Shown in pieces: positions 1 through 64,000 of a stretch of DNA of 64,000 nucleotides. Below the pieces are notes generated by a model, which had not been told where the DNA came from, did no database searches, and saw only the letters and a program-made list of their open reading frames with translations. Position numbers and translations under genes: made by a program. This stretch comes from Streptomyces sp. (GTDB lineage: Bacteria > Actinomycetota > Actinomycetes > Streptomycetales > Streptomycetaceae): positions 9,381 to 73,380 of the forward strand of contig NZ_JAPSKN010000008.1 of assembly GCF_031181705.1 (NCBI RefSeq), read 5' to 3'. Within the stretch, counting starts at the first letter, position 1; each line of letters starts with the position of its first letter.

Positions 1-231
1 GGCCTGTCCGCCGGAGCGGGGGATGCGCGGGGTGAGCCCTGGCGGCCGGGGCGGCGCGGCTGGGTGCTGTGCTGGGACCGGTGTTCGGGAGGAGGGCGGG
101 TAAGACGGGTGAAGGCCGGCTCCCGCCGGCCCCGGAGCCGTCCGCCGACCGGGCGGATCCGCGCCGCCGTTCGGGGTGCTTCCCGGCCCGGCCGTCTTCC
201 CTTCGCCGTTTTCCGGCTATGTCACATCATC

Positions 232-1023
232 ATGCGACTCTGCACGCCCGCTCGTCTCTGCCTGGCGGCGGCAGCCGCCGCCCTGCTCACGGGTGCTCCC
301 CCGGCGTACGCCGAGGACCCGGCACCCGCCTGTGCCGCGCCCGACGACCACACCTTCCCGCTCACCACCCGCCTGCGCGGCGGGCCGGACGCCTACACGG
401 CCGGGGGCGGGTTCGGGACCTGGTACCTCGACCTGACCAACACCACCGACCGGACCTGCTCCGCCATCCACCCCGTCGTCGTGCTCGTCGACGACCGGCG
501 CGCCCTGGAACCGTCCCAGCCCCGGCTGGAGTTCTTCGAAGGGACCCGCGCCCACCCCGTGCGGTTCGAGAAGACCGGCGAGGACGAACTCGTCGGGGCG
601 TTCACCGGCGAGGAGGACCGCTTCGGCGGGTTCACCGTCGGCCCGGGCAGGACCGTCACCGTGAAGGTCAGGCTCGCGGTCACCTCCGACGCCGCACCCA
701 ACGACGTGACCGCCAACGCCGCGGTCGTGCAGCGGCACGACGACGACGGTGACTGGGTCGGACAGTCCAACGACTACCGCTTCCGCATCGAGGACGACGA
801 GCCGCGCACCGACACCGACGCCGACCCCGACACCGGCACCGAGCCGCGCTCCGACGCCGACCCCGATCCCGACCCCGACGCCTCCGTCCCGCCCCGGACG
901 GACCGCTTCCCCTTCGCCGAGGAACTGGCCCGCACCGGTACCGGCGTCCAGATCGCCGCGGCCACCGCTGCCGGGCTGCTCATCGGGGGCGGGATCCTGC
1001 TCCTCGTCCGCAGACGCCCCTGA
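232..1023 (+). CDS. Secreted cell-wall protein with LARTG sorting signal
   Basis: A 263-residue surface protein. The ATG at 232 is chosen because it directly precedes a good Sec signal peptide (MRLCTPARLCL, Ala/Leu-rich core, cleavage near AYA-ED); the frame is open further upstream, but that part looks like non-coding GC-rich sequence. The body (about residues 30-185) resembles the beta-rich extracellular domains of Streptomyces surface proteins. It is followed by an Asp/Pro-rich linker with DPDPDPD-type repeats, then LARTG, a hydrophobic stretch and an RRRP tail, which is a complete LAxTG-type (class E) sorting signal. A sortase gene lies 1.9 kb downstream, so covalent attachment to peptidoglycan is likely. 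The ligand or role of the body is unknown. The 231 bases before the start hold no gene I can support. Confidence 0.85.
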   Translation: MRLCTPARLCLAAAAAALLTGAPPAYAEDPAPACAAPDDHTFPLTTRLRGGPDAYTAGGGFGTWYLDLTNTTDRTCSAIHPVVVLVDDRRALEPSQPRLEFFEGTRAHPVRFEKTGEDELVGAFTGEEDRFGGFTVGPGRTVTVKVRLAVTSDAAPNDVTANAAVVQRHDDDGDWVGQSNDYRFRIEDDEPRTDTDADPDTGTEPRSDADPDPDPDASVPPRTDRFPFAEELARTGTGVQIAAATAAGLLIGGGILLLVRRRP

Positions 1024-1051
1024 CGCACCCCCCGGCAGGAGGGACGGGGAC

Positions 1052-1078
1052 GCCGCGTCCCGCCTGTCGGGACGCGGC
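1052..1078. terminator. Hairpin terminator after the LARTG protein gene
   Basis: An 11-bp perfect stem (GCCGCGTCCCG paired with its complement) and a 5-base loop lie 29 bases after the stop. There is no T-run, as is usual in this GC-rich group. Confidence 0.5.
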
Positions 1079-1157
1079 CGGCGGCCCATTCCGCAAGATC
1101 CCGCCACTGTTTAGGCTGGGTCGCACGCTGGACCGCGTACGGCAGGAGATCCCGCAC

Positions 1158-1937
1158 ATGGCAGACCGCAAGCCCATCGAGTCGTGGCTCACCGACATGG
1201 ACGGTGTGCTCATCCACGAGGGCGTACCGATCCCCGGCGCCGACGCCTTCCTCAAGAAGCTGCGCGAGTCCGGCAGGCCCTTCCTGGTGCTCACCAACAA
1301 CTCGATGTACACCCCGCGCGACCTGCACGCCCGGCTGAAGCGCATGGGCCTGGACGTGCCGATCGAGAGCATCTGGACCTCGGCGCTGGCCACCGCCCAG
1401 TTCCTGGACGACCAGCGGCCGGGCGGCTCGGCGTACGTCATCGGCGAGGCCGGCCTGACCACCGCCCTGCACGACATCGGCTACATCCTCACCGACCACG
1501 AGCCGGACTACGTCGTCCTCGGCGAGACCCGCACGTACTCCTTCGAGGCCATGACGAAGGCGGTCCGGCTGATCCTCGGCGGCGCGCGGTTCATCGCCAC
1601 CAACCCCGACGAGACCGGCCCCTCCACCGAGGGCCCGCTGCCCGCGACCGGCGCGGTGGCCGCGCTGATCACCCAGGCCACCGGCAAGAAGCCGTACTTC
1701 GCGGGCAAGCCCAACCCGCTGATGATGCGCACCGGGCTGAACGCCATCGGGGCGCACTCCGAGACCAGCGCGATGATCGGCGACCGCATGGACACCGACG
1801 TGCTGGCCGGCATCGAGGCCGGGATGCAGACGTTCCTGGTGCTCACCGGCCTGACCCGGCCCGACCAGGTCGAGGGCTTCCCGTACCGTCCGTCGCAGGT
1901 CGTGGACTCGATCGCGGACCTCGTCGAACGGGTCTGA
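1158..1937 (+). CDS. HAD-superfamily IIA (NagD-like) phosphatase
   Basis: A 259-residue cytosolic phosphatase of the NagD/PGP subfamily of HAD hydrolases. Motif I is DMDGVL (nucleophile Asp13, acid Asp15), motif II is the LTNNS segment near residue 46, the motif III lysine is in FAGKPNP, and motif IV is GDRMDTD. Length and motif order are those of intact family members. A ribosome site (GGCAGGAGAT) precedes the ATG. The natural substrate cannot be read from sequence; the family includes nucleotide monophosphate, phosphoglycolate and sugar phosphatases. It stands alone between surface-protein genes. Confidence 0.9.
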   Translation: MADRKPIESWLTDMDGVLIHEGVPIPGADAFLKKLRESGRPFLVLTNNSMYTPRDLHARLKRMGLDVPIESIWTSALATAQFLDDQRPGGSAYVIGEAGLTTALHDIGYILTDHEPDYVVLGETRTYSFEAMTKAVRLILGGARFIATNPDETGPSTEGPLPATGAVAALITQATGKKPYFAGKPNPLMMRTGLNAIGAHSETSAMIGDRMDTDVLAGIEAGMQTFLVLTGLTRPDQVEGFPYRPSQVVDSIADLVERV

Positions 1938-2060
1938 CCCCTTCCGGCGGGCGCTCCGCCGCCCTCAAACCCGTCGCCACCCGTACGGAGCAGTCACCGC
2001 GTCGCTGCGGATGCGGTGACCGGCCGCGCGGGAGAGGCTCCAGGCATCTGGAGGTTCACG

Positions 2061-2882
2061 ATGGGTTCCCTGAGAGTCACGGTCTGTACGGGTGTCCTGG
2101 CCGCGGCCGCCCTGTCGCCGACGGCGTACGCGGCGGACACGGGGGAGAAGGGGGTGAGGGGGAGAGCGGGCAGCGTGTCGGTGTCCCCGGCGACCCCCGC
2201 GCCCGGCACGGACGTCACGCTCCGCGTGACCGGCTGCCCCCACCGCACGGCCGTCGCCGTCTCGCCCGCCTTCGTCACGGACGCGCGGCTCACCGTCGCG
2301 GACGCCGCGCGCGAACTCACCGGCGAGAGCCGCGTCCGCTCCACGCTCGCAGCGGGCACGTACACCGTGCGGGTCCCGTGCGGGGAGACGGAACGCACCG
2401 GCACGTTCACCGTCCGGAAGGGCACCGCCGACGGGCGCCCGGCCCCGCGACCGCCCGCACCCGGGGAGGACGGGCAGCAGCCGGGCCCCGCGAGCGCGGG
2501 GCAGGCGCCCGCCCCCGGCACCGGCGACCGGTCCCTCGCGACCGGCACCGACGGTCAGCCCGTCACCCCCGGTGCCGACGGCCAGCCCCTCACCCCCGGG
2601 ACCGGTGGGCCGCCGTCCGTCCCCCGTGGCGGGCGGTCCGCGCCCCCTGATCCCGGCGCCGAGGGCGACGAGCCGGGGTCCGCCGGGCACCGGCCCGGTG
2701 CGCCCGCCTCGCCCGTCGCGCCCGTCCGGGCCGGCGGGGGCGGTGCCGCCGACCTCGTCGCCGCCGAGGAGCGCGGGGCCGGACCCGGTACCGCGCAGGG
2801 TGTGACCGGTCTGGTGCTCGCCGGCGTGGCCGCCGTGGTCGTCGCGCTGGGCGGGTTCCGCCGGAGCCGTGGAACGGGCTGA
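2061..2882 (+). CDS. Secreted, membrane-anchored low-complexity protein next to sortase
   Basis: A 273-residue protein. The ATG at 2061 has GGAGG a few bases upstream and starts a signal peptide (MGSLRVTVCTGVLAAAALS, cleavage near AYA-AD). A compact domain of about 100 residues contains two cysteines (TGCPH and VPCGE) and looks Ig-like. It is followed by a long Gly/Pro/Thr linker with imperfect PGADGQPLTPG-type repeats and a C-terminal transmembrane helix with an RRSRGTG tail. The tail resembles a sortase substrate, but I see no LPxTG or LAxTG pentapeptide. The sortase ATG starts two bases after this stop, so the two genes are almost certainly co-transcribed. Function unknown. Confidence 0.85.
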   Translation: MGSLRVTVCTGVLAAAALSPTAYAADTGEKGVRGRAGSVSVSPATPAPGTDVTLRVTGCPHRTAVAVSPAFVTDARLTVADAARELTGESRVRSTLAAGTYTVRVPCGETERTGTFTVRKGTADGRPAPRPPAPGEDGQQPGPASAGQAPAPGTGDRSLATGTDGQPVTPGADGQPLTPGTGGPPSVPRGGRSAPPDPGAEGDEPGSAGHRPGAPASPVAPVRAGGGGAADLVAAEERGAGPGTAQGVTGLVLAGVAAVVVALGGFRRSRGTG

Positions 2883-2884
2883 CC

Positions 2885-3556
2885 ATGTCCGACCAGGAAC
2901 GGAGGCACTCGGCGGGCACCGGCCGGCTGCTGGCCGGTATGGCCTGGGTGGTGCTGCTGCTCGGCCTGTGGCTGTGGGGCCGCGAGGTCACCGACGTGCG
3001 GCACGGCATATCCGCCCCCACCACGGGCGACATGGCGGCGGCCGGCCGGCCCCCGGACGTCAAGCTGCCCCCGGCCCACCAGCCCCTGACCGACGCGCTG
3101 CCGCAGCGCGTCGACATCCCCGGGCTCGGCGTACAGGCCCCCGTCGTGGCACGCGGCCTGGACGCGCGCGGGGCGCTCGACCCGCCGCCCTACGACCAGC
3201 CGGGCGTGGTCGGCTGGTACGCCGGCGGGGCGGCGCCCGGGGCACCCGGCACCGCGCTGCTGGTCGGACACGTCGACACCGACACCCGGCCGGCCGTCTT
3301 CTACAAGGTCAGCGCCATGCGGCCGGGCCAGACGATCCGGGTGATCCGGGCGGACGCGAAGGTCGCCGAGTTCACCGTGGAGTCGGTCCAGGTCCTCACC
3401 CGCGACCGCTTCGACGCCCATCAGGCCTACGGACCCCGCGAGTCGGGGCGGGCCGAGCTGCGGCTGGTCACCTGCGGCGGCAGCTTCGACCGTACGGCAC
3501 GCAGTTACACGGCGAACGTGGTCGTCTCGGCGTACCTGACCGGAACCGGCCTGTGA
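2885..3556 (+). CDS. Sortase (class E/F type transpeptidase)
   Basis: A 223-residue membrane-anchored sortase. A single N-terminal transmembrane helix lies at about residues 15-32. The catalytic domain carries the His in LLVGHVDTD (His129), the Cys in LRLVTCGG (Cys197) and an Arg nine residues later (Arg206), the sortase triad. The active-site context is the short actinobacterial form rather than TLTTC. Sortases cleave a C-terminal pentapeptide and transfer the protein to peptidoglycan; the LARTG protein encoded 1.9 kb upstream and the immediately upstream anchored protein are the obvious candidate substrates. It is translationally adjacent to the upstream gene (2-base gap). Confidence 0.93.
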   Translation: MSDQERRHSAGTGRLLAGMAWVVLLLGLWLWGREVTDVRHGISAPTTGDMAAAGRPPDVKLPPAHQPLTDALPQRVDIPGLGVQAPVVARGLDARGALDPPPYDQPGVVGWYAGGAAPGAPGTALLVGHVDTDTRPAVFYKVSAMRPGQTIRVIRADAKVAEFTVESVQVLTRDRFDAHQAYGPRESGRAELRLVTCGGSFDRTARSYTANVVVSAYLTGTGL

Positions 3557-3887
3557 CGGCCGGCGGTGCCACCCAACCCGGCCGGCGGCCCGCTCCCCCT
3601 GAAGCCGCCGGCCGGGCCGGCCTCGACCGCGCGCACGGGCTGCGGGAGTAACCCGGCGAGCTGCGCGGGAGGTCACGGGAGACACGGTGGGTGAATCTCC
3701 GGCCGGAGGCCGGGCCCTGCAGGGAAGACTCTAGAACCAAAGGACCGCCCGGGCCTAGAGGTTGGATGACGCCAAGTCCCGGTGCGGTGGCGCTGCGTCA
3801 TCCGCGCAGGTCGGGTCTGGCCTCGTGGGCGCTGCGGGACGTATGTCAGGATTGAGCCTCACAACGCTGCACCCAAGGGGGAGCTGG
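3557..3887. other. Intergenic region upstream of the GH6 cellulase
   Basis: 331 bases without a supported gene. An in-frame open stretch from 3762 precedes the cellulase but lacks signal-peptide features and a ribosome site. I saw no CebR-type (TGGGAGCGCTCCCA) or DasR-type operator here. The AAGGGGGAG at 3874-3882 is the cellulase ribosome site. Confidence 0.4.
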
Positions 3888-4928
3888 ATGTACGGCAGCA
3901 GGGGGGTCGGGGCACGCGCGGGGAGGCGGGTGTCCGCGGTGGTGCTGGGGGCGGCACTGCTGATCGCGGGATGTTCGGGCGGCGACGGGGGTGACGAGGG
4001 CCCGGAGCAGGGCGCCGACGCGGGCGCCGGCATCACCCAGCAGCCGAAGGAGACCGCCCCGTTCTGGGTCAACCCGAACGGTACGGCGGCCCGGCAGGTC
4101 GCCGCGCTGGAGAAGGCCGGCAAGAAGCAGGACGCCGAGCAGATCCGCAAGATCGCCGAGCAGCCGGTCGCCGAGTGGGTCGGCCCGGACAACCCCGAGG
4201 AGCAGACCCGGGGCTTCACCGAGGCCGCAGACAAGGCCGGCCGTACGGCCCTGCTCGTCCTCTACAACATCCCGCACCGCGACTGCGGCCAGTACTCCCA
4301 GGGCGGCGCCGCCGACGGCGACGCCTACCGGGCGTGGCTCGACGGCGTGGCGGCGGGCATCGGAGACCGCCCGGCCACGGTCGTCCTGGAACCGGACGCC
4401 CTGCTCCACCTCGTGGACGGCTGCACCCCGGAGCAGTTCCACGAGGAGCGCTACGACCTCCTCAAGGGCGCCGTCGCCAAGCTGAAGGCCCTGAAGAAGA
4501 CCAGGGTCTACCTGGACGCGGGCAACGCCGGCTGGCAGAACCCCGACCAGATCTTCGAACCGCTGCAGCGCGCGGGCATCGAGCAGGCCGACGGCTTCTC
4601 GGTCAACGTCTCCAACTTCTACTCCACCGAGGACTCCATCGCCTACGGCAAGCAGCTCTCCGCCAAGGTGGGCGGCAAGCACTTCGTCATCGACACCAGC
4701 CGCAACGGCAAGGGCCCGTACACCGAGGGCAACCCGGACGAGCGCTGGTGCAACCCGCCCGGCCGCGCGCTGGGCGAGACGCCGACCACCAAGACGGCGG
4801 ACCCGCTGGTCGACGCGTACCTGTGGGTCAAGCGGCCCGGCGAGTCGGACGGCGAGTGCAAGGGCGGCCCGAAGGCCGGCCAGTGGTGGGCGGACTACGC
4901 CCTGAAGCTGGCGAAGGCCACCGGCTGA
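3888..4928 (+). CDS. GH6 cellulase, predicted lipoprotein
   Basis: A 346-residue glycoside hydrolase family 6 enzyme (beta-1,4-glucan hydrolysis). The ATG at 3888 is chosen for its strong ribosome site and because it begins a lipoprotein signal (MYGSRGVGAR..., lipobox LIAGC, acylated Cys29). GH6 signatures are NIPHRDCGQYS (Asp132), VVLEPDAL (catalytic acid Asp170), the DAGNAGW segment and FVIDTSRNG. There is no carbohydrate-binding module. It converges on the glxA-cslA operon, which makes a surface beta-glucan. By analogy with cellulase-type genes beside bacterial cellulose synthases, it may trim or release that glucan rather than act only on plant cellulose; this role is inference. Confidence 0.92.
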   Translation: MYGSRGVGARAGRRVSAVVLGAALLIAGCSGGDGGDEGPEQGADAGAGITQQPKETAPFWVNPNGTAARQVAALEKAGKKQDAEQIRKIAEQPVAEWVGPDNPEEQTRGFTEAADKAGRTALLVLYNIPHRDCGQYSQGGAADGDAYRAWLDGVAAGIGDRPATVVLEPDALLHLVDGCTPEQFHEERYDLLKGAVAKLKALKKTRVYLDAGNAGWQNPDQIFEPLQRAGIEQADGFSVNVSNFYSTEDSIAYGKQLSAKVGGKHFVIDTSRNGKGPYTEGNPDERWCNPPGRALGETPTTKTADPLVDAYLWVKRPGESDGECKGGPKAGQWWADYALKLAKATG

Positions 4929-4948
4929 CACACCCCGCACGGCCATGC

Positions 4949-4985
4949 GAAAGGGGCGCCCTCCTGACCGGGGGGCGCCCCTTTC
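4949..4985. terminator. Bidirectional terminator between GH6 cellulase and glxA
   Basis: A perfect 13-bp stem (GAAAGGGGCGCCC with its complement) and a loop of about 11 bases, placed between convergent stops and ending in CTTTC. Confidence 0.75.
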
Positions 4986-5007
4986 AGCCGTTCCGCGGCC
5001 GTTTCCG

Positions 5008-6948
5008 CTACGGCACCCTGACCCACTGCGCCTTGCTGGGCGTGCCCTCGGCGTCCGTCACGAACAGCATGTACCAGCCCGCCTGGACCAGGTTCCGGTT
5101 CTTCGGCACGGTCACCGTCAGCTTGTCGCCGGACGCCTTGAAGTCCAGGGCTATGGAGCGCTGGTCGACGTCCGTGACGTGCGTGGCGGCGCTCGGCCGG
5201 ATCAGCCGGACCTTGTCGATCCTCGACGCGTCCGACGAGGTGAACGTCCCCGTGCCGCCGCGCTCGATGGTCTGCGGCCCGCCCGACAGCGAGGGCCGGT
5301 CGGCGTCGCCGTAGAGGTAGGGCGGGGTGTAGATCTCGATGCGCTGCTCGAACTTGCCCGGCTTGGTGTTGGCCTTGTCGGCGTAGAGCGAGTCCGAGCC
5401 GAAGAACATCACGCGGCCGTCGGGCAGCAGGATCGAACCGGAGTGGTAGTTGCGGCCCACCAGCGGGTCGGCGACCCGCCTGAGCTCGTTCTTCTCCGTG
5501 TCGTACAGCCGCGCCTCGAAGATGTTGGAGTCGCCGCGGCCCCGGTAGTCCTCCGAGCCGCCGGAGATCAGCACGCTGTCGTCCGGCAGGATCGAGGCGT
5601 TCGGGTAGCGGGTTCCCTTGTCCAGGGACGGGCCGTCCACGAAGCGCGGGTCGGGCTTCTTCAGGTCGACGATCCGGGTCTTCTCGCTGGAGCGCTGGGA
5701 CTCGCCGACGCCACCGCCGCCGATCACCATGTACTTCTCGTCCTGCGCCGGCGGCAGCAGCACCGTGCCCGACGTCTCCATCAGCTTGGGGTCGCTCAGG
5801 CCGGGAATCTTCGTGAACTTGTTGGTGTCCACGTCCCACACGCCCGGGTCACGGCCCACGTTGTCCGGCCCGTAGCCCGCGTTGGAGCCCGAGTAGAAGA
5901 CCTTGCCGTTCTGCATGAGGAACAGCGCCGGGTAGGTCGGGAACTGCCGGACCGTGTCCGTGTAGGTCCACTTCTTGGTCTTCGGGTCGAAGACCTCGTT
6001 CTTGCCCGGGACCAGCTGGCCGATGTCGTCCAGGCCGGAGACGCTGAGGATCTTCCCGTCGCTCAGGGTGGTGAGCGTCGGGTACCAGCGGGCCTCCTTC
6101 ATCGGGTCGACCTTGATGTACTTCTCGGCGACGGGGTCGAACTCGAAGGCGTCCCGGATGCCCTGGAAGTCCTTCTTGTCCAGGGCGAGTTTCTGCGCGA
6201 TGCCGTAGGTGTTCTTGGCGTCGGCGCCCTTCAGGCCGTGCACGCGGTAGTTGTCCTGCGTGCCCGTCTCGAACTTCTTGCCCCGCTTCTGCGCCTCGAC
6301 GTAGATCCGGCCGAGGCCCGGGTCGTTGCGCAGGAACCTGCCGGTCGCCTTGTCGAAGACCTTCTTGGCGCGCGGCACCAGCACCGGGTCCTTGGAGACG
6401 AACGTCTTGCCGTTCTCCTTGCCCGTGAACTTCGTGCCGGCGGGCAGCGTGATCGGCTTGTCCGGGTTCTCGTTGTGGACGATCATCAGGCCACCGGCCT
6501 TGGTGACGTCACCCTTGAGCTTCTCGTACCGCTTGGTGCCGCCCGCGATCAGCAGGTTGCCGTTGGCGAGCTGCGTGTGGCCGGTGCAGAACAGGTCGGC
6601 GGGCGTGGGGACCTTCTTGATGGTGCCCTTGAGCGGGTCCCAGATCCGCGTGTCGAACTTCTTCGCGTCGAAGTTGTCCTGGTTGTTGCCCGACCCCGCG
6701 ACGAGCAGCACCTTGCCGGTGCGCAGCAGCGCCGCGTGGATGGTGTTCTGCCGGTACTCCTCGGGAAACTCGATGATCTCCCACTTGCCGTTGGCGGCCT
6801 TGTACTCCGGCTTGTTGATTGTGTACTGGTGGTATTTCTCGGTGCTGAAGCGGTAGAGCCACGGCCCGTTCATCCCGGCCAGCGCGAGTACCACCGCCGT
6901 GCCGATCGCGAGTCGACGGGCCCGGCGGCGGCCTGCACGGTCGTTCAT
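5008..6948 (-). CDS. glxA: Copper-radical oxidase, galactose-oxidase family
   Basis: A 646-residue mononuclear copper oxidase with an N-terminal membrane anchor (about residues 12-30), Kelch-type seven-bladed propeller repeats and a C-terminal Ig-like domain carrying a ligand. By alignment with galactose oxidase, Cys121 (DLFCTGH) and Tyr289 (EARWYPT) form the thioether cofactor with neighbouring Trp288. Tyr501-His502 (RNYHSGSILLPDGR) and His590 (AATHVTD) are the copper ligands. All are present, so the enzyme should be active. Its ATG overlaps the stop of cslA by four bases, so the two are translationally coupled. In S. lividans, GlxA and CslA are jointly needed for a hyphal-tip glycan and for development; that is literature knowledge, not visible here. 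Confidence 0.95.
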   Translation of the reverse strand: MNDRAGRRRARRLAIGTAVVLALAGMNGPWLYRFSTEKYHQYTINKPEYKAANGKWEIIEFPEEYRQNTIHAALLRTGKVLLVAGSGNNQDNFDAKKFDTRIWDPLKGTIKKVPTPADLFCTGHTQLANGNLLIAGGTKRYEKLKGDVTKAGGLMIVHNENPDKPITLPAGTKFTGKENGKTFVSKDPVLVPRAKKVFDKATGRFLRNDPGLGRIYVEAQKRGKKFETGTQDNYRVHGLKGADAKNTYGIAQKLALDKKDFQGIRDAFEFDPVAEKYIKVDPMKEARWYPTLTTLSDGKILSVSGLDDIGQLVPGKNEVFDPKTKKWTYTDTVRQFPTYPALFLMQNGKVFYSGSNAGYGPDNVGRDPGVWDVDTNKFTKIPGLSDPKLMETSGTVLLPPAQDEKYMVIGGGGVGESQRSSEKTRIVDLKKPDPRFVDGPSLDKGTRYPNASILPDDSVLISGGSEDYRGRGDSNIFEARLYDTEKNELRRVADPLVGRNYHSGSILLPDGRVMFFGSDSLYADKANTKPGKFEQRIEIYTPPYLYGDADRPSLSGGPQTIERGGTGTFTSSDASRIDKVRLIRPSAATHVTDVDQRSIALDFKASGDKLTVTVPKNRNLVQAGWYMLFVTDAEGTPSKAQWVRVP

Positions 6949-8942
6949 TCCTTACGTCCCCCAAGTCCACCAAGGGCGATCTGCATGGTCTGGTCGGTCC
7001 CCCCGACCTCCCCGTTCGCGCCGGGGGCGGCCCAACCGGGCCTGTGCTGCGGGGCGTGCGGCGCGGGCTGCTGCGGGACGGGCAGCGGCTGCGTCCGGTG
7101 CGGGCCCGCAGAGTCCTGCGGCGGCTCCCCGGAGGGAGCGGCGGGCTTCTTCGCGTCCTGCCTCAGCTGCCAGCGCCAGGCGAAGATCGGCGTGGCCGTG
7201 ATCAGCATCGCGAAGGTCGCCCAGATGATCATCGCGGGGTGCGAGTGGCCGAAGACGAGGCCGGCCGCGATCGACCCGCCGAAGATCAGGATGAAGTACC
7301 AGTGGTAGCGGAACGTCCCGAACCAGCGGTCGGGGCTCGCGGAGTCGCCCTTGGGCGTGACCACGAACTTGCTCTTGCGGCGCAGCGCGGAGTCGATCAG
7401 CGCCTTCGCGTACAACGGCGCCGACAGTGCCGACATCACCATGCCGGCCACACCGCCGGAGCCCTCCGGCTCGTGCGGCGAGACGTTGTGGCGGCGGTTC
7501 CAGACGTACAGGCCGATCTGCAGGGCGGAGGCGTTGCCGTAGAGCATCAGCCACACGGCCGGGTCGATGTTCACACCCGAGGCGCCCAGGCCCAGGAACA
7601 GGCAGCAGCTCAGCGCCGCCAGGATCCAGTTCAGGGCGGACATCGGGTAGAAGATGATCATCATCGTGTAGTTGAAGAGCTTGCTCGGCGGCAGCGAGTA
7701 CCAGCCCTTCCAGTACTGCTTGAGGATCGTCTCGTACGTCCCGCGCGACCAGCGCATCTGCTGGGTGAAGAAGTCCGTCCAGGCGCTGGGGCCCTCGCCG
7801 ACGGCGAGCACGTCCGGGGTGTACACCGAGCGCCACTTGTTGCCCGTCGCCGGGTTCTTGTGGCGGTGGATCTCGAAGCCGGTGGCCATGTCCTCGGTGA
7901 TCGAGTCGTACAGGCCGCCGATCTGCTTGAGCGCCTTGATGCGCACCGCGTTGGACGTGCCGACGAACATCGGGGCGCCGTAGCGGTTGCCCGCGCGCTG
8001 GATCAGCGCGTGGAAGAGGAACTGCTGCGACTCGGCGGCCTTGGTGACGAACGAGTCGTAGTTGCCGTAGACCTGCGGGCCGATGACGAAGCCGACGTCC
8101 GGGTCGCGGAAGAAGCCGAGCATCCGCTCCAGGTAGTTGGGCAGCGGCACGTGGTCGGTGTCGACCGAGGCGAAGAAGTCGTAGTCGTCGCCGTGCGCCT
8201 CCAGCCAGGCGTTGTAGTTGCCGTGCTTGGTCTTGGCGCGGTGCGGGCCCTTGGCCTGGTTCCACTTCGCGACGCCCTTGCGGGAGAAGTGGTGCACGCC
8301 GAGGCGCTCGCAGACCGCCTTCACCTCGGGGTCGTCGCCCTCGTCCAGCAGCCAGACGTGCATCAGCCCCCGGTGGCGGATCTTCACCGCCGCCTCCAGG
8401 GTCTTCGTCACCATCTCCAGCGGCTCCTTGCCGGGCACGAAGGAGGTGAGGAAGGCCACTCTCGTACCGACCTCGGGCACCACCGGGATCGGGTCGCGGG
8501 CGACCAGCGTGGCGTGCGCGTTGGACAGCACGTTCATGCAGCGGAAGAACTCGATCAGGCCGATCGAGACGAGCATCACCATGTCGAGCGCCGGCAGCCA
8601 GTCGAAGGCCGGGTAGTCGCGCTCGGTCCAGTGCTCGGGCTGGAGCAGCCAGAACAGCAGCACCAGCGACAGCACCGGGGCCGCCGCCAGCATCAGGGCG
8701 ACCCGGATGCGGTGCGGCTCCTGTGAGATGAGCGAGCGGTACTGCACCTTGTACGGCTTGCTCGGATCGGGCTGGGTGAGGGGTCCCGCGAGCCGGCTGT
8801 AGTGCTCGTAGTCGTATCTCGGCAGCGTCTTCTTGATCCGCCGGAACGTCCCCGTGGTGCTCATCCGGTGAGACGGCACCCTCAGCTGGGTGGTCTGTGA
8901 CGGGTCGTGGTCCTGCCGGGCACCCGTGGGCCTCGACGTCAT
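6945..8942 (-). CDS. cslA: Cellulose-synthase-like glycosyltransferase (GT2)
   Basis: A 665-residue processive beta-glycosyltransferase of the inner membrane. GT2 motifs in order: LLDEGDDPE, SVDTDHVP (DxD-type metal site), SITEDMATG (TED catalytic base) and QQMRW (QxxRW acceptor/product site). Two transmembrane helices precede the catalytic domain and a cluster follows it, forming the export channel. The C-terminal 70 residues are Pro/Gln-rich and cytosolic; I recognise no PilZ domain. The start at 8942 gives a 26-residue N-terminal extension before MSTTGTFRR, which is an alternative start at 8864. First gene of the cslA-glxA operon. Confidence 0.94.
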   Translation of the reverse strand: MTSRPTGARQDHDPSQTTQLRVPSHRMSTTGTFRRIKKTLPRYDYEHYSRLAGPLTQPDPSKPYKVQYRSLISQEPHRIRVALMLAAAPVLSLVLLFWLLQPEHWTERDYPAFDWLPALDMVMLVSIGLIEFFRCMNVLSNAHATLVARDPIPVVPEVGTRVAFLTSFVPGKEPLEMVTKTLEAAVKIRHRGLMHVWLLDEGDDPEVKAVCERLGVHHFSRKGVAKWNQAKGPHRAKTKHGNYNAWLEAHGDDYDFFASVDTDHVPLPNYLERMLGFFRDPDVGFVIGPQVYGNYDSFVTKAAESQQFLFHALIQRAGNRYGAPMFVGTSNAVRIKALKQIGGLYDSITEDMATGFEIHRHKNPATGNKWRSVYTPDVLAVGEGPSAWTDFFTQQMRWSRGTYETILKQYWKGWYSLPPSKLFNYTMMIIFYPMSALNWILAALSCCLFLGLGASGVNIDPAVWLMLYGNASALQIGLYVWNRRHNVSPHEPEGSGGVAGMVMSALSAPLYAKALIDSALRRKSKFVVTPKGDSASPDRWFGTFRYHWYFILIFGGSIAAGLVFGHSHPAMIIWATFAMLITATPIFAWRWQLRQDAKKPAAPSGEPPQDSAGPHRTQPLPVPQQPAPHAPQHRPGWAAPGANGEVGGTDQTMQIALGGLGGRKE

Positions 8943-9266
8943 GAGTCATCCCCCCACACGCGGATCGCCGCGTGTTTCGTCGCTTCCTACCGTCTGCTGC
9001 GGTCCCCCTCGACCTTCACAGACGTATCAGTGGTGGGTCGCAGTCACCACGTCATCCACACCCTATAGACATGGCAACGCGACCTTCCGGTTGCATGATG
9101 CCCCCCACGGCATCGCTTCACGAACGGGGCCCCTACCCCCGCCCGGTCCGCAACCGGTATCACATCCCCCCAACTGCCACGAAACCGCAGCATCTTGAAA
9201 AACCAGAAATCCAGGGTTCTACGGCGTTCGTCATGATCGCAAGACGCGAAACGCGGTGTTTACCGG
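8943..9266. other. Intergenic region upstream of cslA
   Basis: 324 bases between the cslA start and the stop of the FadR-type regulator. It is less GC-rich than the flanks (a locally AT-rich part at about 9170-9270) and must hold the cslA promoter. I see no gene and no clear palindromic operator. Confidence 0.5.
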
Positions 9267-9980
9267 TCATACGTGTTCATTGTGGCGCTTGTGGGGACCC
9301 TGTGGAGTCGTTGTGGACAGGCGGGCACGGATGTTGCCGAAGTGCTCCCTTATGGCCTCCTCCGCCCGCATCGCGTCGCCGGACCGCACCGCGTCCAGGA
9401 TCTCCCGGTGCTGCCGGCAGGTCACCTTCGGGTCCTGGGGCACGCCCCCGAGGTCCGTCCTGACCCGGTGGAAGGCGTCCCAGAACGCCTCCAGCACCTC
9501 GCTCAGCAGCACGTTGTCCAGCCCCCGGTAGAGGGTGGCGTGGAACGCGCGGTCGGTCTCGGCGAGGCCGGCTCCCTGCGCGGCCTGCTCTTCCATACGG
9601 CCGACCAGCGCGTCCAGTTCAACGAGGTCGTCCTGCGGGATCCGCCCCGCGAGCCGGGAGGCCAGACCGGTCTCCACGGCCTCGCGCAGTTCGAGCAGCT
9701 GGAGCAGCGAGTCCTCGCCCCGGTAGTGCCCGGCGACCGTGCGGAAGGCGAGGCCCTCGATCATCGGGGCCAGGGACATCGGGCCGACGTAGGTGCCGAA
9801 GCCGTGCCGGATCTCGACGATGCCCATCGCCTGGAGCGCCTTCAGTGCCTCGCGGACCGAGTTCCGGCTCGCGCCGAGGTACTCCATCAGCTCGGGCTCG
9901 GTCGGCAGCGGGGCCCCGGAGGCCAGCCGGCGGTCGATGATGAGCTTCTTGATCCGCTCCTGGAGGTCACGCGCTGCCAT
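9267..9980 (-). CDS. GntR/FadR-family transcriptional regulator
   Basis: A 237-residue regulator. The ATG at 9980 begins MAARDLQERIKKLIIDRR, the usual first helix of the FadR winged helix; codons upstream give an unlikely extension. The DNA-binding domain includes LPTEPELMEYLGASRNSVREALKAL, followed by the wing GIVEIRHGFGTYVG. The C-terminal FCD all-helical effector domain contains DRAFHATLYRG and the HREILDAVRSGD segment with metal/effector histidines. The ligand is unknown; FadR-type members usually sense small organic acids. It reads toward cslA, 324 bases away, and could act there or on distant targets. Confidence 0.9.
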   Translation of the reverse strand: MAARDLQERIKKLIIDRRLASGAPLPTEPELMEYLGASRNSVREALKALQAMGIVEIRHGFGTYVGPMSLAPMIEGLAFRTVAGHYRGEDSLLQLLELREAVETGLASRLAGRIPQDDLVELDALVGRMEEQAAQGAGLAETDRAFHATLYRGLDNVLLSEVLEAFWDAFHRVRTDLGGVPQDPKVTCRQHREILDAVRSGDAMRAEEAIREHFGNIRARLSTTTPQGPHKRHNEHV

Positions 9981-10080
9981 GGCGAGAGGGTATCCGGCCA
10001 AACGTGCGGTGGCCCCGGTTCCGGCCAGAGAAAAGTTCCGGCCAGGGGGGAACCCCGGACGCACGGCTGTCCGGACACGC

Positions 10081-10112
10081 AGGAAGGCCCCTCGTCTCCG
10101 AGGGGCCTTCCT
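10081..10112 (-). terminator. Terminator of tRNA-Lys copy 1
   Basis: A 14-bp perfect stem (AGGAAGGCCCCTCG with its complement, TCTC loop) seven bases downstream of the tRNA 3' end. Close relatives of this hairpin follow the other two tRNA-Lys copies. Confidence 0.75.
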
Positions 10113-10118
10113 GGTCGG

Positions 10119-10192
10119 TGCGCCGCCAGGGACTCGAACCCCGGACCCGCTGATTAAGAGTCAGCTGCTCTAACCAACTGAGCTAGCGGCGC
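10119..10192 (-). tRNA. tRNA-Lys (anticodon CTT), copy 1
   Basis: The 74-base minus-strand sequence folds as a cloverleaf: acceptor GCGCCGC/GCGGCGC, D-loop AGTTGGTTAGA, anticodon loop CTCTTAA giving CTT, T-arm GGGTTCGAGTCC. The discriminator base is A and CCA is not encoded. It is identical base for base to the copies at 14444 and 28251. Confidence 0.97.
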
Positions 10193-10391
10193 GCGCTGAC
10201 GTCGTAACTCTACAGGACGCGCCGAGGTGCTCCGGACCACTCCGCCGGGCCCGCGGGGTCTCCGGGGAGGGGGGCGCGTACATCATTCGGACCGTCAGCA
10301 TGCGCGTGCGGAAGACAGTTGCGAAACTGGCGACGCGCGCCCGGACGTCCACGGGCACCGCATTTTCCGCCGGAAGTGTGAGGGGAATCGC

Positions 10392-11699
10392 ATGGAGTCT
10401 CCGGTATTCGAGGAATTCGACCCCGCGAGCGACTGCGACTGCCCCGGCTGTGTCCACTGGCGCCGCGTCCTTCCGCATTCCCGGGCCGGCCGGGGAACCG
10501 CCCACCCGGCCGCCCACCGGGCCCTCGCCCTCGCGGCCGTGGCGTCCGCCGCGCTCGGCGCGGGACACGCCGCACCGGCTGCGGCCGCCCCGCCGCACGC
10601 CCCCCACCGGCCGGGTGTTCCCGCAGGTGAGGAGCCCGACACTCCCCAGGGGGACAGGGCTCCGCTGCACGGCCCGGCCGGCCGTCCGGCACTGCCGCGC
10701 AAACCCTCGGCCATCACCCGCGCGGAGATCATCGACCGGGCGGAGACCTGGGTCGCCGCGAAGGTGCCGTACAGCATGACCGCCTACTGGTCCGACGGTT
10801 ACCGGCAGGACTGCTCGGGTTATGTCTCCATGGCCTGGAAACTGCCCGGGAACGAATGGACGGGCAGCCTCGCCCAGTACGCGGATCCCATTTCCAAGGA
10901 GGAACTCCAGCCGGGCGACATTCTGCTGTTCCACAACGCGGCCGCCCCCGAGAGCGGGTCGCACGTCACGATCTTCGGCGGCTGGACGGACGACACGCAC
11001 CGCCACTACACGGCCTACGAGCAGACCCGCCCGCACACCCGCCGGCAGTCCACCCCGTACGCCTACTGGAGCGACTCCGACCGGTACGTCCCCTACCGGT
11101 ACAAGGGCGTCACGGCCGGGGAGCCGGCCCCGGAGCCGGGCGGCGGCAAGCCGGGCGCCCCGGCGGCCACGCCGTTCCCGGGGGCGGCGTATTTCGGCCC
11201 CGGCGCGCACAACAAGTACGTGACGCTGCTCGGCCGCATGCTCGTCGCGCGTGGAGCCGGGGCCTCCTACGCCTCGGGCCCGGGGCCGCGCTGGACGGAC
11301 GCGGACCGGCGGGCGACCCGGGCCTTTCAGCTGGCGCAGGGCTGGACGGGCGCCGACGCGGACGGGCTGCCCGGCCCGCGTACCTGGGAACTGCTGGTCA
11401 CCGGCGAGGGCAAGGACGTCAGAGGCGGGGTGGTGGGGCCGCCGCCGTCCTCCCACGGCGTCCCGGGCTACCCGGGGCGGGCGGCGTTCCGGCCCGGCGC
11501 CGACAACGTGTACGTCACCCGACTCGGCAGGCAGCTGGTGCGGAAGGGGTTCGGCAGGTTCTACGCGGTCGGGCCGGGGCCGCGCTGGAGCGAGGCGGAC
11601 CGGCGGGCCGTGGAGGCGTTCCAGCGCACCCAGGGCTGGCGGGGCGGCGCGGCCGACGGCTACCCGGGGCCGGAGACCTGGCGGCGCCTCTTCTCGTAG
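10392..11699 (+). CDS. NlpC/P60-like cell-wall hydrolase with two peptidoglycan-binding repeats
   Basis: A 435-residue exported protein. The ATG at 10392 starts an unusual polar N-terminus with FDPASDCDCPGCVHWRR ahead of the hydrophobic segment (about residues 44-65), a long n-region for a signal peptide. The catalytic domain (about residues 110-240) has YRQDCSGYVSMAW (candidate nucleophile Cys), LQPGDILLF and GSHVTIFGG (His), matching NlpC/P60-type amidases/endopeptidases. Two tandem domains of about 80 residues follow, each ending in FQ-x3-GW-x6-DG-P-TW, the type 1 peptidoglycan-binding fold. The likely role is remodelling peptidoglycan during growth. The SPFH gene follows on the same strand. 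Confidence 0.88.
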   Translation: MESPVFEEFDPASDCDCPGCVHWRRVLPHSRAGRGTAHPAAHRALALAAVASAALGAGHAAPAAAAPPHAPHRPGVPAGEEPDTPQGDRAPLHGPAGRPALPRKPSAITRAEIIDRAETWVAAKVPYSMTAYWSDGYRQDCSGYVSMAWKLPGNEWTGSLAQYADPISKEELQPGDILLFHNAAAPESGSHVTIFGGWTDDTHRHYTAYEQTRPHTRRQSTPYAYWSDSDRYVPYRYKGVTAGEPAPEPGGGKPGAPAATPFPGAAYFGPGAHNKYVTLLGRMLVARGAGASYASGPGPRWTDADRRATRAFQLAQGWTGADADGLPGPRTWELLVTGEGKDVRGGVVGPPPSSHGVPGYPGRAAFRPGADNVYVTRLGRQLVRKGFGRFYAVGPGPRWSEADRRAVEAFQRTQGWRGGAADGYPGPETWRRLFS

Positions 11700-11885
11700 G
11701 CCGGCGGAGGGGCCCCGCACACCCGGGCCGACCCGGCCGGCCTCGAACGCCGGTCGCGGCCCCCACCCCGGCCGACCTGGCCGGATCCGACCCCCGGCCG
11801 GTCCGTGAGGCCCGCACCCGCCGGGCCCGCCCGGCACCGGGGACCACCCGTTGTGACGCATCTGGCGCGGAGGCTGGAGGCACGC

Positions 11886-13007
11886 ATGAGTACGACCACG
11901 TCCCACCCGTCCGGACCCGACGGACCCGCCGAGGGTCCGGTCAGGCCCGCCCGGCTCATCCAGAACGAGGCCACCACCGAGATCCCCGTCCACCTGCTGT
12001 TCCGCGACGACCCCGACCCGGCCACGGTGGCGCTGCGGCCCGCGGTGGTCGGCCGCAGGCAGGGCACGGGCGAGCAGCCCCGGCCGCGGCGCGCGGCCAC
12101 CGCGGCGCCGCGGCCCGTGCCGCAGCTCGACCCCGACCTGGCGGAGCGGCCCGCGCGGGTGCTGCCCGGGGCGGTCGGCGTGCTGGCCGGGACGTGCGGG
12201 GCGGCCGGGTGTGCGGCCGCCTCCTGGTGGGCCGGGCTGCTGCCGCCACTCGTCGTGGAGGCGCTGCGGCTGCCCGCGCAGGCCGGGGCCGGGCTCGGCC
12301 CCGCGCAGTGGGCGGCGTACGCGGCTGCCGGCGCGCTCGGCCTGTTCGGCTTCGGCGGTCTGGCCCGGGGCCGAACCGGCCGGGCCTGGGTGCTGGATCT
12401 GTTCGGCCGCTACCGGGGGACCGTCCGGCGTTCCGGACTGCTGTGGGTCAACCCGCTGCTGCTGCGCCGCCGGGTGGACGTACGGCTGCGGCACTGGCGC
12501 GGTGAGCCGCTGCCGGCCGCCGACGGGAGCGGGGTCGCGCTGCGGGTGGTCGTCCAGGTGGTGTGGCGGGTGCGGGACACCGCGCGGGCCACGCTGGGTG
12601 TCGAGGATCACGAGTCGTATCTGCGCGAGTGCGTGGAGGCCGCCCTGGCCCGGGTGCCGGTGGAGACGCCGGGCGGGGCGAAGGGGTCGGGCGACGCGGC
12701 GGCCGAGGCCCTGACCCGGCTGGTGGCGTCGGACGCCGCCCCGGTCGGCCTTGAGGTGTTCTCCGTGCAGCCGCTCCGCGTGGAGTACGCACCCGAGGTC
12801 GCGGCCGCGATGCACCGCCGCCGGATCGCCGCCCTGGACGCCCGGCACCGGGCGAGCGTGCTCACCTCGGTCGTGGACTCGGTGGAGGACACGGTGACCC
12901 GGCTGACCATGCGGGGGCTGGTCGAACTCGACGACTACGAGCGCAAGGTGCTGGTGAAGGACCTGACGGTGGCGTTCTGCGCGGGCCGCGGGGAAACAAC
13001 TCCGTGA
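11886..13007 (+). CDS. SPFH/Band 7 (stomatin-like) membrane protein
   Basis: A 373-residue protein. The ATG at 11886 has GGAGG a few bases upstream. An N-terminal cytosolic region of about 95 residues contains IQNEATTEIPVHLLFRDD and is followed by two transmembrane segments (about 95-125 and 135-160). The SPFH core (about 170-330) includes the LDLFGRYRGTVRRSGLLWVNPL entry strand region and the YLRECVEAALARVP helix. A coiled-coil-like C-terminus (HRRRIAALDARHRASVL) completes it. SPFH proteins scaffold membrane microdomains; the partner here is unknown. It follows the wall hydrolase gene with a gap of about 190 bases. Confidence 0.85.
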   Translation: MSTTTSHPSGPDGPAEGPVRPARLIQNEATTEIPVHLLFRDDPDPATVALRPAVVGRRQGTGEQPRPRRAATAAPRPVPQLDPDLAERPARVLPGAVGVLAGTCGAAGCAAASWWAGLLPPLVVEALRLPAQAGAGLGPAQWAAYAAAGALGLFGFGGLARGRTGRAWVLDLFGRYRGTVRRSGLLWVNPLLLRRRVDVRLRHWRGEPLPAADGSGVALRVVVQVVWRVRDTARATLGVEDHESYLRECVEAALARVPVETPGGAKGSGDAAAEALTRLVASDAAPVGLEVFSVQPLRVEYAPEVAAAMHRRRIAALDARHRASVLTSVVDSVEDTVTRLTMRGLVELDDYERKVLVKDLTVAFCAGRGETTP

Positions 13008-13045
13008 TTGGTATGGACATGTTCAACTCACGGTCATACTCTCAG

Positions 13046-13063
13046 ACTTGGTCTAGACCTACC
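13046..13063. promoter_or_regulatory. Putative DasR-responsive element (dre) upstream of the LPMO gene
   Basis: ACTTGGTCTAGACCTACC contains the GGTCTAGACC core of the DasR operator found at chitinase and GlcNAc genes. It lies about 50 bases upstream of the LPMO start. DasR (GntR family, sensing glucosamine phosphates) represses such genes in Streptomyces. Confidence 0.75.
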
Positions 13064-13108
13064 TGCACGCCTCAGTGAAACTCCCCCACGTTCTCCAGGA
13101 GCGGCAGC

Positions 13109-13714
13109 ATGCGCACAAGGACCAAGTTGTCCGCACTCGCGGTGGGACTGGCCACGACCGGAGCCCTCGTACTCTCCTCCGGCGGTGCCAGTGGCCACGG
13201 CTACACCGACCTCCCCATCAGCCGGCAGAAGCTCTGTCAGAACGGCACCGTGACCAACTGCGGTTCCATCCAGTGGGAGCCGCAGAGCGTCGAGGGGCCG
13301 AAGGGCTTCCCGGCCTCCGGACCGGCCGACGGGCAGATATGCAACGGCGGCGTCAGTCACTTCAGCCAGCTCAGCGCACCCCGTACGCCGTCGGGCGGCG
13401 CGTGGCCCGCCACGCAGGTGACGGGTGGTCAGAACTACACGTTCCGCTGGCAGTTCACGGCCATGCACGCCACGACCGACTTCAAGTACTACATCACCAA
13501 GCCGGGCTGGAACCAGAACCACAACCTGTCCCGGTCCGACCTGAACCTCACGCCGTTCTTCACGGTGCCGTACAACGGGCAGCGGCCCCCGCAGACCCTC
13601 TCCCACACGGGCAGGCTGCCGTCCGGGCTCAGCGGCCGGCACGTCATCGTCGCGGTGTGGACGATCGCCGACACGGCCAACGCGTTCTACGCCTGCTCGG
13701 ACGTCACCTTCTGA
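13109..13714 (+). CDS. Secreted AA10 lytic polysaccharide monooxygenase (chitin-binding protein)
   Basis: A 201-residue protein with a Sec signal peptide (residues 1-29, cleavage after GASG). The mature protein begins His30-Gly-Tyr, the N-terminal histidine of the copper histidine brace; the second brace histidine is His in TAMHATTDF. Family features HGYTDLPISRQ, the paired cysteines and the C-terminal VWTIADTANAFYACSDVTF are present. There is no extra binding module, so it is a single-domain chitin-type CBP/LPMO. Such copper enzymes oxidatively cleave crystalline chitin (some act on cellulose). The DasR-like operator upstream supports a role in chitin use. Confidence 0.95.
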   Translation: MRTRTKLSALAVGLATTGALVLSSGGASGHGYTDLPISRQKLCQNGTVTNCGSIQWEPQSVEGPKGFPASGPADGQICNGGVSHFSQLSAPRTPSGGAWPATQVTGGQNYTFRWQFTAMHATTDFKYYITKPGWNQNHNLSRSDLNLTPFFTVPYNGQRPPQTLSHTGRLPSGLSGRHVIVAVWTIADTANAFYACSDVTF

Positions 13715-13742
13715 ACCTCTGAGGTTCTCTTGAGTCACCGCC

Positions 13743-13779
13743 GCGGCCGGCGTGGGTAGGTTCCTCCCACGCCGGCCGC
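13743..13779. terminator. Terminator after the LPMO gene
   Basis: A 14-bp perfect stem (GCGGCCGGCGTGGG with its complement) and a 9-base loop, 29 bases after the LPMO stop. Confidence 0.75.
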
Positions 13780-13818
13780 TCGGGGCCGGCGCACCGGTCT
13801 CGGGGGTGCGCGCTGGAC

Positions 13819-14280
13819 GTGATCCGCTACGTCGTGCCCGCCCTGGTCATGCTGCCGCCGGTCTGCATGGCCTGCCGCGCGGTGCGGCGCTGGCTGCGGC
13901 TGCGGGGCGCCTGGAACAGCGGGCTGACGGCCGAGGGCCGGTGCCTCGGGGTGTATCCGGCGGGGCGGGGTGGGCTCCACCACGTGTACGAGTTCATCGC
14001 GCGTGACGGCCGGGTGATCCGCTTCGAGGAGGACGGCGGCCCCGCGGCGACCGTCGAGGGCGATTACGTCATGGTCCGCTACACCAGCGGCCGCCGGGTC
14101 GTGGCCACGGCCCTGGTGCCGAGCCGGGCGAGGCGGGCGATGACCGCGGTCGGCGTCCTCGCGTTCCTCGCCGTGGTCGTCGTGTTCTGCGCCAGTCTCG
14201 TCACCGTCTACGCCCAGGCCACGGGCCCGTACGCCGACCTCGTCTCCGGTGTCGACCAGGGGACGTCCGTGCCGCCCTGA
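13819..14280 (+). CDS. Small membrane protein, DUF3592-like
   Basis: A 153-residue protein starting with GTG. One transmembrane helix at the N-terminus (IRYVVPALVMLPPVCMA) and one near the C-terminus (AVGVLAFLAVVVVFCASLV) flank a beta-rich domain (YEFIARDGRVIRFEEDGG ... VEGDYVMVRYTSG), the layout of DUF3592 proteins. Function unknown. It lies alone between the LPMO terminator and tRNA-Lys copy 2. Confidence 0.8.
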   Translation: MIRYVVPALVMLPPVCMACRAVRRWLRLRGAWNSGLTAEGRCLGVYPAGRGGLHHVYEFIARDGRVIRFEEDGGPAATVEGDYVMVRYTSGRRVVATALVPSRARRAMTAVGVLAFLAVVVVFCASLVTVYAQATGPYADLVSGVDQGTSVPP

Positions 14281-14300
14281 CCCCTGGTCCCGAACACGTC

Positions 14301-14332
14301 GAAGGGCCCCTCGCTCCCACGAGAGGCCCTTC
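14301..14332. terminator. Hairpin between the DUF3592-like gene and tRNA-Lys copy 2
   Basis: GAAGGGCCCCTCG and its near-complement form an imperfect stem (one mismatch) with a CTCCCA-type loop. It belongs to the same hairpin family as those after the other tRNA-Lys genes and may serve both flanking transcripts. Confidence 0.6.
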
Positions 14333-14443
14333 GGCAGGGGGTGTGGGTGGCGGAGCCCCCACACCGCGCGGCGAAGCCGCGCAATGACAGAGATGGCGAG
14401 GTGGTTCGCGCTTTTCTGCGAACACGCCTCGCCATCGTCACCG

Positions 14444-14517
14444 TGCGCCGCCAGGGACTCGAACCCCGGACCCGCTGATTAAGAGTCAGCTGCTCTAACC
14501 AACTGAGCTAGCGGCGC
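14444..14517 (-). tRNA. tRNA-Lys (anticodon CTT), copy 2
   Basis: 74 bases identical to copies 1 and 3: acceptor GCGCCGC/GCGGCGC, anticodon loop CTCTTAA, discriminator A, no encoded CCA. The 5' flank differs from those of the other two copies. Confidence 0.97.
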
Positions 14518-14613
14518 ATGACTCCCGCCAACCGCTGGAACCGTGTTCCGCGGCGGGCGACGCAGAAAATACTACCCGGTCCGAAGGGGTGCTCCGGACC
14601 GCCCGGCCAGGCC

Positions 14614-15372
14614 CTAGATCGCCATGGACAGCAGGAGGGGCGCGGCGTTGCGGTTGAGGGTGTCCGCGGCCTGGCGCAGGCGGTGGGCGTGCTCGATGGG
14701 CAGGGACAGGGCCAGGCAGCCGACGGAGGAGCCGGCCGTGATCGGGACGGCCGCGCAGACCGTGCCGACCGCGTACTCCTGGAGGTCCAGCACGGGCACG
14801 GTCGGCGGCTGGGCCTCCAGCCGGGACAGCAGCAGCCGGTCGCTGGTGATGGTCCGCGAGGTGAGGCGGGCCATCTTGTGCCGGGCGAGGTGGTCGCGGC
14901 GGCCCGCGTGGTCGAGCTGGGTGAGCAGGCTCTTGCCGATGGCGGTGGCGTGGGCCGAGGAGCGGAAGTCGACCCACTCGTTGACCTTGGGGGTGGCCGG
15001 GCTGTCGGCGTACTGGGTGACGCTGATCTCGCCGTCGACGTAGCGGCTCATGTAGACGGCGGCGCCGACCGAGTCGCGCAGCCGGTCCAGGGTCTGCTGG
15101 AGCTTGTCGCGCAGGGCCTGCTCGCGCCGGCGGGCGGAGGTGAGACGGGCCAGGGTCTCGCCGGTGACGTAGGCGCCGTCGGTGATCTGCTCGACGTAGC
15201 CCTCGCGGCGCAGCATGCGCAGGAGCGTGGTCAGTCGCTCCTGGCCGATGCCGGTGCGCCGGGCGAGCTCGGCGTCGGTGACGCCCGAACTGTTTCGCGC
15301 CACCGTCTCCAGGACGCGCAGCGCTTCCTGGGCCGAGTGGTGCGGGGTGGTCGGCTCGTGCTTCAGCGCCAC
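14614..15372 (-). CDS. IclR-family transcriptional regulator
   Basis: A 252-residue regulator. The GTG at 15372 is chosen for its GGGGGAGA ribosome site and because the product then begins VALKHEPTTPHHSAQEALRV, right at the first helix. The winged HTH (about residues 15-75) contains DAELARRTGIGQERLTTLLRML. The C-terminal IclR effector domain includes AHATAIGKSLL and CAAVPITAGSSVGCLALSL. IclR proteins respond to aromatic or small organic acids. It lies 197 bases downstream of the ABC transporter operon on the same strand and is the natural candidate to regulate that catabolic locus. Confidence 0.9.
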   Translation of the reverse strand: MALKHEPTTPHHSAQEALRVLETVARNSSGVTDAELARRTGIGQERLTTLLRMLRREGYVEQITDGAYVTGETLARLTSARRREQALRDKLQQTLDRLRDSVGAAVYMSRYVDGEISVTQYADSPATPKVNEWVDFRSSAHATAIGKSLLTQLDHAGRRDHLARHKMARLTSRTITSDRLLLSRLEAQPPTVPVLDLQEYAVGTVCAAVPITAGSSVGCLALSLPIEHAHRLRQAADTLNRNAAPLLLSMAI

Positions 15373-15569
15373 GGTGGTCTCCCCCTGCGCTTGCTGTAGG
15401 GCCGTAATCCGGTCAGTGAACCGTGTCCAGGTTAACCGGCAAAGCCGCTGCGGGGAGCGGGGGTTGACAGGATTCCCGGGCATCCGAACTGGGGCAATGG
15501 CACTCTGGCATATGCCAGACGCATGCCCCAGTCCGGCGGCTCGGCGTTCTGCCTGTTCACGGGTCGTAG

Positions 15570-16367
15570 TCAGAGCACTGCGCTGAGGAATTCCCGGGTG
15601 CGGTTCCTCTCCGGCTCACTGAAGATCCTCTCCGGTGGTCCGGCCTCGATGATCCGGCCTGAATCGAACATCAGCACCTGATCGGAGATGTCCCGGGCGA
15701 AATGCATCTCATGGGTCACGCAGAGCATCGTGATGTCCGTGGAGCGGGCGATGTCCCTGAGCACGTCGAGCACGCCCGCGACCAGCTCCGGGTCGAGTGC
15801 GGAGGTCACCTCGTCCAGGAGCAGCACCTTCGGGCGCATCGCCAGCGCCCGGGCGATCGCGACCCGCTGCTGCTGGCCGCCGGACAGCTGCGCCGGGTGC
15901 TTGTCGAGGTGGTCGGTCAGCCCGACCAGCTCCAGCAGCTCGCGCGCCCGCTCCTCGGCGGCGTCCTTGGACAGGCCGAGGACCGTGACCGGCGCCTCGG
16001 TGATGTTGCGCAGGACCGTCATGTTCGGGAACAGGTTGAACTGCTGGAACACCATCCCGATCTTCTTGCGGACCTCGCGGACCTGCTTCTCGGGCGCCGG
16101 GAACAGCCGCTCCCCGTCCACGGTGATCACGCCCTCGTCGGGCTTGGTCAGCGTCATCAGCAGCCGCAGGATCGTGGTCTTGCCGGAACCGGACGGGCCG
16201 ATCAGCGTCACGTGCTTGCCGGCGTCCACGGAGAAGTCCAGGTGGTCCAGGACCGTGTGGTCGCCGAAGCGCTTGGTGACCTGCTCCAGCCGGATCAGCT
16301 CGCCGCCGCTCCCGGCCGGGTTCTTCCCGGGGTTCGTGCCGGGTTCGGGGAGGGTGTCAGTGGACAA
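15570..16367 (-). CDS. Polar amino-acid-type ABC transporter, ATPase (EhuA-like)
   Basis: A 265-residue ATPase subunit. Walker A GPSGSGKTT, signature LSGGQQQR, Walker B VLLLDEVTSALDPE and the H-loop VTHEM are intact, in the pattern of GlnQ/HisP/EhuA proteins. The TTG at 16367 has a GGAG site eight bases upstream and overlaps the preceding permease by 11 bases; another TTG at 16394 would add nine residues. It powers uptake with the two permeases and binding protein encoded just upstream. Confidence 0.9.
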   Translation of the reverse strand: MSTDTLPEPGTNPGKNPAGSGGELIRLEQVTKRFGDHTVLDHLDFSVDAGKHVTLIGPSGSGKTTILRLLMTLTKPDEGVITVDGERLFPAPEKQVREVRKKIGMVFQQFNLFPNMTVLRNITEAPVTVLGLSKDAAEERARELLELVGLTDHLDKHPAQLSGGQQQRVAIARALAMRPKVLLLDEVTSALDPELVAGVLDVLRDIARSTDITMLCVTHEMHFARDISDQVLMFDSGRIIEAGPPERIFSEPERNRTREFLSAVL

Positions 16368-17007
16368 GGCGTCGCTCCAGGGCTCGCAGGGCAAGGGAGG
16401 CCAGATAGGAAATGACGATGAAGGCCACGCCGATCACCGTCAGCGGCTCGGTGAACCGGAAGTGCTCCTGGGAGAACAGGCGCGCGTGACCGAGCATCTC
16501 CAGGACGGTGATCGCCATCAGCAGCGGCGTGTCCTTGAGCATGGCGATGACGTAGTTGCCGAGCGCGGGCACCACCCGGCGCACCGCCTGCGGCAGGATC
16601 ACCGCGGTCCACGTCCGGCGCAGCGGCAGGTTCAGCGCCGTCGCCGCCTCCCACTGGCCGGCCGGCACGGCCTCGATGCCGGCCCGGTAGACCTGCATGG
16701 TGTACGTCGAGTAGTGCAGCCCGATGGCGAAGACACCGGTGGCCAACGCCGAGAAGGTCAGGCCCCACTCGGGCAGCACGTAGAAGAGGAAGAACAGCTG
16801 CACCAGCAGCGGGGTGTTGCGGACGAACTCCGTCACCGCCCCCACCGGCCAGGCCACCCAGCGCGTCGGCACCCGCGTCAGCAGCGCCCAGACCAGGCCC
16901 AGCACGAACGAGATCAGCGAGCCGAGCACCAGGATCTGCAGGGTGACCAGCAGGCCTTCCCAGAAGTCGGGCATGAAGTCGGAGACCGCGCTCCAGTCCC
17001 AGTTCAT
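16357..17007 (-). CDS. Polar amino-acid-type ABC transporter permease (EhuD-like)
   Basis: A 216-residue integral membrane subunit starting MNWDWSAVSDFM. About five transmembrane helices; the HisM/GlnP-family EAA loop is seen in GIEAVPAGQWEAATALNLP, followed by ILPQAVRRVVPALGN. Its ATG overlaps the stop of the upstream permease by four bases. It forms a heterodimeric channel with that permease. Confidence 0.92.
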   Translation of the reverse strand: MNWDWSAVSDFMPDFWEGLLVTLQILVLGSLISFVLGLVWALLTRVPTRWVAWPVGAVTEFVRNTPLLVQLFFLFYVLPEWGLTFSALATGVFAIGLHYSTYTMQVYRAGIEAVPAGQWEAATALNLPLRRTWTAVILPQAVRRVVPALGNYVIAMLKDTPLLMAITVLEMLGHARLFSQEHFRFTEPLTVIGVAFIVISYLASLALRALERRLVH

Positions 17008-17705
17008 CGGACCGCCTCCACCACGACCGGCTCGGCAGCCCTGGTCTTGTCGGCGGGCGCCGTGCCGACGCCCGCTTTGAGCTTCTTCTCCAGGGAGCGC
17101 ATGACCCGGGTGAGCAGGAAGGCGATCACGAAGTAGAGGAGCAGGACGTACGTGTAGATCTCCGCGCTCTCCTGCAGCGCCAGACGCACCAGGTTGCCGC
17201 TGAACGCCAGGTCGCCCATGCCCATGACCGACACCAGGGCGGTGCCCTTGAGCAGCTCGATCAGCAGGTTGGAGAACGGCGGGATCATCTCCGGCACCGC
17301 CTGCGGCAGCAGGATCAGCCGCATCCGCTGCCAGGGCGTGAAGCTGAGCGCGATCCCGCCCTCCTGCTGCGCCGGGTCGACCGCGGTCAGCGCGCCGCGC
17401 ACGATCTCCGAGCCGTAGGCCCCGTAGGTCAGGCCGAGGGCCAGCGTGCCCGCCCACAGCGGCACCAGCTGCCAGCCGAAGGCCGGGGGCAGCACGAAGA
17501 ACACCCAGAAGATCATCACCAGTGCCGAGGTCCCGCGGAACACCTCGGTGTAGAAGCCCGCGAGGAAACGGACGATCCACAGCCGGTGGGTGCGCGCGAC
17601 GCCGACGACGAAGGACACCGCCGCGGCCAGCAGCGCGCTGCAGACGAGCAGCTGGATCGTGACCCAGACGCCCTTGAGTACCAGTTCCCAGAGTCCCGAG
17701 GTCAT
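17004..17705 (-). CDS. Polar amino-acid-type ABC transporter permease (EhuC-like)
   Basis: A 233-residue integral membrane subunit starting MTSGLWELVLKGVW. The EAA loop is present as GALTAVDPAQQEGGIALSF followed by ILLPQAVPEMIPPFSN. The ATG overlaps the binding-protein stop (ATGA), showing translational coupling. The last 30 residues are a polar cytosolic tail. Confidence 0.92.
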   Translation of the reverse strand: MTSGLWELVLKGVWVTIQLLVCSALLAAAVSFVVGVARTHRLWIVRFLAGFYTEVFRGTSALVMIFWVFFVLPPAFGWQLVPLWAGTLALGLTYGAYGSEIVRGALTAVDPAQQEGGIALSFTPWQRMRLILLPQAVPEMIPPFSNLLIELLKGTALVSVMGMGDLAFSGNLVRLALQESAEIYTYVLLLYFVIAFLLTRVMRSLEKKLKAGVGTAPADKTRAAEPVVVEAVR

Positions 17706-18676
17706 CCGCCGCACAGCTCCTTCGCGGTCAGATCCGTCATCTCGGCCTCCGTGAAACCGAACGGCCGGAGGACGCGGAGGAGTTCACCGCTCCTCTTGAG
17801 CTTGCGCAGCTCCGCGTTGAAGGCGTCGCGCAGCTTCGTCTCGGTCGGCCGGAAGGCGAAGGCGCCCCCGTCGACGTGCGGCTTGCCGCCCACGATCGGC
17901 TTGAACGGCTCCGTGGCCTGCGCCCTGGCGGACTTCTTCACCACCTCGCGCACGGTGAGCGCCGTGCCGGCGAACACGTCCACGCGCCCGGCCTCGACGG
18001 CGTTCAGTCCCGCCACCTGGTCCGGGACGATGAGGATGTCGCCCTCCTCGTAGCCCGCCTCGACGGCGTACTGGATCTCGGCGTAGCCGGTCCCGGTGGC
18101 GAACTTCGCCTTCTTCTCGACGACGTCCTGGTAGGAGCGCAGTCCCTTGGGGTTGCCCTTGCGGACGATGAACGCGTCGAGCATCTGGTAGTCCGGGTCG
18201 GCGAAGATGACCTGTGCGCAGCGCTCGGGGTTGACGTACATCCCGGCGGCGACGACGTCGAACTGCTGGGAGTTCAGGCCCGGGATGAGCGAGCCGAACT
18301 CGGTCGGTACGGGCTGGACCCGGGCGACGCCGAGGCGCTTGAAGATCACCTCGGCCAGTTCCGGTGCCTCCCCGGTCAGCTCGCCGTTCTCGTCGATGAA
18401 GCCGAACGGGATCTCGCCGGCGATGCCGAGACGGACGACGCCCGCCGCCCGGAGGCGGTCGAGGAGGTCGCCGCCCTCGACGTCCGAGGCGGTCGCGACC
18501 CGGCTGCATCCGGCCGCGCCCAGCGTGCCGAGCGCCGCGACCCCCGCGAGCAGCGACCGGCGGGTGGGTCCGGAGCCGGGCCGGGACAGGTGTTCCGGAC
18601 TTCTGTGTGGGCTTTTGTGTGGGCTTCTCTCTGGTGGAGCCATGGGCGCGCGGCTACCCGAGCGCCTTCTGGTCAT
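17702..18676 (-). CDS. Extracellular solute-binding lipoprotein (EhuB-like, family 3)
   Basis: A 324-residue binding protein. A long polar N-terminus with a twin-arginine (TRRSLLAGVAALG) leads into a hydrophobic segment and lipobox (LGAAGC), so it is a TAT-type lipoprotein. The family 3 SBP domain contains VRLGIAGEIPFGFIDENGEL, QFDVVAAGMYVNPERC and a TGTGYAEIQYAVEAG segment. The ATG at 18676 has a weak GAAGAG site; ATG at 18643 is an alternative. EhuB-like proteins bind ectoines or polar amino acids. The neighbouring amidase and racemase-like genes suggest a nitrogen-containing substrate, but specificity is not readable. Confidence 0.88.
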   Translation of the reverse strand: MTRRRSGSRAPMAPPERSPHKSPHRSPEHLSRPGSGPTRRSLLAGVAALGTLGAAGCSRVATASDVEGGDLLDRLRAAGVVRLGIAGEIPFGFIDENGELTGEAPELAEVIFKRLGVARVQPVPTEFGSLIPGLNSQQFDVVAAGMYVNPERCAQVIFADPDYQMLDAFIVRKGNPKGLRSYQDVVEKKAKFATGTGYAEIQYAVEAGYEEGDILIVPDQVAGLNAVEAGRVDVFAGTALTVREVVKKSARAQATEPFKPIVGGKPHVDGGAFAFRPTETKLRDAFNAELRKLKRSGELLRVLRPFGFTEAEMTDLTAKELCGG

Positions 18677-18748
18677 GCCGCTCTTCGCAAGTCCCCCACC
18701 TCCCCTCCGGCTGCCCTTGACCGGGGACGGCGGGGGAGACGCTGAGCT

Positions 18749-20161
18749 TCAGGAGGGCGCAGGCCGGCTGCCCGGTGCCGCCCCGGCCTCGTACAGCGCG
18801 TGGGCCGCCCGCAGCACCAATGCGTCCCGGTGCCGGGCGGCCACGAGCTGCAGACCGACCGGCAGCCCGTCCCCGTCGAAGCCGACCGGCACGCTCGCGG
18901 CGGGCTGCTGCGTCATGTTGAACGGGTACGTGAACGGCGTCCAGCCCGTCCAGCGCCGGTGGCCGGACCCCTTCGGCACCTCGGCGCCCGCCTCGAACGC
19001 CGTGATCGGCAGGGTCGGCGTGACGAGCAGGTCGTAGGTGTCGTGGAAACGGCCCATGCGCCGACCGAGGTCCATCCGGACGTCCACCGCGGCCAGATAG
19101 TCCAGCGCCGAGTACCTCGCGCCCCGCGCGCTGATCTCCCGCAGGCCCGGGTCGAGCAGCTCCCGCTGGTGCGGCGCGAGGCGCTGGGTGACCCGCGCGG
19201 CCCCGCTGAACCACAGGGTGTGGAAGGCCTCCACGGGGTCGGTGAGGTCCGGGTCGGTCTCCGTGACGTACGCGCCGAGCTCCGCCAGCCGCTCCACCGC
19301 CCGCCGCACCGCCGCCGCCACCGCCGGCCGCACCGCCACCTGCCCGCCCAGCGTCGGCGAGTACGCCACCCGCAGCCCGCGCACCCCGCCGGCCAGGCCC
19401 TCCGCGTACGAGCCGGGCGGCGGGGCGAGCGCCGACCAGTCGCGCGAGTCCGGGTGCCCGATGACGTCCAGCAGCAGGGCCGCGTCCGCCGCGTCCCGGG
19501 TCATCGGCCCCACGTGCGCCAGCGTGCCGAAGGCGCTCGCCGGGTACAGCGGCACGCGTCCGTAGGTCGGCTTCAGCGCGAAGATGCCGCAGAAGGAGGC
19601 CGGGATGCGGACGCTGCCCCCGCCGTCCGTGCCCAGCGACAGCGGCCCCGCGCCCAGCGCCACGGCCGCCGCGCTGCCGCCGCTCGAACCGCCCGCCGTG
19701 CGCGAGGGGTCGTGGGGGTTGCGGGTCACACCGCTCAGCGGCGAGTCCGTCACTCCCTTCCAGCCGTACTCGGGGGTCGTCGTCTTGCCGAGGAACACCG
19801 CCCCGTGCTCCCGCAGCCGGGCCACGGACGGGGCGTCCTCGTCCCAGCGCCCCGCCGGATCCACCGCCGTCGAGCCGCGCAGGGTCGGTGCCCCGCGCAG
19901 CAGCAGGATGTCCTTCACCGTGACGGGCACCCCGTCCAGCAGCCCCCGTGGCTCACCGCGCCGCCAGCGCTCCTGCGACTCCCGGGCCCGCTCCAGCGCG
20001 TCCTCGGCGGTCAGCCGGACGAAGGCGTTCACCTCCGGCTGGATCGACTCGGCCCGCTGCAGCGCCGCCCGGGCCGCCTCCACGGGACTGAACTCGCCCG
20101 TGCGGTACCCGTCGAGCAGTCGTACGGCCGTCAGCTCGGTCAGCTCGGTCAGCTCGGTCAT
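18749..20161 (-). CDS. Amidase-signature family hydrolase
   Basis: A 470-residue amidase. The Ser-cisSer-Lys triad is visible: the Lys in PVTVKDIL, the cis-Ser in GGSSGGSAA and the nucleophile Ser in the GTDGGGSVRIP signature. The N-terminus has a short ELT repeat (MTELTELTELTAVRL). A GGGAGGGT ribosome site precedes the ATG. It hydrolyses amide bonds; the substrate is unknown. It lies 17 bases after the 2-hydroxyacid dehydrogenase gene and 72 bases before the binding-protein gene, so it is probably co-transcribed with both. Confidence 0.92.
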   Translation of the reverse strand: MTELTELTELTAVRLLDGYRTGEFSPVEAARAALQRAESIQPEVNAFVRLTAEDALERARESQERWRRGEPRGLLDGVPVTVKDILLLRGAPTLRGSTAVDPAGRWDEDAPSVARLREHGAVFLGKTTTPEYGWKGVTDSPLSGVTRNPHDPSRTAGGSSGGSAAAVALGAGPLSLGTDGGGSVRIPASFCGIFALKPTYGRVPLYPASAFGTLAHVGPMTRDAADAALLLDVIGHPDSRDWSALAPPPGSYAEGLAGGVRGLRVAYSPTLGGQVAVRPAVAAAVRRAVERLAELGAYVTETDPDLTDPVEAFHTLWFSGAARVTQRLAPHQRELLDPGLREISARGARYSALDYLAAVDVRMDLGRRMGRFHDTYDLLVTPTLPITAFEAGAEVPKGSGHRRWTGWTPFTYPFNMTQQPAASVPVGFDGDGLPVGLQLVAARHRDALVLRAAHALYEAGAAPGSRPAPS

Positions 20162-20178
20162 CCACCCTCCCAGGAACG

Positions 20179-21126
20179 TCAGTGTCCGGGTACGTACCCA
20201 CGCCGCTTGTCGACCACGTTCCGCAACGGCTCGCCGGACGACCAGAGTTCGTACAGCTCCACGAACTGGGCGCCGAGTTCGTCGCGCCAGCCGACGGTGT
20301 CGCCGCTCATGTGCGGGGACACGATCAGGCCCGGGGCCCGCCAGAGCGGGCTGTCCGCGGGCAGGGGTTCGGTCTCGAAGACGTCCAGGGCGGCACCCGC
20401 GATCCAGCGCTTGTGCAGGGCCTCGGCGAGGGCGTCCTCGACGACGAGCGCCCCGCGGCCGATGTTGACGAACCGGGCGGACGGCTGCATCACGCCGAAG
20501 CGGCGGGCGTCGAACATCCCGCGCGTCTGCTCGGTGAGCGGCGCGGCGGCGATCACCCAGTCGGCGCGCGACAGCAGCCGGTCCAGGTCCTCCGGGCCGT
20601 GCACGCCGGAGCGCGCGGCCCGGCCGACCAGCGCGGTGGTGATGCCCAGCGCCTTCAGCGTGCGCACGATCGCCCGGCCGATCGGCCCGGACCCGACCAC
20701 GACGGCCCGGCTCCCGGCCACCCTGCGCGTCTCGCGGTGCCGCCAGGTCCGCTCCCGCTGGAGCTCCAGCGTGCGCGGCAGGTCCTTGGCCATGGCCAGC
20801 ACGAGTGCGGCGACGTACTCGGCGATCGGCTCATCGAAGACGCCGCGGGCGTTGGTCACGACCGTGTCGGAGGCGGCCAGTTCCGGACACATCAGATGGT
20901 CCACCCCGGCGCTCGCGGTGTGCACCCAGCGCGGGCGCGGACCCGCGCCCGGCCAGGCGTCCCGGACGGCGCGCGAGGTGAAATCCCACACCAGGAGCAC
21001 ATCCGCGCGCGGGAGGCGCTCCGCGAGCCCCGCCGCGTCGGTGTGTTCGATACGCGCGCGGCCGGTGAGGCGGCCGAGGCGGGGGAGGGGGTCGGCGTCC
21101 AGGACGAGCAGGGTGGGAGTGGGCAT
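20179..21126 (-). CDS. D-isomer-specific 2-hydroxyacid dehydrogenase
   Basis: A 315-residue NAD(P)-dependent oxidoreductase starting MPTPTLLVLD; the ATG at 21126 has a GGAG site. The Rossmann motif is VVGSGPIGRAIVRTL, a GxGxxG-type nucleotide fold. Catalytic residues are the Arg in NIGRGALV, a Glu in DVFETEPLP and the His in SPHMSGDT. It interconverts 2-hydroxy and 2-oxo acids. Divergent from the racemase-like pair, it is likely first in the minus-strand operon with the amidase and transporter. Confidence 0.9.
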   Translation of the reverse strand: MPTPTLLVLDADPLPRLGRLTGRARIEHTDAAGLAERLPRADVLLVWDFTSRAVRDAWPGAGPRPRWVHTASAGVDHLMCPELAASDTVVTNARGVFDEPIAEYVAALVLAMAKDLPRTLELQRERTWRHRETRRVAGSRAVVVGSGPIGRAIVRTLKALGITTALVGRAARSGVHGPEDLDRLLSRADWVIAAAPLTEQTRGMFDARRFGVMQPSARFVNIGRGALVVEDALAEALHKRWIAGAALDVFETEPLPADSPLWRAPGLIVSPHMSGDTVGWRDELGAQFVELYELWSSGEPLRNVVDKRRGYVPGH

Positions 21127-21322
21127 GAGCAGCCGTTTCTCCAGCCGTTCGGCGGGGCCGGGGACCGCGCGGGGCCGCCGGTGACGACGAGTACACCCGG
21201 GGTCGGCCGAGGGGTGATCCGGGCGGATTGACCACGCTCGCACCCGAACCTACCGGCGTCAACACGGGGCGTTCCCGCGCCGAGTCGCCTGCCTGTCGCC
21301 CAGCGTGAAACCGGTGCCCGCC

Positions 21323-21808
21323 ATGGACGTCTCCCTTCTCCGCGGACCCGGCCCGCGGCGCGGGGTCGGCGTCGTCGCCCCCTTCGGCTTCGCCCTCGAC
21401 CGCGAGCTGTGGCGCCGGGTCCCGTACGGCCTCTGTCTGCGCGTGACGCGCACGCCCTACGGGCCGGTCGAGGTGAGCGACGATCTCGCCCGCCTGGTCA
21501 GCGAGCACGAGACGCTGTGCGAGGCGATGGGCCGGGCCGGGGCCGTCCCCGCGATCACCACCTCCGGGGCGCTGCTGGAGGCCTTGGCCGAGCTGGACGT
21601 ACGCCGGGTGGCGCCGGTGACGCCGTACACGGTGATCTCGGCCAACCAAGTGACGATGTGGGCGGCGCTGCGCCGACTGGGTACCCGTGCGGTGGGACCG
21701 TACCAAGCGCCGGTCGATCCGGCGGCGCGTTCCGGTCCCGTACCGCCGGGGGCGGACCCCGGTCCCGTAGTGCCGGAAGAAGAGCAGCAGCAGGAAGGCT
21801 GGACATGA
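21323..21808 (+). CDS. Short Asp/Glu-racemase/maleate-isomerase-like protein, probably internally deleted
   Basis: A 161-residue protein (GTG at 21305 would add six residues). It shares two blocks with the full-length paralogue encoded next: SGALLEALAELDVRRVAPVTPYT matches the middle, and SANQVTMWAALRRLG matches the C-terminal TANQVTVWEALRLAD. The segment with the first catalytic Cys and about 85 residues between the blocks are missing, so it is unlikely to be catalytic by the family mechanism. Its TGA overlaps the next ATG (ATGA). It could be a decaying duplicate or a partner subunit. The tail is Pro/Glu-rich. Confidence 0.7.
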   Translation: MDVSLLRGPGPRRGVGVVAPFGFALDRELWRRVPYGLCLRVTRTPYGPVEVSDDLARLVSEHETLCEAMGRAGAVPAITTSGALLEALAELDVRRVAPVTPYTVISANQVTMWAALRRLGTRAVGPYQAPVDPAARSGPVPPGADPGPVVPEEEQQQEGWT

Positions 21809-22536
21809 CAGCACTGGGATTCCTCTACCCGGGCCACTCCGCCGAGGACGACTATCCCCGCATCGAGCAGTTGCTGGGCAGCGACATCCGGGTGGACCTG
21901 GTGCACACCGACCTCGGTGAGGACGCGCACCGGGCGGACGCGCTGCTGGAGACGGGCTCCGCGGGACGGCTGGCGACGGGCGTGCAGGAACTGCGGCACG
22001 CCGGCGCGGAGGCGGTCGTCTGGGCGTGCACCAGCGGCAGCTTCGTGCACGGCTGGGACGGCGCCCAGGAGCAGGTCCGCACGCTCGCCGTGGCGGCCGG
22101 CATGCCCGCCTCCTCGACGTCCTTCGCGTTCGTGCACGCGGTACGGGAACTGGGGGTGCGGCGGGTCGCGATCGGCGCGACGTACCCGGAGGACGTGGCG
22201 CAGCTCTTCGCGCAGTTCCTGCGCTCGGACGGCGTCGACATCGTGTCGGTCAGCAGCTCGGGCGTCATCGCGGCGGCCGAGGTGGCCACGTGGGGCGAGC
22301 CGGAAGTCCTCGCCCTGGCGCGGAACTCCGACCACCCCGACGCCGAGGCGCTCCTCCTGCCCGACACGGCCCTGCACACGGCGGCCCACATCCCGGCTCT
22401 GGAGAAGGAACTGGGCAAGCCGGTCCTCACCGCCAACCAGGTCACGGTCTGGGAGGCCCTCCGGCTGGCCGACCGCCGGGTCAACGCCCCGGAGCTGGGC
22501 GCGCTGTTCACGCGGGAGCCGATCGTGCAGGCATGA
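21805..22536 (+). CDS. Asp/Glu-racemase/maleate-cis-trans-isomerase family protein
   Basis: A 243-residue member of the superfamily that includes maleate isomerase, arylmalonate decarboxylase and EutA of ectoine catabolism. The N-terminal catalytic Cys is present (WACTSGS, Cys75). At the position of the second Cys in racemases, the sequence LLLPDTALHT carries Asp187. One-cysteine members of this family are decarboxylases or isomerases rather than racemases. It is translationally coupled to the short paralogue upstream and divergent from the dehydrogenase-amidase-transporter genes. Confidence 0.85.
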   Translation: MTALGFLYPGHSAEDDYPRIEQLLGSDIRVDLVHTDLGEDAHRADALLETGSAGRLATGVQELRHAGAEAVVWACTSGSFVHGWDGAQEQVRTLAVAAGMPASSTSFAFVHAVRELGVRRVAIGATYPEDVAQLFAQFLRSDGVDIVSVSSSGVIAAAEVATWGEPEVLALARNSDHPDAEALLLPDTALHTAAHIPALEKELGKPVLTANQVTVWEALRLADRRVNAPELGALFTREPIVQA

Positions 22537-22560
22537 GCCCCGCCTGGCTGTGGGGCGGCC

Positions 22561-22830
22561 TCAGGTCCTCTGCTCGGGCGGCGGGGGCGGGGGATGCGGC
22601 GGCGGCGGGACGGCGGGCCGTTCCCGGCGCCGCCGGGACAGGACGGAGGGAAAGGCGAGGCCGACGACCGCGCCCGCGGCGGCCCCGACCGCCGCGGACA
22701 GGAGAAAGTCCCAGCCGACACCGGAGTCGAGCAGTTCCTGCGGCCCGGCGACCACGGCCCCGAAGACGCCCGCCGCCCGGGCGCCGCGCCGACGGTCGAG
22801 CGAACCGGCGCTGTGCGTCCGCCCGCCCAT
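22561..22830 (-). CDS. Small membrane protein of unknown function
   Basis: An 89-residue protein starting at the ATG at 22830 with a GGGGGA site. It has a hydrophobic Gly/Ala-rich helix (LLSAAVGAAAGAVVGLAFP), then a basic RRRRER stretch and a proline-rich tail. No family recognised. Its start overlaps the stop of the upstream small gene by one base, so the two form an operon. Confidence 0.65.
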   Translation of the reverse strand: MGGRTHSAGSLDRRRGARAAGVFGAVVAGPQELLDSGVGWDFLLSAAVGAAAGAVVGLAFPSVLSRRRRERPAVPPPPHPPPPPPEQRT

Positions 22831-23024
22831 CAGTCCCCCGCGCGGCGCCACCGCAGCACCCACAGCACGGCGCAGGCGGCCAGAGCCAGGGTGAAGGCCG
22901 CGGTTGCCGCCAGCCGGACCGCCGTCCACACCGCCCCGCTCGGATCTCCGACGGCCTCGACGAGATTCAGGCTCACGGCGACCGTGAACATCACCTTCAG
23001 GCATCTCACCGCACGCCGCGTCAT
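22830..23024 (-). CDS. Small two-helix membrane protein of unknown function
   Basis: A 64-residue protein, MTRRAVRCLKVMFTVAVS..., with two hydrophobic segments (about residues 8-24 and 32-55) and a basic RWRR end. A GGGAGGG site lies about 14 bases upstream, rather far, so the exact start is uncertain. Probably co-transcribed with the following 89-residue membrane protein. Confidence 0.6.
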   Translation of the reverse strand: MTRRAVRCLKVMFTVAVSLNLVEAVGDPSGAVWTAVRLAATAAFTLALAACAVLWVLRWRRAGD

Positions 23025-23290
23025 GAAGTCCAAGGCACCCTCCCGGCAACCGACCGAAGGGGCCGGTGCCCTCGGACGGGCCTGCCATGCGGGCCGGAAT
23101 CGGCCCTGCCGCTTATTCGGGGCAAAGCGGGGCACATGTGCTCCCGTGCCCCACCCGGAAGCTGAGGAATGCTCAACTCCGCCGCACCACAGGGCCCTTG
23201 AGTTGACCGAAAGCGCGTTCCCCGTCCGGCGTCCATCGCGTGCACACTGTCCACGTCCGCAGCCAGTCGTGCCGTGAAGGATGCCCCCCG

Positions 23291-23560
23291 ATGGCCGCAC
23301 CGGGCCCGTTCAGATCCTCCGCAAGCGCTGTCCGGCTCTCCGCCCGCCTGCTGTGCTGGAGCCTGGCCGCGGCCATGGTCAGCGCCGCCGTGGACGCCCT
23401 CGGGCAGCCGCGCGCCGGCTGGTGGGGTGCCGTGTGGCCCCTGCCGTGGTGGATCTTCGCCGCCGCAGCGCTCACCTGGACCGTCCTGCGGGCCCGCGAG
23501 AAGACCGGCCCCCCGCCGCCGCCCGGCTGCGCACGCGACGACTGGGAACAGGCCGCCTGA
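23291..23560 (+). CDS. Small two-helix membrane protein of unknown function
   Basis: An 89-residue protein starting MAAPGPFRSSASAVRLSARL with two transmembrane helices (about 20-37 and 48-65) separated by a Trp-rich turn (AGWWGAVWPLPWW), and a Pro-rich polar tail. Divergent from the two small membrane-protein genes. No family recognised. Confidence 0.6.
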   Translation: MAAPGPFRSSASAVRLSARLLCWSLAAAMVSAAVDALGQPRAGWWGAVWPLPWWIFAAAALTWTVLRAREKTGPPPPPGCARDDWEQAA

Positions 23561-23655
23561 CCGCCCCGGGACGCCGCGGCCGGGAATAAGCGGAGACAGT
23601 CCCCTGTTGTGGTCCGGGACGACAGCACACGGCCCACAGCAGGAGGCACCCCACC

Positions 23656-24774
23656 GTGGCGGCAGACGACACACGCGGCGCGGCAGACGAGATTCGCGGC
23701 ACGGCGCAGGGCAGCGCCCCCGTCCCCCTCTCCGTACTGGACCTGGTCACCGTGGGGGCCGGCCGCACCGCCACCGACGCGCTGCGCACCAGCGTCGAGC
23801 TGGCCCGCCTCGCGGAGCGGCGCGGCTTCCACCGCTACTGGGTCGCCGAGCACCACTCCATGCCCGGCGTGGCCTCCTCCTCCCCGGCCGTGATCCTCGC
23901 CCACCTCGCCGCCCACACCGACCGCATCCGCCTCGGCTCGGGCGGCGTGATGCTGCCCAACCACGCCCCACTGGTCATCGCCGAGCAGTTCGGGACGCTG
24001 GAGGCCATGGCCCCGGGCCGGATCGACCTCGGCCTCGGCCGCGCGCCCGGCACGGACGGCGCCACCGCCGCCGCCCTGCGCCGCACCGACCGGCTGGCCG
24101 AGGGCGCCGACGACTTCCCGCTGCAGCTCGCCGAGCTGACCCGGTTCCTCGACGACGACTTCCCCGACGGCCACCGCTACCGCCGCATCCACGCCGTCCC
24201 GGGCCCGGTGCAGGCCACGTCCCCCGGCGGCGTGCAGTCCCCGCACCGCCCGCCGATCTGGCTGCTCGGCTCCTCCGGCTTCAGCGCCCGCCTGGCCGGG
24301 TCGCTCGGCCTGCCGTTCGCCTTCGCCCACCACTTCTCGGCGCAGAACACCCTCCCGGCCCTGGACCTGTACCGCGAGTCCTTCCAGCCGTCCGCCGTGC
24401 TCGACCGGCCGTACGCCCTCATCGGCGTCTCCGCGCTCGCCGCCGACGAGGAGAAGGAGGCCCGCCGCCAGGTGCTGGCCGCGGCCCTCAGCATGGTCCG
24501 GCTGCGCACCGGCCGCCCCGGCCTGGTGCCCACCCCGCAGGAGGCGGAGGCCTACGCGTTCAGCCCCATGGAACGCGACTTCGTCGACTCCTGGAACGCC
24601 AACGTCATCCACGGCACCCCGGACGAGGTCCGCTCCGGCCTGGACGACCTCGCCAAGCGCACCGGCGCCGACGAGCTGATGATCACGGCCAACGCGCACG
24701 GCGGCGACGTCCGCGTCCGCAGCTACGAACTCATCGCCGACGCCTACGGATTGGCGACGCCCGCCTCCGCCTGA
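23656..24774 (+). CDS. Luciferase-like (LLM class) flavin-dependent monooxygenase
   Basis: A 372-residue TIM-barrel flavoprotein starting with GTG at 23656 behind an AGGAGG site. It has the LLM hallmarks PLSVLDLVTVGAG, YWVAEHHSMPGVASSSP, IRLGSGGVMLPNH and GRIDLGLGRAPGTD, which put it in the group related to bacterial luciferase alpha chains (YhbW/MsnO8-like). The N-terminal 24 residues are polar. The substrate is unknown. It converges on cdgA with overlapping 3' ends (31 bases). Confidence 0.9.
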   Translation: MAADDTRGAADEIRGTAQGSAPVPLSVLDLVTVGAGRTATDALRTSVELARLAERRGFHRYWVAEHHSMPGVASSSPAVILAHLAAHTDRIRLGSGGVMLPNHAPLVIAEQFGTLEAMAPGRIDLGLGRAPGTDGATAAALRRTDRLAEGADDFPLQLAELTRFLDDDFPDGHRYRRIHAVPGPVQATSPGGVQSPHRPPIWLLGSSGFSARLAGSLGLPFAFAHHFSAQNTLPALDLYRESFQPSAVLDRPYALIGVSALAADEEKEARRQVLAAALSMVRLRTGRPGLVPTPQEAEAYAFSPMERDFVDSWNANVIHGTPDEVRSGLDDLAKRTGADELMITANAHGGDVRVRSYELIADAYGLATPASA

Positions 24775-26594
24775 ACGTCCGGCGTGCCGAGCAGCTCGGA
24801 GATGCGGTCCGGCGACACCGGGCGGGAGTACAGCCAGCCCTGTCCGGTGTCGCAGCCGATGCGCCGCAGCCGGGTCGCCTGCGCCGAGGTCTCCACGCAC
24901 TCGGCCGTGACGGTCAGCCCGAGCCGGTGCGCGAGCTGGATCATCGCCTCGACGACGACCTCGTCGGCCGGGTTCGCCCGGGTCGCCGCGTCCCGGTCGT
25001 CGTACTGGAAGCCGCGGACGAAGGACCCGTCGAGCTTCAGCGCCGACACCGGCAGCCTGCTCAGGTACGCCAGGTTCGAGTAGCCCGTGCCGAAGTCGTC
25101 GATGGCGATGCGCACGCCCATGTCGCTGAGCGCCTTCAGCGTCTGCAGCGGACGGCCCGCCGAGCCCATCACCGCGGACTCGGTCAGCTCCAGCTGGAGC
25201 AGGTGTGGCGCTAGCTCCGTCTCCGCCAGGATCTGAGCCACGTCCGCCACCAGGTCGGAGTCCCAGATCTGCCGCACCGCCACGTTCACGCTGACGAAGA
25301 TCGGCGGCTCGTCTGGGTGGTCCAGCTGCCAGCGGCGGGCCTGCTCGCAGGCCGTGCGCAGCACCCAGCGGCCCAGCGGGACGATCGAGCCGTCCTCCTC
25401 GGCAAGTCCGATGAACCGATTCGGCGTCAGTACGCCGAACTGCGGATGGTTCCAGCGGACCAGCGCCTCGACCCCGTGCAGGCGGTCGTCCTCCATGCCG
25501 ACCAGCGGCTGGTACTCCAGCCGGAACTCGTCCCGGTCGATGGCCGGCCGGAGCGTGGAGGCGAGGGCCTGGCGGGTCATGCGATGGGCGTTGCGCTCCG
25601 GGTCGAACAGCGTCCACCGGGCCTTGCCGTCGGCCTTCGCCCAGTAGAGCGTCGTGTCGGCGGCCTGCATCAGGGCGGTGGGGGTCGTGCCGGCCGCGTG
25701 CCGCTCGACGACCCCGATCGACGCCGACACCGACAGCCGCCGGCCGGAGAGGTCGAACGGGTCCTGCACGGCCCGCAGTACCGCTTCGGCCAGCTCGGCC
25801 AGTTGTTCGGTGCCCGTGGAGTCCTCGACGAGGAGCGCGAACTCGTCCCCGCCGAGCCGGGCCACCAGCGGGACGCTGGCGCGGGACCGGCCGGCCTCGT
25901 CCGCGCAGCGCGTGAGCCGCTCGGCGACGGCGGCCAGCAGCCGGTCGCCCACGCGGTGGCCGAGGGTGTCGTTGATGGCCTTGAAGCCGTCCAGGTCCAG
26001 GTAGCACAGCCCGATCCGGCCCGTGCCGCTCTGCTCGTACGACTCCGCCTCCAGCGCGGCCGACAGCCGTTCGAAGAACAGCGTGCGGTTGGGCAGCCGG
26101 GTCACCGGGTCGTGCATCTGCAAGTGCCGCAGCCGGGCCTGGAGTTCCCGGCGGGCGCTGACGTCGGCGACGGACAGCAGCACGGCGCTGTCCTCCCCGG
26201 GCAGCGGGGCGACCGTCACCTGCACCCACAGCGAGTGCCCGTCGGGGTGCTTCAGGCGGCGGGTGCAGCGCAGCCGGGACTGCCGGCCGCGCAGCACCTC
26301 GCGGTAGGCGTGCCGGCTGCGGGCGTCGGAGGTGAGGTCGACCAGGTCGGCGGCGACGGATCCGGCCAGCCCCTCCGGGGCGCTGCCGAGCAGCGCGGCG
26401 AGCGCCTCGTTGGCGCTCACGACCAGGCCCTCGCGGTCGACCACGGCCATGGCGAGGGGGGCGGCCGTGAAGACGGCACGGTAGGGCGGCCGTGGCAGGG
26501 GCTCGGTACGGGAAGACGTATCGATCTCACTCTCTGTGACGACCGCCCGGTCGAGGTTCGCCGCGGGCGCCGGCCCTTCGGAGGTTCCGCTCAC
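24744..26594 (-). CDS. cdgA: PAS-GGDEF-EAL cyclic-di-GMP enzyme
   Basis: A 616-residue protein. A PAS domain at about residues 40-150 (FTAAPLAMAVVDREG) is followed by GGDEF (intact GGDEF at 248-252, preceded by CYLDLDGFKAINDTLGH) and EAL (intact EAL at 376-378, LHGVEALVRWNHP, with later DDFGTGYSNL). Both catalytic signatures are present, so it may make and/or degrade c-di-GMP. The GTG at 26594 has a GGGAG site; ATG at 26609 is five codons upstream. Architecture and context match CdgA of S. coelicolor, a BldD target affecting development. The 3' end overlaps the convergent monooxygenase gene. Confidence 0.9.
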   Translation of the reverse strand: MSGTSEGPAPAANLDRAVVTESEIDTSSRTEPLPRPPYRAVFTAAPLAMAVVDREGLVVSANEALAALLGSAPEGLAGSVAADLVDLTSDARSRHAYREVLRGRQSRLRCTRRLKHPDGHSLWVQVTVAPLPGEDSAVLLSVADVSARRELQARLRHLQMHDPVTRLPNRTLFFERLSAALEAESYEQSGTGRIGLCYLDLDGFKAINDTLGHRVGDRLLAAVAERLTRCADEAGRSRASVPLVARLGGDEFALLVEDSTGTEQLAELAEAVLRAVQDPFDLSGRRLSVSASIGVVERHAAGTTPTALMQAADTTLYWAKADGKARWTLFDPERNAHRMTRQALASTLRPAIDRDEFRLEYQPLVGMEDDRLHGVEALVRWNHPQFGVLTPNRFIGLAEEDGSIVPLGRWVLRTACEQARRWQLDHPDEPPIFVSVNVAVRQIWDSDLVADVAQILAETELAPHLLQLELTESAVMGSAGRPLQTLKALSDMGVRIAIDDFGTGYSNLAYLSRLPVSALKLDGSFVRGFQYDDRDAATRANPADEVVVEAMIQLAHRLGLTVTAECVETSAQATRLRRIGCDTGQGWLYSRPVSPDRISELLGTPDVQAEAGVANP

Positions 26595-26916
26595 CGCTCG
26601 CTCCCGCATGTATTCGATCTCTGTCCGTGCAGGAAAGGTCAGGAAAGTGTGCCGATCATAGAGGCTGGCCCCAGGGCCTTCCAGCCGGTGTCCAGTCTCC
26701 CCGACCAATCGGCCCTTCTGCCAGATCGTTTCTGCTCGCACCTGGACGGCTTCTTCAAGCCCCCGACCAGTTGTGACGTTCCGTGAGTGCTTCGGGGATG
26801 TCGGCTTCCGCATTCTTTCGGGCCCTTCACCCAAGTGGTGCAGGCAAACAGGGCGCAGTATGACAAATGCCCACAGGCTGGGTGCGGTGTCCCGCGAACC
26901 GTACCCGGAGGTACCC
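26595..26916. other. Divergent intergenic region between cdgA and the metalloprotease
   Basis: 322 bases holding two divergent promoters. A partly palindromic TGACGTTCCGTGA at 26774-26786 keeps the outer half-sites of the BldD signature but not its centre (listed as a separate finding). An in-frame ATG at 26860 for the protease is less likely than the GTG at 26917. Confidence 0.45.
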
Positions 26917-28182
26917 GTGCCGCGTCCGTTTCCGCGCGCCCGACTGCGCAGTACCGCGGCCGTGTTCACCACCATGTCGGCCCTGGCCGCGACCTCCCTC
27001 GGCACCGGCCCCTCGGCCGCCGAGACCGACCCGGCCGCGCCCTGCGCCCTGACGCGCACCGACGCCCACCACTCGGAGGGCCTGGACACCTGGAACGCGG
27101 CCTATCCGCGCCCGGCCCGGGCCCTGGACGCGGTGATGGTCTTCCTGTCGTTCCCGGACGCCCATCCGCTGACCACGCCGCAGGAGCTGACCGCCGACCA
27201 CTTCCCGGCGACCACCCGCTTCTTCGAACGCGCTTCCTACGGCCGCTTCACCCTGCGCCCGCACCCGCTAGGGCACTGGATCCAGATGCCGCAGCCGTCC
27301 ACGGCGTACGCCATACAACGCGACTGGAGCCCCGAGCACCGGTCCGCCTACCTGCGCGACGCCCTCGCCGTCGCCGACCCGCAGGTCGACTTCTCGCGCT
27401 ACGACGTCGTGTACTTCGTCGCCGACCCGGACGCGCCCGGCGTGGACTCCGACGCGACCAAGGTGGTGAACCTCACGAGCCCGCTGCGGGCCGACGGCAC
27501 CGATCTGCGCCGGATCGTCACGGTGTTCGAGCAGCACCCACCGGACCGGCTGGTTCTCGCCCACGAGACCGGCCATGTGTTCGACCTGCCCGATCTGTAC
27601 CACCGCCCCGCCGACGGCAAGGGCGACTGGGACACGCACGTCGGCGACTGGGACCTGATGGGCAGCCAGTTCGGGCTCGCCCCGGATCTGTTCGGCTGGC
27701 ACAAGTGGAAGCTGGGCTGGCTGGACTCGCGGCAGGTGCGCTGCGTCCAGGACGCCGCGCCCGCCCGGCTGACCCTGGAGCCGCTCGCCGCCGGGCCGGG
27801 CGTACCGGTGGCGGGCGCCGCCGGGTCGCCGGCCTTCGGGCTCGGGCGGGGCACCAAGCTCGCGGTGGTGCGCACGGGGCGGGACAGCGTGCTCGCCTTC
27901 GAGGCGCGGGGACCGGCGGGCAACGACGCCGCCGCGTGCCGGCAGGGCGTGCTGGTGTACCGGGTGCGGGGCGGGGCGCAGTCCGGGGGCGGACCGATCG
28001 AGGTGATCGACGCCCACCCGCGCACCGAGGCCTGCTGGGAGAACTCGGTCTACCCGCCCCTCGCGGACGCCCCGATCGCCCTGGGCGAGAGCTTCACGGT
28101 GCCGGGGGAGGGCGTACGGGTGGAGGTGGAGGGGCGGACGGCCTCGGGGGCGTGGATCGTGAAGATCGGGGTCGGCCACTGA
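26917..28182 (+). CDS. Secreted M6-like zinc metalloprotease
   Basis: A 421-residue exported protein. The GTG at 26917 is preceded by GGAGG at ideal spacing and starts a typical signal peptide (MPRPFPRARLRSTAAVF..., cleavage near SAA-ET). The zinc motif is LAHETGHVFDLPDLY (HExGH with downstream Asp), followed by VGDWDLMGSQFG, the Met-turn of immune-inhibitor-A/M6-like peptidases. The C-terminal half is beta-rich. It is shorter than InhA (about 750 residues) and lacks the PKD or lectin domains. Likely an extracellular protease; the target is unknown. Confidence 0.88.
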   Translation: MPRPFPRARLRSTAAVFTTMSALAATSLGTGPSAAETDPAAPCALTRTDAHHSEGLDTWNAAYPRPARALDAVMVFLSFPDAHPLTTPQELTADHFPATTRFFERASYGRFTLRPHPLGHWIQMPQPSTAYAIQRDWSPEHRSAYLRDALAVADPQVDFSRYDVVYFVADPDAPGVDSDATKVVNLTSPLRADGTDLRRIVTVFEQHPPDRLVLAHETGHVFDLPDLYHRPADGKGDWDTHVGDWDLMGSQFGLAPDLFGWHKWKLGWLDSRQVRCVQDAAPARLTLEPLAAGPGVPVAGAAGSPAFGLGRGTKLAVVRTGRDSVLAFEARGPAGNDAAACRQGVLVYRVRGGAQSGGGPIEVIDAHPRTEACWENSVYPPLADAPIALGESFTVPGEGVRVEVEGRTASGAWIVKIGVGH

Positions 28183-28212
28183 CGCCGTACGGACGCCGTC
28201 CCGCAGCACGCC

Positions 28213-28242
28213 AAAGGCCCCTCGCTCTCACGAGGGGCCTTT
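28213..28242 (-). terminator. Terminator of tRNA-Lys copy 3
   Basis: A 12-bp perfect stem (AAAGGCCCCTCG with its complement, CTCTCA loop) nine bases past the tRNA 3' end and 31 bases after the convergent protease stop. It can serve both strands. Confidence 0.7.
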
Positions 28243-28250
28243 CACTGTCG

Positions 28251-28324
28251 TGCGCCGCCAGGGACTCGAACCCCGGACCCGCTGATTAAGAGTCAGCTGC
28301 TCTAACCAACTGAGCTAGCGGCGC
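28251..28324 (-). tRNA. tRNA-Lys (anticodon CTT), copy 3
   Basis: 74 bases identical to copies 1 and 2. Its first ten bases overlap the end of the Prim-Pol-like gene on the same strand. The 12 bases GCTGACGTCGTA two bases beyond the 5' end also occur at the same distance beside copy 1. Confidence 0.97.
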
Positions 28325-28911
28325 CTGCTGACGTCGTAGACCTTAGCACCCTGGTCGGCGGGAGGAAAAATCGAAATCCGCACGGCGGACCGGGCCGCCC
28401 GCACCGCCGCCCACAGCAGGACCTCGGGGCCGGGGAGCCAGGGCTGCCGGGTGTCGGGGGCGACGAGCCAGCGGGAGCGGGAGACGCCTCCCGTGGGGGC
28501 GGGGACGGTCACGGCGTCCCCGGTGCCGTGGCACAGCAGCGGCGGCACGGCGTCCGTGCGGCAGCCCTGCCGGGCGCCCCGGCCGTCCCGGTCGTGGGCG
28601 CCCCACTCCTCCCACTCCAGCAGCGCCGGCAGCCGCTGGGCCGTGCCGGGCGCGGCGAACAGCAGCGTCCGGCCGCGGTACTCCGCCACCGGACCCGAGC
28701 CGGGCCCGTCGTCCCACAGCCGGTCGAGCATCCGCCGGCCGAACACCGCGGGCGCGCTCACCACGTCGAAGACCGCCCCGCAGGGCAGCACGACCGGCGC
28801 GTCCGGCCGCTCCTCCCAGAGGGCGAGCGTGCTTCGCGGATACGTTCCTGCCGAGGCGAGCCAGGCGGCTCCGTCCGGGGTGACGTGGGAGGCGTTCCAT
28901 GCGCTGCTCAT
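28315..28911 (-). CDS. Prim-Pol-like small protein, probably catalytically dead
   Basis: A 198-residue protein starting MSSAWNASHVTPDGAAW. The pattern LALWEERPDAPVVLPCGAVFDVVSAP ... GRTLLFAAPGT resembles the N-terminal half of bifunctional DNA primase/polymerase domains, but the metal-binding DxD reads D-V-V here, so catalysis is doubtful. It is paralogous to the gene at 37041. The TAG stop at 28315-28317 lies inside tRNA-Lys copy 3, so the CDS and tRNA overlap by ten bases on the same strand. Family assignment is from recall of similar Streptomyces proteins; function unknown. Confidence 0.75.
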   Translation of the reverse strand: MSSAWNASHVTPDGAAWLASAGTYPRSTLALWEERPDAPVVLPCGAVFDVVSAPAVFGRRMLDRLWDDGPGSGPVAEYRGRTLLFAAPGTAQRLPALLEWEEWGAHDRDGRGARQGCRTDAVPPLLCHGTGDAVTVPAPTGGVSRSRWLVAPDTRQPWLPGPEVLLWAAVRAARSAVRISIFPPADQGAKVYDVSRRR

Positions 28912-29052
28912 GCCTCCAGGTGTACCGGGCGTGAGCGTGCGGTTCCCGAGGGTTGCGGGAAACCGGGACAGGAGCGGGTGGGTGGGGGTATCTTGCCCGC
29001 CTGGCATATGCCGGGTGATCGGGCGGAGCCACCGCCGGGACCGGGGCGGGGG

Positions 29053-29403
29053 TCACCGGCTCTCGGCGTCGCCCCGCATCAGGTCCCGTCCGAACTCGAC
29101 CATCTTCTTGGCGTAGTCCTCGGTCCACTCGGCCCGCTCGGCGATGTCCGCCGTCGTCAGCCGGTCGAACCGCCGCGGATCGGCCAGCTGCGCCGCCGCC
29201 ATCGCCTGGAACTCCACCGCCCGGTCCGCCGCGGCCCGGAAGGCCAGCGTCAGCTCCGTGGCCCGGGCCAGCAGGGCCCGTGGGTCGTCGATCGACTCGA
29301 GGTCGAAGAAGTGCTCAGGGTCCGAGGCCGCCTCCGCGGGCTCGAAGAGCAGGGGCGCGGGGCGTAGCCGCGGTTCGTTCCGACGCGGCGTGGGCTCCGC
29401 CAT
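29053..29403 (-). CDS. Small helical protein of unknown function
   Basis: A 116-residue cytosolic protein; the ATG at 29403 has a strong GAGGAGGAG site. The first 30 residues are Pro/Arg-rich; the rest is predicted helical (ARATELTLAFRAAADRAVEFQAMAAAQL, then RLTTADIAERAEWTEDYAKKMVEFGRDL). The second part could be an HTH-like helical hairpin, but I do not recognise a family. It sits 122 bases downstream of the helicase gene on the same strand and may be co-transcribed with it. Confidence 0.65.
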   Translation of the reverse strand: MAEPTPRRNEPRLRPAPLLFEPAEAASDPEHFFDLESIDDPRALLARATELTLAFRAAADRAVEFQAMAAAQLADPRRFDRLTTADIAERAEWTEDYAKKMVEFGRDLMRGDAESR

Positions 29404-29525
29404 GTCTTCTCCTCCTCGTACGTCGCGCTGACCCGTCAGGTGGAGCGGGCCACCGTCCATTGTCTCGCGGGCGCGCAAGTGGGCATCGGTGTCGTGGATA
29501 CGGCCGCACCACCACCGCGTGTTCG

Positions 29526-30860
29526 CTACGGCCGCCAGGACACGCGATGTTCGGCCAGGTGCGCCAGCACCGCGTGGTTGGCCTCCCAGCCGTCCGGGAA
29601 CTTCACCACCGTCCCCAGCTGCACCGGCTCCGTCGACGGATAGTCGTCCAGCAGTCCGGTCACCCCCGCCCGGCACACCACGATGCAGGCGTGCCGGTGG
29701 CGCGAGGTCAGGACGCACAGACGGCCCGTCTCCAGATGGAAGGCGGTGGCGTCGGGGCGGCCGGACAGGGGGTGGAGGACCACCGTGACGTCGTACTCAC
29801 GGCCCTGCAGCCGGTTCGCCGTGTCCACGACCACGTCGGTGACGCCCAGCTCGGCCAGGGCCGCGCGGACCGCGGCCGCCTGGTCCCGGTGTGCCGTGCC
29901 CACGGCGATCCGGTCGGCCGTGAGCGGGGACGGGTCGGGCGAGGCTTCCGAGGTCGCCGCACCGCCGCGGTCCAGCAGGCGGCGCACCACCGCCGCCACC
30001 GCCCGCACCGCCTCCGGGTCCGTGCGCGGGGTGTGCCGCGCGGGCAGCTCCAGCAGGCCCCAGCCCGACGCCGCCGCCTCGTCGATCACCCGGTCCGGGC
30101 CCGAGCCGTCCGACGGCACCGCGAAGGCCAGGGCGCGGTCGCCGGGTCCGGTGCCGCTGCGGAACGGCGTGTACGGGTAGAAGGCGTCCGAGACCAGGGG
30201 CGCCGCCGAGGCCGGGAGCCGCCAGGACACCGGCAGCCGGTGCTGGGGCAGGTCCGGGTTGTGCGCGAGCAGGGTCGTCACCGCCGAGGCCGACGGGTCG
30301 TAGGCGAGGCCCGCCCACTGCTCACTGCCCACGATCGAGAACGGGTCCAGCTGCCCCGGGTCGCCCACGAACAGCGCCCGCTCGAACAGCCCGGCCACCG
30401 CGAGCAGGGCGTCCGAGCGCATCTGGTAGGCCTCGTCGACGATCGCGTACCGCCAGGGCTCGTCGGTCTTCACGTGCGCCCACTTCGCCGCCGTGGAGAT
30501 CACCACGGCCAGCCCGGCGAGGTCGGCCGCCTTCGCCGACTTGCGGACGTTGTCCAGGCCGTCGAGCGCCTTGTCGTAGGGGTCGGCGTCACTGCTGTGC
30601 AGCCGCCCCACGGGCAGCTCGGGGTCCTTCCCGGCCAGCCGCAGGACCAGGTCGTCGACCTGGGCGTTGGTCTGCGCGACCACCATCAGCGGGTGACCGG
30701 CCCCGGCCAGCTCCAGAGCCGCGCGCACGACCAGGGTCGACTTGCCCGCGCCGGGCGGGGAGTCCACGACGACTCCGCGCGCGGTGCCGTGCAGCGTGTC
30801 GTGGAGGATCGCGTCGGTGGCCTGGGCCGCAGCGGCCGAGGGGTCGAACACCGTGGTCAC
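29526..30860 (-). CDS. Superfamily 1B (Upf1/Dna2-like) DNA helicase
   Basis: A 444-residue helicase core. Motif I GAGKST (37-42), Ia VVAQTNAQVDDL, II VDEAY (141-145), III FVGDPGQLDPF (166-170), IV SWR (212-214), V VDTANRLQGREYD (345-357) and VI VLTSRHRH (383-390) are all present and in order, with the Gln of motif III and the VDT-x3-QG-xE pattern typical of Upf1/Dna2. The core is minimal: no nuclease and no clear beta-barrel 1B insertion. Its GTG start overlaps the stop of the 530-residue protein by four bases. Likely an ATP-driven 5'-3' translocase working with the other two operon products. Confidence 0.88.
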   Translation of the reverse strand: MTTVFDPSAAAAQATDAILHDTLHGTARGVVVDSPPGAGKSTLVVRAALELAGAGHPLMVVAQTNAQVDDLVLRLAGKDPELPVGRLHSSDADPYDKALDGLDNVRKSAKAADLAGLAVVISTAAKWAHVKTDEPWRYAIVDEAYQMRSDALLAVAGLFERALFVGDPGQLDPFSIVGSEQWAGLAYDPSASAVTTLLAHNPDLPQHRLPVSWRLPASAAPLVSDAFYPYTPFRSGTGPGDRALAFAVPSDGSGPDRVIDEAAASGWGLLELPARHTPRTDPEAVRAVAAVVRRLLDRGGAATSEASPDPSPLTADRIAVGTAHRDQAAAVRAALAELGVTDVVVDTANRLQGREYDVTVVLHPLSGRPDATAFHLETGRLCVLTSRHRHACIVVCRAGVTGLLDDYPSTEPVQLGTVVKFPDGWEANHAVLAHLAEHRVSWRP

Positions 30861-32449
30861 AGCACATCCTCCTCGGTCACCGGATCGGCTGCCTCCAGGG
30901 TCGCCTCACCGGGCGGCCCGCCGTGCGTCCACGGGGTCTCCTCCGGGTCGGGGAGCTTCGCGCCGCCGCGCTGCTCGTGCTCGAAGAGCGTGAAGCAGAC
31001 CCGGTCGCCCTTCTCCGGCACCGATCCCGGCTCGGGCTCCTTGCCGCGCCCCATCTTGTCGAGGATCCGCAGCACGAGGTACGCGCCGTCCTCCTCGGCC
31101 GTGACGAACTCCGCCGACTGCGGCTTCCCGCCCAGCGAGCGGTACACCTTCGCGCGCTCCCCGAGATGCGGCCGGTCGTCCGTGCGGACCGTCACCAGGG
31201 GGCGGGGGCTGGGGCGCTTGCCGTCGCTGTACGCCATCACCACCTCGGTGACCTCGCCCGCGAACGCCTCACCGGACAGCCGCCGGCCCGCCATCACCAG
31301 CGGGTCGTCGAGGGCCTCCTGCGCCTCCAGCCGGGCCTGTTCGCGCTCCCGGGTGGCGAGTTTGTTCGCCGCGGTGACCGCGTCGTCGCGGCGGGGCTGC
31401 GGGGGCTCGCCGGCCAGGACCCGGTCGCGGTGGCCGGTGAACGACCAGCGGTCGCGCGTCCAGCGCTCCTCGACATGCGCCCCCGGGGGCAGCGCGCGCA
31501 GCAGGTCCAGGCCCCGCCAGACCGCGTCCCAGGTGGGCCGGGTGCGGCTGAGCACCAGGTCGCGGATCTCCCGCTCGGCGGCGGTCAGCACGCCCAGCCG
31601 CTCGTCGGCCTCCAGGCCGTCCTCGGCGGCCGCGAGGGCCGTGCGGGCACGGTCGTAGCGCTCGATGGCCGGGGCGAGGAGCTTGTTGTCGAAGGCCGGG
31701 TCGGTGGCCGGACCGGCCGGGGGACAGACCAGCTGGCCCTGCGCGTCCCGCTCCAGCTCGGCCCGCAGCGCCGCCACGGCGCCGGTGACGCCCTCGGGCG
31801 GGTCGATCCAGGCGAGCAGCGCCCCCAGGTGCTGGTCCTCCAGCGTGGACTGCCCGGTCGCCCAGTGCCGGCCGAGCACGTCGGTCATCGCCAGCAGCAG
31901 CGACGAGCCCGGCACCCGGGCCCGCTCCCCGAAGTGCGTCAGCCACCGCCCGAGCAGCGGCACCCGCGGCGGCGCCGGGTAGGGCGTCTGCGGGTCCTGC
32001 TCGGCCGTGCGCCGGAACCGCGTGGACCGCCCCAGCAGCCGGACCAGCTCGATGCCCGCCCGGCTCGGCACGAGAAGCTGCGGCGCGTCCGCGCACAGGT
32101 CGACCTCGACCTTGACCCGCTTGCCGGTCTCCGGGTCGGTCTCGGTGCGCTCGGCGGCCTCCACCACCTCGCCGTACGCCTCGACGTACGGCAGGACCAC
32201 GTCGGCCAGGTCGGCCAGGAACGCGAACCTGAGGTCGCGGTCGCGGGGCTGCGGGACGACCAGCAGCCGCGGCGCGTCCCGGTCGGTGCCGACCAGCGCG
32301 CCGAGCGGGGCCCCGGCCTCACCGGCGGTGATGAGCGGCACGAACACCAGGGGACGGTCGGACAGATGGCGGTGCCGGACGGTGGCGGCGGGCTGGGCGC
32401 GGCCGGTGCTGACGGCTTCCAGGCGGGCCAGCGTGGAGATCAGCGACAC
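30857..32449 (-). CDS. Conserved protein of the nuclease-helicase operon, unknown function
   Basis: A 530-residue cytosolic protein starting with GTG, overlapping the nuclease gene by ten bases and the helicase gene by four. Residues 1-180 are alpha/beta, the middle (about 180-380) is helical and charged with Arg-rich stretches, and the last 120 residues look like a small beta-barrel (GERAKVYRSLGG ... KGDRVCFTLFEHE), the kind of fold inserted as domain 1B in Upf1/Dna2 helicases. No catalytic motif recognised. Coupling at both ends argues for a fixed-stoichiometry complex. The barrel assignment is inference. Confidence 0.8.
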   Translation of the reverse strand: MSLISTLARLEAVSTGRAQPAATVRHRHLSDRPLVFVPLITAGEAGAPLGALVGTDRDAPRLLVVPQPRDRDLRFAFLADLADVVLPYVEAYGEVVEAAERTETDPETGKRVKVEVDLCADAPQLLVPSRAGIELVRLLGRSTRFRRTAEQDPQTPYPAPPRVPLLGRWLTHFGERARVPGSSLLLAMTDVLGRHWATGQSTLEDQHLGALLAWIDPPEGVTGAVAALRAELERDAQGQLVCPPAGPATDPAFDNKLLAPAIERYDRARTALAAAEDGLEADERLGVLTAAEREIRDLVLSRTRPTWDAVWRGLDLLRALPPGAHVEERWTRDRWSFTGHRDRVLAGEPPQPRRDDAVTAANKLATREREQARLEAQEALDDPLVMAGRRLSGEAFAGEVTEVVMAYSDGKRPSPRPLVTVRTDDRPHLGERAKVYRSLGGKPQSAEFVTAEEDGAYLVLRILDKMGRGKEPEPGSVPEKGDRVCFTLFEHEQRGGAKLPDPEETPWTHGGPPGEATLEAADPVTEEDVL

Positions 32450-33561
32450 GCCGCCTCCAGGGCCTCGGCGCGCAGGGCGGCCGCGCGGCGCAGGGCCGCC
32501 ACCGCCGGGTCACCGGGATCGCCGGCCTCGCCGCGGGCCGCCGCCAGGACGTCCTCCACGGTCGTCAGACCGCCCAGCTCCGCCCGCACCGCACGGCCGA
32601 GTGAGGTCACCGCCCCCGCCTCGCGGGCCCGGGACCGGCAGTGGAAGGCCAGTTCGCACGCGGACAGGCACTCGGGCGCGTACGTCGCCGGGACCGACTC
32701 CACGGCCGCGGTCAGCTCCTCGGCGGGCAGCTCCGGGGAGAAGCACGTGCCCTCGGGGAGCGCGTCGGCGATGTCCTCGATGCGGGTCAGCCGGGCCAGC
32801 TGGCGGGCCGTCACCGCGCGCTGCTTGCGGACGTCCACCGCGGACGCCGCCGGCAGGTTGGAGAAGTCCCGGGGGCAGACCAGCAGGATCCGGTGGCGCA
32901 CGCGCGGGGCCGGATCCAGCCGGGCCGCGACCTCCTCCAGCGCCAGCACGTACACCGCGGCCTGCCGGGCCGCCGCCCCGACCTTCGCCGGGTCCGCCGA
33001 ACCGTCCAGCAGGGGAAAGGACTTGATCTCCACGACCGTCCAACTGCCGTCCGGGTGGACCACCACCGCGTCCGGCTCCAGGAACGCGGGGGAGCCCGCG
33101 ACGTCCAGCGCGAGCATCGGGTGGTCGAGCAGGGTCCACTCGCCGGGGTGCGCGGCGGCCTCCCGCAGCTCCAGCGCCGTACGGGCCGTACGCCCCTGGG
33201 GGCCGGTCGCGGTCAGGTCGGGCACCCGCGCCCCGGCGGGCGGCTCGGCCGAGCGGTCCAGCTTCTCGTGCACCAGCCGCAGCAGCTCCGCACCGCCGTC
33301 GGCCTTGACCTTCGCCTCGAAGGCGTTGCCCCGCGTGAGCGCGAACTGCGACTGCCCGAAGGCCGACGGGGCGCCCAGCGCGCTCGCCAGGGCCGTCTTG
33401 TTCACCCCGGCGCCGTCGAGGATCGCGCGCCGCGCGCAGCCGGGGTTCGCGGCCAGCGCCGCCAGGGCGCGCGCGTCCAGTGCCTTCGCGGGGACGTCGG
33501 GGCCGCGCAGCTCAGCGAGCCGCTGCCGGAGCGCCGTCCCCCGCGTCCTTGGGGGAGGCAC
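32440..33561 (-). CDS. Cas4/RecB-like PD-(D/E)XK nuclease with four candidate Fe-S cysteines
   Basis: A 373-residue protein from the GTG at 33561, chosen for a GGGAG site; GTG at 33615 or 33639 and TTG at 33645 are alternatives deeper in the PAP2 gene. Nuclease motifs are Asp164 (LEPDAVVV), Glu178-x-Lys180 (VVEIKSF) and Q-x3-Y (Gln200, RQAAVYVLAL). Four cysteines, Cys42 (NPGCARRAI) before the nuclease fold and Cys298, Cys302, Cys308 (ECLSACELAFHC) after it, are spaced like the 4Fe-4S staple of Cas4, AddB and Dna2. First gene of the coupled nuclease-530aa-helicase operon. Even the shortest start leaves its 5' end overlapping the PAP2 gene. Confidence 0.85.
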   Translation of the reverse strand: MPPPRTRGTALRQRLAELRGPDVPAKALDARALAALAANPGCARRAILDGAGVNKTALASALGAPSAFGQSQFALTRGNAFEAKVKADGGAELLRLVHEKLDRSAEPPAGARVPDLTATGPQGRTARTALELREAAAHPGEWTLLDHPMLALDVAGSPAFLEPDAVVVHPDGSWTVVEIKSFPLLDGSADPAKVGAAARQAAVYVLALEEVAARLDPAPRVRHRILLVCPRDFSNLPAASAVDVRKQRAVTARQLARLTRIEDIADALPEGTCFSPELPAEELTAAVESVPATYAPECLSACELAFHCRSRAREAGAVTSLGRAVRAELGGLTTVEDVLAAARGEAGDPGDPAVAALRRAAALRAEALEAACR

Positions 33562-34465
33562 TCGGCTCGGCTCCCGCTCCGAACCGCGACTCGCGCTGCC
33601 GTGGAATTCGCTCACCCGCGGAAGTCTGGCATCCGGCACTGACAATCGAGGAACCCGCGGCGGAAGTGTCCGCCGGGACCGGTGCGAAGCGCGGCACGAA
33701 CCGCGCCTTGACCCGGTCGGCCGTCCGCGTCACGACCGGCGCCAGCAGCAGCCCGGCGCCCATGACGGCCGCGCCCGCGACCGCGTCGAGGAAGTAGTGG
33801 TTGGCGGTGCCCATGACGACGATCGTGGTGATCAGCGGGTAGGCGACACCGGCCGCCTTCGTCAGGCGCGTACCGCCGTGGCGCCACAGGATCACGCCGC
33901 ACCACAGGGCCCAGCCCACGTGCAGGCTCGGCATCGCCGCGTACTGGTTGGTCATGTCGCCCATGCCGCGCGGGGCGCTCGCCGCGCCTCCCCACCAGCC
34001 GTAGGAGCTGTACTGCGCCATCGTGTCCACGAAGCCGTGGCGCGCGTCGAGGAGCCGGGGCGGGCAGGTCGGCAGCAGCGTGAAGCCGATCAGGCCGATG
34101 AGCGTGGACGTCATCAGCCAGGTGCGCGCGGCGCGGTAGCGCACGGCCCGGGAGCGGAAGAGCCACACCAGCAGGGCCGGGGTCACCAGGTAGTGCAGCG
34201 ACGCGTACCAGAAGTCGGCGGGTATGCCTATCCAGGGTTCGCGCGTGAAGAGGCGGTTGAGCGGGTGCTCGAAGTTCACATGCAGCGCCTTCTCGGCGCG
34301 CAGGAGGGCCAGACCGTGGTCGACCGCCCCGGCGACGTCGCCCCGGGCCAGGAGCCGGCCCGCCGAGTAGCACGCGTACACCAGCACGATCAGCGGAAGC
34401 TCCGTCCACCAGCGCAGCCGCGGTGCGGGGTCCGCCTCGGTGCCCGGTGTCTCGGTGTGCGGCAT
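33512..34465 (-). CDS. PAP2-superfamily membrane phosphatase/inositolphosphotransferase
   Basis: A 317-residue protein with about six transmembrane helices. PAP2 motifs are AAMPSLHVGWALWCG and GTANHYFLDAVAG, with an upstream LPTCPPRLLD segment typical of AUR1/Ipt1-like enzymes. The C-terminal 75 residues form a polar tail that overlaps the start of the nuclease gene in another frame. A GGGGGAGGG ribosome site precedes the ATG. It acts on a lipid phosphate or phosphodiester at the membrane; the substrate is unknown. Confidence 0.9.
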   Translation of the reverse strand: MPHTETPGTEADPAPRLRWWTELPLIVLVYACYSAGRLLARGDVAGAVDHGLALLRAEKALHVNFEHPLNRLFTREPWIGIPADFWYASLHYLVTPALLVWLFRSRAVRYRAARTWLMTSTLIGLIGFTLLPTCPPRLLDARHGFVDTMAQYSSYGWWGGAASAPRGMGDMTNQYAAMPSLHVGWALWCGVILWRHGGTRLTKAAGVAYPLITTIVVMGTANHYFLDAVAGAAVMGAGLLLAPVVTRTADRVKARFVPRFAPVPADTSAAGSSIVSAGCQTSAGERIPRQRESRFGAGAEPSASPKDAGDGAPAAAR

Positions 34466-34654
34466 CCGATGCCCTCCCCCTTCTTCTCACGCGGCGCCCG
34501 GCCGTCCGGTCGTGCCACTTTACGGCGTACGGGCTCGCCCTGGGGGCGCCCTCCGGCCCTCAAAGACGCAGAGATCGCCCCCGGGGTTGCCCGCGGAGAG
34601 GGTGCGCGATGATGGAGGAGTTCCGCTTGCGTTCTTCCTCCGGAAAGGTTCCCC

Positions 34655-35248
34655 ATGGCTCCGCGCATCCTGCTGGCCCGCCACGGACAGACCGAGTGGT
34701 CCCTGTCCGGCAAGCACACCGGCAGGACCGACGTACCCCTCCTGGAGGAGGGCCGGCGGGGCGCGAAGCTGCTCGGGGAGCGCCTGCACCGGGCACCGTA
34801 CGAGGGCCTGCCCGAGGCCGAGGTGCGCACCAGCCCGCTGGCACGCGCGCGTGAGACCTGCGAGCTGGCCGGTTTCGGCGACCGCGCGCGTAGCTGGGAC
34901 GCGCTGCTGGAGTGGGACTACGGGGCGTACGAGGGCATGACCCCGGCGGACATCCAGGCCGTCCGCCCCGGCTGGCTGATCTGGCGCGACGGCGTCCCCG
35001 AGGGCGAGACCCTCGCCGGGATGACGGCCCGGGCGGACGAGGTGGTCGCCTGGGCGCGCTCGGCCGACCGCGACGTCCTGATCTTCGCCCACGGCCACAT
35101 CCTGCGGTCCGTCGGCGCGCGCTGGCTGGGCCTGCCCATCGACTTCGCGGCCCGGATACGGCTGAACCCGACGTCCCTCTCGGTGCTCGGCTGGGCCTAC
35201 GGCGAACCCGCGATCGAGAGCTGGAACGACCTCGGGCACCTGGCGTAG
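34655..35248 (+). CDS. Histidine phosphatase (phosphoglycerate-mutase superfamily)
   Basis: A 197-residue enzyme of the branch-1 histidine phosphatases. Catalytic [10 protein letters not shown] (phospho-acceptor His) sits at the N-terminus; [26 protein letters not shown] and FAHGHILRS (second His) complete the pocket. A GGAAAGG site precedes the ATG. Size and motifs fit a general phosphatase rather than glycolytic mutase (about 250 residues). It stands alone, divergent from the PAP2 gene. Confidence 0.93.
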
Positions 35249-35288
35249 GCCGGGTCCGCGGAAGTCCCTCCTGCCCCGCGGACACGGC

Positions 35289-36740
35289 CTAAGGCGTTTG
35301 GGGTGGGGAGGCGTACCGGTCCAGGAACGCCGACACCCCCGAAGCCCTCCGGTGCGGCAGCAGCACCCGTGCCGTGGTCGCCAGCATCGTCTGGATCCGG
35401 GACGACTGGACCTCCTCCAGCAGGTCCAGCACCCGCATCCCCGCTGTCGCGGCCTCGTCCGGCCGCCCGCCGCGCGCGAGGTCGTCCGCCAGCTCCGCCG
35501 TGTACAGCGCGATGTTCCGCGTGAAGTGCGGGTCCTGCAGTTCCGCCGCCCGCCGCGCGTGCCGTGCCGCGCGGGGCCAGTCGCCCAGCGTGGACCAGCA
35601 CTGCGCCTCCAGTCCCTCCAGCTCGGCCTCGCCGTAGAAGCTCATCCACTCGGGATCCGCGTCCGAGGGGCCCCGCTCGAAGAGGGCCTGGGCGCGGGCC
35701 AGGGCCTGTTCGCAGGCGACGCGGTCGGCGAGGCCGGCCCAGCCGCCCGCCTCGCGCAGCGCGAGCAGCGACATCAGCCGGGCCGAGCCCACGGGCCGGG
35801 CGACGCGCTGCGCGGCCTGGGCGGCCCGGACCGCCTCGCGCGGCCGGCCCGCGTCGCGCGCGAGGAACGCCGTGTTGCAGAAGGCGTGCGCCTCCAGGCC
35901 CGGGTCGCCGGTCATCCGGGCGGTCGCCAGGGCCTCGGCGTAGTGGGAGCGGGCGTCGTCGAAGCGCCCCGAGTCGTGGGCCAGCCAGCCCACCGAGATG
36001 GCCAGTTCCCCGGCGCCCGAGTAGAGCCGGTCCGCCGTCGTCTGCCGGGTCGTCCCGGCGTCCAGCAGGGCGTAGGCGGCGCGCAGCGGGGCGGCCGCGC
36101 GGCGGTAGAGGCCGTCGGCACCGTGCCGGTCGTCGAGCAGCCGGATCCGGCGCACGGCTTCTTCCAGGGCACCCGCGTCGCTCGCCCCGGCGCGGCGCAC
36201 GGGGCGCTGTGCCGCCGAGGCGTCGCGGGCGAGGCCGACGGGCCCCAGTGAGGCGGCGGCCACCGTGGCGCCCCCGCCGGTCATGAACGCGCGACGTAGC
36301 ACGTCGCTCTCCTCGTAGGTGTCGTGCGGGTGGTGCGGGTCGTAGGGGTTCTGCGTTTCATACGGCTCGCCCGCCCCGCTGGTCTCACGCGTGGCGTCCG
36401 CCGGGTTCGTGGTGCGTGTCCAGGGCGTGTCGTCGGTGTCGCGCGCCCGGCGTCCGCGTACCGACGAGCGGGGCGCGAACCCCAGGTCGGTGAGGGCGCG
36501 GCCCGGGAACATGTGCAGGAACACCCGTTCGTATGCGTAGTTGGGGCAGCGGATCTCACCCGCCTCGACCCGGCCGATGTAGCGCGCGTCACAGCTGACC
36601 TGCTCCCCGATCTCCAGGGCGGCCCGGCGGATCGCCGCGGCGAACTCGGCCGGTGAGCGCTGCCCGCGCAGCCGCCGGAAGGCGAGATTCGGCCGTGCCG
36701 GACGGTCGGGTTGAGACGAGGTCACCGCAGACGACGCCAT
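35289..36740 (-). CDS. HTH-TPR regulatory protein
   Basis: A 483-residue protein; the ATG at 36740 has a GAGAGGA site. An N-terminal XRE-like segment (RSPAEFAAAIRRAALEIGEQVSCDARYIGRVEAGE) precedes a linker with His/Asp/Tyr runs. A Gly/Ala-rich stretch (FMTGGGATVAAASLGPVGLA) follows, then TPR-like helical repeats to the C-terminus. This layout is common among Streptomyces developmental or antibiotic-control proteins, but I cannot name this one. It converges on the histidine phosphatase with a 40-base gap. Confidence 0.85.
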   Translation of the reverse strand: MASSAVTSSQPDRPARPNLAFRRLRGQRSPAEFAAAIRRAALEIGEQVSCDARYIGRVEAGEIRCPNYAYERVFLHMFPGRALTDLGFAPRSSVRGRRARDTDDTPWTRTTNPADATRETSGAGEPYETQNPYDPHHPHDTYEESDVLRRAFMTGGGATVAAASLGPVGLARDASAAQRPVRRAGASDAGALEEAVRRIRLLDDRHGADGLYRRAAAPLRAAYALLDAGTTRQTTADRLYSGAGELAISVGWLAHDSGRFDDARSHYAEALATARMTGDPGLEAHAFCNTAFLARDAGRPREAVRAAQAAQRVARPVGSARLMSLLALREAGGWAGLADRVACEQALARAQALFERGPSDADPEWMSFYGEAELEGLEAQCWSTLGDWPRAARHARRAAELQDPHFTRNIALYTAELADDLARGGRPDEAATAGMRVLDLLEEVQSSRIQTMLATTARVLLPHRRASGVSAFLDRYASPPQTP

Positions 36741-37040
36741 GGCCGGGTCCTCTCGTGCGAACCGTCGAACCATGCCGGACCAGGGCGACCCGGGATGGTT
36801 CGTCCGCATCGTCGGCCCTGTGTCCGGCGGGCAAGAACGTACCTGCTGTGACGGACTCCTCACGCCGGGTTTGGCTACAAACCGGATATCCCATCCGTGA
36901 TCTGCCATGAAGTGCCATCCTTTGCGGCTGACTTGTGCCGTAGCCGTTGACGGGCCGCCGCGTTGAACCCTGTGGACCGGGAGGAGGCCCCCGTCTCCCG
37001 ACCGCTCGTCCAAGCAGGGGTTTTCGTGGTGGAGGCCGGG
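36741..37040. other. Divergent intergenic region
   Basis: 300 bases between the HTH-TPR gene and the small Prim-Pol-like gene. It is locally AT-richer around 36880-36920 (ATATCCCATCC region), consistent with promoters. No gene or clear operator seen. Confidence 0.4.
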
Positions 37041-37436
37041 ATGGAGACCAGCCGGATCAACGATCCTCGTACGCCGCCGAGCACACCGGCGGTGGGCTGC
37101 GATGTGGTGACGGTGCCGGCGCGGCAGGGGTTGGAGGCGGTCGACATCCTGCGGCGCGGACCGGGAGAGGCGGTGGGGCCCGTGCTGCACGACGACGGGG
37201 GCGGCACGCTCGGCTTCCTCGTCCCGCCGGGGACGGCCGCGGCCTGGGACGTGCCGGGGAGCACCTGCACGGGGACCGACGGACGCGGGCTGTCCCTCGC
37301 GCCCCAACCCCCGGTCGAGGGCTCGGACTGGCTGCTGCCGCCGGGCGAGGCGGACCTCGCGACGGACCCTGCGGTGCTGCGCAGGGCCCTGGGGGAGGCC
37401 GCCCGCACGATCGAGGCGGCCGACAGCTGCCGCTGA
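37041..37436 (+). CDS. Second Prim-Pol-like small protein
   Basis: A 131-residue protein from the ATG at 37041, five bases after GGAGG. CDVVTVPARQGLEAVDIL ... GPVLHDDGGGTLGFLVPPGTA ... GSDWLLPPGE parallels blocks of the protein encoded at 28315 (FDVVSAPAVFGRRMLDRL ... GRTLLFAAPGTA ... SRWLVAPDT), so the two are paralogues. The metal-site position again reads D-V-V rather than DxD. Probably a non-catalytic Prim-Pol-fold protein; role unknown. Confidence 0.75.
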   Translation: METSRINDPRTPPSTPAVGCDVVTVPARQGLEAVDILRRGPGEAVGPVLHDDGGGTLGFLVPPGTAAAWDVPGSTCTGTDGRGLSLAPQPPVEGSDWLLPPGEADLATDPAVLRRALGEAARTIEAADSCR

Positions 37437-37474
37437 GGGGCGCCCGGGCCGGTGATGGGCCGGGGGGTGTCGTG

Positions 37475-37598
37475 GCCGGGGCGGTGGGTCGCGGGGTGCG
37501 GCTGTCGTTGCCGGGGCGGTGAGTTCCGGGGTGTTGCCGCCGGGCCGGGTGGGTGCCGGGGTGTTGCTGCCGGGGCGGTGGGTCGCGGGGTGCGGCTG
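37475..37598. repeat. Two 30-bp direct repeats in a GC-skewed spacer
   Basis: An identical 30-base segment occurs at 37475-37504 and 37569-37598 (period 94), each ending GTCGCGGGGTGCGGCTG. Weaker GTGTTGCCGCCGGG-type echoes lie between. The spacer is strongly G-rich on this strand. It could be decayed tandem coding sequence or a structured 3' region; no gene is supported. Confidence 0.6.
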
Positions 37599-37694
37599 CG
37601 GCTGCCGGCCGGTGGGGCCCGGGGTGTCGTCGCCGTGTGTCCCTTGCCACCGCCGTGTCGTGCCGTGCCGCCGCCCGGCAGGCGTACGTTCCGC

Positions 37695-37714
37695 TTATCG
37701 GGGCGCCCCGATAA
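37695..37714. promoter_or_regulatory. Perfect 20-bp palindrome upstream of the methyltransferase-like gene
   Basis: TTATCGGGGCGCCCCGATAA is a perfect inverted repeat ending seven bases before the ATG at 37722. The TTATC/GATAA ends are unusual in this GC-rich background. Its position suits an operator blocking transcription or initiation; I do not recognise the regulator. Confidence 0.6.
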
Positions 37715-37721
37715 TGACCCC

Positions 37722-38591
37722 ATGGGAAAGTCCAGGAGCGGCCGGCGCCGGCAGGCCGACGCGGAGACCGTCGTCGCGAACGTCGACGGCGGGCTCGCCG
37801 AGCTGATCCCCGACCGCGACCGGCCCCGCGCCCGGACCCTGGTGATCGACGGAGCCCCGCAGTCGCACGTCGACCTGGACGACCCGGCGTACCTGTCCTT
37901 CGAGTACCAGCGCCGCCTCGGCCATGTGATCGACCTCGTCGCCCCGCCGGGCCGGCCGGTGCACGCCGTGCACCTCGGCGGGGGCGCGTTCACCCTCGCC
38001 CGCTACATCGCCGCCACCCGCCCCCGCTCCACCCAGCAGGTCGTCGAGCGCGACGCGGCCCTGGTCCAACTCGTGCGCCGCGAACTTCCCCTGGACCCCA
38101 CCGCACGCATCCGGGTGCGCTCCACCGACGCCCGGGAGGGACTCGCCAAGGTGCCCGACGGCTGGGCCGACCTCGTCGTCACCGACGTGTTCAGCGGGGC
38201 CCGGACCCCGGCCCACCTGACCTCGACCGAGTTCCTCGACGACGTCCGCAGGGTCCTCAGGCCGGGCGGGGTGCACGCCGCCAACCTGGCCGACGGGCCG
38301 CCGCTGACCCACCTGCGCGGCCAGATCGCCACCGCCGCCGCCCGCTTCGAGCAGCTCGCGCTGGTCGCGGACCCGACGGTGCTGCGCGGCAGACGCTTCG
38401 GCAACGCCGTCCTGGTCGCCTCCGACGCGCCGCTGCCGATCCCCGAGCTGACCCGCCGCGCCGCCTCCGACCCGCATCCGGGCCGGGTCGAGCACGGCAG
38501 GACGCTCACCGACTTCACCGGTGGGGCCGTGCCCGTGACGGACTCCGCGGCGGTGGCGTCCCCGGCCCCGCCCGCCTCGGTGTTCCGATGA
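37722..38591 (+). CDS. Spermidine-synthase-like class I methyltransferase-fold protein
   Basis: A 289-residue protein, MGKSRSGRRRQADAETV. The Rossmann motif VHAVHLGGGAFTLARYIA and the acidic VVERDAALVQLVRREL match the spermidine synthase fold (SpeE-like), and VVTDVFSGARTPAHL gives the catalytic-loop position. The N-terminal substrate domain of true SpeE is only partly present, so this may be a fused-fold or methyltransferase relative rather than a polyamine synthase. No ribosome site is evident and the palindrome ends seven bases upstream of the ATG. Confidence 0.83.
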   Translation: MGKSRSGRRRQADAETVVANVDGGLAELIPDRDRPRARTLVIDGAPQSHVDLDDPAYLSFEYQRRLGHVIDLVAPPGRPVHAVHLGGGAFTLARYIAATRPRSTQQVVERDAALVQLVRRELPLDPTARIRVRSTDAREGLAKVPDGWADLVVTDVFSGARTPAHLTSTEFLDDVRRVLRPGGVHAANLADGPPLTHLRGQIATAAARFEQLALVADPTVLRGRRFGNAVLVASDAPLPIPELTRRAASDPHPGRVEHGRTLTDFTGGAVPVTDSAAVASPAPPASVFR

Positions 38592-38606
38592 CCGCGCAGG
38601 CGGCGC

Positions 38607-39131
38607 TCAGTAGGTCCCGATCTCCACGCGCGGCGGCCCGTCGTGCCAGGTGCAGAACACCGACACGCGCTCCGCGCCCCGGGAGAACTCCACGCGGATC
38701 CACGACTCCGTCTTCCACACCTGCATCGACCAGCCCGCGCCGGGGGTCGCAGAGACGAGGGAGGCGGACGCCGTCCCGAGGTCGAACACCGCCCGGCCGC
38801 CGTCGGTGTCGTAGCTCCTGACCCGGCCGGTGGCCGCCGGTGAGGGGGAGGGGCTGGGTGCCCGGGTGGGGGAGGGAGCCGGCTTCGGCGTCGTGGGCGG
38901 TGGGTTCGAGGGGGTCCGCTTCGGCTCGGGGGTCCGTGCCCGCGGCGGGGGCGGCGGCGGGGACGGCGGCCGCGACTTTGGCGCCGCCCCCTCGGCGGCC
39001 CTGATGGGCAGGGCCCGCGGCGGATCGTAGGCCGTGCCCGCCATCACCGTGTGGACACCCCACCACGACAGCGTGACCGCCGCCCCCGTGGCGAGCAGCC
39101 AGGCCAGTACGTGAACGAGTCCTCTGCGCAT
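38607..39131 (-). CDS. Membrane-anchored protein with proline-rich linker
   Basis: A 174-residue protein. An N-terminal transmembrane helix (HVLAWLLATGAAVTLSWWGV) is followed by a long extracytoplasmic Pro/Arg/Lys/Ser linker (about residues 55-100) and a C-terminal beta-rich domain (FDLGTASASLVSATPGAGW ... WIRVEFSRGAERVSVFCTWHDG) containing one Cys. I do not recognise the domain. It is divergent from the two-component system 134 bases away and could be a surface sensor or target; that link is inference. Confidence 0.75.
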   Translation of the reverse strand: MRRGLVHVLAWLLATGAAVTLSWWGVHTVMAGTAYDPPRALPIRAAEGAAPKSRPPSPPPPPPRARTPEPKRTPSNPPPTTPKPAPSPTRAPSPSPSPAATGRVRSYDTDGGRAVFDLGTASASLVSATPGAGWSMQVWKTESWIRVEFSRGAERVSVFCTWHDGPPRVEIGTY

Positions 39132-39264
39132 CGCGGGCCATCCTGCCTCACGGGTCCCACGCGTTGTCCACACACGGGCCCCCGCGGGCGCACTCGTTGT
39201 CCCCACCACGGAAGTTGTCCACAGGCCCGCACCCGGCTGTTCGGGATGGCGTACGGTGCGGCGC

Positions 39265-39969
39265 ATGGCAAGTGTGCTCGTGGTCGAGGACGACCCGTTC
39301 GTACGCTCGGCGCTCATCCGGCATCTGACCGACGCCTCGCACACCGTGCGCAGTGTCGGGACGGCGCTGGAAGCGCTGCGCGAGGTCGCCCATTTCCGCT
39401 TCGACGTGGTCATCCTGGACCTCGGACTGCCCGATCTCGACGGGTCCGAGGCCCTGAAGATGCTGCGCGGTATCACGGACGTACCGGTGATCATCGCCAC
39501 CGCCCGGGACGACGAGACGGAGGTCGTCCGGCTGCTGAACGCCGGTGCGGACGACTACCTCACCAAGCCCTTCTCGGTCGAACACCTCTCGGCCCGCATG
39601 GCCGCCGTGCTGCGCCGCGCCCGCTCCGGCGCCGGGGAGGCCGAGCCGTCCCCCGTGCTCCGGGTCGGTGGCCTCACCGTCGACCCGCTGCGCCGCCAGG
39701 CCGAGTTGGACGGCGCGCGGCTGGACCTCACCCGCCGCGAGTTCGACCTGCTCGCCTTCCTGGCCCGCCGCCCCGGAGTCGTGGTCCCGCGCAAGGAGCT
39801 GCTCGCCGAGGTCTGGCAGCAGTCCTACGGCGACGACCAGACCATCGACGTCCACCTGTCCTGGCTCAGGCGGAAACTGGGCGAGACGGCCGCCAACCCC
39901 CGCTATCTGCACACCCTTCGGGGCGTCGGCGTGAAGCTCGAACCGCCGGGGGCGGAGGCGCCGCGATGA
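39265..39969 (+). CDS. OmpR-family response regulator
   Basis: A 234-residue response regulator. Receiver domain: acidic pair in VVEDDPF, phospho-acceptor Asp52 (VVILDLGLPDLDG), Thr in IIATARD and Lys in DDYLTKPFS. The C-terminal winged helix carries LDLTRREFDLLAFLARRPG and QTIDVHLSWLRRKLGE. Both halves are complete. It is co-transcribed with the sensor kinase through a four-base ATGA overlap. Confidence 0.95.
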   Translation: MASVLVVEDDPFVRSALIRHLTDASHTVRSVGTALEALREVAHFRFDVVILDLGLPDLDGSEALKMLRGITDVPVIIATARDDETEVVRLLNAGADDYLTKPFSVEHLSARMAAVLRRARSGAGEAEPSPVLRVGGLTVDPLRRQAELDGARLDLTRREFDLLAFLARRPGVVVPRKELLAEVWQQSYGDDQTIDVHLSWLRRKLGETAANPRYLHTLRGVGVKLEPPGAEAPR

Positions 39970-41351
39970 GGTGGGCCCTGGTCAAGGTGTCGCTGGCCGT
40001 GACCACGATGGTCGTACTCGCCTTCGCCGTACCGCTCGGGCTCGTCATCCGCGAGATGGCCCGCGACCGCGCCTTCTCCAACGCCGAGCGGGAGGCCGCG
40101 GCCGTCGCCCCCGCCCTGTCCATCACCACCGACCGCGACCAGCTGGAGCGGGTCGTCGCCTCGGTCGGCTCCGACGCCGGGATGGCCGTGCACATCCCAG
40201 CGGGCGACGGCCAGCGCGCCCTCGAACTCGGGCGGCAACGCGCCGCCGACCAGGACATCGCGGCCGTGCGGAGACTGGGCCGGGCCTCCACCACCGGCGT
40301 CCCCGGCGGCTCCACGCTGCTCCAGCCGGTCGCGCTCAGCACCGGCGAGATCGCGGTCGTCGAGGTGTACGTGCCGGAGTCCGAGGTCACCAACGGCGTG
40401 GGCACGGCCTGGGCGGTGCTCGCCGGGGTCGGTCTCGCGCTGATCGTCGGCTCCGTCGCGGTGGCCGACCGGCTCGGGGTGCGCATGGTCCTGCCCGCCC
40501 GGAGCCTGGTCGAGGGGGCGCGCGAGCTGGGCGAGGGCAAGCTCGGCGCCCGCGTCCCGGAGGAGGGTCCGAGCGAACTGCGGCTCGCGGCGGTCGCGTT
40601 CAACTCGATGGCCGACCAGGTCGTCCAACTCCTGGCCAACGAGCGGGAGCTGGCGGCCGACCTGTCCCACCGGCTGCGCACGCCCCTGACCGTGCTGCGG
40701 CTCAACACCGCCTCGCTCGGCGAGGGGCCGGCCGCGGAGCAGACCCGGACCGCGGTCGAGCAGCTGGAGCGCGAGGTCGACACCATCATCCGTACGGCCC
40801 GGGAGGCCAAGCCCCAGACGGCCGCGGCGGGTCCGGGAGCGGGGTGCGACGCGGCCGAGGTGGTGCGGGAGCGGATGGCGTTCTGGTCCGCGCTCGCGGA
40901 GGACGAGGGCCGCAAGTGGCGGGTGGCCGGGGCCGACCGGCCGGTGCGCATCCCCGTGGCGCGCGCCGACCTGGCCGCCGCGCTGGACGCGCTGCTCGGC
41001 AACGTCTTCCGGCACACCCCGGAGGGCACGGCCTTCGCGGTCGACGTGCACAACGCCGAGGACGCGGTGATCGTCCTCGTGTCCGACGCGGGACCGGGCA
41101 TACCCGACCCCGAAGCCGCCATGGCGCGGGGCCGCGGCTCCGGCAGCGACGGCTCGACCGGGCTCGGGCTGGACATCGTGCGCCGGCTCGCGGAGTCCAC
41201 CGGCGGGGACGTCCGCATCGGCTCCTCGGTGCTCGGCGGGACCGAGGTGCGGATCTGGATCCAGCTGGACGGGAGAGCCCCGTCCGGCGGAGGCCACCGG
41301 CAGCTGCGGCGCCGACGGCGCGGCAGGCCGGCCGCCTCCAGACAGTCCTGA
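39966..41351 (+). CDS. Sensor histidine kinase
   Basis: A 461-residue kinase with two transmembrane helices (about 6-28 and 140-165) bracketing an extracytoplasmic domain of about 110 residues, then HAMP, the HisKA H-box (AADLSHRLRTPLTVL, phosphorylated His) and a HATPase domain with N-box-like LLGNVFRHTPEGT, SDAGPGIPD and GSTGLGLDIVRRLAEST. The signal is unknown. Its ATG overlaps the regulator stop. A histidine-poor basic tail ends the protein. Confidence 0.94.
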   Translation: MRWALVKVSLAVTTMVVLAFAVPLGLVIREMARDRAFSNAEREAAAVAPALSITTDRDQLERVVASVGSDAGMAVHIPAGDGQRALELGRQRAADQDIAAVRRLGRASTTGVPGGSTLLQPVALSTGEIAVVEVYVPESEVTNGVGTAWAVLAGVGLALIVGSVAVADRLGVRMVLPARSLVEGARELGEGKLGARVPEEGPSELRLAAVAFNSMADQVVQLLANERELAADLSHRLRTPLTVLRLNTASLGEGPAAEQTRTAVEQLEREVDTIIRTAREAKPQTAAAGPGAGCDAAEVVRERMAFWSALAEDEGRKWRVAGADRPVRIPVARADLAAALDALLGNVFRHTPEGTAFAVDVHNAEDAVIVLVSDAGPGIPDPEAAMARGRGSGSDGSTGLGLDIVRRLAESTGGDVRIGSSVLGGTEVRIWIQLDGRAPSGGGHRQLRRRRRGRPAASRQS

Positions 41352-41457
41352 AGGCGGGCGTCCACCGGTGCGCCCAGGGCAGCGAGCCGCCGACGGTACT
41401 GACGACCGAGGCTGACTCCTCGGCGGGGGCGCGGCACCCGCGCCCCCGGCCTCCCGG

Positions 41458-42894
41458 TCAGACCGCGTCGATCTCCGGCAGCGTCCCCGTCCGCGCCGCC
41501 TGCGCGTACCAGTGGGCGCTGGTCTTCGGGGTGCGCTCCAGCGTCGCGTAGTCGACGTACACCGCGCCGAAGCGCTTGCCGTAGCCGTACGCCCACTCGA
41601 AGTTGTCCATCAGGGACCACAGGAAGTAGCCCCGGACGTCCGCGCCGTCGGAGATCGCCCGGTGGACCGCCGCCAGGTGGCCGTGCAGGTAGGCGACCCG
41701 CTCCGGGTCGTGCACCCGGCCGTCGGAGTCCATCTTGTCGTCGTAGGCCGCGCCGTTCTCGGTGATGTACAGCGGCAGGCCCGGCGCCTCCCGGGTGTAG
41801 CGCATGATCAGCTCGTGCAGGCCGGTCGGGTCGATCGTCCAGCCCATCTCGGTGCGGTCGCCGGGCGTCTGGTGGAAGGCGACGTCGTCCGCGGCCGGCC
41901 ACGGCGAGTGCTCGCTCGACCCGTGCCCGTCGGCCCGCGGCGCCTTCGCCGACGCGTCCGCCGCGGACACCAGGGCGGGCGTGTAGTAGTTGAGGCCCAG
42001 CGCGTCCAGCGGCTGCCGGATCAGCGCCAGGTCGCCGTCCAGGACGTAGTCCCAGTCGGTGAGGCCGGCCGTCGCCGCGTACAGCGTCTCCGGGTAGGCA
42101 CCGTGCAGGATCGGCCCGTGGAAGACGCCGTTGGCCAGGTCGTCGATGCGGCGGGCCGCCGCCAGGTCCGCCGGGTCCTGCGAGAGCGGGCGCACCACCG
42201 AGGAGTTGAGGCTGATGGCCACCGAGTTGCGGGCCGGCATGGCCGACCGCAGCGCGGAGGCGCCCAGCCCGTGCGCCAGGTTCAGGTGGTGCGCGGCACG
42301 CAGCGACGCCGCCGGATCCGTCCGGCCCGGCGCGTGCACCCCGGAGGCGTAGCCCAGGAACGCGCTGCACCACGGCTCGTTGAGCGTGATCCACTGCTCC
42401 ACCCGGTCGCCCAGCGCCTCGCCGACGATCTGCGCGTACTCCGCGAACCGGTACGCCGTGTCACGCTCCGGCCAGCCGCCCGCGTCCTCCAGCTCCTGCG
42501 GCAGGTCCCAGTGGTAGAGGGTGACGGCCGGCTTGATGCCCTTGGACAGCAGCTCGTCCACCAGCCGGCGGTAGAAGTCCAGGCCCTTCTGCACGGCCGG
42601 GCCCCGGCCGGTCGGCTGCACCCGCGACCACGAGACGGAGAAGCGGTAGGCGCCCAGGCCCAGCTCCGCCATCAGCGCCACGTCCTCGCGGTAGCGGTGG
42701 TAGTGGTCGACAGCGATGTCACCGTGGTCACCGCCGGCCGTCTTGCCCGGCGTATGGCTGAAGGTGTCCCAGATCGACGGCGTACGGCCGTCCTCCCGCA
42801 CCGCGCCCTCGATCTGGTACGCGGAGGTCGCCGCGCCCCAGAGGAAGGCGGGAGGGAAGGTCACCGGAGTGGCCGGGTTCTCGGAGTCAGGCAT
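41458..42894 (-). CDS. bglC: GH1 beta-glucosidase
   Basis: A 478-residue cytosolic glycoside hydrolase family 1 enzyme. The acid/base Glu173 is in TLNEPW and the nucleophile Glu379 in [21 protein letters not shown] at the N-terminus is the GH1 N-terminal signature. No signal peptide, so it splits imported cellobiose/cello-oligosaccharides into glucose inside the cell. Last gene of the cebEFG-bglC cluster, 120 bases after cebG. A near-perfect CebR operator (42894-42907) overlaps its start codon and ribosome site. Confidence 0.95.
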
Positions 42895-42907
42895 GGAAGC
42901 GCTCCCA
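42894..42907. promoter_or_regulatory. CebR-type operator overlapping the bglC start
   Basis: TGGAAGCGCTCCCA differs by one base from the CebR palindrome TGGGAGCGCTCCCA. Read on the minus strand it contains the GGGAGCG ribosome site of bglC and abuts its ATG, so repressor binding would block initiation or an internal promoter. Confidence 0.8.
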
Positions 42908-43014
42908 TTGGGGTCGTGGAGACCGACGGTGGAGGGGGAGGAGAAGAGGAAGAGGGGAGGAGAAGGGAGAGGAGGGGCCGGAGCGGCGTCGGCCCGGCCC
43001 CTGGAGCCAGGGCG

Positions 43015-43926
43015 TCAGCCCTTGACCGCGCCCTGCATGATGCCGCCCACGATCTGCTTGCCGAAGATCGCGAAGACCAGCAGCAGCGGCAGCGTGCCCA
43101 GCAGCGCACCCGCCATGATCAGGGACTGGTCGGGCGTGTAGCCGCGGCCGAGACCGGCCACGGCGACCTGCACGGTCGGGTTGCCGGTCTGGGTGAGCAC
43201 CAGGAACGGCCACAGGAAGTCGTTCCAGGTCTGCACGAACATCAGCATGCCGAGCACCGCCATCGCGGGCCGGGCGGCGGGGAACACCACGTGCCACACC
43301 ACCCGCCAGCTGCTCGCGCCGTCCACCCGGGCGGCCTCGATGATCTCGTCCGGCAGCGCCTGCAGCAGGTACTGCCGCATGAAGAACACGCCGAACGCGC
43401 TCACCAGCGACGGGAAGATCACCGCCTGGAGCTGGTCGGTCCAGTCCAGCTTGGCGACCATCATGTACAGCGGGATCACGCTCAGCTGCGGCGGCACCAT
43501 CATCGTGCCGATGACGATCAGCATCAGCGCGTTGCGGCCCTTGAAGCGCAGCTTGGCGAAGGCGAACCCGGCGATCGTCGACAGCACGACGATGGTGAGC
43601 GCCGAGATGCCCGCCACGATCGTGGTGTTGAGGAACGCCTCGCCGAGATTGGCGTCCGTCCAGGCGATCTCCAGGTTCTTGAACAGGTTGGAGCCGAACC
43701 AGAACGGCGGCGGGGTCTGCGCCAGGCGCTGGTTGTCACGGGAGGCGGCGATCGCGGTCCACACCAGCGGGAACAGCGACACGAGGGTGAACAGGATCAG
43801 GATCGCGTACGCGATCGGACCGCCGTGCAGGGTTCCGCCGGCCCGCGCCGACTTCGGCAGGCGCGAACGCCTGGTCTGCCGGGCGGGTGTGGTCTCGGGG
43901 GGCGTCACAGTCGTCGTCACGGCCAC
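43015..43926 (-). CDS. cebG: Cello-oligosaccharide ABC transporter permease
   Basis: A 303-residue inner-membrane permease of the MalG type, GTG start with AAGGAG upstream. Six transmembrane helices; the EAA motif is EAARVDGASSWRVVWHVVFP. It starts six bases after the cebF stop. With CebF and the binding protein CebE it forms the cellobiose/cellotriose importer; the ATPase (MsiK in Streptomyces) is encoded elsewhere, consistent with no ATPase gene here. Confidence 0.93.
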   Translation of the reverse strand: MAVTTTVTPPETTPARQTRRSRLPKSARAGGTLHGGPIAYAILILFTLVSLFPLVWTAIAASRDNQRLAQTPPPFWFGSNLFKNLEIAWTDANLGEAFLNTTIVAGISALTIVVLSTIAGFAFAKLRFKGRNALMLIVIGTMMVPPQLSVIPLYMMVAKLDWTDQLQAVIFPSLVSAFGVFFMRQYLLQALPDEIIEAARVDGASSWRVVWHVVFPAARPAMAVLGMLMFVQTWNDFLWPFLVLTQTGNPTVQVAVAGLGRGYTPDQSLIMAGALLGTLPLLLVFAIFGKQIVGGIMQGAVKG

Positions 43927-43932
43927 AACTCC

Positions 43933-44946
43933 TTAACTACTGGCGCGCAGCCGGCGCGAGATGACGTAGTTGACGATGCCGATGACGATCAGGATCAGGA
44001 ACATCGTCCAGGCGATCGCCGAGGCACGGCCCAGGTGCTGGTTCACCCAGCCCTGCTCGTACAGGTACAGGCCGAGCGTCTGGAACTGGTGCTCCGCGCC
44101 GCCGGAGGCGCCCTTGTTGGCGTCGAACAGCAGCGGCTCGCCGAAGACCTGGCTGGCCCCGATCGTCGACACCACGGCCGTGAACAGGATCGTCGGGCGC
44201 AGCGACGGCAGGGTGACGTGCAGGAACTGCTGCCAGCGGCTGGCGCCGTCCAGCGCCGCCGACTCGTACAGGTCCTGCGGGATCGCCTGCATCGCGGCCA
44301 GGTAGATCAGCGCGTTGTAACCGGTCCACCGCCAGATGATGATCGTCGAGACGGCGATCTGCGAGGGCCACTTGTCGCCCTGCCAGTCGACCGGGTCGAT
44401 GCCGACGAAGTCCAGCGCCCAGTTGATCATGCCGTAGTCCCGCCCGAAGAGCAGCACGAACACCAGGGAGGCGGCGGCGATCGAGGTGGCGTACGGGGCG
44501 AGCATCGCGACCCGGTAGAAGGTCGAGGCGCGCAGCTTGTAGTTGAGGATGTGGGCGATGCCCATCGCCATCAGCAACTGCGGGACCGTGGAGATGATGC
44601 CGATGGTCAGGGTGTTCTTCGCCGCGTTCCAGAAGAACTCGTCGTCGAAGATCCGGGTGTAGTTGCGCAGCCCCACCCAGTTCATGTCGGTGGGGGCGGT
44701 CAGCTCCACCTGGTGCAGCGAGGCCCATCCCGTGTAGATCAGCGGGAACAGGCCGAAGGCCACGAAGAGCAGGAAGAACGGCGAGACGAAGGCGTACGGG
44801 CTCCAGCGCACGTCCCGCTGCCAGCGGCGGGAGAGTTTGGCCCGGTGGCGCTGCTCCTGCTCGGAGACGGGGGCGGCGGGCGGGCGGCCCGGGGCCGCGC
44901 CCCCCTCCTTGGCGGGGGGCGCGGCGGTGTCGTGACGGGTGGCCAT
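43933..44946 (-). CDS. cebF: Cello-oligosaccharide ABC transporter permease
   Basis: A 337-residue MalF-type permease. The ATG at 44946 gives MATRHDTAAPPAKEGG; a GTG at 44955 overlapping the cebE stop is an alternative. A polar N-terminus of about 55 residues precedes six transmembrane helices; the EAA loop is ESAALDGASRWQQFLHVTLP. It pairs with CebG. Confidence 0.93.
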   Translation of the reverse strand: MATRHDTAAPPAKEGGAAPGRPPAAPVSEQEQRHRAKLSRRWQRDVRWSPYAFVSPFFLLFVAFGLFPLIYTGWASLHQVELTAPTDMNWVGLRNYTRIFDDEFFWNAAKNTLTIGIISTVPQLLMAMGIAHILNYKLRASTFYRVAMLAPYATSIAAASLVFVLLFGRDYGMINWALDFVGIDPVDWQGDKWPSQIAVSTIIIWRWTGYNALIYLAAMQAIPQDLYESAALDGASRWQQFLHVTLPSLRPTILFTAVVSTIGASQVFGEPLLFDANKGASGGAEHQFQTLGLYLYEQGWVNQHLGRASAIAWTMFLILIVIGIVNYVISRRLRASS

Positions 44947-44951
44947 GCGGG

Positions 44952-46274
44952 TCACTGGTCCAGGTTGTTGTCGATGGTCTTCGTCGCCGTCTCCCAGGCC
45001 TCCTCGGCGGACTTGCCCTTCGTGACGAGGATGACGCCGTTGTCCGTCAGACCCTGCTGGATGATCTGGTCCTTCGGGCCGATCACCTGGACCGGGATCT
45101 GCTTCGCGGCCTCGGCGAAGATCTCACCGATCGGCGCGTCGCCGGTCATGTCGTTCTTGGCGCCCGTGACCTCGGGGCTGTCGAAGGCGGCCTGCGCGCT
45201 CGGGAAGCTGCCCTGCACCTTGAACAGCTTCGCCTGCTGCTCCGGCGCGGTCAGCCAGGCGACCAGCTTCTTGGCCTCCTCGACGTTCTTGCCGTTCTTC
45301 GGCACGGACAGGAAGGAGCCGCCCCAGTTGCCGGACTTGGGCGCCACGGCCACGTCCCACTTGCCCTTGGCGTCGGGCTGCGACTTGCCCTTGATGTAGC
45401 CGAGCATCCACGGCGGGCAGGCCATCGCGGCGAACTTGTTGTTCGCGATCGTCTGGTCCCAGGCCGGCTGGAACTGGGTCTGCGCGCCGACCAGGCCCTT
45501 CTCGGCGGCCTCGGCGGTCAGGTCGAAGGCGTTCTTCACGGCCGGGTTGGTCTTGTAGATGACCTTGCCGGAGGAGTCGTAGAACTTCTCCTTCTCACTG
45601 CTGAGGATCGCGTTGATCAGACCGCCGGGGGAGTCCATGAAGGTCGTGCCCTCGGGGCCGTTCTTCTTGTACCGCTCGCCGACGTCGACGAACTTGCTCC
45701 AGTCGCCCGCCCACAGCTTGCCGACCTCCGCGCGGTCGCTGGGCAGACCGGCCTTCTCGAACAGGTCCTTGCGGTAGCAGATCGCCATCGGGCCGATGTC
45801 GGTGCCGAGGCCGATCGTCTGGCCGTCCTTGGTGGTGGCCTGCTGCCACTTCCAGTCCAGCCAGTCGGCCTTGTTCACGCCCGAGACCTTGGACAGGTCC
45901 TCCAGCTTGGCGGACTGGGTGTTGACGATCTCGGCGATGTTGCCGACCTCGACGGCCTGGACGTCCTGCAGGCCGCTGTTGGTGGTCAGGTGGTTCAGCA
46001 GCGCCGGGTAGTAGTTCTCGTTGCGCTCGACGACGTTCTCGGCGATCTTGATCTTCGGGTTGAGCTTCTCGTACTCGGCGTAGAGACCGGCTTCCTTGAA
46101 GCCCATGGTGCCGAAGAGTCCCAGCGTGATCGTGGTCTTGCCCTTGCCGCCGGACGACGAGCCGGAGCTGTCGTCTCCACCGTCGTCGGCACAGCCGGCC
46201 AGCAGTCCGGTGCCCAACGACGCGACGGCCGCGAGGGCCAGCGCCTTGCGGGCGGTTCGGATGCGTGCTCGCAT
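44952..46274 (-). CDS. cebE: Cello-oligosaccharide-binding lipoprotein
   Basis: A 440-residue family 1 solute-binding lipoprotein. The ATG at 46274 has AGGAGGACG upstream and begins MRARIRTARKALALAAV with lipobox LLAGC. The mature part has the type 1 SBP layout (ITLGLFGTMGFKEAGLYAEYEK, VQAVEVGNIAEIV). First gene of the operon; the promoter region holds a perfect CebR operator 117 bases upstream of the ATG. Confidence 0.94.
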   Translation of the reverse strand: MRARIRTARKALALAAVASLGTGLLAGCADDGGDDSSGSSSGGKGKTTITLGLFGTMGFKEAGLYAEYEKLNPKIKIAENVVERNENYYPALLNHLTTNSGLQDVQAVEVGNIAEIVNTQSAKLEDLSKVSGVNKADWLDWKWQQATTKDGQTIGLGTDIGPMAICYRKDLFEKAGLPSDRAEVGKLWAGDWSKFVDVGERYKKNGPEGTTFMDSPGGLINAILSSEKEKFYDSSGKVIYKTNPAVKNAFDLTAEAAEKGLVGAQTQFQPAWDQTIANNKFAAMACPPWMLGYIKGKSQPDAKGKWDVAVAPKSGNWGGSFLSVPKNGKNVEEAKKLVAWLTAPEQQAKLFKVQGSFPSAQAAFDSPEVTGAKNDMTGDAPIGEIFAEAAKQIPVQVIGPKDQIIQQGLTDNGVILVTKGKSAEEAWETATKTIDNNLDQ

Positions 46275-46685
46275 GTCGTCCTCCTGTTGCCCTGACGTGC
46301 CGACCCCCCGGCCAACTGCATTGTTGGACCCGTTTTGACTCGCTGCGGCTCGGGCGGGGAACGTGCGGGTTGTGTATGTGTCAGGTACTGTGGGAGCGCT
46401 CCCACCAGTGATGTGTTGAAGGTTCGCGGGTCGGAGCGGGGGTGTCAAGGGACCGGACAGGGAGAGATGCGTTCAGTTATCGGGACGTTAACTGGACCGG
46501 GGCGGGGGTCCTTTGGGTGCCTGGTCGGCAGTATCGAGCCAGTCGGGGTGTCGGGGGCACCGGTGTGCGGGCCGGAAGCGGAAGGCCCGGGGCGGCAAGC
46601 CGCCGGTACGGGTCACCGGAGCCTACGAGCCTGTTAAATTCCAGGCCAGCCGCAGAGTGCGGGTCTGTACGGGAAGGCGGAGCCC
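46275..46685. other. cebE-cebR divergent promoter region
   Basis: 411 bases without a gene. Besides the operator at 46391-46404 it contains the cebR leader. No second CebR palindrome is seen close to cebR, so autoregulation would have to act through the same site, about 280 bases from the cebR ATG. Confidence 0.5.
46391..46404. promoter_or_regulatory. CebR operator in the cebE promoter
   Basis: TGGGAGCGCTCCCA, the exact 14-bp palindrome described for the cellobiose repressor CebR, in the cebE-cebR intergenic region. Confidence 0.93.
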
Positions 46686-47741
46686 ATGGCAAGCCACGGA
46701 GCGCGGGGCCGAAGCGGTGGCCGGCCCACCCTCGAAGAGGTGGCGGCGCGCGCCGGTGTCGGCCGCGGCACGGTCTCCCGGGTGATCAACGGCTCGCCCC
46801 GGGTCAGCGACGCCACGCGCGCGGCCGTCGAGGCGGCGGTCGCGGAGCTCGGCTACGTGCCCAACACCGCGGCGCGCGCCCTGGCCGCCAACCGCACGGA
46901 CGCGATCGCGCTGGTCGTGCCCGAGCCGGAGACCCGGTTCTTCGCCGAGCCGTACTTCTCCGACATGCTCAAGGGCGTCGGCTCGGAACTGTCCGAGACG
47001 GAGATGCAGCTGCTGCTGATCTTCGCGGGCAGCGACCGGGAGCGGCAGCGTCTCGCGCAGTACCTGGCGGCCCACCGGGTGGACGGCGTCCTGCTGGTCT
47101 CGGTGCACGCGGACGATCCGCTGCCCGACCTGCTGGCGCAGCTGGAGATCCCCGCGGTGATCAGCGGCCCGCGTTCGGCGGCGGAGAGCCTGCCGTCGGT
47201 CGACTCGGACAACTACGGGGGCGCCCGCCAGGCCGTGGAGCACCTGCTGTCCCGCGGCCGGAGGCGGATAGCCCACATCACCGGCCGCCGGGACGTCTAC
47301 GGTGCCCAGCGCCGTGTCGACGGCTACCGCGCGGCGCTGAGCGACGCGGGACACGAGGTGGACGAGTCGCTGATCGAGGGCGGCGACTTCACGGAGGAGG
47401 GCGGCCGCCGCGCGATGGCGGCGCTGCTGGAGCGCCGGCCGGACGTGGACGCGGTGTTCGCGGCCTCGGACGTCACCGCGGCCGGTGCGCGCCAGGCGCT
47501 GCGCGAGGCGGGGCGCCGCATCCCGGACGACGTGGCGCTCGTCGGCTACGACGACTCGGCCATAGCGCGCCACCTGGACCCGCCGCTGACCAGCGTCCGC
47601 CAGCCCATCGAGGAGATGGGGCGCCGGATGATCGACCTGCTGCTCACGGAGATCGCCGACCGCCGCCCGCTCGCGTCCCGGGGGCTGGAGCGCAGGCAGC
47701 TGGTCCTGGCCACGGAGCTGGTGCCGCGGGCGTCGTCGTGA
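46686..47741 (+). CDS. cebR: LacI-family cellobiose-responsive repressor
   Basis: A 351-residue LacI/GalR regulator. The HTH is TLEEVAARAGVGRGTVSRVING with hinge helix NTAARALAANRTDAIAL. The effector domain contains DAVFAASDVTAAGARQALREAGRRIPDDVALVGYDD. It is divergent from cebEFG-bglC, and two sites matching the CebR consensus flank those genes, supporting the assignment. It represses uptake and hydrolysis of cello-oligosaccharides until cellobiose binds. Confidence 0.93.
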   Translation: MASHGARGRSGGRPTLEEVAARAGVGRGTVSRVINGSPRVSDATRAAVEAAVAELGYVPNTAARALAANRTDAIALVVPEPETRFFAEPYFSDMLKGVGSELSETEMQLLLIFAGSDRERQRLAQYLAAHRVDGVLLVSVHADDPLPDLLAQLEIPAVISGPRSAAESLPSVDSDNYGGARQAVEHLLSRGRRRIAHITGRRDVYGAQRRVDGYRAALSDAGHEVDESLIEGGDFTEEGGRRAMAALLERRPDVDAVFAASDVTAAGARQALREAGRRIPDDVALVGYDDSAIARHLDPPLTSVRQPIEEMGRRMIDLLLTEIADRRPLASRGLERRQLVLATELVPRASS

Positions 47742-47810
47742 GGCCGGCGCGCCGCCGGTGGGGCCAACGGCGCCTGTACCGGGCGGGGTTGCCGCAGGGA
47801 GGACACGACG

Positions 47811-47843
47811 AAGGGGCCGACCCGGTCTCCCGGGTCGGCCCCT
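47811..47843. terminator. Terminator between cebR and tRNA-His
   Basis: A 14-bp perfect stem (AAGGGGCCGACCCG with its complement, GTCTC loop) ending CCCCTT, able to serve cebR and the convergent tRNA-His. Confidence 0.85.
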
Positions 47844-47854
47844 TCGTCATCGAG

Positions 47855-47928
47855 GGTGAGTGACGGGACTCGAACCCGCGGCATCCTGGACCACAACCAG
47901 GTGCTCTACCAGCTGAGCTACACCCACC
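47855..47928 (-). tRNA. tRNA-His (anticodon GTG)
   Basis: A 74-base cloverleaf with the diagnostic extra G-1 paired to C73 (GGTGGGTG/CACTCACC, one G-T pair), D-arm AGCTCAGCTGGTAGAGC, anticodon stem-loop CCTGGTTGTGGTCCAGG and T-arm CGGGTTCGAGTCCCG. CCA is not encoded. Confidence 0.97.
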
Positions 47929-48042
47929 ATGACCGGCTTGGAGATCAGTGTGTTCCCCGACCGGCCGAGAAAAAGTGTACAGGGTCCGAAGGGGTGCTCG
48001 CGCCCGGCTTTCCGGGCGGCCCCCGACGGGCCCCTCGCGTAC

Positions 48043-48645
48043 CTACTGAGCGGGCAGGACGTGCTTCGCCGCGATCGTCTTCGCGGTGTCGGAGTCGGGC
48101 CCGGGCTGCGGGACGAAGACGGCCTCGCGGTAGTAGCGCAACTCGGCGATGGACTCGCGGATGTCGGCGAGCGCGCGGTGGTTGCCGTTCTTCTGCGGAC
48201 TGTTGAAATACGCCCGCGGGTACCAGCGGCGGGCCAGCTCCTTGATCGACGACACGTCGACGATCCGGTAGTGGAGGTAGTCCTCCAGCGTGGGCATGTC
48301 GCGCAGCAAGAAGCCGCGGTCGGTGCCGACGGAGTTGCCGCACAGCGGGGCCTTGCCCGGCTCCTTGACGAACTCCCTCACGTACGCCAGGACCTGCTCC
48401 TCGGCGTCCTCGAGCGTCGTGCCGTTGGGCAGCTCGTCGAGCAGTCCGGACGCGGTGTGCATCTGACGCACCACCTCCGGCATCGTCTCCAGCGCCCGCT
48501 CCGGCGGCCGGATGACGATGTCCACGCCGTCGCCGAGCACGTTCAGCTCGGAGTCCGTGACGAGGGCGGCCACCTCGATGAGCGCGTCGTCCGACAGCGA
48601 GAGGCCGGTCATCTCGCAGTCGATCCACACCATGCGATCGTTCAT
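48043..48645 (-). CDS. orn: Oligoribonuclease
   Basis: A 200-residue DEDDh 3'-5' exoribonuclease. ExoI DCEMTGL, ExoII GNSVGTDRGFL and ExoIII NHRALADIRESIAEL are present, supplying the four acidic residues and His. It degrades 2-5-nt RNAs and pGpG from c-di-GMP breakdown, which ties it to the CdgA-type signalling elsewhere in the window. Located 376 bases downstream of adpA in the same direction, the known Streptomyces adpA-orn arrangement; the strong adpA terminator suggests its own promoter. Confidence 0.96.
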   Translation of the reverse strand: MNDRMVWIDCEMTGLSLSDDALIEVAALVTDSELNVLGDGVDIVIRPPERALETMPEVVRQMHTASGLLDELPNGTTLEDAEEQVLAYVREFVKEPGKAPLCGNSVGTDRGFLLRDMPTLEDYLHYRIVDVSSIKELARRWYPRAYFNSPQKNGNHRALADIRESIAELRYYREAVFVPQPGPDSDTAKTIAAKHVLPAQ

Positions 48646-49021
48646 GTCCCTAACCTTACGGCGCCCTGGCGCGGGCTGAACCGGCCGTGCGGGAATGACG
48701 GGCGGGGGTGGTGGGGGCGGTGTGGCGGGCCGCGCCGGGTGCGGGTGCGGGCCGGGCCGGGAATGGCCGCCCGGGATCGTGGGCGGGGCCGGGCCGGGAA
48801 GGTCGGCCGGGAAGGTCGGCCGGGAACGGCGCGGGGCCGCGTGGCGCGGTGGTGCCGGCGGGAGGGGCCGGGCGGGGGCGGGCCGTGAGATCCGGTAGGT
48901 CCGGTGGGCGTGTGTCGGCAGAGGTGCGTCGCCGCGATCCGCCCGCGACTGCGCGGAGCCGGGCAGGGAGAAGCCGCGGGGCCCGCGAGGAGGTGTGCTC
49001 CTCGCGGGCCCCATCGGCCGT
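48646..49021. other. adpA-orn spacer with tandem repeats
   Basis: 376 bases without a gene. A 13-bp unit, GGGAAGGTCGGCC, is repeated twice in tandem at 48796-48821 with a third partial copy, in a run of GGCCGGG motifs. The adpA terminator occupies 48978-49012. The orn promoter must also lie here. Confidence 0.6.
48978..49012 (-). terminator. adpA terminator
   Basis: A 15-bp perfect stem (GGGGCCCGCGAGGAG with its complement, GTGTG loop) nine bases past the adpA stop. Confidence 0.85.
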
Positions 49022-50266
49022 TCACGTCGCGCTGCGCTGGCCCGGGAGGCTGGCCGACAGGGCCGGGGACGCTCCGACCGCGCTCGCGGCCGCCGTGCGG
49101 CGGGACTGGAGCGGGACCGGGTGCTCCGGATGCAGCGGCGCCGGTGGCTGACCGGACTGGCCGGGGTGCCCGCCGTGCCCCGGGTGGCCCTGCATGCCGG
49201 GCCCGGAGCCGCCCGGGGCGGCCTCGGTGTCCTGGGGCCGCTCGCCCTGCGGGCGCCGGGCGCGGTACGCCGCCCGGTACGCGGCCGGGGACGAGCCCAG
49301 CTGACGGCGGAAGTGGCCGCGCAGAGCCACCGGTGAGCGGAAGCCGCAGCGGCCCGCCACCTCGTCCACCGAGTAGTCCGACGTCTCCAGCAGGCGCTGC
49401 GCCTGGAGCACCCGCTGCGTGATCAGCCACTGCAGCGGCGCGCTCCCGGTCAGCGAGCGGAAGCGGCGGTCGAACGTACGCCGGCTCATGTACGCGCGTG
49501 CCGCCAGGGTCTCCACGTCGAACTGCTCGTGGAGGTGCTCCAGCGCCCAGGCGACGACCTCGGCGAGCGGGTCGGCGCCGATCTCCTCGGGTAAAGACCT
49601 GTCGAGGTAGCGCTCCTGCCCGCCGGACCGGCGCGGTGGGACCACCAGGCGGCGGGCCAGGGCCCCGGCCGCCTCGTTGCCGTGGTCCGTCCGCACGATG
49701 TGGAGACAGAGATCGATTCCGGCCGCCGTGCCCGCCGACGTGAGCACGTCGCCGTCGTCCACGAAGAGTTCCCGTGGATCGACGTGCACGGACGGGTAGC
49801 GCTTGGCCAGCGTCGGCGCGTACATCCAGTGTGTCGTCGCCGGGCGGCCGTCCAGCAGGCCCGCCGCCGCGAGGACGAAGGCGCCGGTGCACAGCCCGAC
49901 GATGCGGGCACCCTCCTCGTGGGCGCGGCGCAGCGCGTCGAGCGCCTCGTCCGGTGGCGGAGAAGTGATCGAGCGCCAGGCCGGCACGACGACCGTGCCC
50001 GCGCGCGAGATCGCTTCCAGGCCATGCGGTGCGGTGAGTTCCAGGCCCCCTGTGGTCCGCAGTGGGCCGTCCTCGCCGCCGCACACCAGCAGTCGGTAGC
50101 GCGGCACGCCGGCGTCCTGGCGGTCAATCCCGAACACCGACAACGGTATGGAACTCTCGAAGATGGGGCCGCCGCTGAACAGCAGCACCGCGACGATCTC
50201 CTTGCGGCGTCGCCCGGAGAGTTTCCGGGCCGCGGTTTCCGGCGCGGCAGTGGAGTCGTGGCTCAT
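49022..50266 (-). CDS. adpA: AdpA/BldH, master developmental AraC-family regulator
   Basis: A 414-residue regulator. An N-terminal DJ-1/PfpI-like dimerisation domain (about 20-200, GARIVGLCTGAFVLAAAGLL with the nucleophile-elbow Cys) is joined to a C-terminal AraC DNA-binding domain with two HTHs (VETLAARAYMSRRTFDRRF and VDEVAGRCGFRSPVALRGHF). Leu225 in the inter-domain linker is encoded by TTA (49592-49594), making translation depend on the bldA tRNA. The C-terminus is Gly/Pro/Gln-rich. AdpA controls morphological differentiation and secondary metabolism genes. Confidence 0.97.
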   Translation of the reverse strand: MSHDSTAAPETAARKLSGRRRKEIVAVLLFSGGPIFESSIPLSVFGIDRQDAGVPRYRLLVCGGEDGPLRTTGGLELTAPHGLEAISRAGTVVVPAWRSITSPPPDEALDALRRAHEEGARIVGLCTGAFVLAAAGLLDGRPATTHWMYAPTLAKRYPSVHVDPRELFVDDGDVLTSAGTAAGIDLCLHIVRTDHGNEAAGALARRLVVPPRRSGGQERYLDRSLPEEIGADPLAEVVAWALEHLHEQFDVETLAARAYMSRRTFDRRFRSLTGSAPLQWLITQRVLQAQRLLETSDYSVDEVAGRCGFRSPVALRGHFRRQLGSSPAAYRAAYRARRPQGERPQDTEAAPGGSGPGMQGHPGHGGHPGQSGQPPAPLHPEHPVPLQSRRTAAASAVGASPALSASLPGQRSAT

Positions 50267-50643
50267 ACTGCTAAGCCCCCCTCGGTGGTCGCGGCTCCTC
50301 GGTTGTGTCGCTCCTGCACGTTTCCCCTCGGTCCTGCACGAGTCCCCCGCCGTAGACAGTCAAGATCGAATCTACTGTGTCCCGTCGTGCCGAAGTGGCC
50401 GGTTCGGCACTCGGCACATTGTCGACTTGGCAACTTGGCGTGAAGCATTCGATCACGAAGCGTTGCACTCGTGGGGCGTGCAGGGAAGTGCGCCTTGTCG
50501 CGGTGGCCAATCCACGTAGGGTGCGCAGGGCCCTTGAGGCCCTTTCCGTGCAGGTCGAACGGGGGATGGGGGGTGTTTCGGCAGGGGGATGCGGGGGTGC
50601 CGGAAGTTGGCTGAAAACCGACGCGCGCGTGCACGGAAACCGG
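50267..50643. other. adpA upstream region
   Basis: 377 bases upstream of adpA with lower GC than the surroundings (for example 50352-50470), as expected for the complex adpA promoter. Several TGGC-type half-sites (such as ACTTGGCAACTTGGC at about 50425) resemble the AdpA consensus TGGCSNGWWY and could mediate autoregulation. No gene seen. Confidence 0.45.
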
Positions 50644-50976
50644 TCAACCGACCGGTGTATCTCCTCCAGTGTGCCGTCCGCCCCGGTGCGACCCCGTGCC
50701 GGTGCGGTGGTGCCGGCCCCGGTGGGGCGCCCGGTCCTCGGCGGCCAGACGGGCGGCGCCGCGCTCGGACTGGCGCAGCAGGACGCGGCAGGCGCCCGTG
50801 ACGGCGGCGAGCCCGAGGGCCGTGCCGACGGCGCCCGCGAGCGAGGTGCCGTAGGCGAGGAGCACGACCGGGACGAGCAGGCAGCTGAAGGCCGCCCAGC
50901 GGACCACCTCCGTGGCGCTGTCCCGCGGCGGCGGGGTCGCGCGGCCCGCCTCGGAGGCGGGACGGGGTCCGGACAT
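50644..50976 (-). CDS. Small membrane protein of unknown function
   Basis: A 110-residue protein with AGGGAG before the ATG. Two hydrophobic helices (AAFSCLLVPVVLLAYGTSLAGAV and TALGLAAVTGACRVLL) are followed by a His/Arg/Gly-rich tail. No family recognised. Confidence 0.6.
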   Translation of the reverse strand: MSGPRPASEAGRATPPPRDSATEVVRWAAFSCLLVPVVLLAYGTSLAGAVGTALGLAAVTGACRVLLRQSERGAARLAAEDRAPHRGRHHRTGTGSHRGGRHTGGDTPVG

Positions 50977-51329
50977 GGTGGGCTCCCTGTGGCGTGGCTC
51001 ATGGGGTTCAACGCGCGGCCGGGGCGTCGGTCACTGTGCGGCCGGATCACCCCCGCGGGTACCGGATCACCCCCGCGGGTAAGTGAATCCCGTGCAAACC
51101 GCCTGTACAGCGCAGCAACCATTGCGTTACGGGCGTCGGCTCGTGCATGCTCCCTGGAACCCGCACGCACGGCGGGCGGGATCTGGGCTAAGGAGGCGTG
51201 CCGCCGTACCCTTGGGGGTATGGGCTTGGGAAGACCATTCCCGGACACAGCTCCGCCGCTCACCGCTGCACTCGTCAGCGAGCTCCGCTCGCGGGCCACC
51301 CATAAAAGGATCACAACGCCGAGACAGCC
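50977..51329. other. Intergenic region upstream of the usp gene
   Basis: 353 bases between divergent genes. A perfect 20-bp tandem duplication lies at 51042-51081. The stretch 51082-51330 is AT-richer around 51300-51315 (CATAAAAGGATCAC), just before the usp start. No gene seen. Confidence 0.5.
51042..51081. repeat. Perfect 20-bp tandem duplication
   Basis: CCGGATCACCCCCGCGGGTA occurs twice head-to-tail. Each copy contains a CCCGCGGG palindrome, so the array could be a paired binding site in the divergent promoter region. Confidence 0.8.
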
Positions 51330-51857
51330 ATGGCCGGTCACGAATTCTTCGAACCCGCGGACCGCAAGCGGCCCGTCGCCGATCCCACGGCGGCCGAGCC
51401 CCTGGCGGCGGAAGAGCCACGCCATTCCTGCGATCCCGCCTTCAAGCACGGGGTCGTGGTCGGCTTCGACGGCTCCACTTCCAGCGAGCGCGCCCTGGCC
51501 TACGCGATCGGCATGGCTCATCGCTCCGGGTCGGGCCTGATCATCGTCCACGTCGCCAACCGGCTGCCCACCACGGTGTGGGCCGGCTGCGAGCCGCCGG
51601 TGTTCGTGGACGTCCCGGACCACCGCACGGAGGTGCTCGGTCTGGAACTCGCCTGTGCGGACTACCTCGCCGAGGTGCCCTGGATCCTCGTCGAGCGCGG
51701 CGGCGACATCTGCCACGAACTCGAAGAGGTCGGGCGGGAGTACGAGGCCGACGCGATCGTCGTCGGGTCCACGCACGGCATCGTGGGCCGCATCTTCGGC
51801 TCCGTCGCCGGACGGCTCGCCAAGCGGGCGCAGCGGCCCGTGGTCGTCATCCCCTGA
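51330..51857 (+). CDS. Universal stress protein (UspA family)
   Basis: A 175-residue single Usp domain. VVGFDGSTSSERALAYAIGMA forms the first strand-helix, and IVVGSTHGIVGRIFGSVAGRLAKRAQRPVVVIP gives the ATP-binding G-2x-G-9x-G(S/T)-like motif (GSTHGIVGRIFGSVAGRLA). The N-terminal 38 residues form a polar extension rich in Ala/Glu/Pro. Likely an ATP-binding stress protein. Adjacent to the acetate-transporter-like gene on the same strand (120-base gap). Confidence 0.9.
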   Translation: MAGHEFFEPADRKRPVADPTAAEPLAAEEPRHSCDPAFKHGVVVGFDGSTSSERALAYAIGMAHRSGSGLIIVHVANRLPTTVWAGCEPPVFVDVPDHRTEVLGLELACADYLAEVPWILVERGGDICHELEEVGREYEADAIVVGSTHGIVGRIFGSVAGRLAKRAQRPVVVIP

Positions 51858-51977
51858 TCTCGCCGCAGTCGGCCAACTCCCTTGTGCGACGCGTGAATCT
51901 CCTCACGCGTAGAGGTGTTTGTGCTCTTGTGAAGGGCATATATGGGACACCGCACCACTGCACGAAGGGAGCCCGCC

Positions 51978-52538
51978 GTGGACAAAGACGTCTTTGCGGG
52001 AAGCGGCATCACGACCGTGGCCGGTCGACTCGCCCTCGCCATCACCCTGTTGGCCTTCGGGCTGGGGAACACCGCCGTGATCGACGGGGTGTCAGCCTCT
52101 GACGTGGCGTCAGTCGCCCAGTACGTGGGCGGAGTCGCCCTCTTCGTCGCCGGACTGGTGGCCCTGCGCGAGGGTGACGTCGCCGGTGGTACGGCGTTCT
52201 CCGTACTCGGGGCACTGTGGTTCACCTGGGCCGTGACCGAGGTCGCCTCCGGTAACGAGGCGGGGCTGTTCCTGCTGTTGTTCGCCCTGGTGGCGCTGTC
52301 CCTCACACTGGCGGGCGGGGATCGGCTCGGCCGGGGCGTGTACGGGCTGTTCTTCGTGTCGCTGCTGCTCCTCGCGGTCGCCGCGTTCGCGGAGAACGAC
52401 GGGCTCGCGAAGGTCTCGGGCTGGTTCGCCGTCGCCGCGGGTGCGGTGGCCTGGTACGCCGCGACGGCGGCGTTGGCGCACTGGCCGACGGCGCTTCCGC
52501 GACGCGCTGCGGGCCGGGGTGTGACGGCCACCGGTTAG
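51978..52538 (+). CDS. GPR1/FUN34/YaaH (SatP-like) acetate transporter family membrane protein
   Basis: A 186-residue integral membrane protein from the GTG at 51978 (AAGGGAG six bases upstream). Six hydrophobic helices: ITLLAFGLGNTAVIDGV, VGGVALFVAGLVALREGD, TAFSVLGALWFTWAV, GLFLLLFALVALSLTLA, GLFFVSLLLLAVAAFAE and WFAVAAGAVAWYAATAAL. The order and length fit the AceTr/YaaH family; the canonical NPAPLGL signature is not seen, the corresponding place reading FGLGNTAV. Small-acid or ammonium transport is likely. Confidence 0.75.
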   Translation: MDKDVFAGSGITTVAGRLALAITLLAFGLGNTAVIDGVSASDVASVAQYVGGVALFVAGLVALREGDVAGGTAFSVLGALWFTWAVTEVASGNEAGLFLLLFALVALSLTLAGGDRLGRGVYGLFFVSLLLLAVAAFAENDGLAKVSGWFAVAAGAVAWYAATAALAHWPTALPRRAAGRGVTATG

Positions 52539-52580
52539 CCGCGCCGGCCGGGGAGTTGGGCGGCTCCCCGGCGATGAAAA

Positions 52581-52618
52581 CGGACCCCCGCGTACCCTGG
52601 CGGCGCGTGGGGGTCCGT
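52581..52618. terminator. Hairpin between the YaaH-like gene and glmS
   Basis: CGGACCCCCGCG pairs with CGCGTGGGGGTCCG with one bulged base, located between convergent stops. Confidence 0.6.
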
Positions 52619-52655
52619 CCTGTTGTCCGGCCTGTGCTGGTGCGGGAGGGGCCGA

Positions 52656-52676
52656 TCGCGCAGTTCCCCGCGCCCC
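52656..52676. repeat. Dispersed 21-bp intergenic repeat, copy A
   Basis: A 21-base sequence beginning TCGCGCAGTTCCCCGCG, just downstream of glmS. The same 21 bases occur at 59157-59177. I recall this as a very common motif near gene ends in Streptomyces; its function is unclear. Confidence 0.7.
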
Positions 52677-52694
52677 TTCAGGGGGGCAGGTCGG

Positions 52695-54512
52695 TTACTC
52701 CACCGTCACCGACTTGGCCAGGTTGCGGGGCTTGTCGATGTCCCTGCCCAGGGCCAACGCCGTGTGGTAGGCGAGGAGCTGGAGCGGGATGCCCATCAGG
52801 ATCGGGTCCAGCTCGTCCTCGTTCTTCGGGACGACGATCGTCTCGTCGGCCTTCTCCTGGTGCTGGTGGGCGACCGCGAGGATCTTGCCGCTGCGGGCCT
52901 TGATCTCCTCCATGGCGGCGCGGTTCTTCTCCAGCAGATCGTCGTCGGGGACGATGGCGACCGTGGGCAGGGCCGGCTCGATCAGGGCCAGGGGGCCGTG
53001 CTTGAGCTCGGAGGCCGGGTAGGCCTCGGCGTGGATGTACGAGACCTCCTTGAGCTTCAGGGAGGCTTCGCGGGCCACCGGGTAGCCCCGGACGCGGCCG
53101 ATGAAGAGCATCGAGCGGGCGTCGGCGAACTGCTGGGCCAGCTTCTTGACGTCCTCCTCCTGCTCCATGATCTCGGCGATCTGCGCGGGCAGCCTGCGCA
53201 GGCCCTCGATGATCCGCTTGCCGTCGCGGACCGACAGGTCGCGGGTGCGGCCCAGGTGCAGGGCGAGGAGGGCGAAGGCGACCGTGGTGTTGGTGAAGCA
53301 CTTGGTGGAGACGACGCAGACCTCGGGGCCGGCGTGCACGTAGATGCCGCCGTCGGCCTCGCGGGCGATCGCCGAGCCGACCACGTTCACCACGCCCAGG
53401 ACGCGGGCGCCCTTGCGCTTGAGCTCCTGCACGGCGGCCAGCACGTCATAGGTCTCGCCGGACTGGGAGACGGCGACGTAGAGGGTGTCGGGGTCGACGA
53501 CCGCGTTGCGGTAGCGGAACTCGGAGGCGGGCTCGGCGTCGGCGGGGATGCGGGCCAGCTCCTCGATCATCTGGGCGCCGATCATGCCCGCGTGGTACGA
53601 GGTGCCGCAGCCGAGGATCTTCACGCGGCGGATGCGCCGGGCCTCGCGGGCGTCCAGGTTGAGGCCGCCCAGGTGGACGGTGGAGAAGCGGTCGTCGATG
53701 CGGCCGCGCAGCACGCGGTCCACGGCGTCGGCCTGCTCGTGGATCTCCTTGTGCATGTAGGTGTCGTGGCCGCCCATGTCGTAGGAGGCGGCCTCCCACT
53801 CGACGGTGGTGGGCTCGGCGGTGGTGCGGGTGCCCTCGGTGGTGTAGGTGCGGAAGTCGTCGGCCTTGAGGGTGGCCATCTCGCCGTCGTCGAGGGTGAC
53901 GATCTGCCGCGTGTGGGCGACCAGCGCGGCGATGTCGGAGGCGACGAACATCTCCTTCTCGCCGATGCCGAGGACGACCGGGGAGCCGTTGCGGGCGACG
54001 ACGATGCGGTCGGGGAAGTCGGCGTGCATCACGGCGATGCCGTACGTGCCCTCGATGAGCCGGAGGGTCTCGCGGACCTTGTCCTCCAGCTTGGTCGCCT
54101 GTGAGCGGGCGATGAGGTGGACCAGGACCTCGGTGTCGGTCTCGGAGAGGAACTCGACGCCGTCCGCCTCCAGCTTGCGGCGCAGGTCGGAGGCGTTGTC
54201 GATGATGCCGTTGTGGACGACGGCGACCTTGCCCTCGGCGTCCAGGTGCGGGTGGGCGTTCACGTCGGACGGGGCGCCGTGGGTGGCCCAGCGGGTGTGG
54301 GCGATGCCGGTGGTGCCCTTGAAGCGGGCCGGGACCTTGGCCTCCAGGTCGCGGACGCGGCCCTTGGCCTTGACCATCTTCAGGCCGGACGTCTTCGGGG
54401 ACGTGACGACGATGCCCGCGGAGTCGTAGCCGCGGTACTCCAGGCGCTGCAGGCCCTCCAGGAGCAGGGGCGCGACGTCACGCTTCCCGATGTAACCGAC
54501 GATTCCGCACAT
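52695..54512 (-). CDS. glmS: Glutamine--fructose-6-phosphate aminotransferase
   Basis: A 605-residue two-domain enzyme. The N-terminal glutaminase has the catalytic Cys immediately after the initiator Met (MCGIVGYIGKRDVAPLLLEGL). Two SIS isomerase domains follow (ILGCGTSYHAGMIG, FIGRVRGYPVAREASLKLKE) and the protein ends RNLAKSVTVE, the usual GlmS C-terminus. It makes glucosamine-6-phosphate for peptidoglycan, competing with GlcNAc uptake controlled by DasR. A small conserved gene lies 12 bases upstream on the same strand. No glmS ribozyme is seen. Confidence 0.97.
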   Translation of the reverse strand: MCGIVGYIGKRDVAPLLLEGLQRLEYRGYDSAGIVVTSPKTSGLKMVKAKGRVRDLEAKVPARFKGTTGIAHTRWATHGAPSDVNAHPHLDAEGKVAVVHNGIIDNASDLRRKLEADGVEFLSETDTEVLVHLIARSQATKLEDKVRETLRLIEGTYGIAVMHADFPDRIVVARNGSPVVLGIGEKEMFVASDIAALVAHTRQIVTLDDGEMATLKADDFRTYTTEGTRTTAEPTTVEWEAASYDMGGHDTYMHKEIHEQADAVDRVLRGRIDDRFSTVHLGGLNLDAREARRIRRVKILGCGTSYHAGMIGAQMIEELARIPADAEPASEFRYRNAVVDPDTLYVAVSQSGETYDVLAAVQELKRKGARVLGVVNVVGSAIAREADGGIYVHAGPEVCVVSTKCFTNTTVAFALLALHLGRTRDLSVRDGKRIIEGLRRLPAQIAEIMEQEEDVKKLAQQFADARSMLFIGRVRGYPVAREASLKLKEVSYIHAEAYPASELKHGPLALIEPALPTVAIVPDDDLLEKNRAAMEEIKARSGKILAVAHQHQEKADETIVVPKNEDELDPILMGIPLQLLAYHTALALGRDIDKPRNLAKSVTVE

Positions 54513-54524
54513 GTATACGTATTC

Positions 54525-54782
54525 CTAGCCGTAGACGATGCGCCGCAGCTGCCGGAGCGAGAGCTCCGGCGGGGCCACCGCGCGGTATTTGAGGTCCGCC
54601 TCGATCCGCTCGAAGATCGCCGCGTTGACCAGGCCCTGGGCCTGGAGCTCGCGGTGGCGGCGACGGACGTACTCCTCGGTCGTCTCGTCGAAGTAGGCGA
54701 GCACGTCCTGGATCACGCGCAGCGCCTCGCCCCGGCTGAGGGCGGTGGACCGCGTCAGATGATCTACGAGTTCGTCGTGCAC
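54525..54782 (-). CDS. Small conserved helical protein upstream of glmS
   Basis: An 85-residue protein (GTG start with AGGATC upstream) beginning MHDELVDHLTRSTALSRGEALRVIQDVLAYFDETTEEYVRRRH. Helical and charged, without transmembrane or signal segments. It ends 12 bases before glmS and is surely co-transcribed. I recognise the gene as conserved beside glmS in related genomes but not its function; a regulatory or RNA-binding partner is possible. Confidence 0.8.
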   Translation of the reverse strand: MHDELVDHLTRSTALSRGEALRVIQDVLAYFDETTEEYVRRRHRELQAQGLVNAAIFERIEADLKYRAVAPPELSLRQLRRIVYG

Positions 54783-54953
54783 TCGCTAGATCCTGGGGTA
54801 CCGGCGACGCTTTCGCAAGAATTCTGCCCGGATTCGGGCAAGCGACTGTGGGGGTTCTTTGGGAGAACGTTGAACCGGTCATGAGGGCCTGTTCGTGAGG
54901 CGTCCACCGGACGTCCCGCACCCCGTTGCCCGAGGCGTCGATTTTTGGACGCC

Positions 54954-56534
54954 ATGGACACTCCTCGTATGGGCGTACCCGAGCGGCTCGCCGAGCGCAT
55001 GACCATGGCCGAGCAGCACGAGTACCTGCGCGCCCGGTTCTCCCGGCGCACGGTGATCGCAGGCGGCGCCGTGACGCTCGGCGCCGTCACGGGTGGCGCG
55101 TTCGTGCCCGGCGCCACCGCCCGGGCCGCCGTGCCGACCGCCCGCACCGCACCCGCCACCGAGGCCGTCGACGGAGCGCTCGTCGCCCCCTTCGGCCGCC
55201 ACCTCGCCTACGGCACCGACCCGCGCACGGAGATGACCGTCTCCTGGCAGGTCCCGGTCGCAGTGAGGAAGCCGTTCATCCGGATCGGCACCCACCCCAC
55301 GGACCTCTCCCGCAGGATCGACGCCGAGGTCCGCACCCTCTTCACCCCCGCCGGCGTCGGCGTCGGCGGGAACCACACCCAGTACTACGTCCACGCGAAG
55401 CTGACCCACCTGCGCCCGGGCCGGACCTACTACTACGGCGTCGGCCACCAGGGCTTCGACCCGGCCGAGCCGCACCTGCTGGGCACCCTCGGCACCTTCA
55501 CCACCGCTCCCGCCCACAAGAAGCCGTTCACCTTCACGGCCTTCGGCGACGAGGGTGTCAGCTACCACGCGCTGGCCAACAACAGCCTGCTGCTCGGCCA
55601 GAACCCGGCCTTCCACCTGCACGCCGGCGACATCGCCTACGGCGACCCGGCCGGGCAGGGCAGGGCCGACGACACCGGCTTCGACGCGCGGGTGTGGGAC
55701 CAGTTCCTCGCCCAGACCGAGTCCGTCGCCAAGTCGGTGCCGTGGATGCCCGCCTACGGCAACCACGACATGGAGGCCTGGTACTCGCCGGGCGGCTACG
55801 GGGGAGAGCAGGCCCGTTGGACCCTCCCGGACAACGGACCCGACAAGAGGAACCTGCCGGGCGTCTACTCCTTCACCTACGGCAACACGGCCGTCATCTC
55901 GCTCGACGCCAACGACGTCTCCTTCGAGATCCCCGCCAACCTGGGCGTCTCCGGCGGCACCCAGACCAGGTGGCTGGAGGCGCAGCTGAGGAAGTACCGG
56001 GCCGCGCACGACATCGACTTCGTCGTCGTCTTCTTCCACCACTGCGCCTACTGCACCTCCACCTCGCACGCCTCCGAGGGCGGGGTGCGGCAGGAGTGGG
56101 TGCCGCTGTTCGAGAAGTACACGGTGGACCTGGTCGTCAACGGTCACAACCACCAGTACGAGCGCACCGACGTGATCAAGGGCGGCGAGGTCGCCAGGAA
56201 GCTCCCGATCGGCGGCACGGCCTATCCCGAGACCGACGGCGTGGTCTACGTGACCGCCGGTGCGGCCGGCCGCAGCCTCTACGCGTTCAGCGCTCCGCTG
56301 TCCTACGAGGGCAACGAGCACGAGGTCGACTCCGTGGCCTCGTTCGTCAACGTCGAGGGCGGCAGGCGGAACGAAACCGTGGCCTGGTCCCGGGTGCGCT
56401 ACCTCGACTACTCCTTCCTGCGCGTGGACGTCACCCCCGCCCCGAAGGGACGCCTCGCCACCCTGACGGTGCGCGGCATCGCCGAGAGCGGGGAGCAGGT
56501 GGACCACTTCACGGTGGCCCGCCGGGCGAAGTAG
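54954..56534 (+). CDS. TAT-exported purple acid phosphatase-like metallophosphoesterase
   Basis: A 526-residue secreted phosphatase. The ATG at 54954 is used (TTG at 54945 in frame upstream). The leader has the twin-arginine motif SRRTVIAGG. An N-terminal fibronectin-like domain (TEMTVSWQVP..., about 80-180) precedes the catalytic domain with metal motifs FGDEG, HAGDIAYGD, YGNHDMEAW, FFHHC and VNGHNHQYE, the five purple acid phosphatase motifs in order. A dinuclear metal centre releases phosphate from organic esters; in Streptomyces such genes are often phosphate-controlled, but I saw no clear PHO box. Confidence 0.93.
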   Translation: MDTPRMGVPERLAERMTMAEQHEYLRARFSRRTVIAGGAVTLGAVTGGAFVPGATARAAVPTARTAPATEAVDGALVAPFGRHLAYGTDPRTEMTVSWQVPVAVRKPFIRIGTHPTDLSRRIDAEVRTLFTPAGVGVGGNHTQYYVHAKLTHLRPGRTYYYGVGHQGFDPAEPHLLGTLGTFTTAPAHKKPFTFTAFGDEGVSYHALANNSLLLGQNPAFHLHAGDIAYGDPAGQGRADDTGFDARVWDQFLAQTESVAKSVPWMPAYGNHDMEAWYSPGGYGGEQARWTLPDNGPDKRNLPGVYSFTYGNTAVISLDANDVSFEIPANLGVSGGTQTRWLEAQLRKYRAAHDIDFVVVFFHHCAYCTSTSHASEGGVRQEWVPLFEKYTVDLVVNGHNHQYERTDVIKGGEVARKLPIGGTAYPETDGVVYVTAGAAGRSLYAFSAPLSYEGNEHEVDSVASFVNVEGGRRNETVAWSRVRYLDYSFLRVDVTPAPKGRLATLTVRGIAESGEQVDHFTVARRAK

Positions 56535-56560
56535 CACCCGCCCGGTTCCCTCGCGGGGAG

Positions 56561-57445
56561 CTACATCCGCTTGAGGACCGCCTGCTTGGCCAGCGCGAAC
56601 TCGTCGTCCGTGAGCACACCCGTGCGGTGCAGCTCACCGAGCTCGCGCAGCCGGCGCAGCAGGGCGTCGTGGTCGTCCTCGGCGGCAGGGGCCGGGGCAG
56701 AGGACGGTTCCGGTCGCGCGTCCGCCACGCCGTCGGCGGCGGCCCGGGCCGGGTGCGGAAGCCTGGCCTGGACCGCCGCGGCGACCAGCGCCATCAGCGG
56801 GTCCTTCCTGAAACCCCACAGCTCCACGGCGTTGGGGTCGTACTTGGGTGGAGTCCTGGCCGGCGCGTTGCGCACGGCGAAGCGGAGGCAGCCGTTCTCC
56901 AGGCCCACCGCCGGGTGCCACTCCACGCCCGTGATGTCGGTGAGCGCGAGGGTGCGCACACCGGCGGCGGCCTTGGCGTCCTCCGTCTTCCAGTTCCACT
57001 CCAGGCGTATGCGCTCGCCGTCGAAGCTCGCGGTGCCGTCCCCGGCGGAGACCGACAGAGGCACGGCCGGGCCCGGCAGCAGGTACTCGGTCACCGGGCC
57101 GGACGGCACCTGGTCCAGCAGGAGCGCGTTGCGGACCTCGTCCGTGAAGTACTCGGCGACCCCGTAGCGGTCGGACTCGACGATCAGCTGGTACGGGTCG
57201 TGGGGCTCGGTGAGCCGCCCGCCGGTCGCGTGCAGCAGCGGGTCGGCGCCGTCGCGCAGGCGCAGCCGCAGCCGGCCGCTCTTCTTCCCCTGCTCCAGCG
57301 AGATGCCCGCCAACGCACCCAGCGGGACAATGAGTTCACCCAGTTCCCTGCGCAGCAGACTGACGTTCTTGTCCCGCCCGGGGGTCAGCCGCAGGGCGTC
57401 GCCGTCGAAGATCCACGAGCCGTCCTTCTGGATGATTTCCGCCAT
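56561..57445 (-). CDS. DUF4429 / SHOCT domain protein
   Basis: A 294-residue cytosolic protein. The ATG at 57445 starts MAEIIQKDGSWIFDGDALRL; ATG at 57466 is an alternative. Two DUF4429-type beta domains (about 1-120 and 120-215) are followed by a Pro/Ala linker and a SHOCT domain (LLRRLRELGELHRTGVLTDDEFALAKQAVLKRM) typical of oligomerisation. Function unknown. It diverges from the hexosaminidase gene, and the DasR-like site sits between them. Confidence 0.85.
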   Translation of the reverse strand: MAEIIQKDGSWIFDGDALRLTPGRDKNVSLLRRELGELIVPLGALAGISLEQGKKSGRLRLRLRDGADPLLHATGGRLTEPHDPYQLIVESDRYGVAEYFTDEVRNALLLDQVPSGPVTEYLLPGPAVPLSVSAGDGTASFDGERIRLEWNWKTEDAKAAAGVRTLALTDITGVEWHPAVGLENGCLRFAVRNAPARTPPKYDPNAVELWGFRKDPLMALVAAAVQARLPHPARAAADGVADARPEPSSAPAPAAEDDHDALLRRLRELGELHRTGVLTDDEFALAKQAVLKRM

Positions 57446-57476
57446 GGGGTGGATTGTTTCACCCATGTCCCGGGAT

Positions 57477-57492
57477 AGTGGTCCAGACCTCT
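57477..57492. promoter_or_regulatory. Putative DasR-responsive element upstream of the GH20 gene
   Basis: AGTGGTCCAGACCTCT carries the GGTCYAGACC core, about 35 bases upstream of the hexosaminidase start. It matches the variant at 13046 in the same core. Confidence 0.75.
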
Positions 57493-57525
57493 TGGAGCTC
57501 AACGGCTCACGAAAGGGACGGTTTT

Positions 57526-59130
57526 GTGAGAGACGGTCTTGTCAGACAGCGCCACAGAACACTTCGCCTTCTCGGCTCCCTGCTGCTCGTCGCGGTGGGC
57601 GTCGGCGTCACCCAGGCCACCCCGGCCCGGGCGGCGGACCCCACCCCGCTCGACCGGGTCGTCCCCGCGCCGGCCTCGGCCGATCCCGGCGGCGCCCCGT
57701 ACCGGATCACCCGCGGAACGCACATCCGCGTCGACGGCTCGCGGGAGGCGCGGGGTGTCGCCGAGTACCTCGCGGACCTGCTGCGGCCCTCGACCGGCTA
57801 CCGCCTGCCGGTCACCACGCACGGCCGGGGCGGCATCCAGCTCCGGCTCGCACACGGCGACTTCGGCCCCGAGGGCTACCGCCTGAACAGCGACGCCCGG
57901 TCCCTCACGATCAGCGCCAGGACCCCCGCGGGTCTCTTCCACGGCGTGCAGACCCTGCGCCAGCTGCTGCCCGCGGCCGTCGAGAAGGACACCGTGCAGC
58001 CCGGGCCCTGGCTGGTCGCCGGCGGCACGATCGAGGACAGCCCGCGCTACGGCTGGCGCGGTGCCATGCTCGACGTCTCCCGGCACTTCTTCACCGTCGG
58101 CCAGGTCAAGCGGTACATCGACCAGCTCGCCCTGTACAAGATCAACAAGCTGCATCTGCACCTCAGCGACGACCAGGGCTGGCGCATCGCCGTCGACTCC
58201 TGGCCGCGCCTGGCAACGTACGGCGGCTCCACCGAGGTCGGCGGCGGCCCCGGCGGCTACTACACCAAGGCGCAGTACAAGGAGATCGTGCGCTACGCCG
58301 CCTCCCGCTACCTGGAGGTCGTCCCCGAGATCGACATGCCCGGCCACACCAACGCGGCCCTCGCCTCCTACGCCGAGCTGAACTGCGACGGCGTGGCCCC
58401 GCCGCTGTACACCGGCACCGAGGTCGGCTTCAGCTCGCTGTGCGTCGGCAAGGAGATCACGTACGACTTCGTCGACGACGTGATCCGGGAGCTGGCCGCG
58501 CTCACCCCGGGCAGGTACCTGCACATCGGGGGCGACGAGGCGCACTCCACCAGCCACGAGGACTACGTGAAGTTCATGGACCGGGTGCAGCCGGTCGTCG
58601 CGAAGTACGGCAAGACGGTGGTCGGCTGGCACCAGCTGACCGGGGCCGCCCCGGCCAGGGGCGCCCTCGCGCAGTACTGGGGCCTTGACCGGACGAGCCC
58701 GGAGGAGAAGGCGCAGGTCGTGAAGGCCGCGCAGAGCGGGACGGGGCTGATCCTGTCCCCGGCGGACCGGGTGTACCTCGACATGAAGTACACGAAGGAC
58801 ACGCCGCTGGGGCTGTCCTGGGCGGGGTACGTCGAGGTGCGGCGGTCCTACGACTGGGACCCGGGGGCGTATCTGCCCGGGGTGCCGGCCGGTGCCGTGC
58901 GGGGGGTGGAGGCGCCGATGTGGTCGGAGACCCTGGAGGACTCCGGGCAGATCGAGTACATGGCGTTCCCGCGGCTGCCCGGCGTGGCCGAGCTGGGGTG
59001 GTCGCCGGCGGCCTCGCACGACTGGGAGCGGTACAGGGTGCGGCTTGCCGCGCAGGCCGAGCGGTGGGACGCCCTGGGGATGCGGTGGTATCGGTCGCCG
59101 CAGGTGCCGTGGGGGACCGCCGGGCAGTGA
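57526..59130 (+). CDS. GH20 beta-N-acetylhexosaminidase, secreted
   Basis: A 534-residue enzyme; GTG start with GAAAGGGACG upstream. Signal peptide at residues 1-36 (LLGSLLLVAVGVGV, cleavage near ARA-AD). The N-terminal GH20b domain is followed by the catalytic barrel with HIGGDEAHSTS (Asp337-Glu338), RYGWRGAMLDVSRHFF and LHLHLSDDQGWR. It splits GlcNAc from chito-oligosaccharides by substrate-assisted catalysis. The DasR-like site upstream fits a role supplying GlcNAc with the LPMO at 13109. Confidence 0.94.
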   Translation: MRDGLVRQRHRTLRLLGSLLLVAVGVGVTQATPARAADPTPLDRVVPAPASADPGGAPYRITRGTHIRVDGSREARGVAEYLADLLRPSTGYRLPVTTHGRGGIQLRLAHGDFGPEGYRLNSDARSLTISARTPAGLFHGVQTLRQLLPAAVEKDTVQPGPWLVAGGTIEDSPRYGWRGAMLDVSRHFFTVGQVKRYIDQLALYKINKLHLHLSDDQGWRIAVDSWPRLATYGGSTEVGGGPGGYYTKAQYKEIVRYAASRYLEVVPEIDMPGHTNAALASYAELNCDGVAPPLYTGTEVGFSSLCVGKEITYDFVDDVIRELAALTPGRYLHIGGDEAHSTSHEDYVKFMDRVQPVVAKYGKTVVGWHQLTGAAPARGALAQYWGLDRTSPEEKAQVVKAAQSGTGLILSPADRVYLDMKYTKDTPLGLSWAGYVEVRRSYDWDPGAYLPGVPAGAVRGVEAPMWSETLEDSGQIEYMAFPRLPGVAELGWSPAASHDWERYRVRLAAQAERWDALGMRWYRSPQVPWGTAGQ

Positions 59131-59156
59131 TGCGGCCGCGGGTGCGTGAGGGCTGG

Positions 59157-59177
59157 TCGCGCAGTTCCCCGCGCCCC
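59157..59177. repeat. Dispersed 21-bp intergenic repeat, copy B
   Basis: Identical to the element at 52656-52676, again right after a gene end (here the hexosaminidase stop, 26 bases away). Confidence 0.7.
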
Positions 59178-59187
59178 CGAAGGTAGG

Positions 59188-59222
59188 ACGGGCCCCCGGT
59201 GGACCGTACACCGGGGGCCCGT
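59188..59222. terminator. Bidirectional terminator between GH20 and the des operon
   Basis: A 14-bp perfect stem (ACGGGCCCCCGGTG with its complement) and a 7-base loop, between convergent stops. Confidence 0.85.
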
Positions 59223-59233
59223 CTGCTTCCGGG

Positions 59234-61006
59234 TCAGAAGTCCGCGATGGGATTCTTCAGGGTGCCCACCAGCTGCAGGGCGCCGGACGGGTCCGCGAGG
59301 TCCACCATCTGCTGGTTGTTGCGCAGCTGCAGGCGGTTCAGGCAGGACAGGGCGAACTCGGGGGCGAACATGTCGTACTGCTCGAACTTGTCGGCCAGTT
59401 CGGGCGCCGACTCCTGGTAGGCGCGGGTGACCTCCGCGACCGTGCGCCAGAAGTCGTCCTCCTGGAGGATCCCCTCGGTGGCGAGGTTCGCCGCGAGGAA
59501 GCGGAAGAAGCAGTCGAAGACGTCCGTGAAGATCGACAGGAGTTTCTTGTCCTCCGGGACCTCCACGCGCAGCCGCTCGACCGTCGGCGGCAGCACCGCG
59601 TCCGGGTCCATGACCGCGATCTCCTCGGCGATGTCCTTGTAGATCGCCCGCTGCACCACCCCGTCCTTCAGCACGAGGATGACGTTCTCGCCGTGCGGCA
59701 TGAAGACCAGGTCGTAGGCGTAGAAGCTGTGCAGCAGCGGGGTGAAGTACGCCTGGAGGTAGCGGCGCAGCCACTCGGTGGGGGCGAGGCCCGACCGCTC
59801 GATCAGCGCGCCCGCGACGGAGGACCCCTGGTGGTCGACGTGGACCAGCGAGGCCATGGTGGCCAGTTGCTCGCCCTCCTGGAGGGACGGCACCGGGCTC
59901 TCCCGCCACAGCGCGGCGAGCATCTTGCGGTACGGCGAGTAGCGGTCCGTCGCCTGCTCGTACTCCAGGTGCCGGTAGCCGACCGCCGCCCGCTCCCGGA
60001 TGATCGACAGGCCCGTGGACTTCAGCACCGGGTCGCCCTCGATGAGCTGGGCCAGCCAGTCGTTGATCGCCGGGGTGGCCTCCATGTAGGCCGCCGACAG
60101 ACCGCGCATGAAGCCCATGTTGATGACGGACAGGGCCGTCTTCACGTAGTGCTTCTCGGGGCTGGTCCGGTTGAAGAAGGTCCGGATGGACTGCTGGGCC
60201 AGGTACTCGTCGTCGCCCTCGCCCAGGCACACCAGGTGCCCGCGGGCGACCTCGGCGGCGAAGGTGACGGAGAGCTTGTTCCACCACTGCCAGGGGTGGA
60301 CCGGGATGAGCAGGTAGTCGGCCGGATCCAGGTCCCGCTCGCGCAGGACGCCGTGGAACCGTTCGACCGTCTGCGCGCCCAGCTCCTGCCGCACGAAGGA
60401 CTCGTACTCGATGCCGACGCCGGCCGTGAACGCGGCCCGCGAGCGGTGGGCCGCCAGCCAGACGAGCCGGACGGGGCTCGCCGTCTCCGGGGCGTACGAC
60501 AGGTACTCGTGGATGCCGAAGCCGAGCCGTCCGTTGTTGGCGACGAAGCAGGGGTGGCCCTCGGTCATCGAGGTCTCGATGGTCTGGAAGTCGGCGCGGG
60601 CCAGCTCGGCCGCGGTGGTCTGCGGCTTGGTGAGCTTGTAGCAGGTGCCGGAGAGGGTGGAGGAGATCTCCTCCAGGTAGACCGGCAGGATGCTGTCGCT
60701 CAGGCCGAGGGAACTCCGCAGCTCGATGAAGAAGTCCAGGGCGGCGAGCGGGAGTTCGGTGCCGTCCCGGTGGCGGGTGATCGACTCGGCGTCGACCTGC
60801 CAGTGGTCCAGGGCGCGGACCGTCGCGGCGAAGGTGTACCGGGTCTGGCCGTCGTCGCTGCGGACGACGTAGGTGCCCTCGGCGGTGGCCTCCGGTGCGA
60901 TGAGGCGCTCGTGCGCGAACTCGGCGAGCGCCTTGCGGATCAGGAGGCGGTTGGCCCGCGCCCAGCGGTGGGGGGACAGATGCGCTACGGCGTCGGACAG
61001 GGTCAT
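59234..61006 (-). CDS. desD: Desferrioxamine NIS synthetase
   Basis: A 590-residue IucA/IucC-family, NRPS-independent siderophore synthetase that condenses N-hydroxy-N-succinyl/acetyl-cadaverine units to desferrioxamine. Family features are EGHPCFVANNGRLGFG (ATP site), LIPVHPWQWWNKL and VFMPHGENVILVLKDG. The N-terminus [19 protein letters not shown] and overall length are those of DesD. Its ATG overlaps the desC stop by four bases. Last gene of desABCD. Confidence 0.97.
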   Translation of the reverse strand: MTLSDAVAHLSPHRWARANRLLIRKALAEFAHERLIAPEATAEGTYVVRSDDGQTRYTFAATVRALDHWQVDAESITRHRDGTELPLAALDFFIELRSSLGLSDSILPVYLEEISSTLSGTCYKLTKPQTTAAELARADFQTIETSMTEGHPCFVANNGRLGFGIHEYLSYAPETASPVRLVWLAAHRSRAAFTAGVGIEYESFVRQELGAQTVERFHGVLRERDLDPADYLLIPVHPWQWWNKLSVTFAAEVARGHLVCLGEGDDEYLAQQSIRTFFNRTSPEKHYVKTALSVINMGFMRGLSAAYMEATPAINDWLAQLIEGDPVLKSTGLSIIRERAAVGYRHLEYEQATDRYSPYRKMLAALWRESPVPSLQEGEQLATMASLVHVDHQGSSVAGALIERSGLAPTEWLRRYLQAYFTPLLHSFYAYDLVFMPHGENVILVLKDGVVQRAIYKDIAEEIAVMDPDAVLPPTVERLRVEVPEDKKLLSIFTDVFDCFFRFLAANLATEGILQEDDFWRTVAEVTRAYQESAPELADKFEQYDMFAPEFALSCLNRLQLRNNQQMVDLADPSGALQLVGTLKNPIADF

Positions 61007-61533
61007 ACGGCTACTCCTCGGGCGGCCAGGAACTGTGCGCGCGTGCAGAAACTGAGCAGCGCGCGCTTCTCGGGCTTCTGGATCTCGCGCTCGGGCACGA
61101 ACCCGACGGCCTCGTTCAGCGCGTGGACGGCCTTGTTGTCCACGTCGGGCTCGACGACGACCCGCTGCACCGACGGGTCCTCGAAGAGGTGCTCCATCAC
61201 GGCGGTGATGACGGACCGGGTGAAGCCGCGCACGGGCGTGTCGGTCGGCGGGGTGAGGAAGTGCATGCCGATGTCGCCCGGCTGCGGCTCGTACAGGCCC
61301 ACCAGCTCGCGGTGGGCCGGGTCGTACTTCTCCATCAGGAAGGCGGGAACACCGTCTCGCAGGCCGAGTTCGGCGTGGTGGTGCTCGTCGGCGGCGATCT
61401 CCATGTAGGCGCGCTCGACGTCCTCCAGCCGCGCGTCCTGCATCATCCAGAACGCGGCCTTGGGGTGGGTGACCCAGGCGTGCAGGAGCTCGGCGTCCTT
61501 CAGCGGGTCGAGGGGGCGGAACGTGAAGGTCAT
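61003..61533 (-). CDS. desC: Hydroxycadaverine N-acyltransferase (GNAT-like)
   Basis: A 176-residue acyl-CoA N-acyltransferase of the siderophore GNAT group ([30 protein letters not shown]), adding acetyl or succinyl to N-hydroxycadaverine. [12 protein letters not shown] and [19 protein letters not shown] are the conserved acyl-CoA-site segments. Its ATG overlaps the desB stop by four bases. Confidence 0.95.
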
Positions 61534-62807
61534 ACCGAGAACTCCTGGAACGCGATCGTCTTCTCCACCGGGTAGTACTCGGTGCCGAGCAGCTCGCGGA
61601 TGATGTACGCGTTCCGGTAGGGGCCCATGCCCAGGTCGGGGCTGGTGATGCTGTGGGTGTGGACGCCGGCGTTCTGCAGGAAGATCCCCCGGCCGGTGAC
61701 GTCGATGGCGTAGTTGCGCGCCACGTCGAAGTTGCCCCGGGAGTCGTAGCGCAGGCGGTCGCGGACCGGCTTGAGGAACTCCGGCTCGGCGTAGCGGTAG
61801 CCCGTGGCCAGGATCAGTCCCTCGGAGGTCAGCTCGAAGTCCTTCTCCTGCTCCTCCTGCCGGAAGGAGAGGGTGTACGTTCCGTTCTCGTACGAGGCCG
61901 CCTTCAGGGCGGAGTTGGTGAGCAGCCGCGTCGGGACCGGGCCGCCGAGGTTCTTCTGGTAGAGCAGGTCGAAGATCTCGTTGATCAGGTCGCCGTCGAT
62001 GCCCTTGAACAGGCCCTTCTGCTCGGCCGTGAGGCGGTAGCGGGTGGCCTCGGGCAGCTCGCGGAAGTAGTCGACGTACTCGGGGGACGTCATCTCCAGC
62101 GTGAGCTTGGTGTACTCCAGCGGGAAGAAGCGCGGGGAGCGCGTCACCCAGTTCAGGCGGTAGCCGTGGACGTCGATCTCGCTGAGCAGGTCGTAGTAGA
62201 TCTCGGCGGCCGACTGGCCCGAGCCGACCAGCGTGATGGAGTCCTTCTTCCGCAGCTCCGCCTTGTGCTGGAGGTAGCGGGAGTTGTGGATGAAGTCGCC
62301 GCCCAGGCCCTGGCAGGCCTCGGGGATGTGGGGCGGGGTTCCGGTGCCGAGGACCAGGTGGCGGGCGCGGTAGGTGTCCCCGGCCGTGGTCTTCACGACG
62401 TAGACGTCGTCCTCGTACGTCACCTCCGACACCGTCGTGCCGAAGCGGATGCTGCTCAGTTTGCTCGCGGCCCAGCGGCAGTAGTCGTCGTACTCGACCC
62501 GCAGCGGGTAGAAGTTCTCCCGGATGTAGAACGAGTACAGCCGGCCCTTCTCCTTCAGGTAGTTCAGGAAGGAGTACGGCGAGGTCGGGTCGGCGAGGGT
62601 GACCAGGTCCGACATGAACGGCGTCTGCAGGTGGGCGCCGTCGAGGAACATCCCCGCGTGCCACTCGAAGTCGGGCTTCGACTCCAGGAAGACACCGTCG
62701 AGTTCGGCGATGGGCTCGGTCAGGCAGGCCAGGCCGAGGTTGAAGGGGCCGAGCCCGATGCCCACGAAGTCATGGGTGGTGGTCGGGTTGTCAGGACGCG
62801 CGGTCAA
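61530..62807 (-). CDS. desB: Cadaverine N-hydroxylase
   Basis: A 425-residue FAD/NADPH monooxygenase of the IucD/PvdA type. FAD motif [19 protein letters not shown] motif [16 protein letters not shown] and C-terminal [15 protein letters not shown] are present. The start is TTG at 62807 with GGGAGAG about five bases upstream, overlapping desA by 17 bases. Confidence 0.95.
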
Positions 62808-64000
62808 GGGACTCTCCCAGGTACTGCTCGGCGTGGCCGGCGATCAGGTCGAGGACGGCGGCGATGTCGGACGCCTGCGTCTCGGGGTTCAGCAGGGTGA
62901 ACTTCAGGTAGTGGCGGCCGCCGACCTTGGTGCCCGCGACGATGGCGTCACCGGAGGCGAACAGGGCCTTGCGGGCGTAGAGGTTGGCGCGGTCGATCTC
63001 GGCGGGGTCGGTGACGTTCGCCGGGATGTACCGGAAGACGAGCGTGGACAGGCTCGGCTCGACCACCACGTCGAAGCGCGGGTCGGCGGCGAGGAGCCGC
63101 CAGCCCTCCCGGGCCAGCTCGCACACCTCGTCGAAGAGCTGCCCGATGCCGTCGGCGCCCATGGTGCGCAGCGTCATCCACAGCTTGAGGGCGTCGAAGC
63201 GGCGGGTGGTCTGCAGGGACTTGTCGACCTGGTTGGGGATGCGTTCCTGCACCATGCGGCGCGGGTTCAGGTACTCGGCGTGGTACGTGGCGTGGCGCAG
63301 CGTCGCGGCGTCCCTCACCAGCACGGCCGACGAACTGACCGGCTGGAAGAAGGACTTGTGGTAGTCGACGGTGACCGAGTCGGCCCGCTCGATGCCGGCG
63401 ATGCGGTCGCGGTGCTTGAGCGAGGCGAGCAGGCCGCAGCCGTAGGCGGCGTCGACGTGCATCCAGGTGCCGTACTGCGCGGCGAGTTCGGCGATCTCGG
63501 GCAGCGGGTCGATGGAGCCGAAGTCGGTGGTGCCGGCGGTGGCGACGACGGCCATGGGGACGAGGCCGTCCTGCGCGCAGCGCTCCAGCTCCCGGGCGAG
63601 GGCGACGGTCTGCATGCGCTTGTCGTGGTCGACCGGGATCGACACCACGGCGTCCTGGCCGAGTCCGAGGAGCTTGGCGGACTTCTTCACGCTGAAGTGG
63701 CTGACCTCGGAGGCGAAGACGCGCAGTTTCGCCAGGTCCTCGGTCTTGGCCTCCTCGCGGGCGAGCAGCAGCGCCTGGAGGTTGGACTGGGTGCCGCCGG
63801 AGGTGAACACGCCGTCGGCGTTCTCGCCGAGACCGATGCGGGCCGTGGTCCAGTCGATCAGTTTCCGCTCGATGAGCGTGCCGCCGGCCGACTGGTCCCA
63901 GGTGTCCAGCGAGGAGTTGACGGCGGACAGGACGGCCTCGCCCAGCACGGCCGGTATGACGACCGGGCAGTTGAGGTGGGCCAGGTAGCGCGGGTGGTGG
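62791..64000 (-). CDS. desA: Lysine decarboxylase, N-terminally truncated by window end
   Basis: The C-terminal 402 residues or so of the group II PLP-dependent decarboxylase that makes cadaverine for desferrioxamine. The frame stays open to the window end ([13 protein letters not shown]... precedes the first in-window start-like codon). The PLP lysine is in [11 protein letters not shown], with the cofactor Asp in [11 protein letters not shown]. The missing part and the iron-box promoter lie beyond 64000. Confidence 0.95.

Follow-up and report, generated by a model that had tools for sequence, protein, structure and literature searches.

A conserved three-gene nuclease–partner–helicase module of Streptomyces, proposed as a split Dna2-like DNA-end-processing machine

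Three coupled genes of Streptomyces sp. (GCF_031181705.1), encoding a nuclease (NUC), a partner protein (MID), and a helicase motor (HEL), are read here, by a modest margin over the alternatives, as a three-subunit ATP-driven DNA-end helicase-nuclease that forms a housekeeping core and has been reused in defence islands. In this view, the module would be a split counterpart of the fused bacterial Cas4-type nuclease/RNase H/SF1B proteins and of eukaryotic Dna2, in which HEL would be the RecA-like motor, the stalk and the domain-1B barrel by which SF1B helicases grip and split DNA would come in trans from MID, the RNase H-like domain of MID would probably bind DNA without cutting, and NUC, held by an iron–sulphur cluster, would cleave the unwound strand. 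The core copy would most likely perform housekeeping DNA-end processing (of breaks, flaps, or stalled forks) beside AdnAB; accessory copies would apply the same chemistry to defence and, with SbcCD, degrade DNA opened by Wadjet or pPIWI-RE. Complex formation, the Fe–S cluster, the domain swap, the activity, and the pathway are all inferred, without an experiment or a predicted complex.

The module lies in a window of 64,000 nt (the whole stretch of DNA analysed; contig NZ_JAPSKN010000008.1, positions 9,381–73,380, forward strand), where NUC and MID overlap by 10 nt, and MID and HEL by 4 nt (Table 1). The 5' end of NUC is uncertain, an in-frame TTG being present also at 33645; from the GTG start used here, NUC shares 50 nt with an upstream PAP2-like ORF (33512–34465). 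No LexA-like box was found ahead of NUC, and a scan of the window for SOS boxes gave seven one-mismatch sites (3.1 expected), none of them before NUC.

Table 1. Positions within the window of the three genes, their diagnostic segments, and the downstream gene
Feature	Coordinates	Strand	Description
NUC	32440..33561	(-)	373-aa Cas4/RecB-type PD-(D/E)XK nuclease; four conserved Cys, predicted 4Fe-4S
NUC active-site stretch D164 ... E178-x-K180	33022..33072	(-)	Coordinates from residue numbers
MID	30857..32449	(-)	Partner of 530 aa, predicted to comprise an RNase H-like domain, a helical region, and a C-terminal beta-barrel
MID residues 388-490	30980..31288	(-)	Predicted barrel resembling senataxin/Sen1 SF1B domain 1B; coordinates from residue numbers
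HEL	29526..30860	(-)	444-aa SF1B motor, AAA_11/AAA_12; no room for 1B before the P-loop
HEL P-loop, residues 34-41 SPPGAGKS	30738..30761	(-)	Coordinates from residue numbers
116-aa downstream gene	29053..29403	(-)	Conserved neighbour of the core module; part in the machine not shown

In NUC, the residues C42, C298, C302, C308, D164, E178, K180, Q200, and Y204 were verified at these positions. Six of them (C298, C302, C308, D164, Q200, and Y204) are invariant across 153 distinct homologues, C42 is Cys in 152 with a gap in the remaining one, and E178 and K180 are retained in 148; the five homologues with Leu and Arg at the latter two positions all come from pPIWI-RE-linked loci. NUC itself has no match at E ≤ 1 in Pfam, NCBIfam, PADLOC, or PHROG, and of 18 homologues, 3 match PDDEXK_1, with E-values no better than 0.0023. 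The fold model of NUC (pLDDT, 92.2; 43 alignment rows out of 171 NUC genes called) was compared with solved structures, giving Z-scores of 11.0 for Cas4 (7mi4), 9.5 for Exo5, 8.3 for AdnA, and 7.0–7.1 for Dna2 (over 205–211 residues), with AddA, AdnA, and RecB at about 8. NUC is accordingly predicted by the model to fold like Cas4/Exo5/Dna2-type nucleases, and its four bracketing Cys are inferred to hold an Fe–S cluster, the cluster itself being unmeasured. A relationship to designed repeat proteins, indicated by matches in the PDB, was dropped, the matches spanning 30 residues.

The SF1B motifs of HEL were likewise verified, and K40, D142, E143, Q170, R214, Q352, E355, and R387 are invariant across 154 distinct homologues. 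Since the cited residues are conserved across homologues, the motifs of NUC and HEL are beyond chance. HEL matches AAA_11 (2.8e-11) and AAA_12 (1.5e-7) of Pfam above cut-off; its profile matches DNA2 with an E-value of 2.1e-10, and among solved structures it is as near to SMUBP-2 as to DNA2. Its scores remained under cut-off for UvrD-helicase (E, 0.11; 12.6 bits; cut-off, 23) and for NF040671, the helicase of the PLuB system in NCBIfam (E, 1.1e-15; 56.1 bits; cut-off, 999), and PADLOC-DB 2.0.0 gave partial helicase-level matches alone (best, MkoC, 7.4e-8), without a match to a system model. By sequence, HEL is the motor part of an Upf1/Dna2-type SF1B helicase. The P-loop begins at residue 34, and therefore no space is left for the family beta-barrel domain 1B.

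Sequence searches of MID in Pfam, NCBIfam, PADLOC, PHROG, and the PDB sequences gave no relevant match, with none at all at E ≤ 1 in NCBIfam and PADLOC, and a Pfam search of 57 MID homologues returned 11 families (E ≤ 1), RNase_H_2 not being among them. One of the 11, Caa3_CtaG (21 of the 57; best E, 0.0014), was rejected as a chance match; MID itself reached 14.8 bits, where the cut-off is 27.7. A fold model of MID (pLDDT, 91.4) was built from 55 rows out of 178 MID genes called, omitting the frame-broken L037 and the cut L110. In this model, residues 31–384 resemble the exonuclease domain of family-B polymerases (Z up to 9.3), and residues 388–490 resemble the 1B barrel of Setx/Sen1 (8ftm_B: Z, 8.2; 85 residues; root-mean-squared deviation, 3.0; 8rao_O: Z, 8.0). 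MID is thereby predicted to combine a domain of the RNase H type with long helices and with a barrel that looks like the 1B domain of senataxin/Sen1. The barrel ties with FAD-type and ATPase barrels in the structure comparison, and neither Foldseek nor a comparison with BFVD gave a match to the MID model at E ≤ 0.001; the domain-1B reading therefore rests jointly on fold, place, and gene order. UPF1 and Dna2 structures were missing from the rows of the barrel comparison, so that likeness to them is not excluded. With a barrel in MID and a HEL devoid of 1B, the split probably passes within the helicase itself, as far as predicted folds can tell. Of the claims in the original prediction, those of three coupled minus-strand genes with 10- and 4-base overlaps, of D164, E178-x-K180, Q200-x3-Y, and four Cys in NUC, and of SF1B motifs in the last gene have all held. 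Its proposed check of conservation of the Cys and D164/E178/K180 was passed (148–153 of the 153 homologues), and the 530-aa partner, which it had left unplaced, is now predicted to bear the barrel that HEL is without.

Gene order, coupling, conservation, co-inheritance, and neighbours of the module are shown directly. Among 200 Streptomyces-family genomes, MID and NUC are each present in 197 and both in 196; two genomes have neither, and the two with one alone are heavily fragmented assemblies in which HEL is full-length. Of 131 distinct core places, 126 have the three genes side by side with their order unchanged. The NUC/MID overlap is 10 nt in 114 loci rows and 4 nt in 38, and that of MID/HEL is 4 nt in 122, these counts including places fetched twice. 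In two genomes, G231 and G366, HEL has been relocated about 36 and 49 kb away, with all three genes retained. Pairwise distances of NUC, MID, and HEL correlate at 0.94–0.97 over the 51 loci chosen for distances and trees. Among core loci rows, 75 extend far enough to show the region 3' of the module, and 72 of them have the 116-aa gene there; it has no match at E ≤ 1 in Pfam, NCBIfam, or PADLOC. The core copy is likely to be a housekeeping one in Streptomycetaceae, as inferred from its conservation and fixed neighbours without experiment. It is not strictly essential, because G010, a Streptomyces-type genome, has no NUC and a frame-broken MID, and the two family genomes above have no set.

Accessory paralogues were opened at 21 loci, which is a lower bound, since more genomes had a second match or a fourth-gene match and were left unopened. 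A fourth gene is present in all 21, and SbcCD (Mre11–Rad50) is divergent to the cassette in 12. Wadjet genes are near 9 of these 12 loci versus none of the 9 without SbcCD (Fisher p, 0.0011), a value that overstates independence because the Wadjet-linked loci are partly close relatives. The no-Wadjet calls at the nine latter loci rest on family searches of eight genomes and, for L023, on tblastn over 17 kb; at L032, one of the three SbcCD loci without nearby Wadjet, the sequence stops 1.8 kb beyond HEL. Five further cassettes are divergent to pPIWI-RE DinG-type and PD-(D/E)XK genes, and accessory paralogues also adjoin Hma, GmrSD, and restriction-like genes. The idea that the extra PD-(D/E)XK gene substitutes for altered NUC copies was dropped because PADLOC calls that gene a pPIWI-RE component. 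The PADLOC Jet models do not include the cassette proteins. A divergent four-gene cassette is present on one metagenomic viral contig, which also encodes an integrase, Vsr, and a C5 methylase.

These defence-type neighbours and the viral cassette would favour a rival explanation, by which the core copy would serve directly as innate anti-phage/plasmid defence and have become fixed in Streptomycetaceae, NUC–MID–HEL degrading invading DNA ends. We consider this unlikely: the core copy occurs in 196–197 of the 200 family genomes with fixed neighbours and without any Jet match in 144 core loci rows, whereas, among 119 genomes from the order, 14 have the accessory fourth gene, and NUC and MID match no defence family in PADLOC. 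In a second rival, HEL would be an Upf1/Setx-type RNA/R-loop helicase and the module would clear transcription-linked hybrids rather than act on DNA ends. The equal nearness of HEL to SMUBP-2 and DNA2, the Setx/Sen1-like barrel, and the adjacency of some paralogues to pPIWI-RE, for which an action on R-loops has been proposed (PMC3702460), speak for it; against it, a conserved nuclease of the Cas4/RecB type accompanies the helicase throughout, in the core as well as at the 21 accessory loci, and the most frequent of the accessory neighbours is SbcCD, leaving it very unlikely. The end-processing reading is retained: the single split Dna2/AddAB-like machine of the original prediction is supported, with the physical complex and the Fe–S cluster still inferred, and its co-occurrence check was passed by the adjoining genes and the joint presence of MID and NUC described above. 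Its "repair or defence" is refined to a housekeeping-like core copy and accessory copies in defence islands.

On actinobacterial plasmids, a MID-like gene adjoins a HEL-like gene and NUC is missing; three of the four opened plasmids with such pairs are recorded as linear. A third rival, that the machine handles the ends of linear replicons (telomeres), for example by preparing 3' overhangs or by patching, could draw on these pairs, on three Wadjet-linked accessory cassettes close to record ends, and on the core copy marking the Streptomyces family, a group with linear chromosomes, as is stated for Streptomyces (PMC5869714). It is nevertheless highly improbable, for, in a set of 72,556 plasmids, no more than 2 Streptomyces records bear MID, the one from Nonomuraea is listed as circular, and in G009, G504, and G513, where other accessory copies lie on single contigs that are complete, these copies are well away from the ends. 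A bolder reading than the end-processing machine, which we entertain without quite favouring it, is that MID–HEL is a new split SF1B helicase, broken between 1B and the motor, and a general engine with swappable effectors: a Cas4-type nuclease in the Streptomyces core, Mre11–Rad50 in addition behind Wadjet or pPIWI-RE, and AAA (MoxR-like) plus VWA proteins on actinobacterial plasmids that are large and often linear.

Break repair in Streptomyces has been discussed around AdnAB (PMC5869714), adnAB being essential according to the title of a reference cited therein; NHEJ also figures in that discussion. If the end-processing reading is true, a second helicase-nuclease, conserved at the level of core genes, has been overlooked in the family making most clinical antibiotics, and the module shows Dna2 dissected by nature into parts that can be separated, the helicase being split inside its own fold. 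Mre11–Rad50 and a Dna2-like enzyme are the DNA-end resection pair of eukaryotes; the accessory cassettes would tie such a pair to Wadjet and pPIWI-RE immunity, and hint at how DNA cut by these systems gets finished off.

The three-gene module is undescribed in the open-access literature searched (subscription papers and preprints being outside the scope). Wadjet (JetABCD) with SbcCD is a frequent neighbour of the cassette, but its proteins are different and the cassette is also found without it; the three-gene pPIWI-RE island (PMC3702460) neighbours five cassettes, and "Dna2" appears nowhere in the text of that paper. AddAB, AdnAB, and RecBCD resemble the module as multi-subunit DNA-end helicase-nucleases with RecB-family nucleases. 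Their motors are UvrD-type SF1A, unlike HEL, which matches AAA_11/AAA_12 and stays under the UvrD-helicase cut-off. Eukaryotic Dna2 similarly joins an Fe–S Cas4-like nuclease to an Upf1-type SF1B helicase, but in one chain, whereas the module has three ORFs, the middle one of which appears to provide the 1B barrel. The comparison with Dna2 is refined in that the nearest HEL relatives found are fused bacterial TM0106-type proteins (TIGR03491 region plus helicase, about 1130–1220 aa), which score above cut-off in 15 genomes from a sample of 149 across the phylum, and in none of its four Streptomyces-type genomes. RNase_H_2 is detectable by sequence in these proteins, not in MID; profile comparison found no similarity of MID to them, MID slice 250–500 against the expected fused slice gave at best P 0.015 by hhalign, which is not counted as proof, NUC gave P 0.16, not significant though in register, and neither NUC nor MID matches TIGR03491 (NCBIfam, E ≤ 1). 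The motors, in contrast, align end to end by hhalign (E, 4.1e-22; 363 columns). The TM0106-type protein is a single chain of nuclease, RNase_H_2, and helicase domains with its P-loop near residue 755 of 1132, and it shares with the three-chain Streptomyces module both a nuclease whose catalytic core is preceded by one Cys and followed by three and the order of nuclease, RNase H-like domain, and SF1B motor.

The window carries three minus-strand genes, NUC, MID, and HEL, of which the first two overlap by 10 bases and the last two by 4 bases. The original prediction had taken them for a split Dna2-like helicase-nuclease operon. The residues it cited were all present at the positions it gave, and the three-gene set was confirmed. 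The interpretation as a split Dna2-like machine is supported, with the mechanism being only predicted, and both activity and mechanism untested.

Positions of the genes, loci, and cassette described in the text
Feature	Position	Strand	Size	Remark
NUC	window 33561-32440	minus	373 aa	
MID	window 32449-30857	minus	530 aa	
HEL	window 30860-29526	minus	444 aa	
Gene without any family match	window 29053-29403		116 aa	downstream of HEL
tRNA-Lys (CTT)	window 10117-10192	minus		
tRNA-Lys (CTT)	window 14443-14517	minus		
tRNA-Lys (CTT)	window 28250-28324	minus		
L037	G010:C2, about 4561171-4563969			incomplete core set
L030	G037:C112, about 138283-139021			JetA-type Wadjet gene
Divergent UP-NUC-MID-HEL cassette	L233:3887-8477			metagenomic viral contig

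Searches of Pfam, NCBIfam, PADLOC, and PHROGs returned nothing relevant for NUC or MID, and structure models of both were examined. The AlphaFold2 model of NUC is confident (pLDDT, 92.2; pTM, 0.86), with Argonaute-associated Cas4, MGME1, and RecE as the best Foldseek matches, and VIA-align Z-scores of 11.0 for Cas4, 9.5 for Exo5, 8.4 for AddA, 8.3 for RecB and AdnA, and 7.0–7.1 for Dna2. On the basis of these matches, NUC is predicted to belong to the Cas4/RecB exonuclease fold; its four cysteines and PD-(D/E)XK residues are conserved across the homologues. In five pPIWI-RE-linked homologues (L157, L158, L176, L177, and L029), Glu178 and Lys180 are replaced by Leu and Arg, so that the E-x-K motif is gone while the cysteines and other residues are retained; these five proteins are perhaps inactive.

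HEL matches AAA_11 and AAA_12, both over the cut-off, and its profile is closest, among solved structures, to DNA2 (2.1e-10), SMUBP-2 (2.3e-10), and Upf1 (1.7e-6). The MID model is also confident (pLDDT, 91.4; pTM, 0.88), and its whole chain showed no Foldseek match at E<=0.001. Residues 31–384 resemble the exonuclease domain of archaeal family-B polymerases (VIA-align: Z up to 9.3; 172–198 residues; rmsd, 3.6–4.7), a match from which an RNase H-like fold is predicted. Compared by eye with the catalytic motifs of this fold, without a residue-level alignment to the polymerases, Pro38 (Pro in 156 of 158 homologues) stands where the first catalytic Asp would be expected, and Asp205, at a place resembling the last catalytic position, is kept in 157 of 158; we infer from this comparison that the domain is inactive. 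For residues 388–490, VIA-align reports a resemblance to the senataxin barrel (8ftm_B; Z, 8.2; 85 residues) and to that of Sen1 (8rao_O; Z, 8.0). The fold alone leaves this barrel undecided, because a VIA-align Z near 8 may reflect a widespread arrangement, and FAD-type barrels score equally well (8.0–8.2). In the helicase family of HEL, a barrel precedes the P-loop; the P-loop of HEL begins at residue 34, and the barrel therefore cannot sit in HEL. In gene order, the MID barrel ends just ahead of the HEL start; in the fused homologues from bacteria (TM0106-type single chains), a stretch of ~260 residues separates the RNase H domain from the P-loop, and the barrel part would lie there. Taken together with the predicted fold, these points lead us to infer that MID provides HEL with its domain 1B.

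The core copy, the conserved set of the Streptomyces family, has the three genes adjacent and in the same order at 126 of 131 distinct places, the exceptions being three sets truncated by a contig end, one with a gap of ~1.1 kb (L054), and L037 in genome G010. In this last locus, from a Streptomyces-type genome, NUC is lost, MID is frame-broken, and HEL is intact. The NUC/MID overlap is 10 nt in 114 rows and 4 nt in 38, and the MID/HEL overlap is 4 nt in 122, places fetched twice being included in these counts. The surroundings are constant: a PAP2-like or histidine-phosphatase-like gene lies upstream in 93/95 rows, and the 116-aa gene follows HEL in 72 of the 75 core rows with enough sequence; no Jet gene was matched near the core copy in 144 rows. 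The window also contains three minus-strand tRNA-Lys (CTT) genes of identical sequence within 18 kb. The set is retained despite unlinking of HEL in G231 and G366, where NUC and MID are adjacent and a full-length HEL lies ~36 and ~49 kb away, respectively. Pairwise protein distances of the three products correlate at 0.936, 0.946, and 0.969 (51 loci).

A genome-wide search found MID in 32 of 41 relatives, including the source genome of the window (completeness, only 81%) and 24/24 of the same genus. The genus is Streptomyces, the name borne by 79 of the 80 best loci retained; the remaining locus is labelled simply Actinobacteria bacterium. When 396 genomes were drawn evenly from the phylum, 24 had MID, 20 of them of the same genus, own genome included. 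Among 200 family genomes (16 genera), MID and NUC were each found in 197 and both in 196; the HEL search did not span all 200. In G511 and G454 both MID and NUC are absent, and HEL finds only weak helicase matches there. NUC is missing from G468 and MID from G609; each keeps the other gene together with a full HEL, and both assemblies are split into 1290–1650 contigs.

At 21 further loci, the set is preceded by a fourth gene, UP281, encoding a protein without clear family. These accessory copies came from second matches in genome searches and three plasmid-collection records, neighbours being no selection criterion, and are a subset, further second matches having been left unopened. The cassettes are patchy, unlike the core copy, since the fourth gene occurs in 14/119 genomes of the order. 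Upstream of 12 of the 21, and divergent to the cassette, are genes for SbcC and SbcD (in pieces in L021; only SbcD seen in L031), and Wadjet genes are near nine of these 12: JetA1-type (DUF3375) directly or one gene past HEL in L021, L022, and L173, a disrupted DUF3375 following HEL in L030, JetA2/JetB2-type (DUF2397/DUF2398) after HEL in L028, L031, and L152, and DUF2398 beyond SbcC in L161 and L156. The L030 gene, directly 3' of HEL, is interrupted by stop codons. No Wadjet gene was found near the nine accessory loci without SbcCD (9/12 vs 0/9; Fisher p 0.0011), an association to be taken with caution as some loci are close relatives. Closely related loci are paired with different types of Wadjet (L028 vs L030; L022 vs L031), so the pairing appears to have arisen repeatedly. 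In five other accessory loci, the divergent neighbours are a PD-(D/E)XK gene and a pPIWI-RE_Z gene of DinG type, for which PADLOC gives the names PprPDDEXK and PprDinG in L157; HmaA/HmaB or restriction-like genes follow downstream. Separately, a recurring neighbour of the SbcCD-type cassette is a helicase that combines ResIII and HA (helicase-associated) domains; it lies after HEL in L156, L173, and L178, and on the far side in L172.

On one 43.5-kb IMG/VR contig, a phage-type integrase gene is followed by homologues of UP, NUC, MID, and HEL, ordered as in the accessory cassettes and spaced by 0, -4, and -4 nt; Vsr and C5 methylase genes come after them. The homology is significant for UP (2.6e-13), NUC (4.9e-14), and MID (3.3e-15); HEL is 30% identical, and NUC retains the cysteines and D...D-x-K. 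Our search found the cassette in no other viral contig and in no phage record. Plasmid records contained a HEL-like protein in 53 cases and a weakly MID-like gene (P 1.1e-4; 256 columns) in 44. At least 28 records hold both, and in 26 of these 28 the two genes adjoin. In the four records examined, three of them recorded as linear, the pair is always preceded by a VWA-like gene, an AAA/MoxR gene accompanies it in three, and no NUC was seen. The block on these plasmids of Rhodococcus, Mycobacterium, and Xylanimonas (L236–L239) brings together AAA/MoxR-like, VWA-like (DUF2201), and small genes with the MID-like and HEL-like pair. MID and HEL thus seem to stay together throughout, with the nuclease as only one of the partners that can be attached to them.

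In the mechanism we propose by inference, MID–HEL would load onto a free DNA end or flap, HEL would unwind the DNA with the MID barrel acting as a wedge, and the displaced strand would be fed to NUC. AdnAB is described as the main helicase-nuclease in Streptomyces (PMC5869714), and the core copy may serve repair alongside it. Wadjet cleaves small circular plasmids, according to the title of a paper cited in PMC12624138; at the accessory copies, SbcCD would open or trim ends produced by Wadjet or pPIWI-RE, leaving the DNA for the machine to finish off. Such a double role, of a core copy plus defence-associated copies, is a prediction still to be tested.

Of 149 genomes sampled from the phylum, 15 gave a TIGR03491 (TM0106) match above its cut-off; none of the four Streptomyces-type genomes among the 149 did. 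Eleven of these fused proteins were aligned; they are single chains with an early cysteine, three more cysteines following the nuclease core, an RNase_H_2 domain, and AAA_11/AAA_12. Their motor and HEL align over 363 columns (E 4.1e-22); NUC is in register across the active site and cysteines without reaching significance (P 0.16), and MID gave no alignment (best slice, P 0.015). By these comparisons the module resembles a split version of the fused proteins, common descent being shown for the motor only. Pending a test of its predicted mechanism, we regard it as a variant of a known helicase-nuclease type, with an uncommon break inferred to lie inside the helicase.
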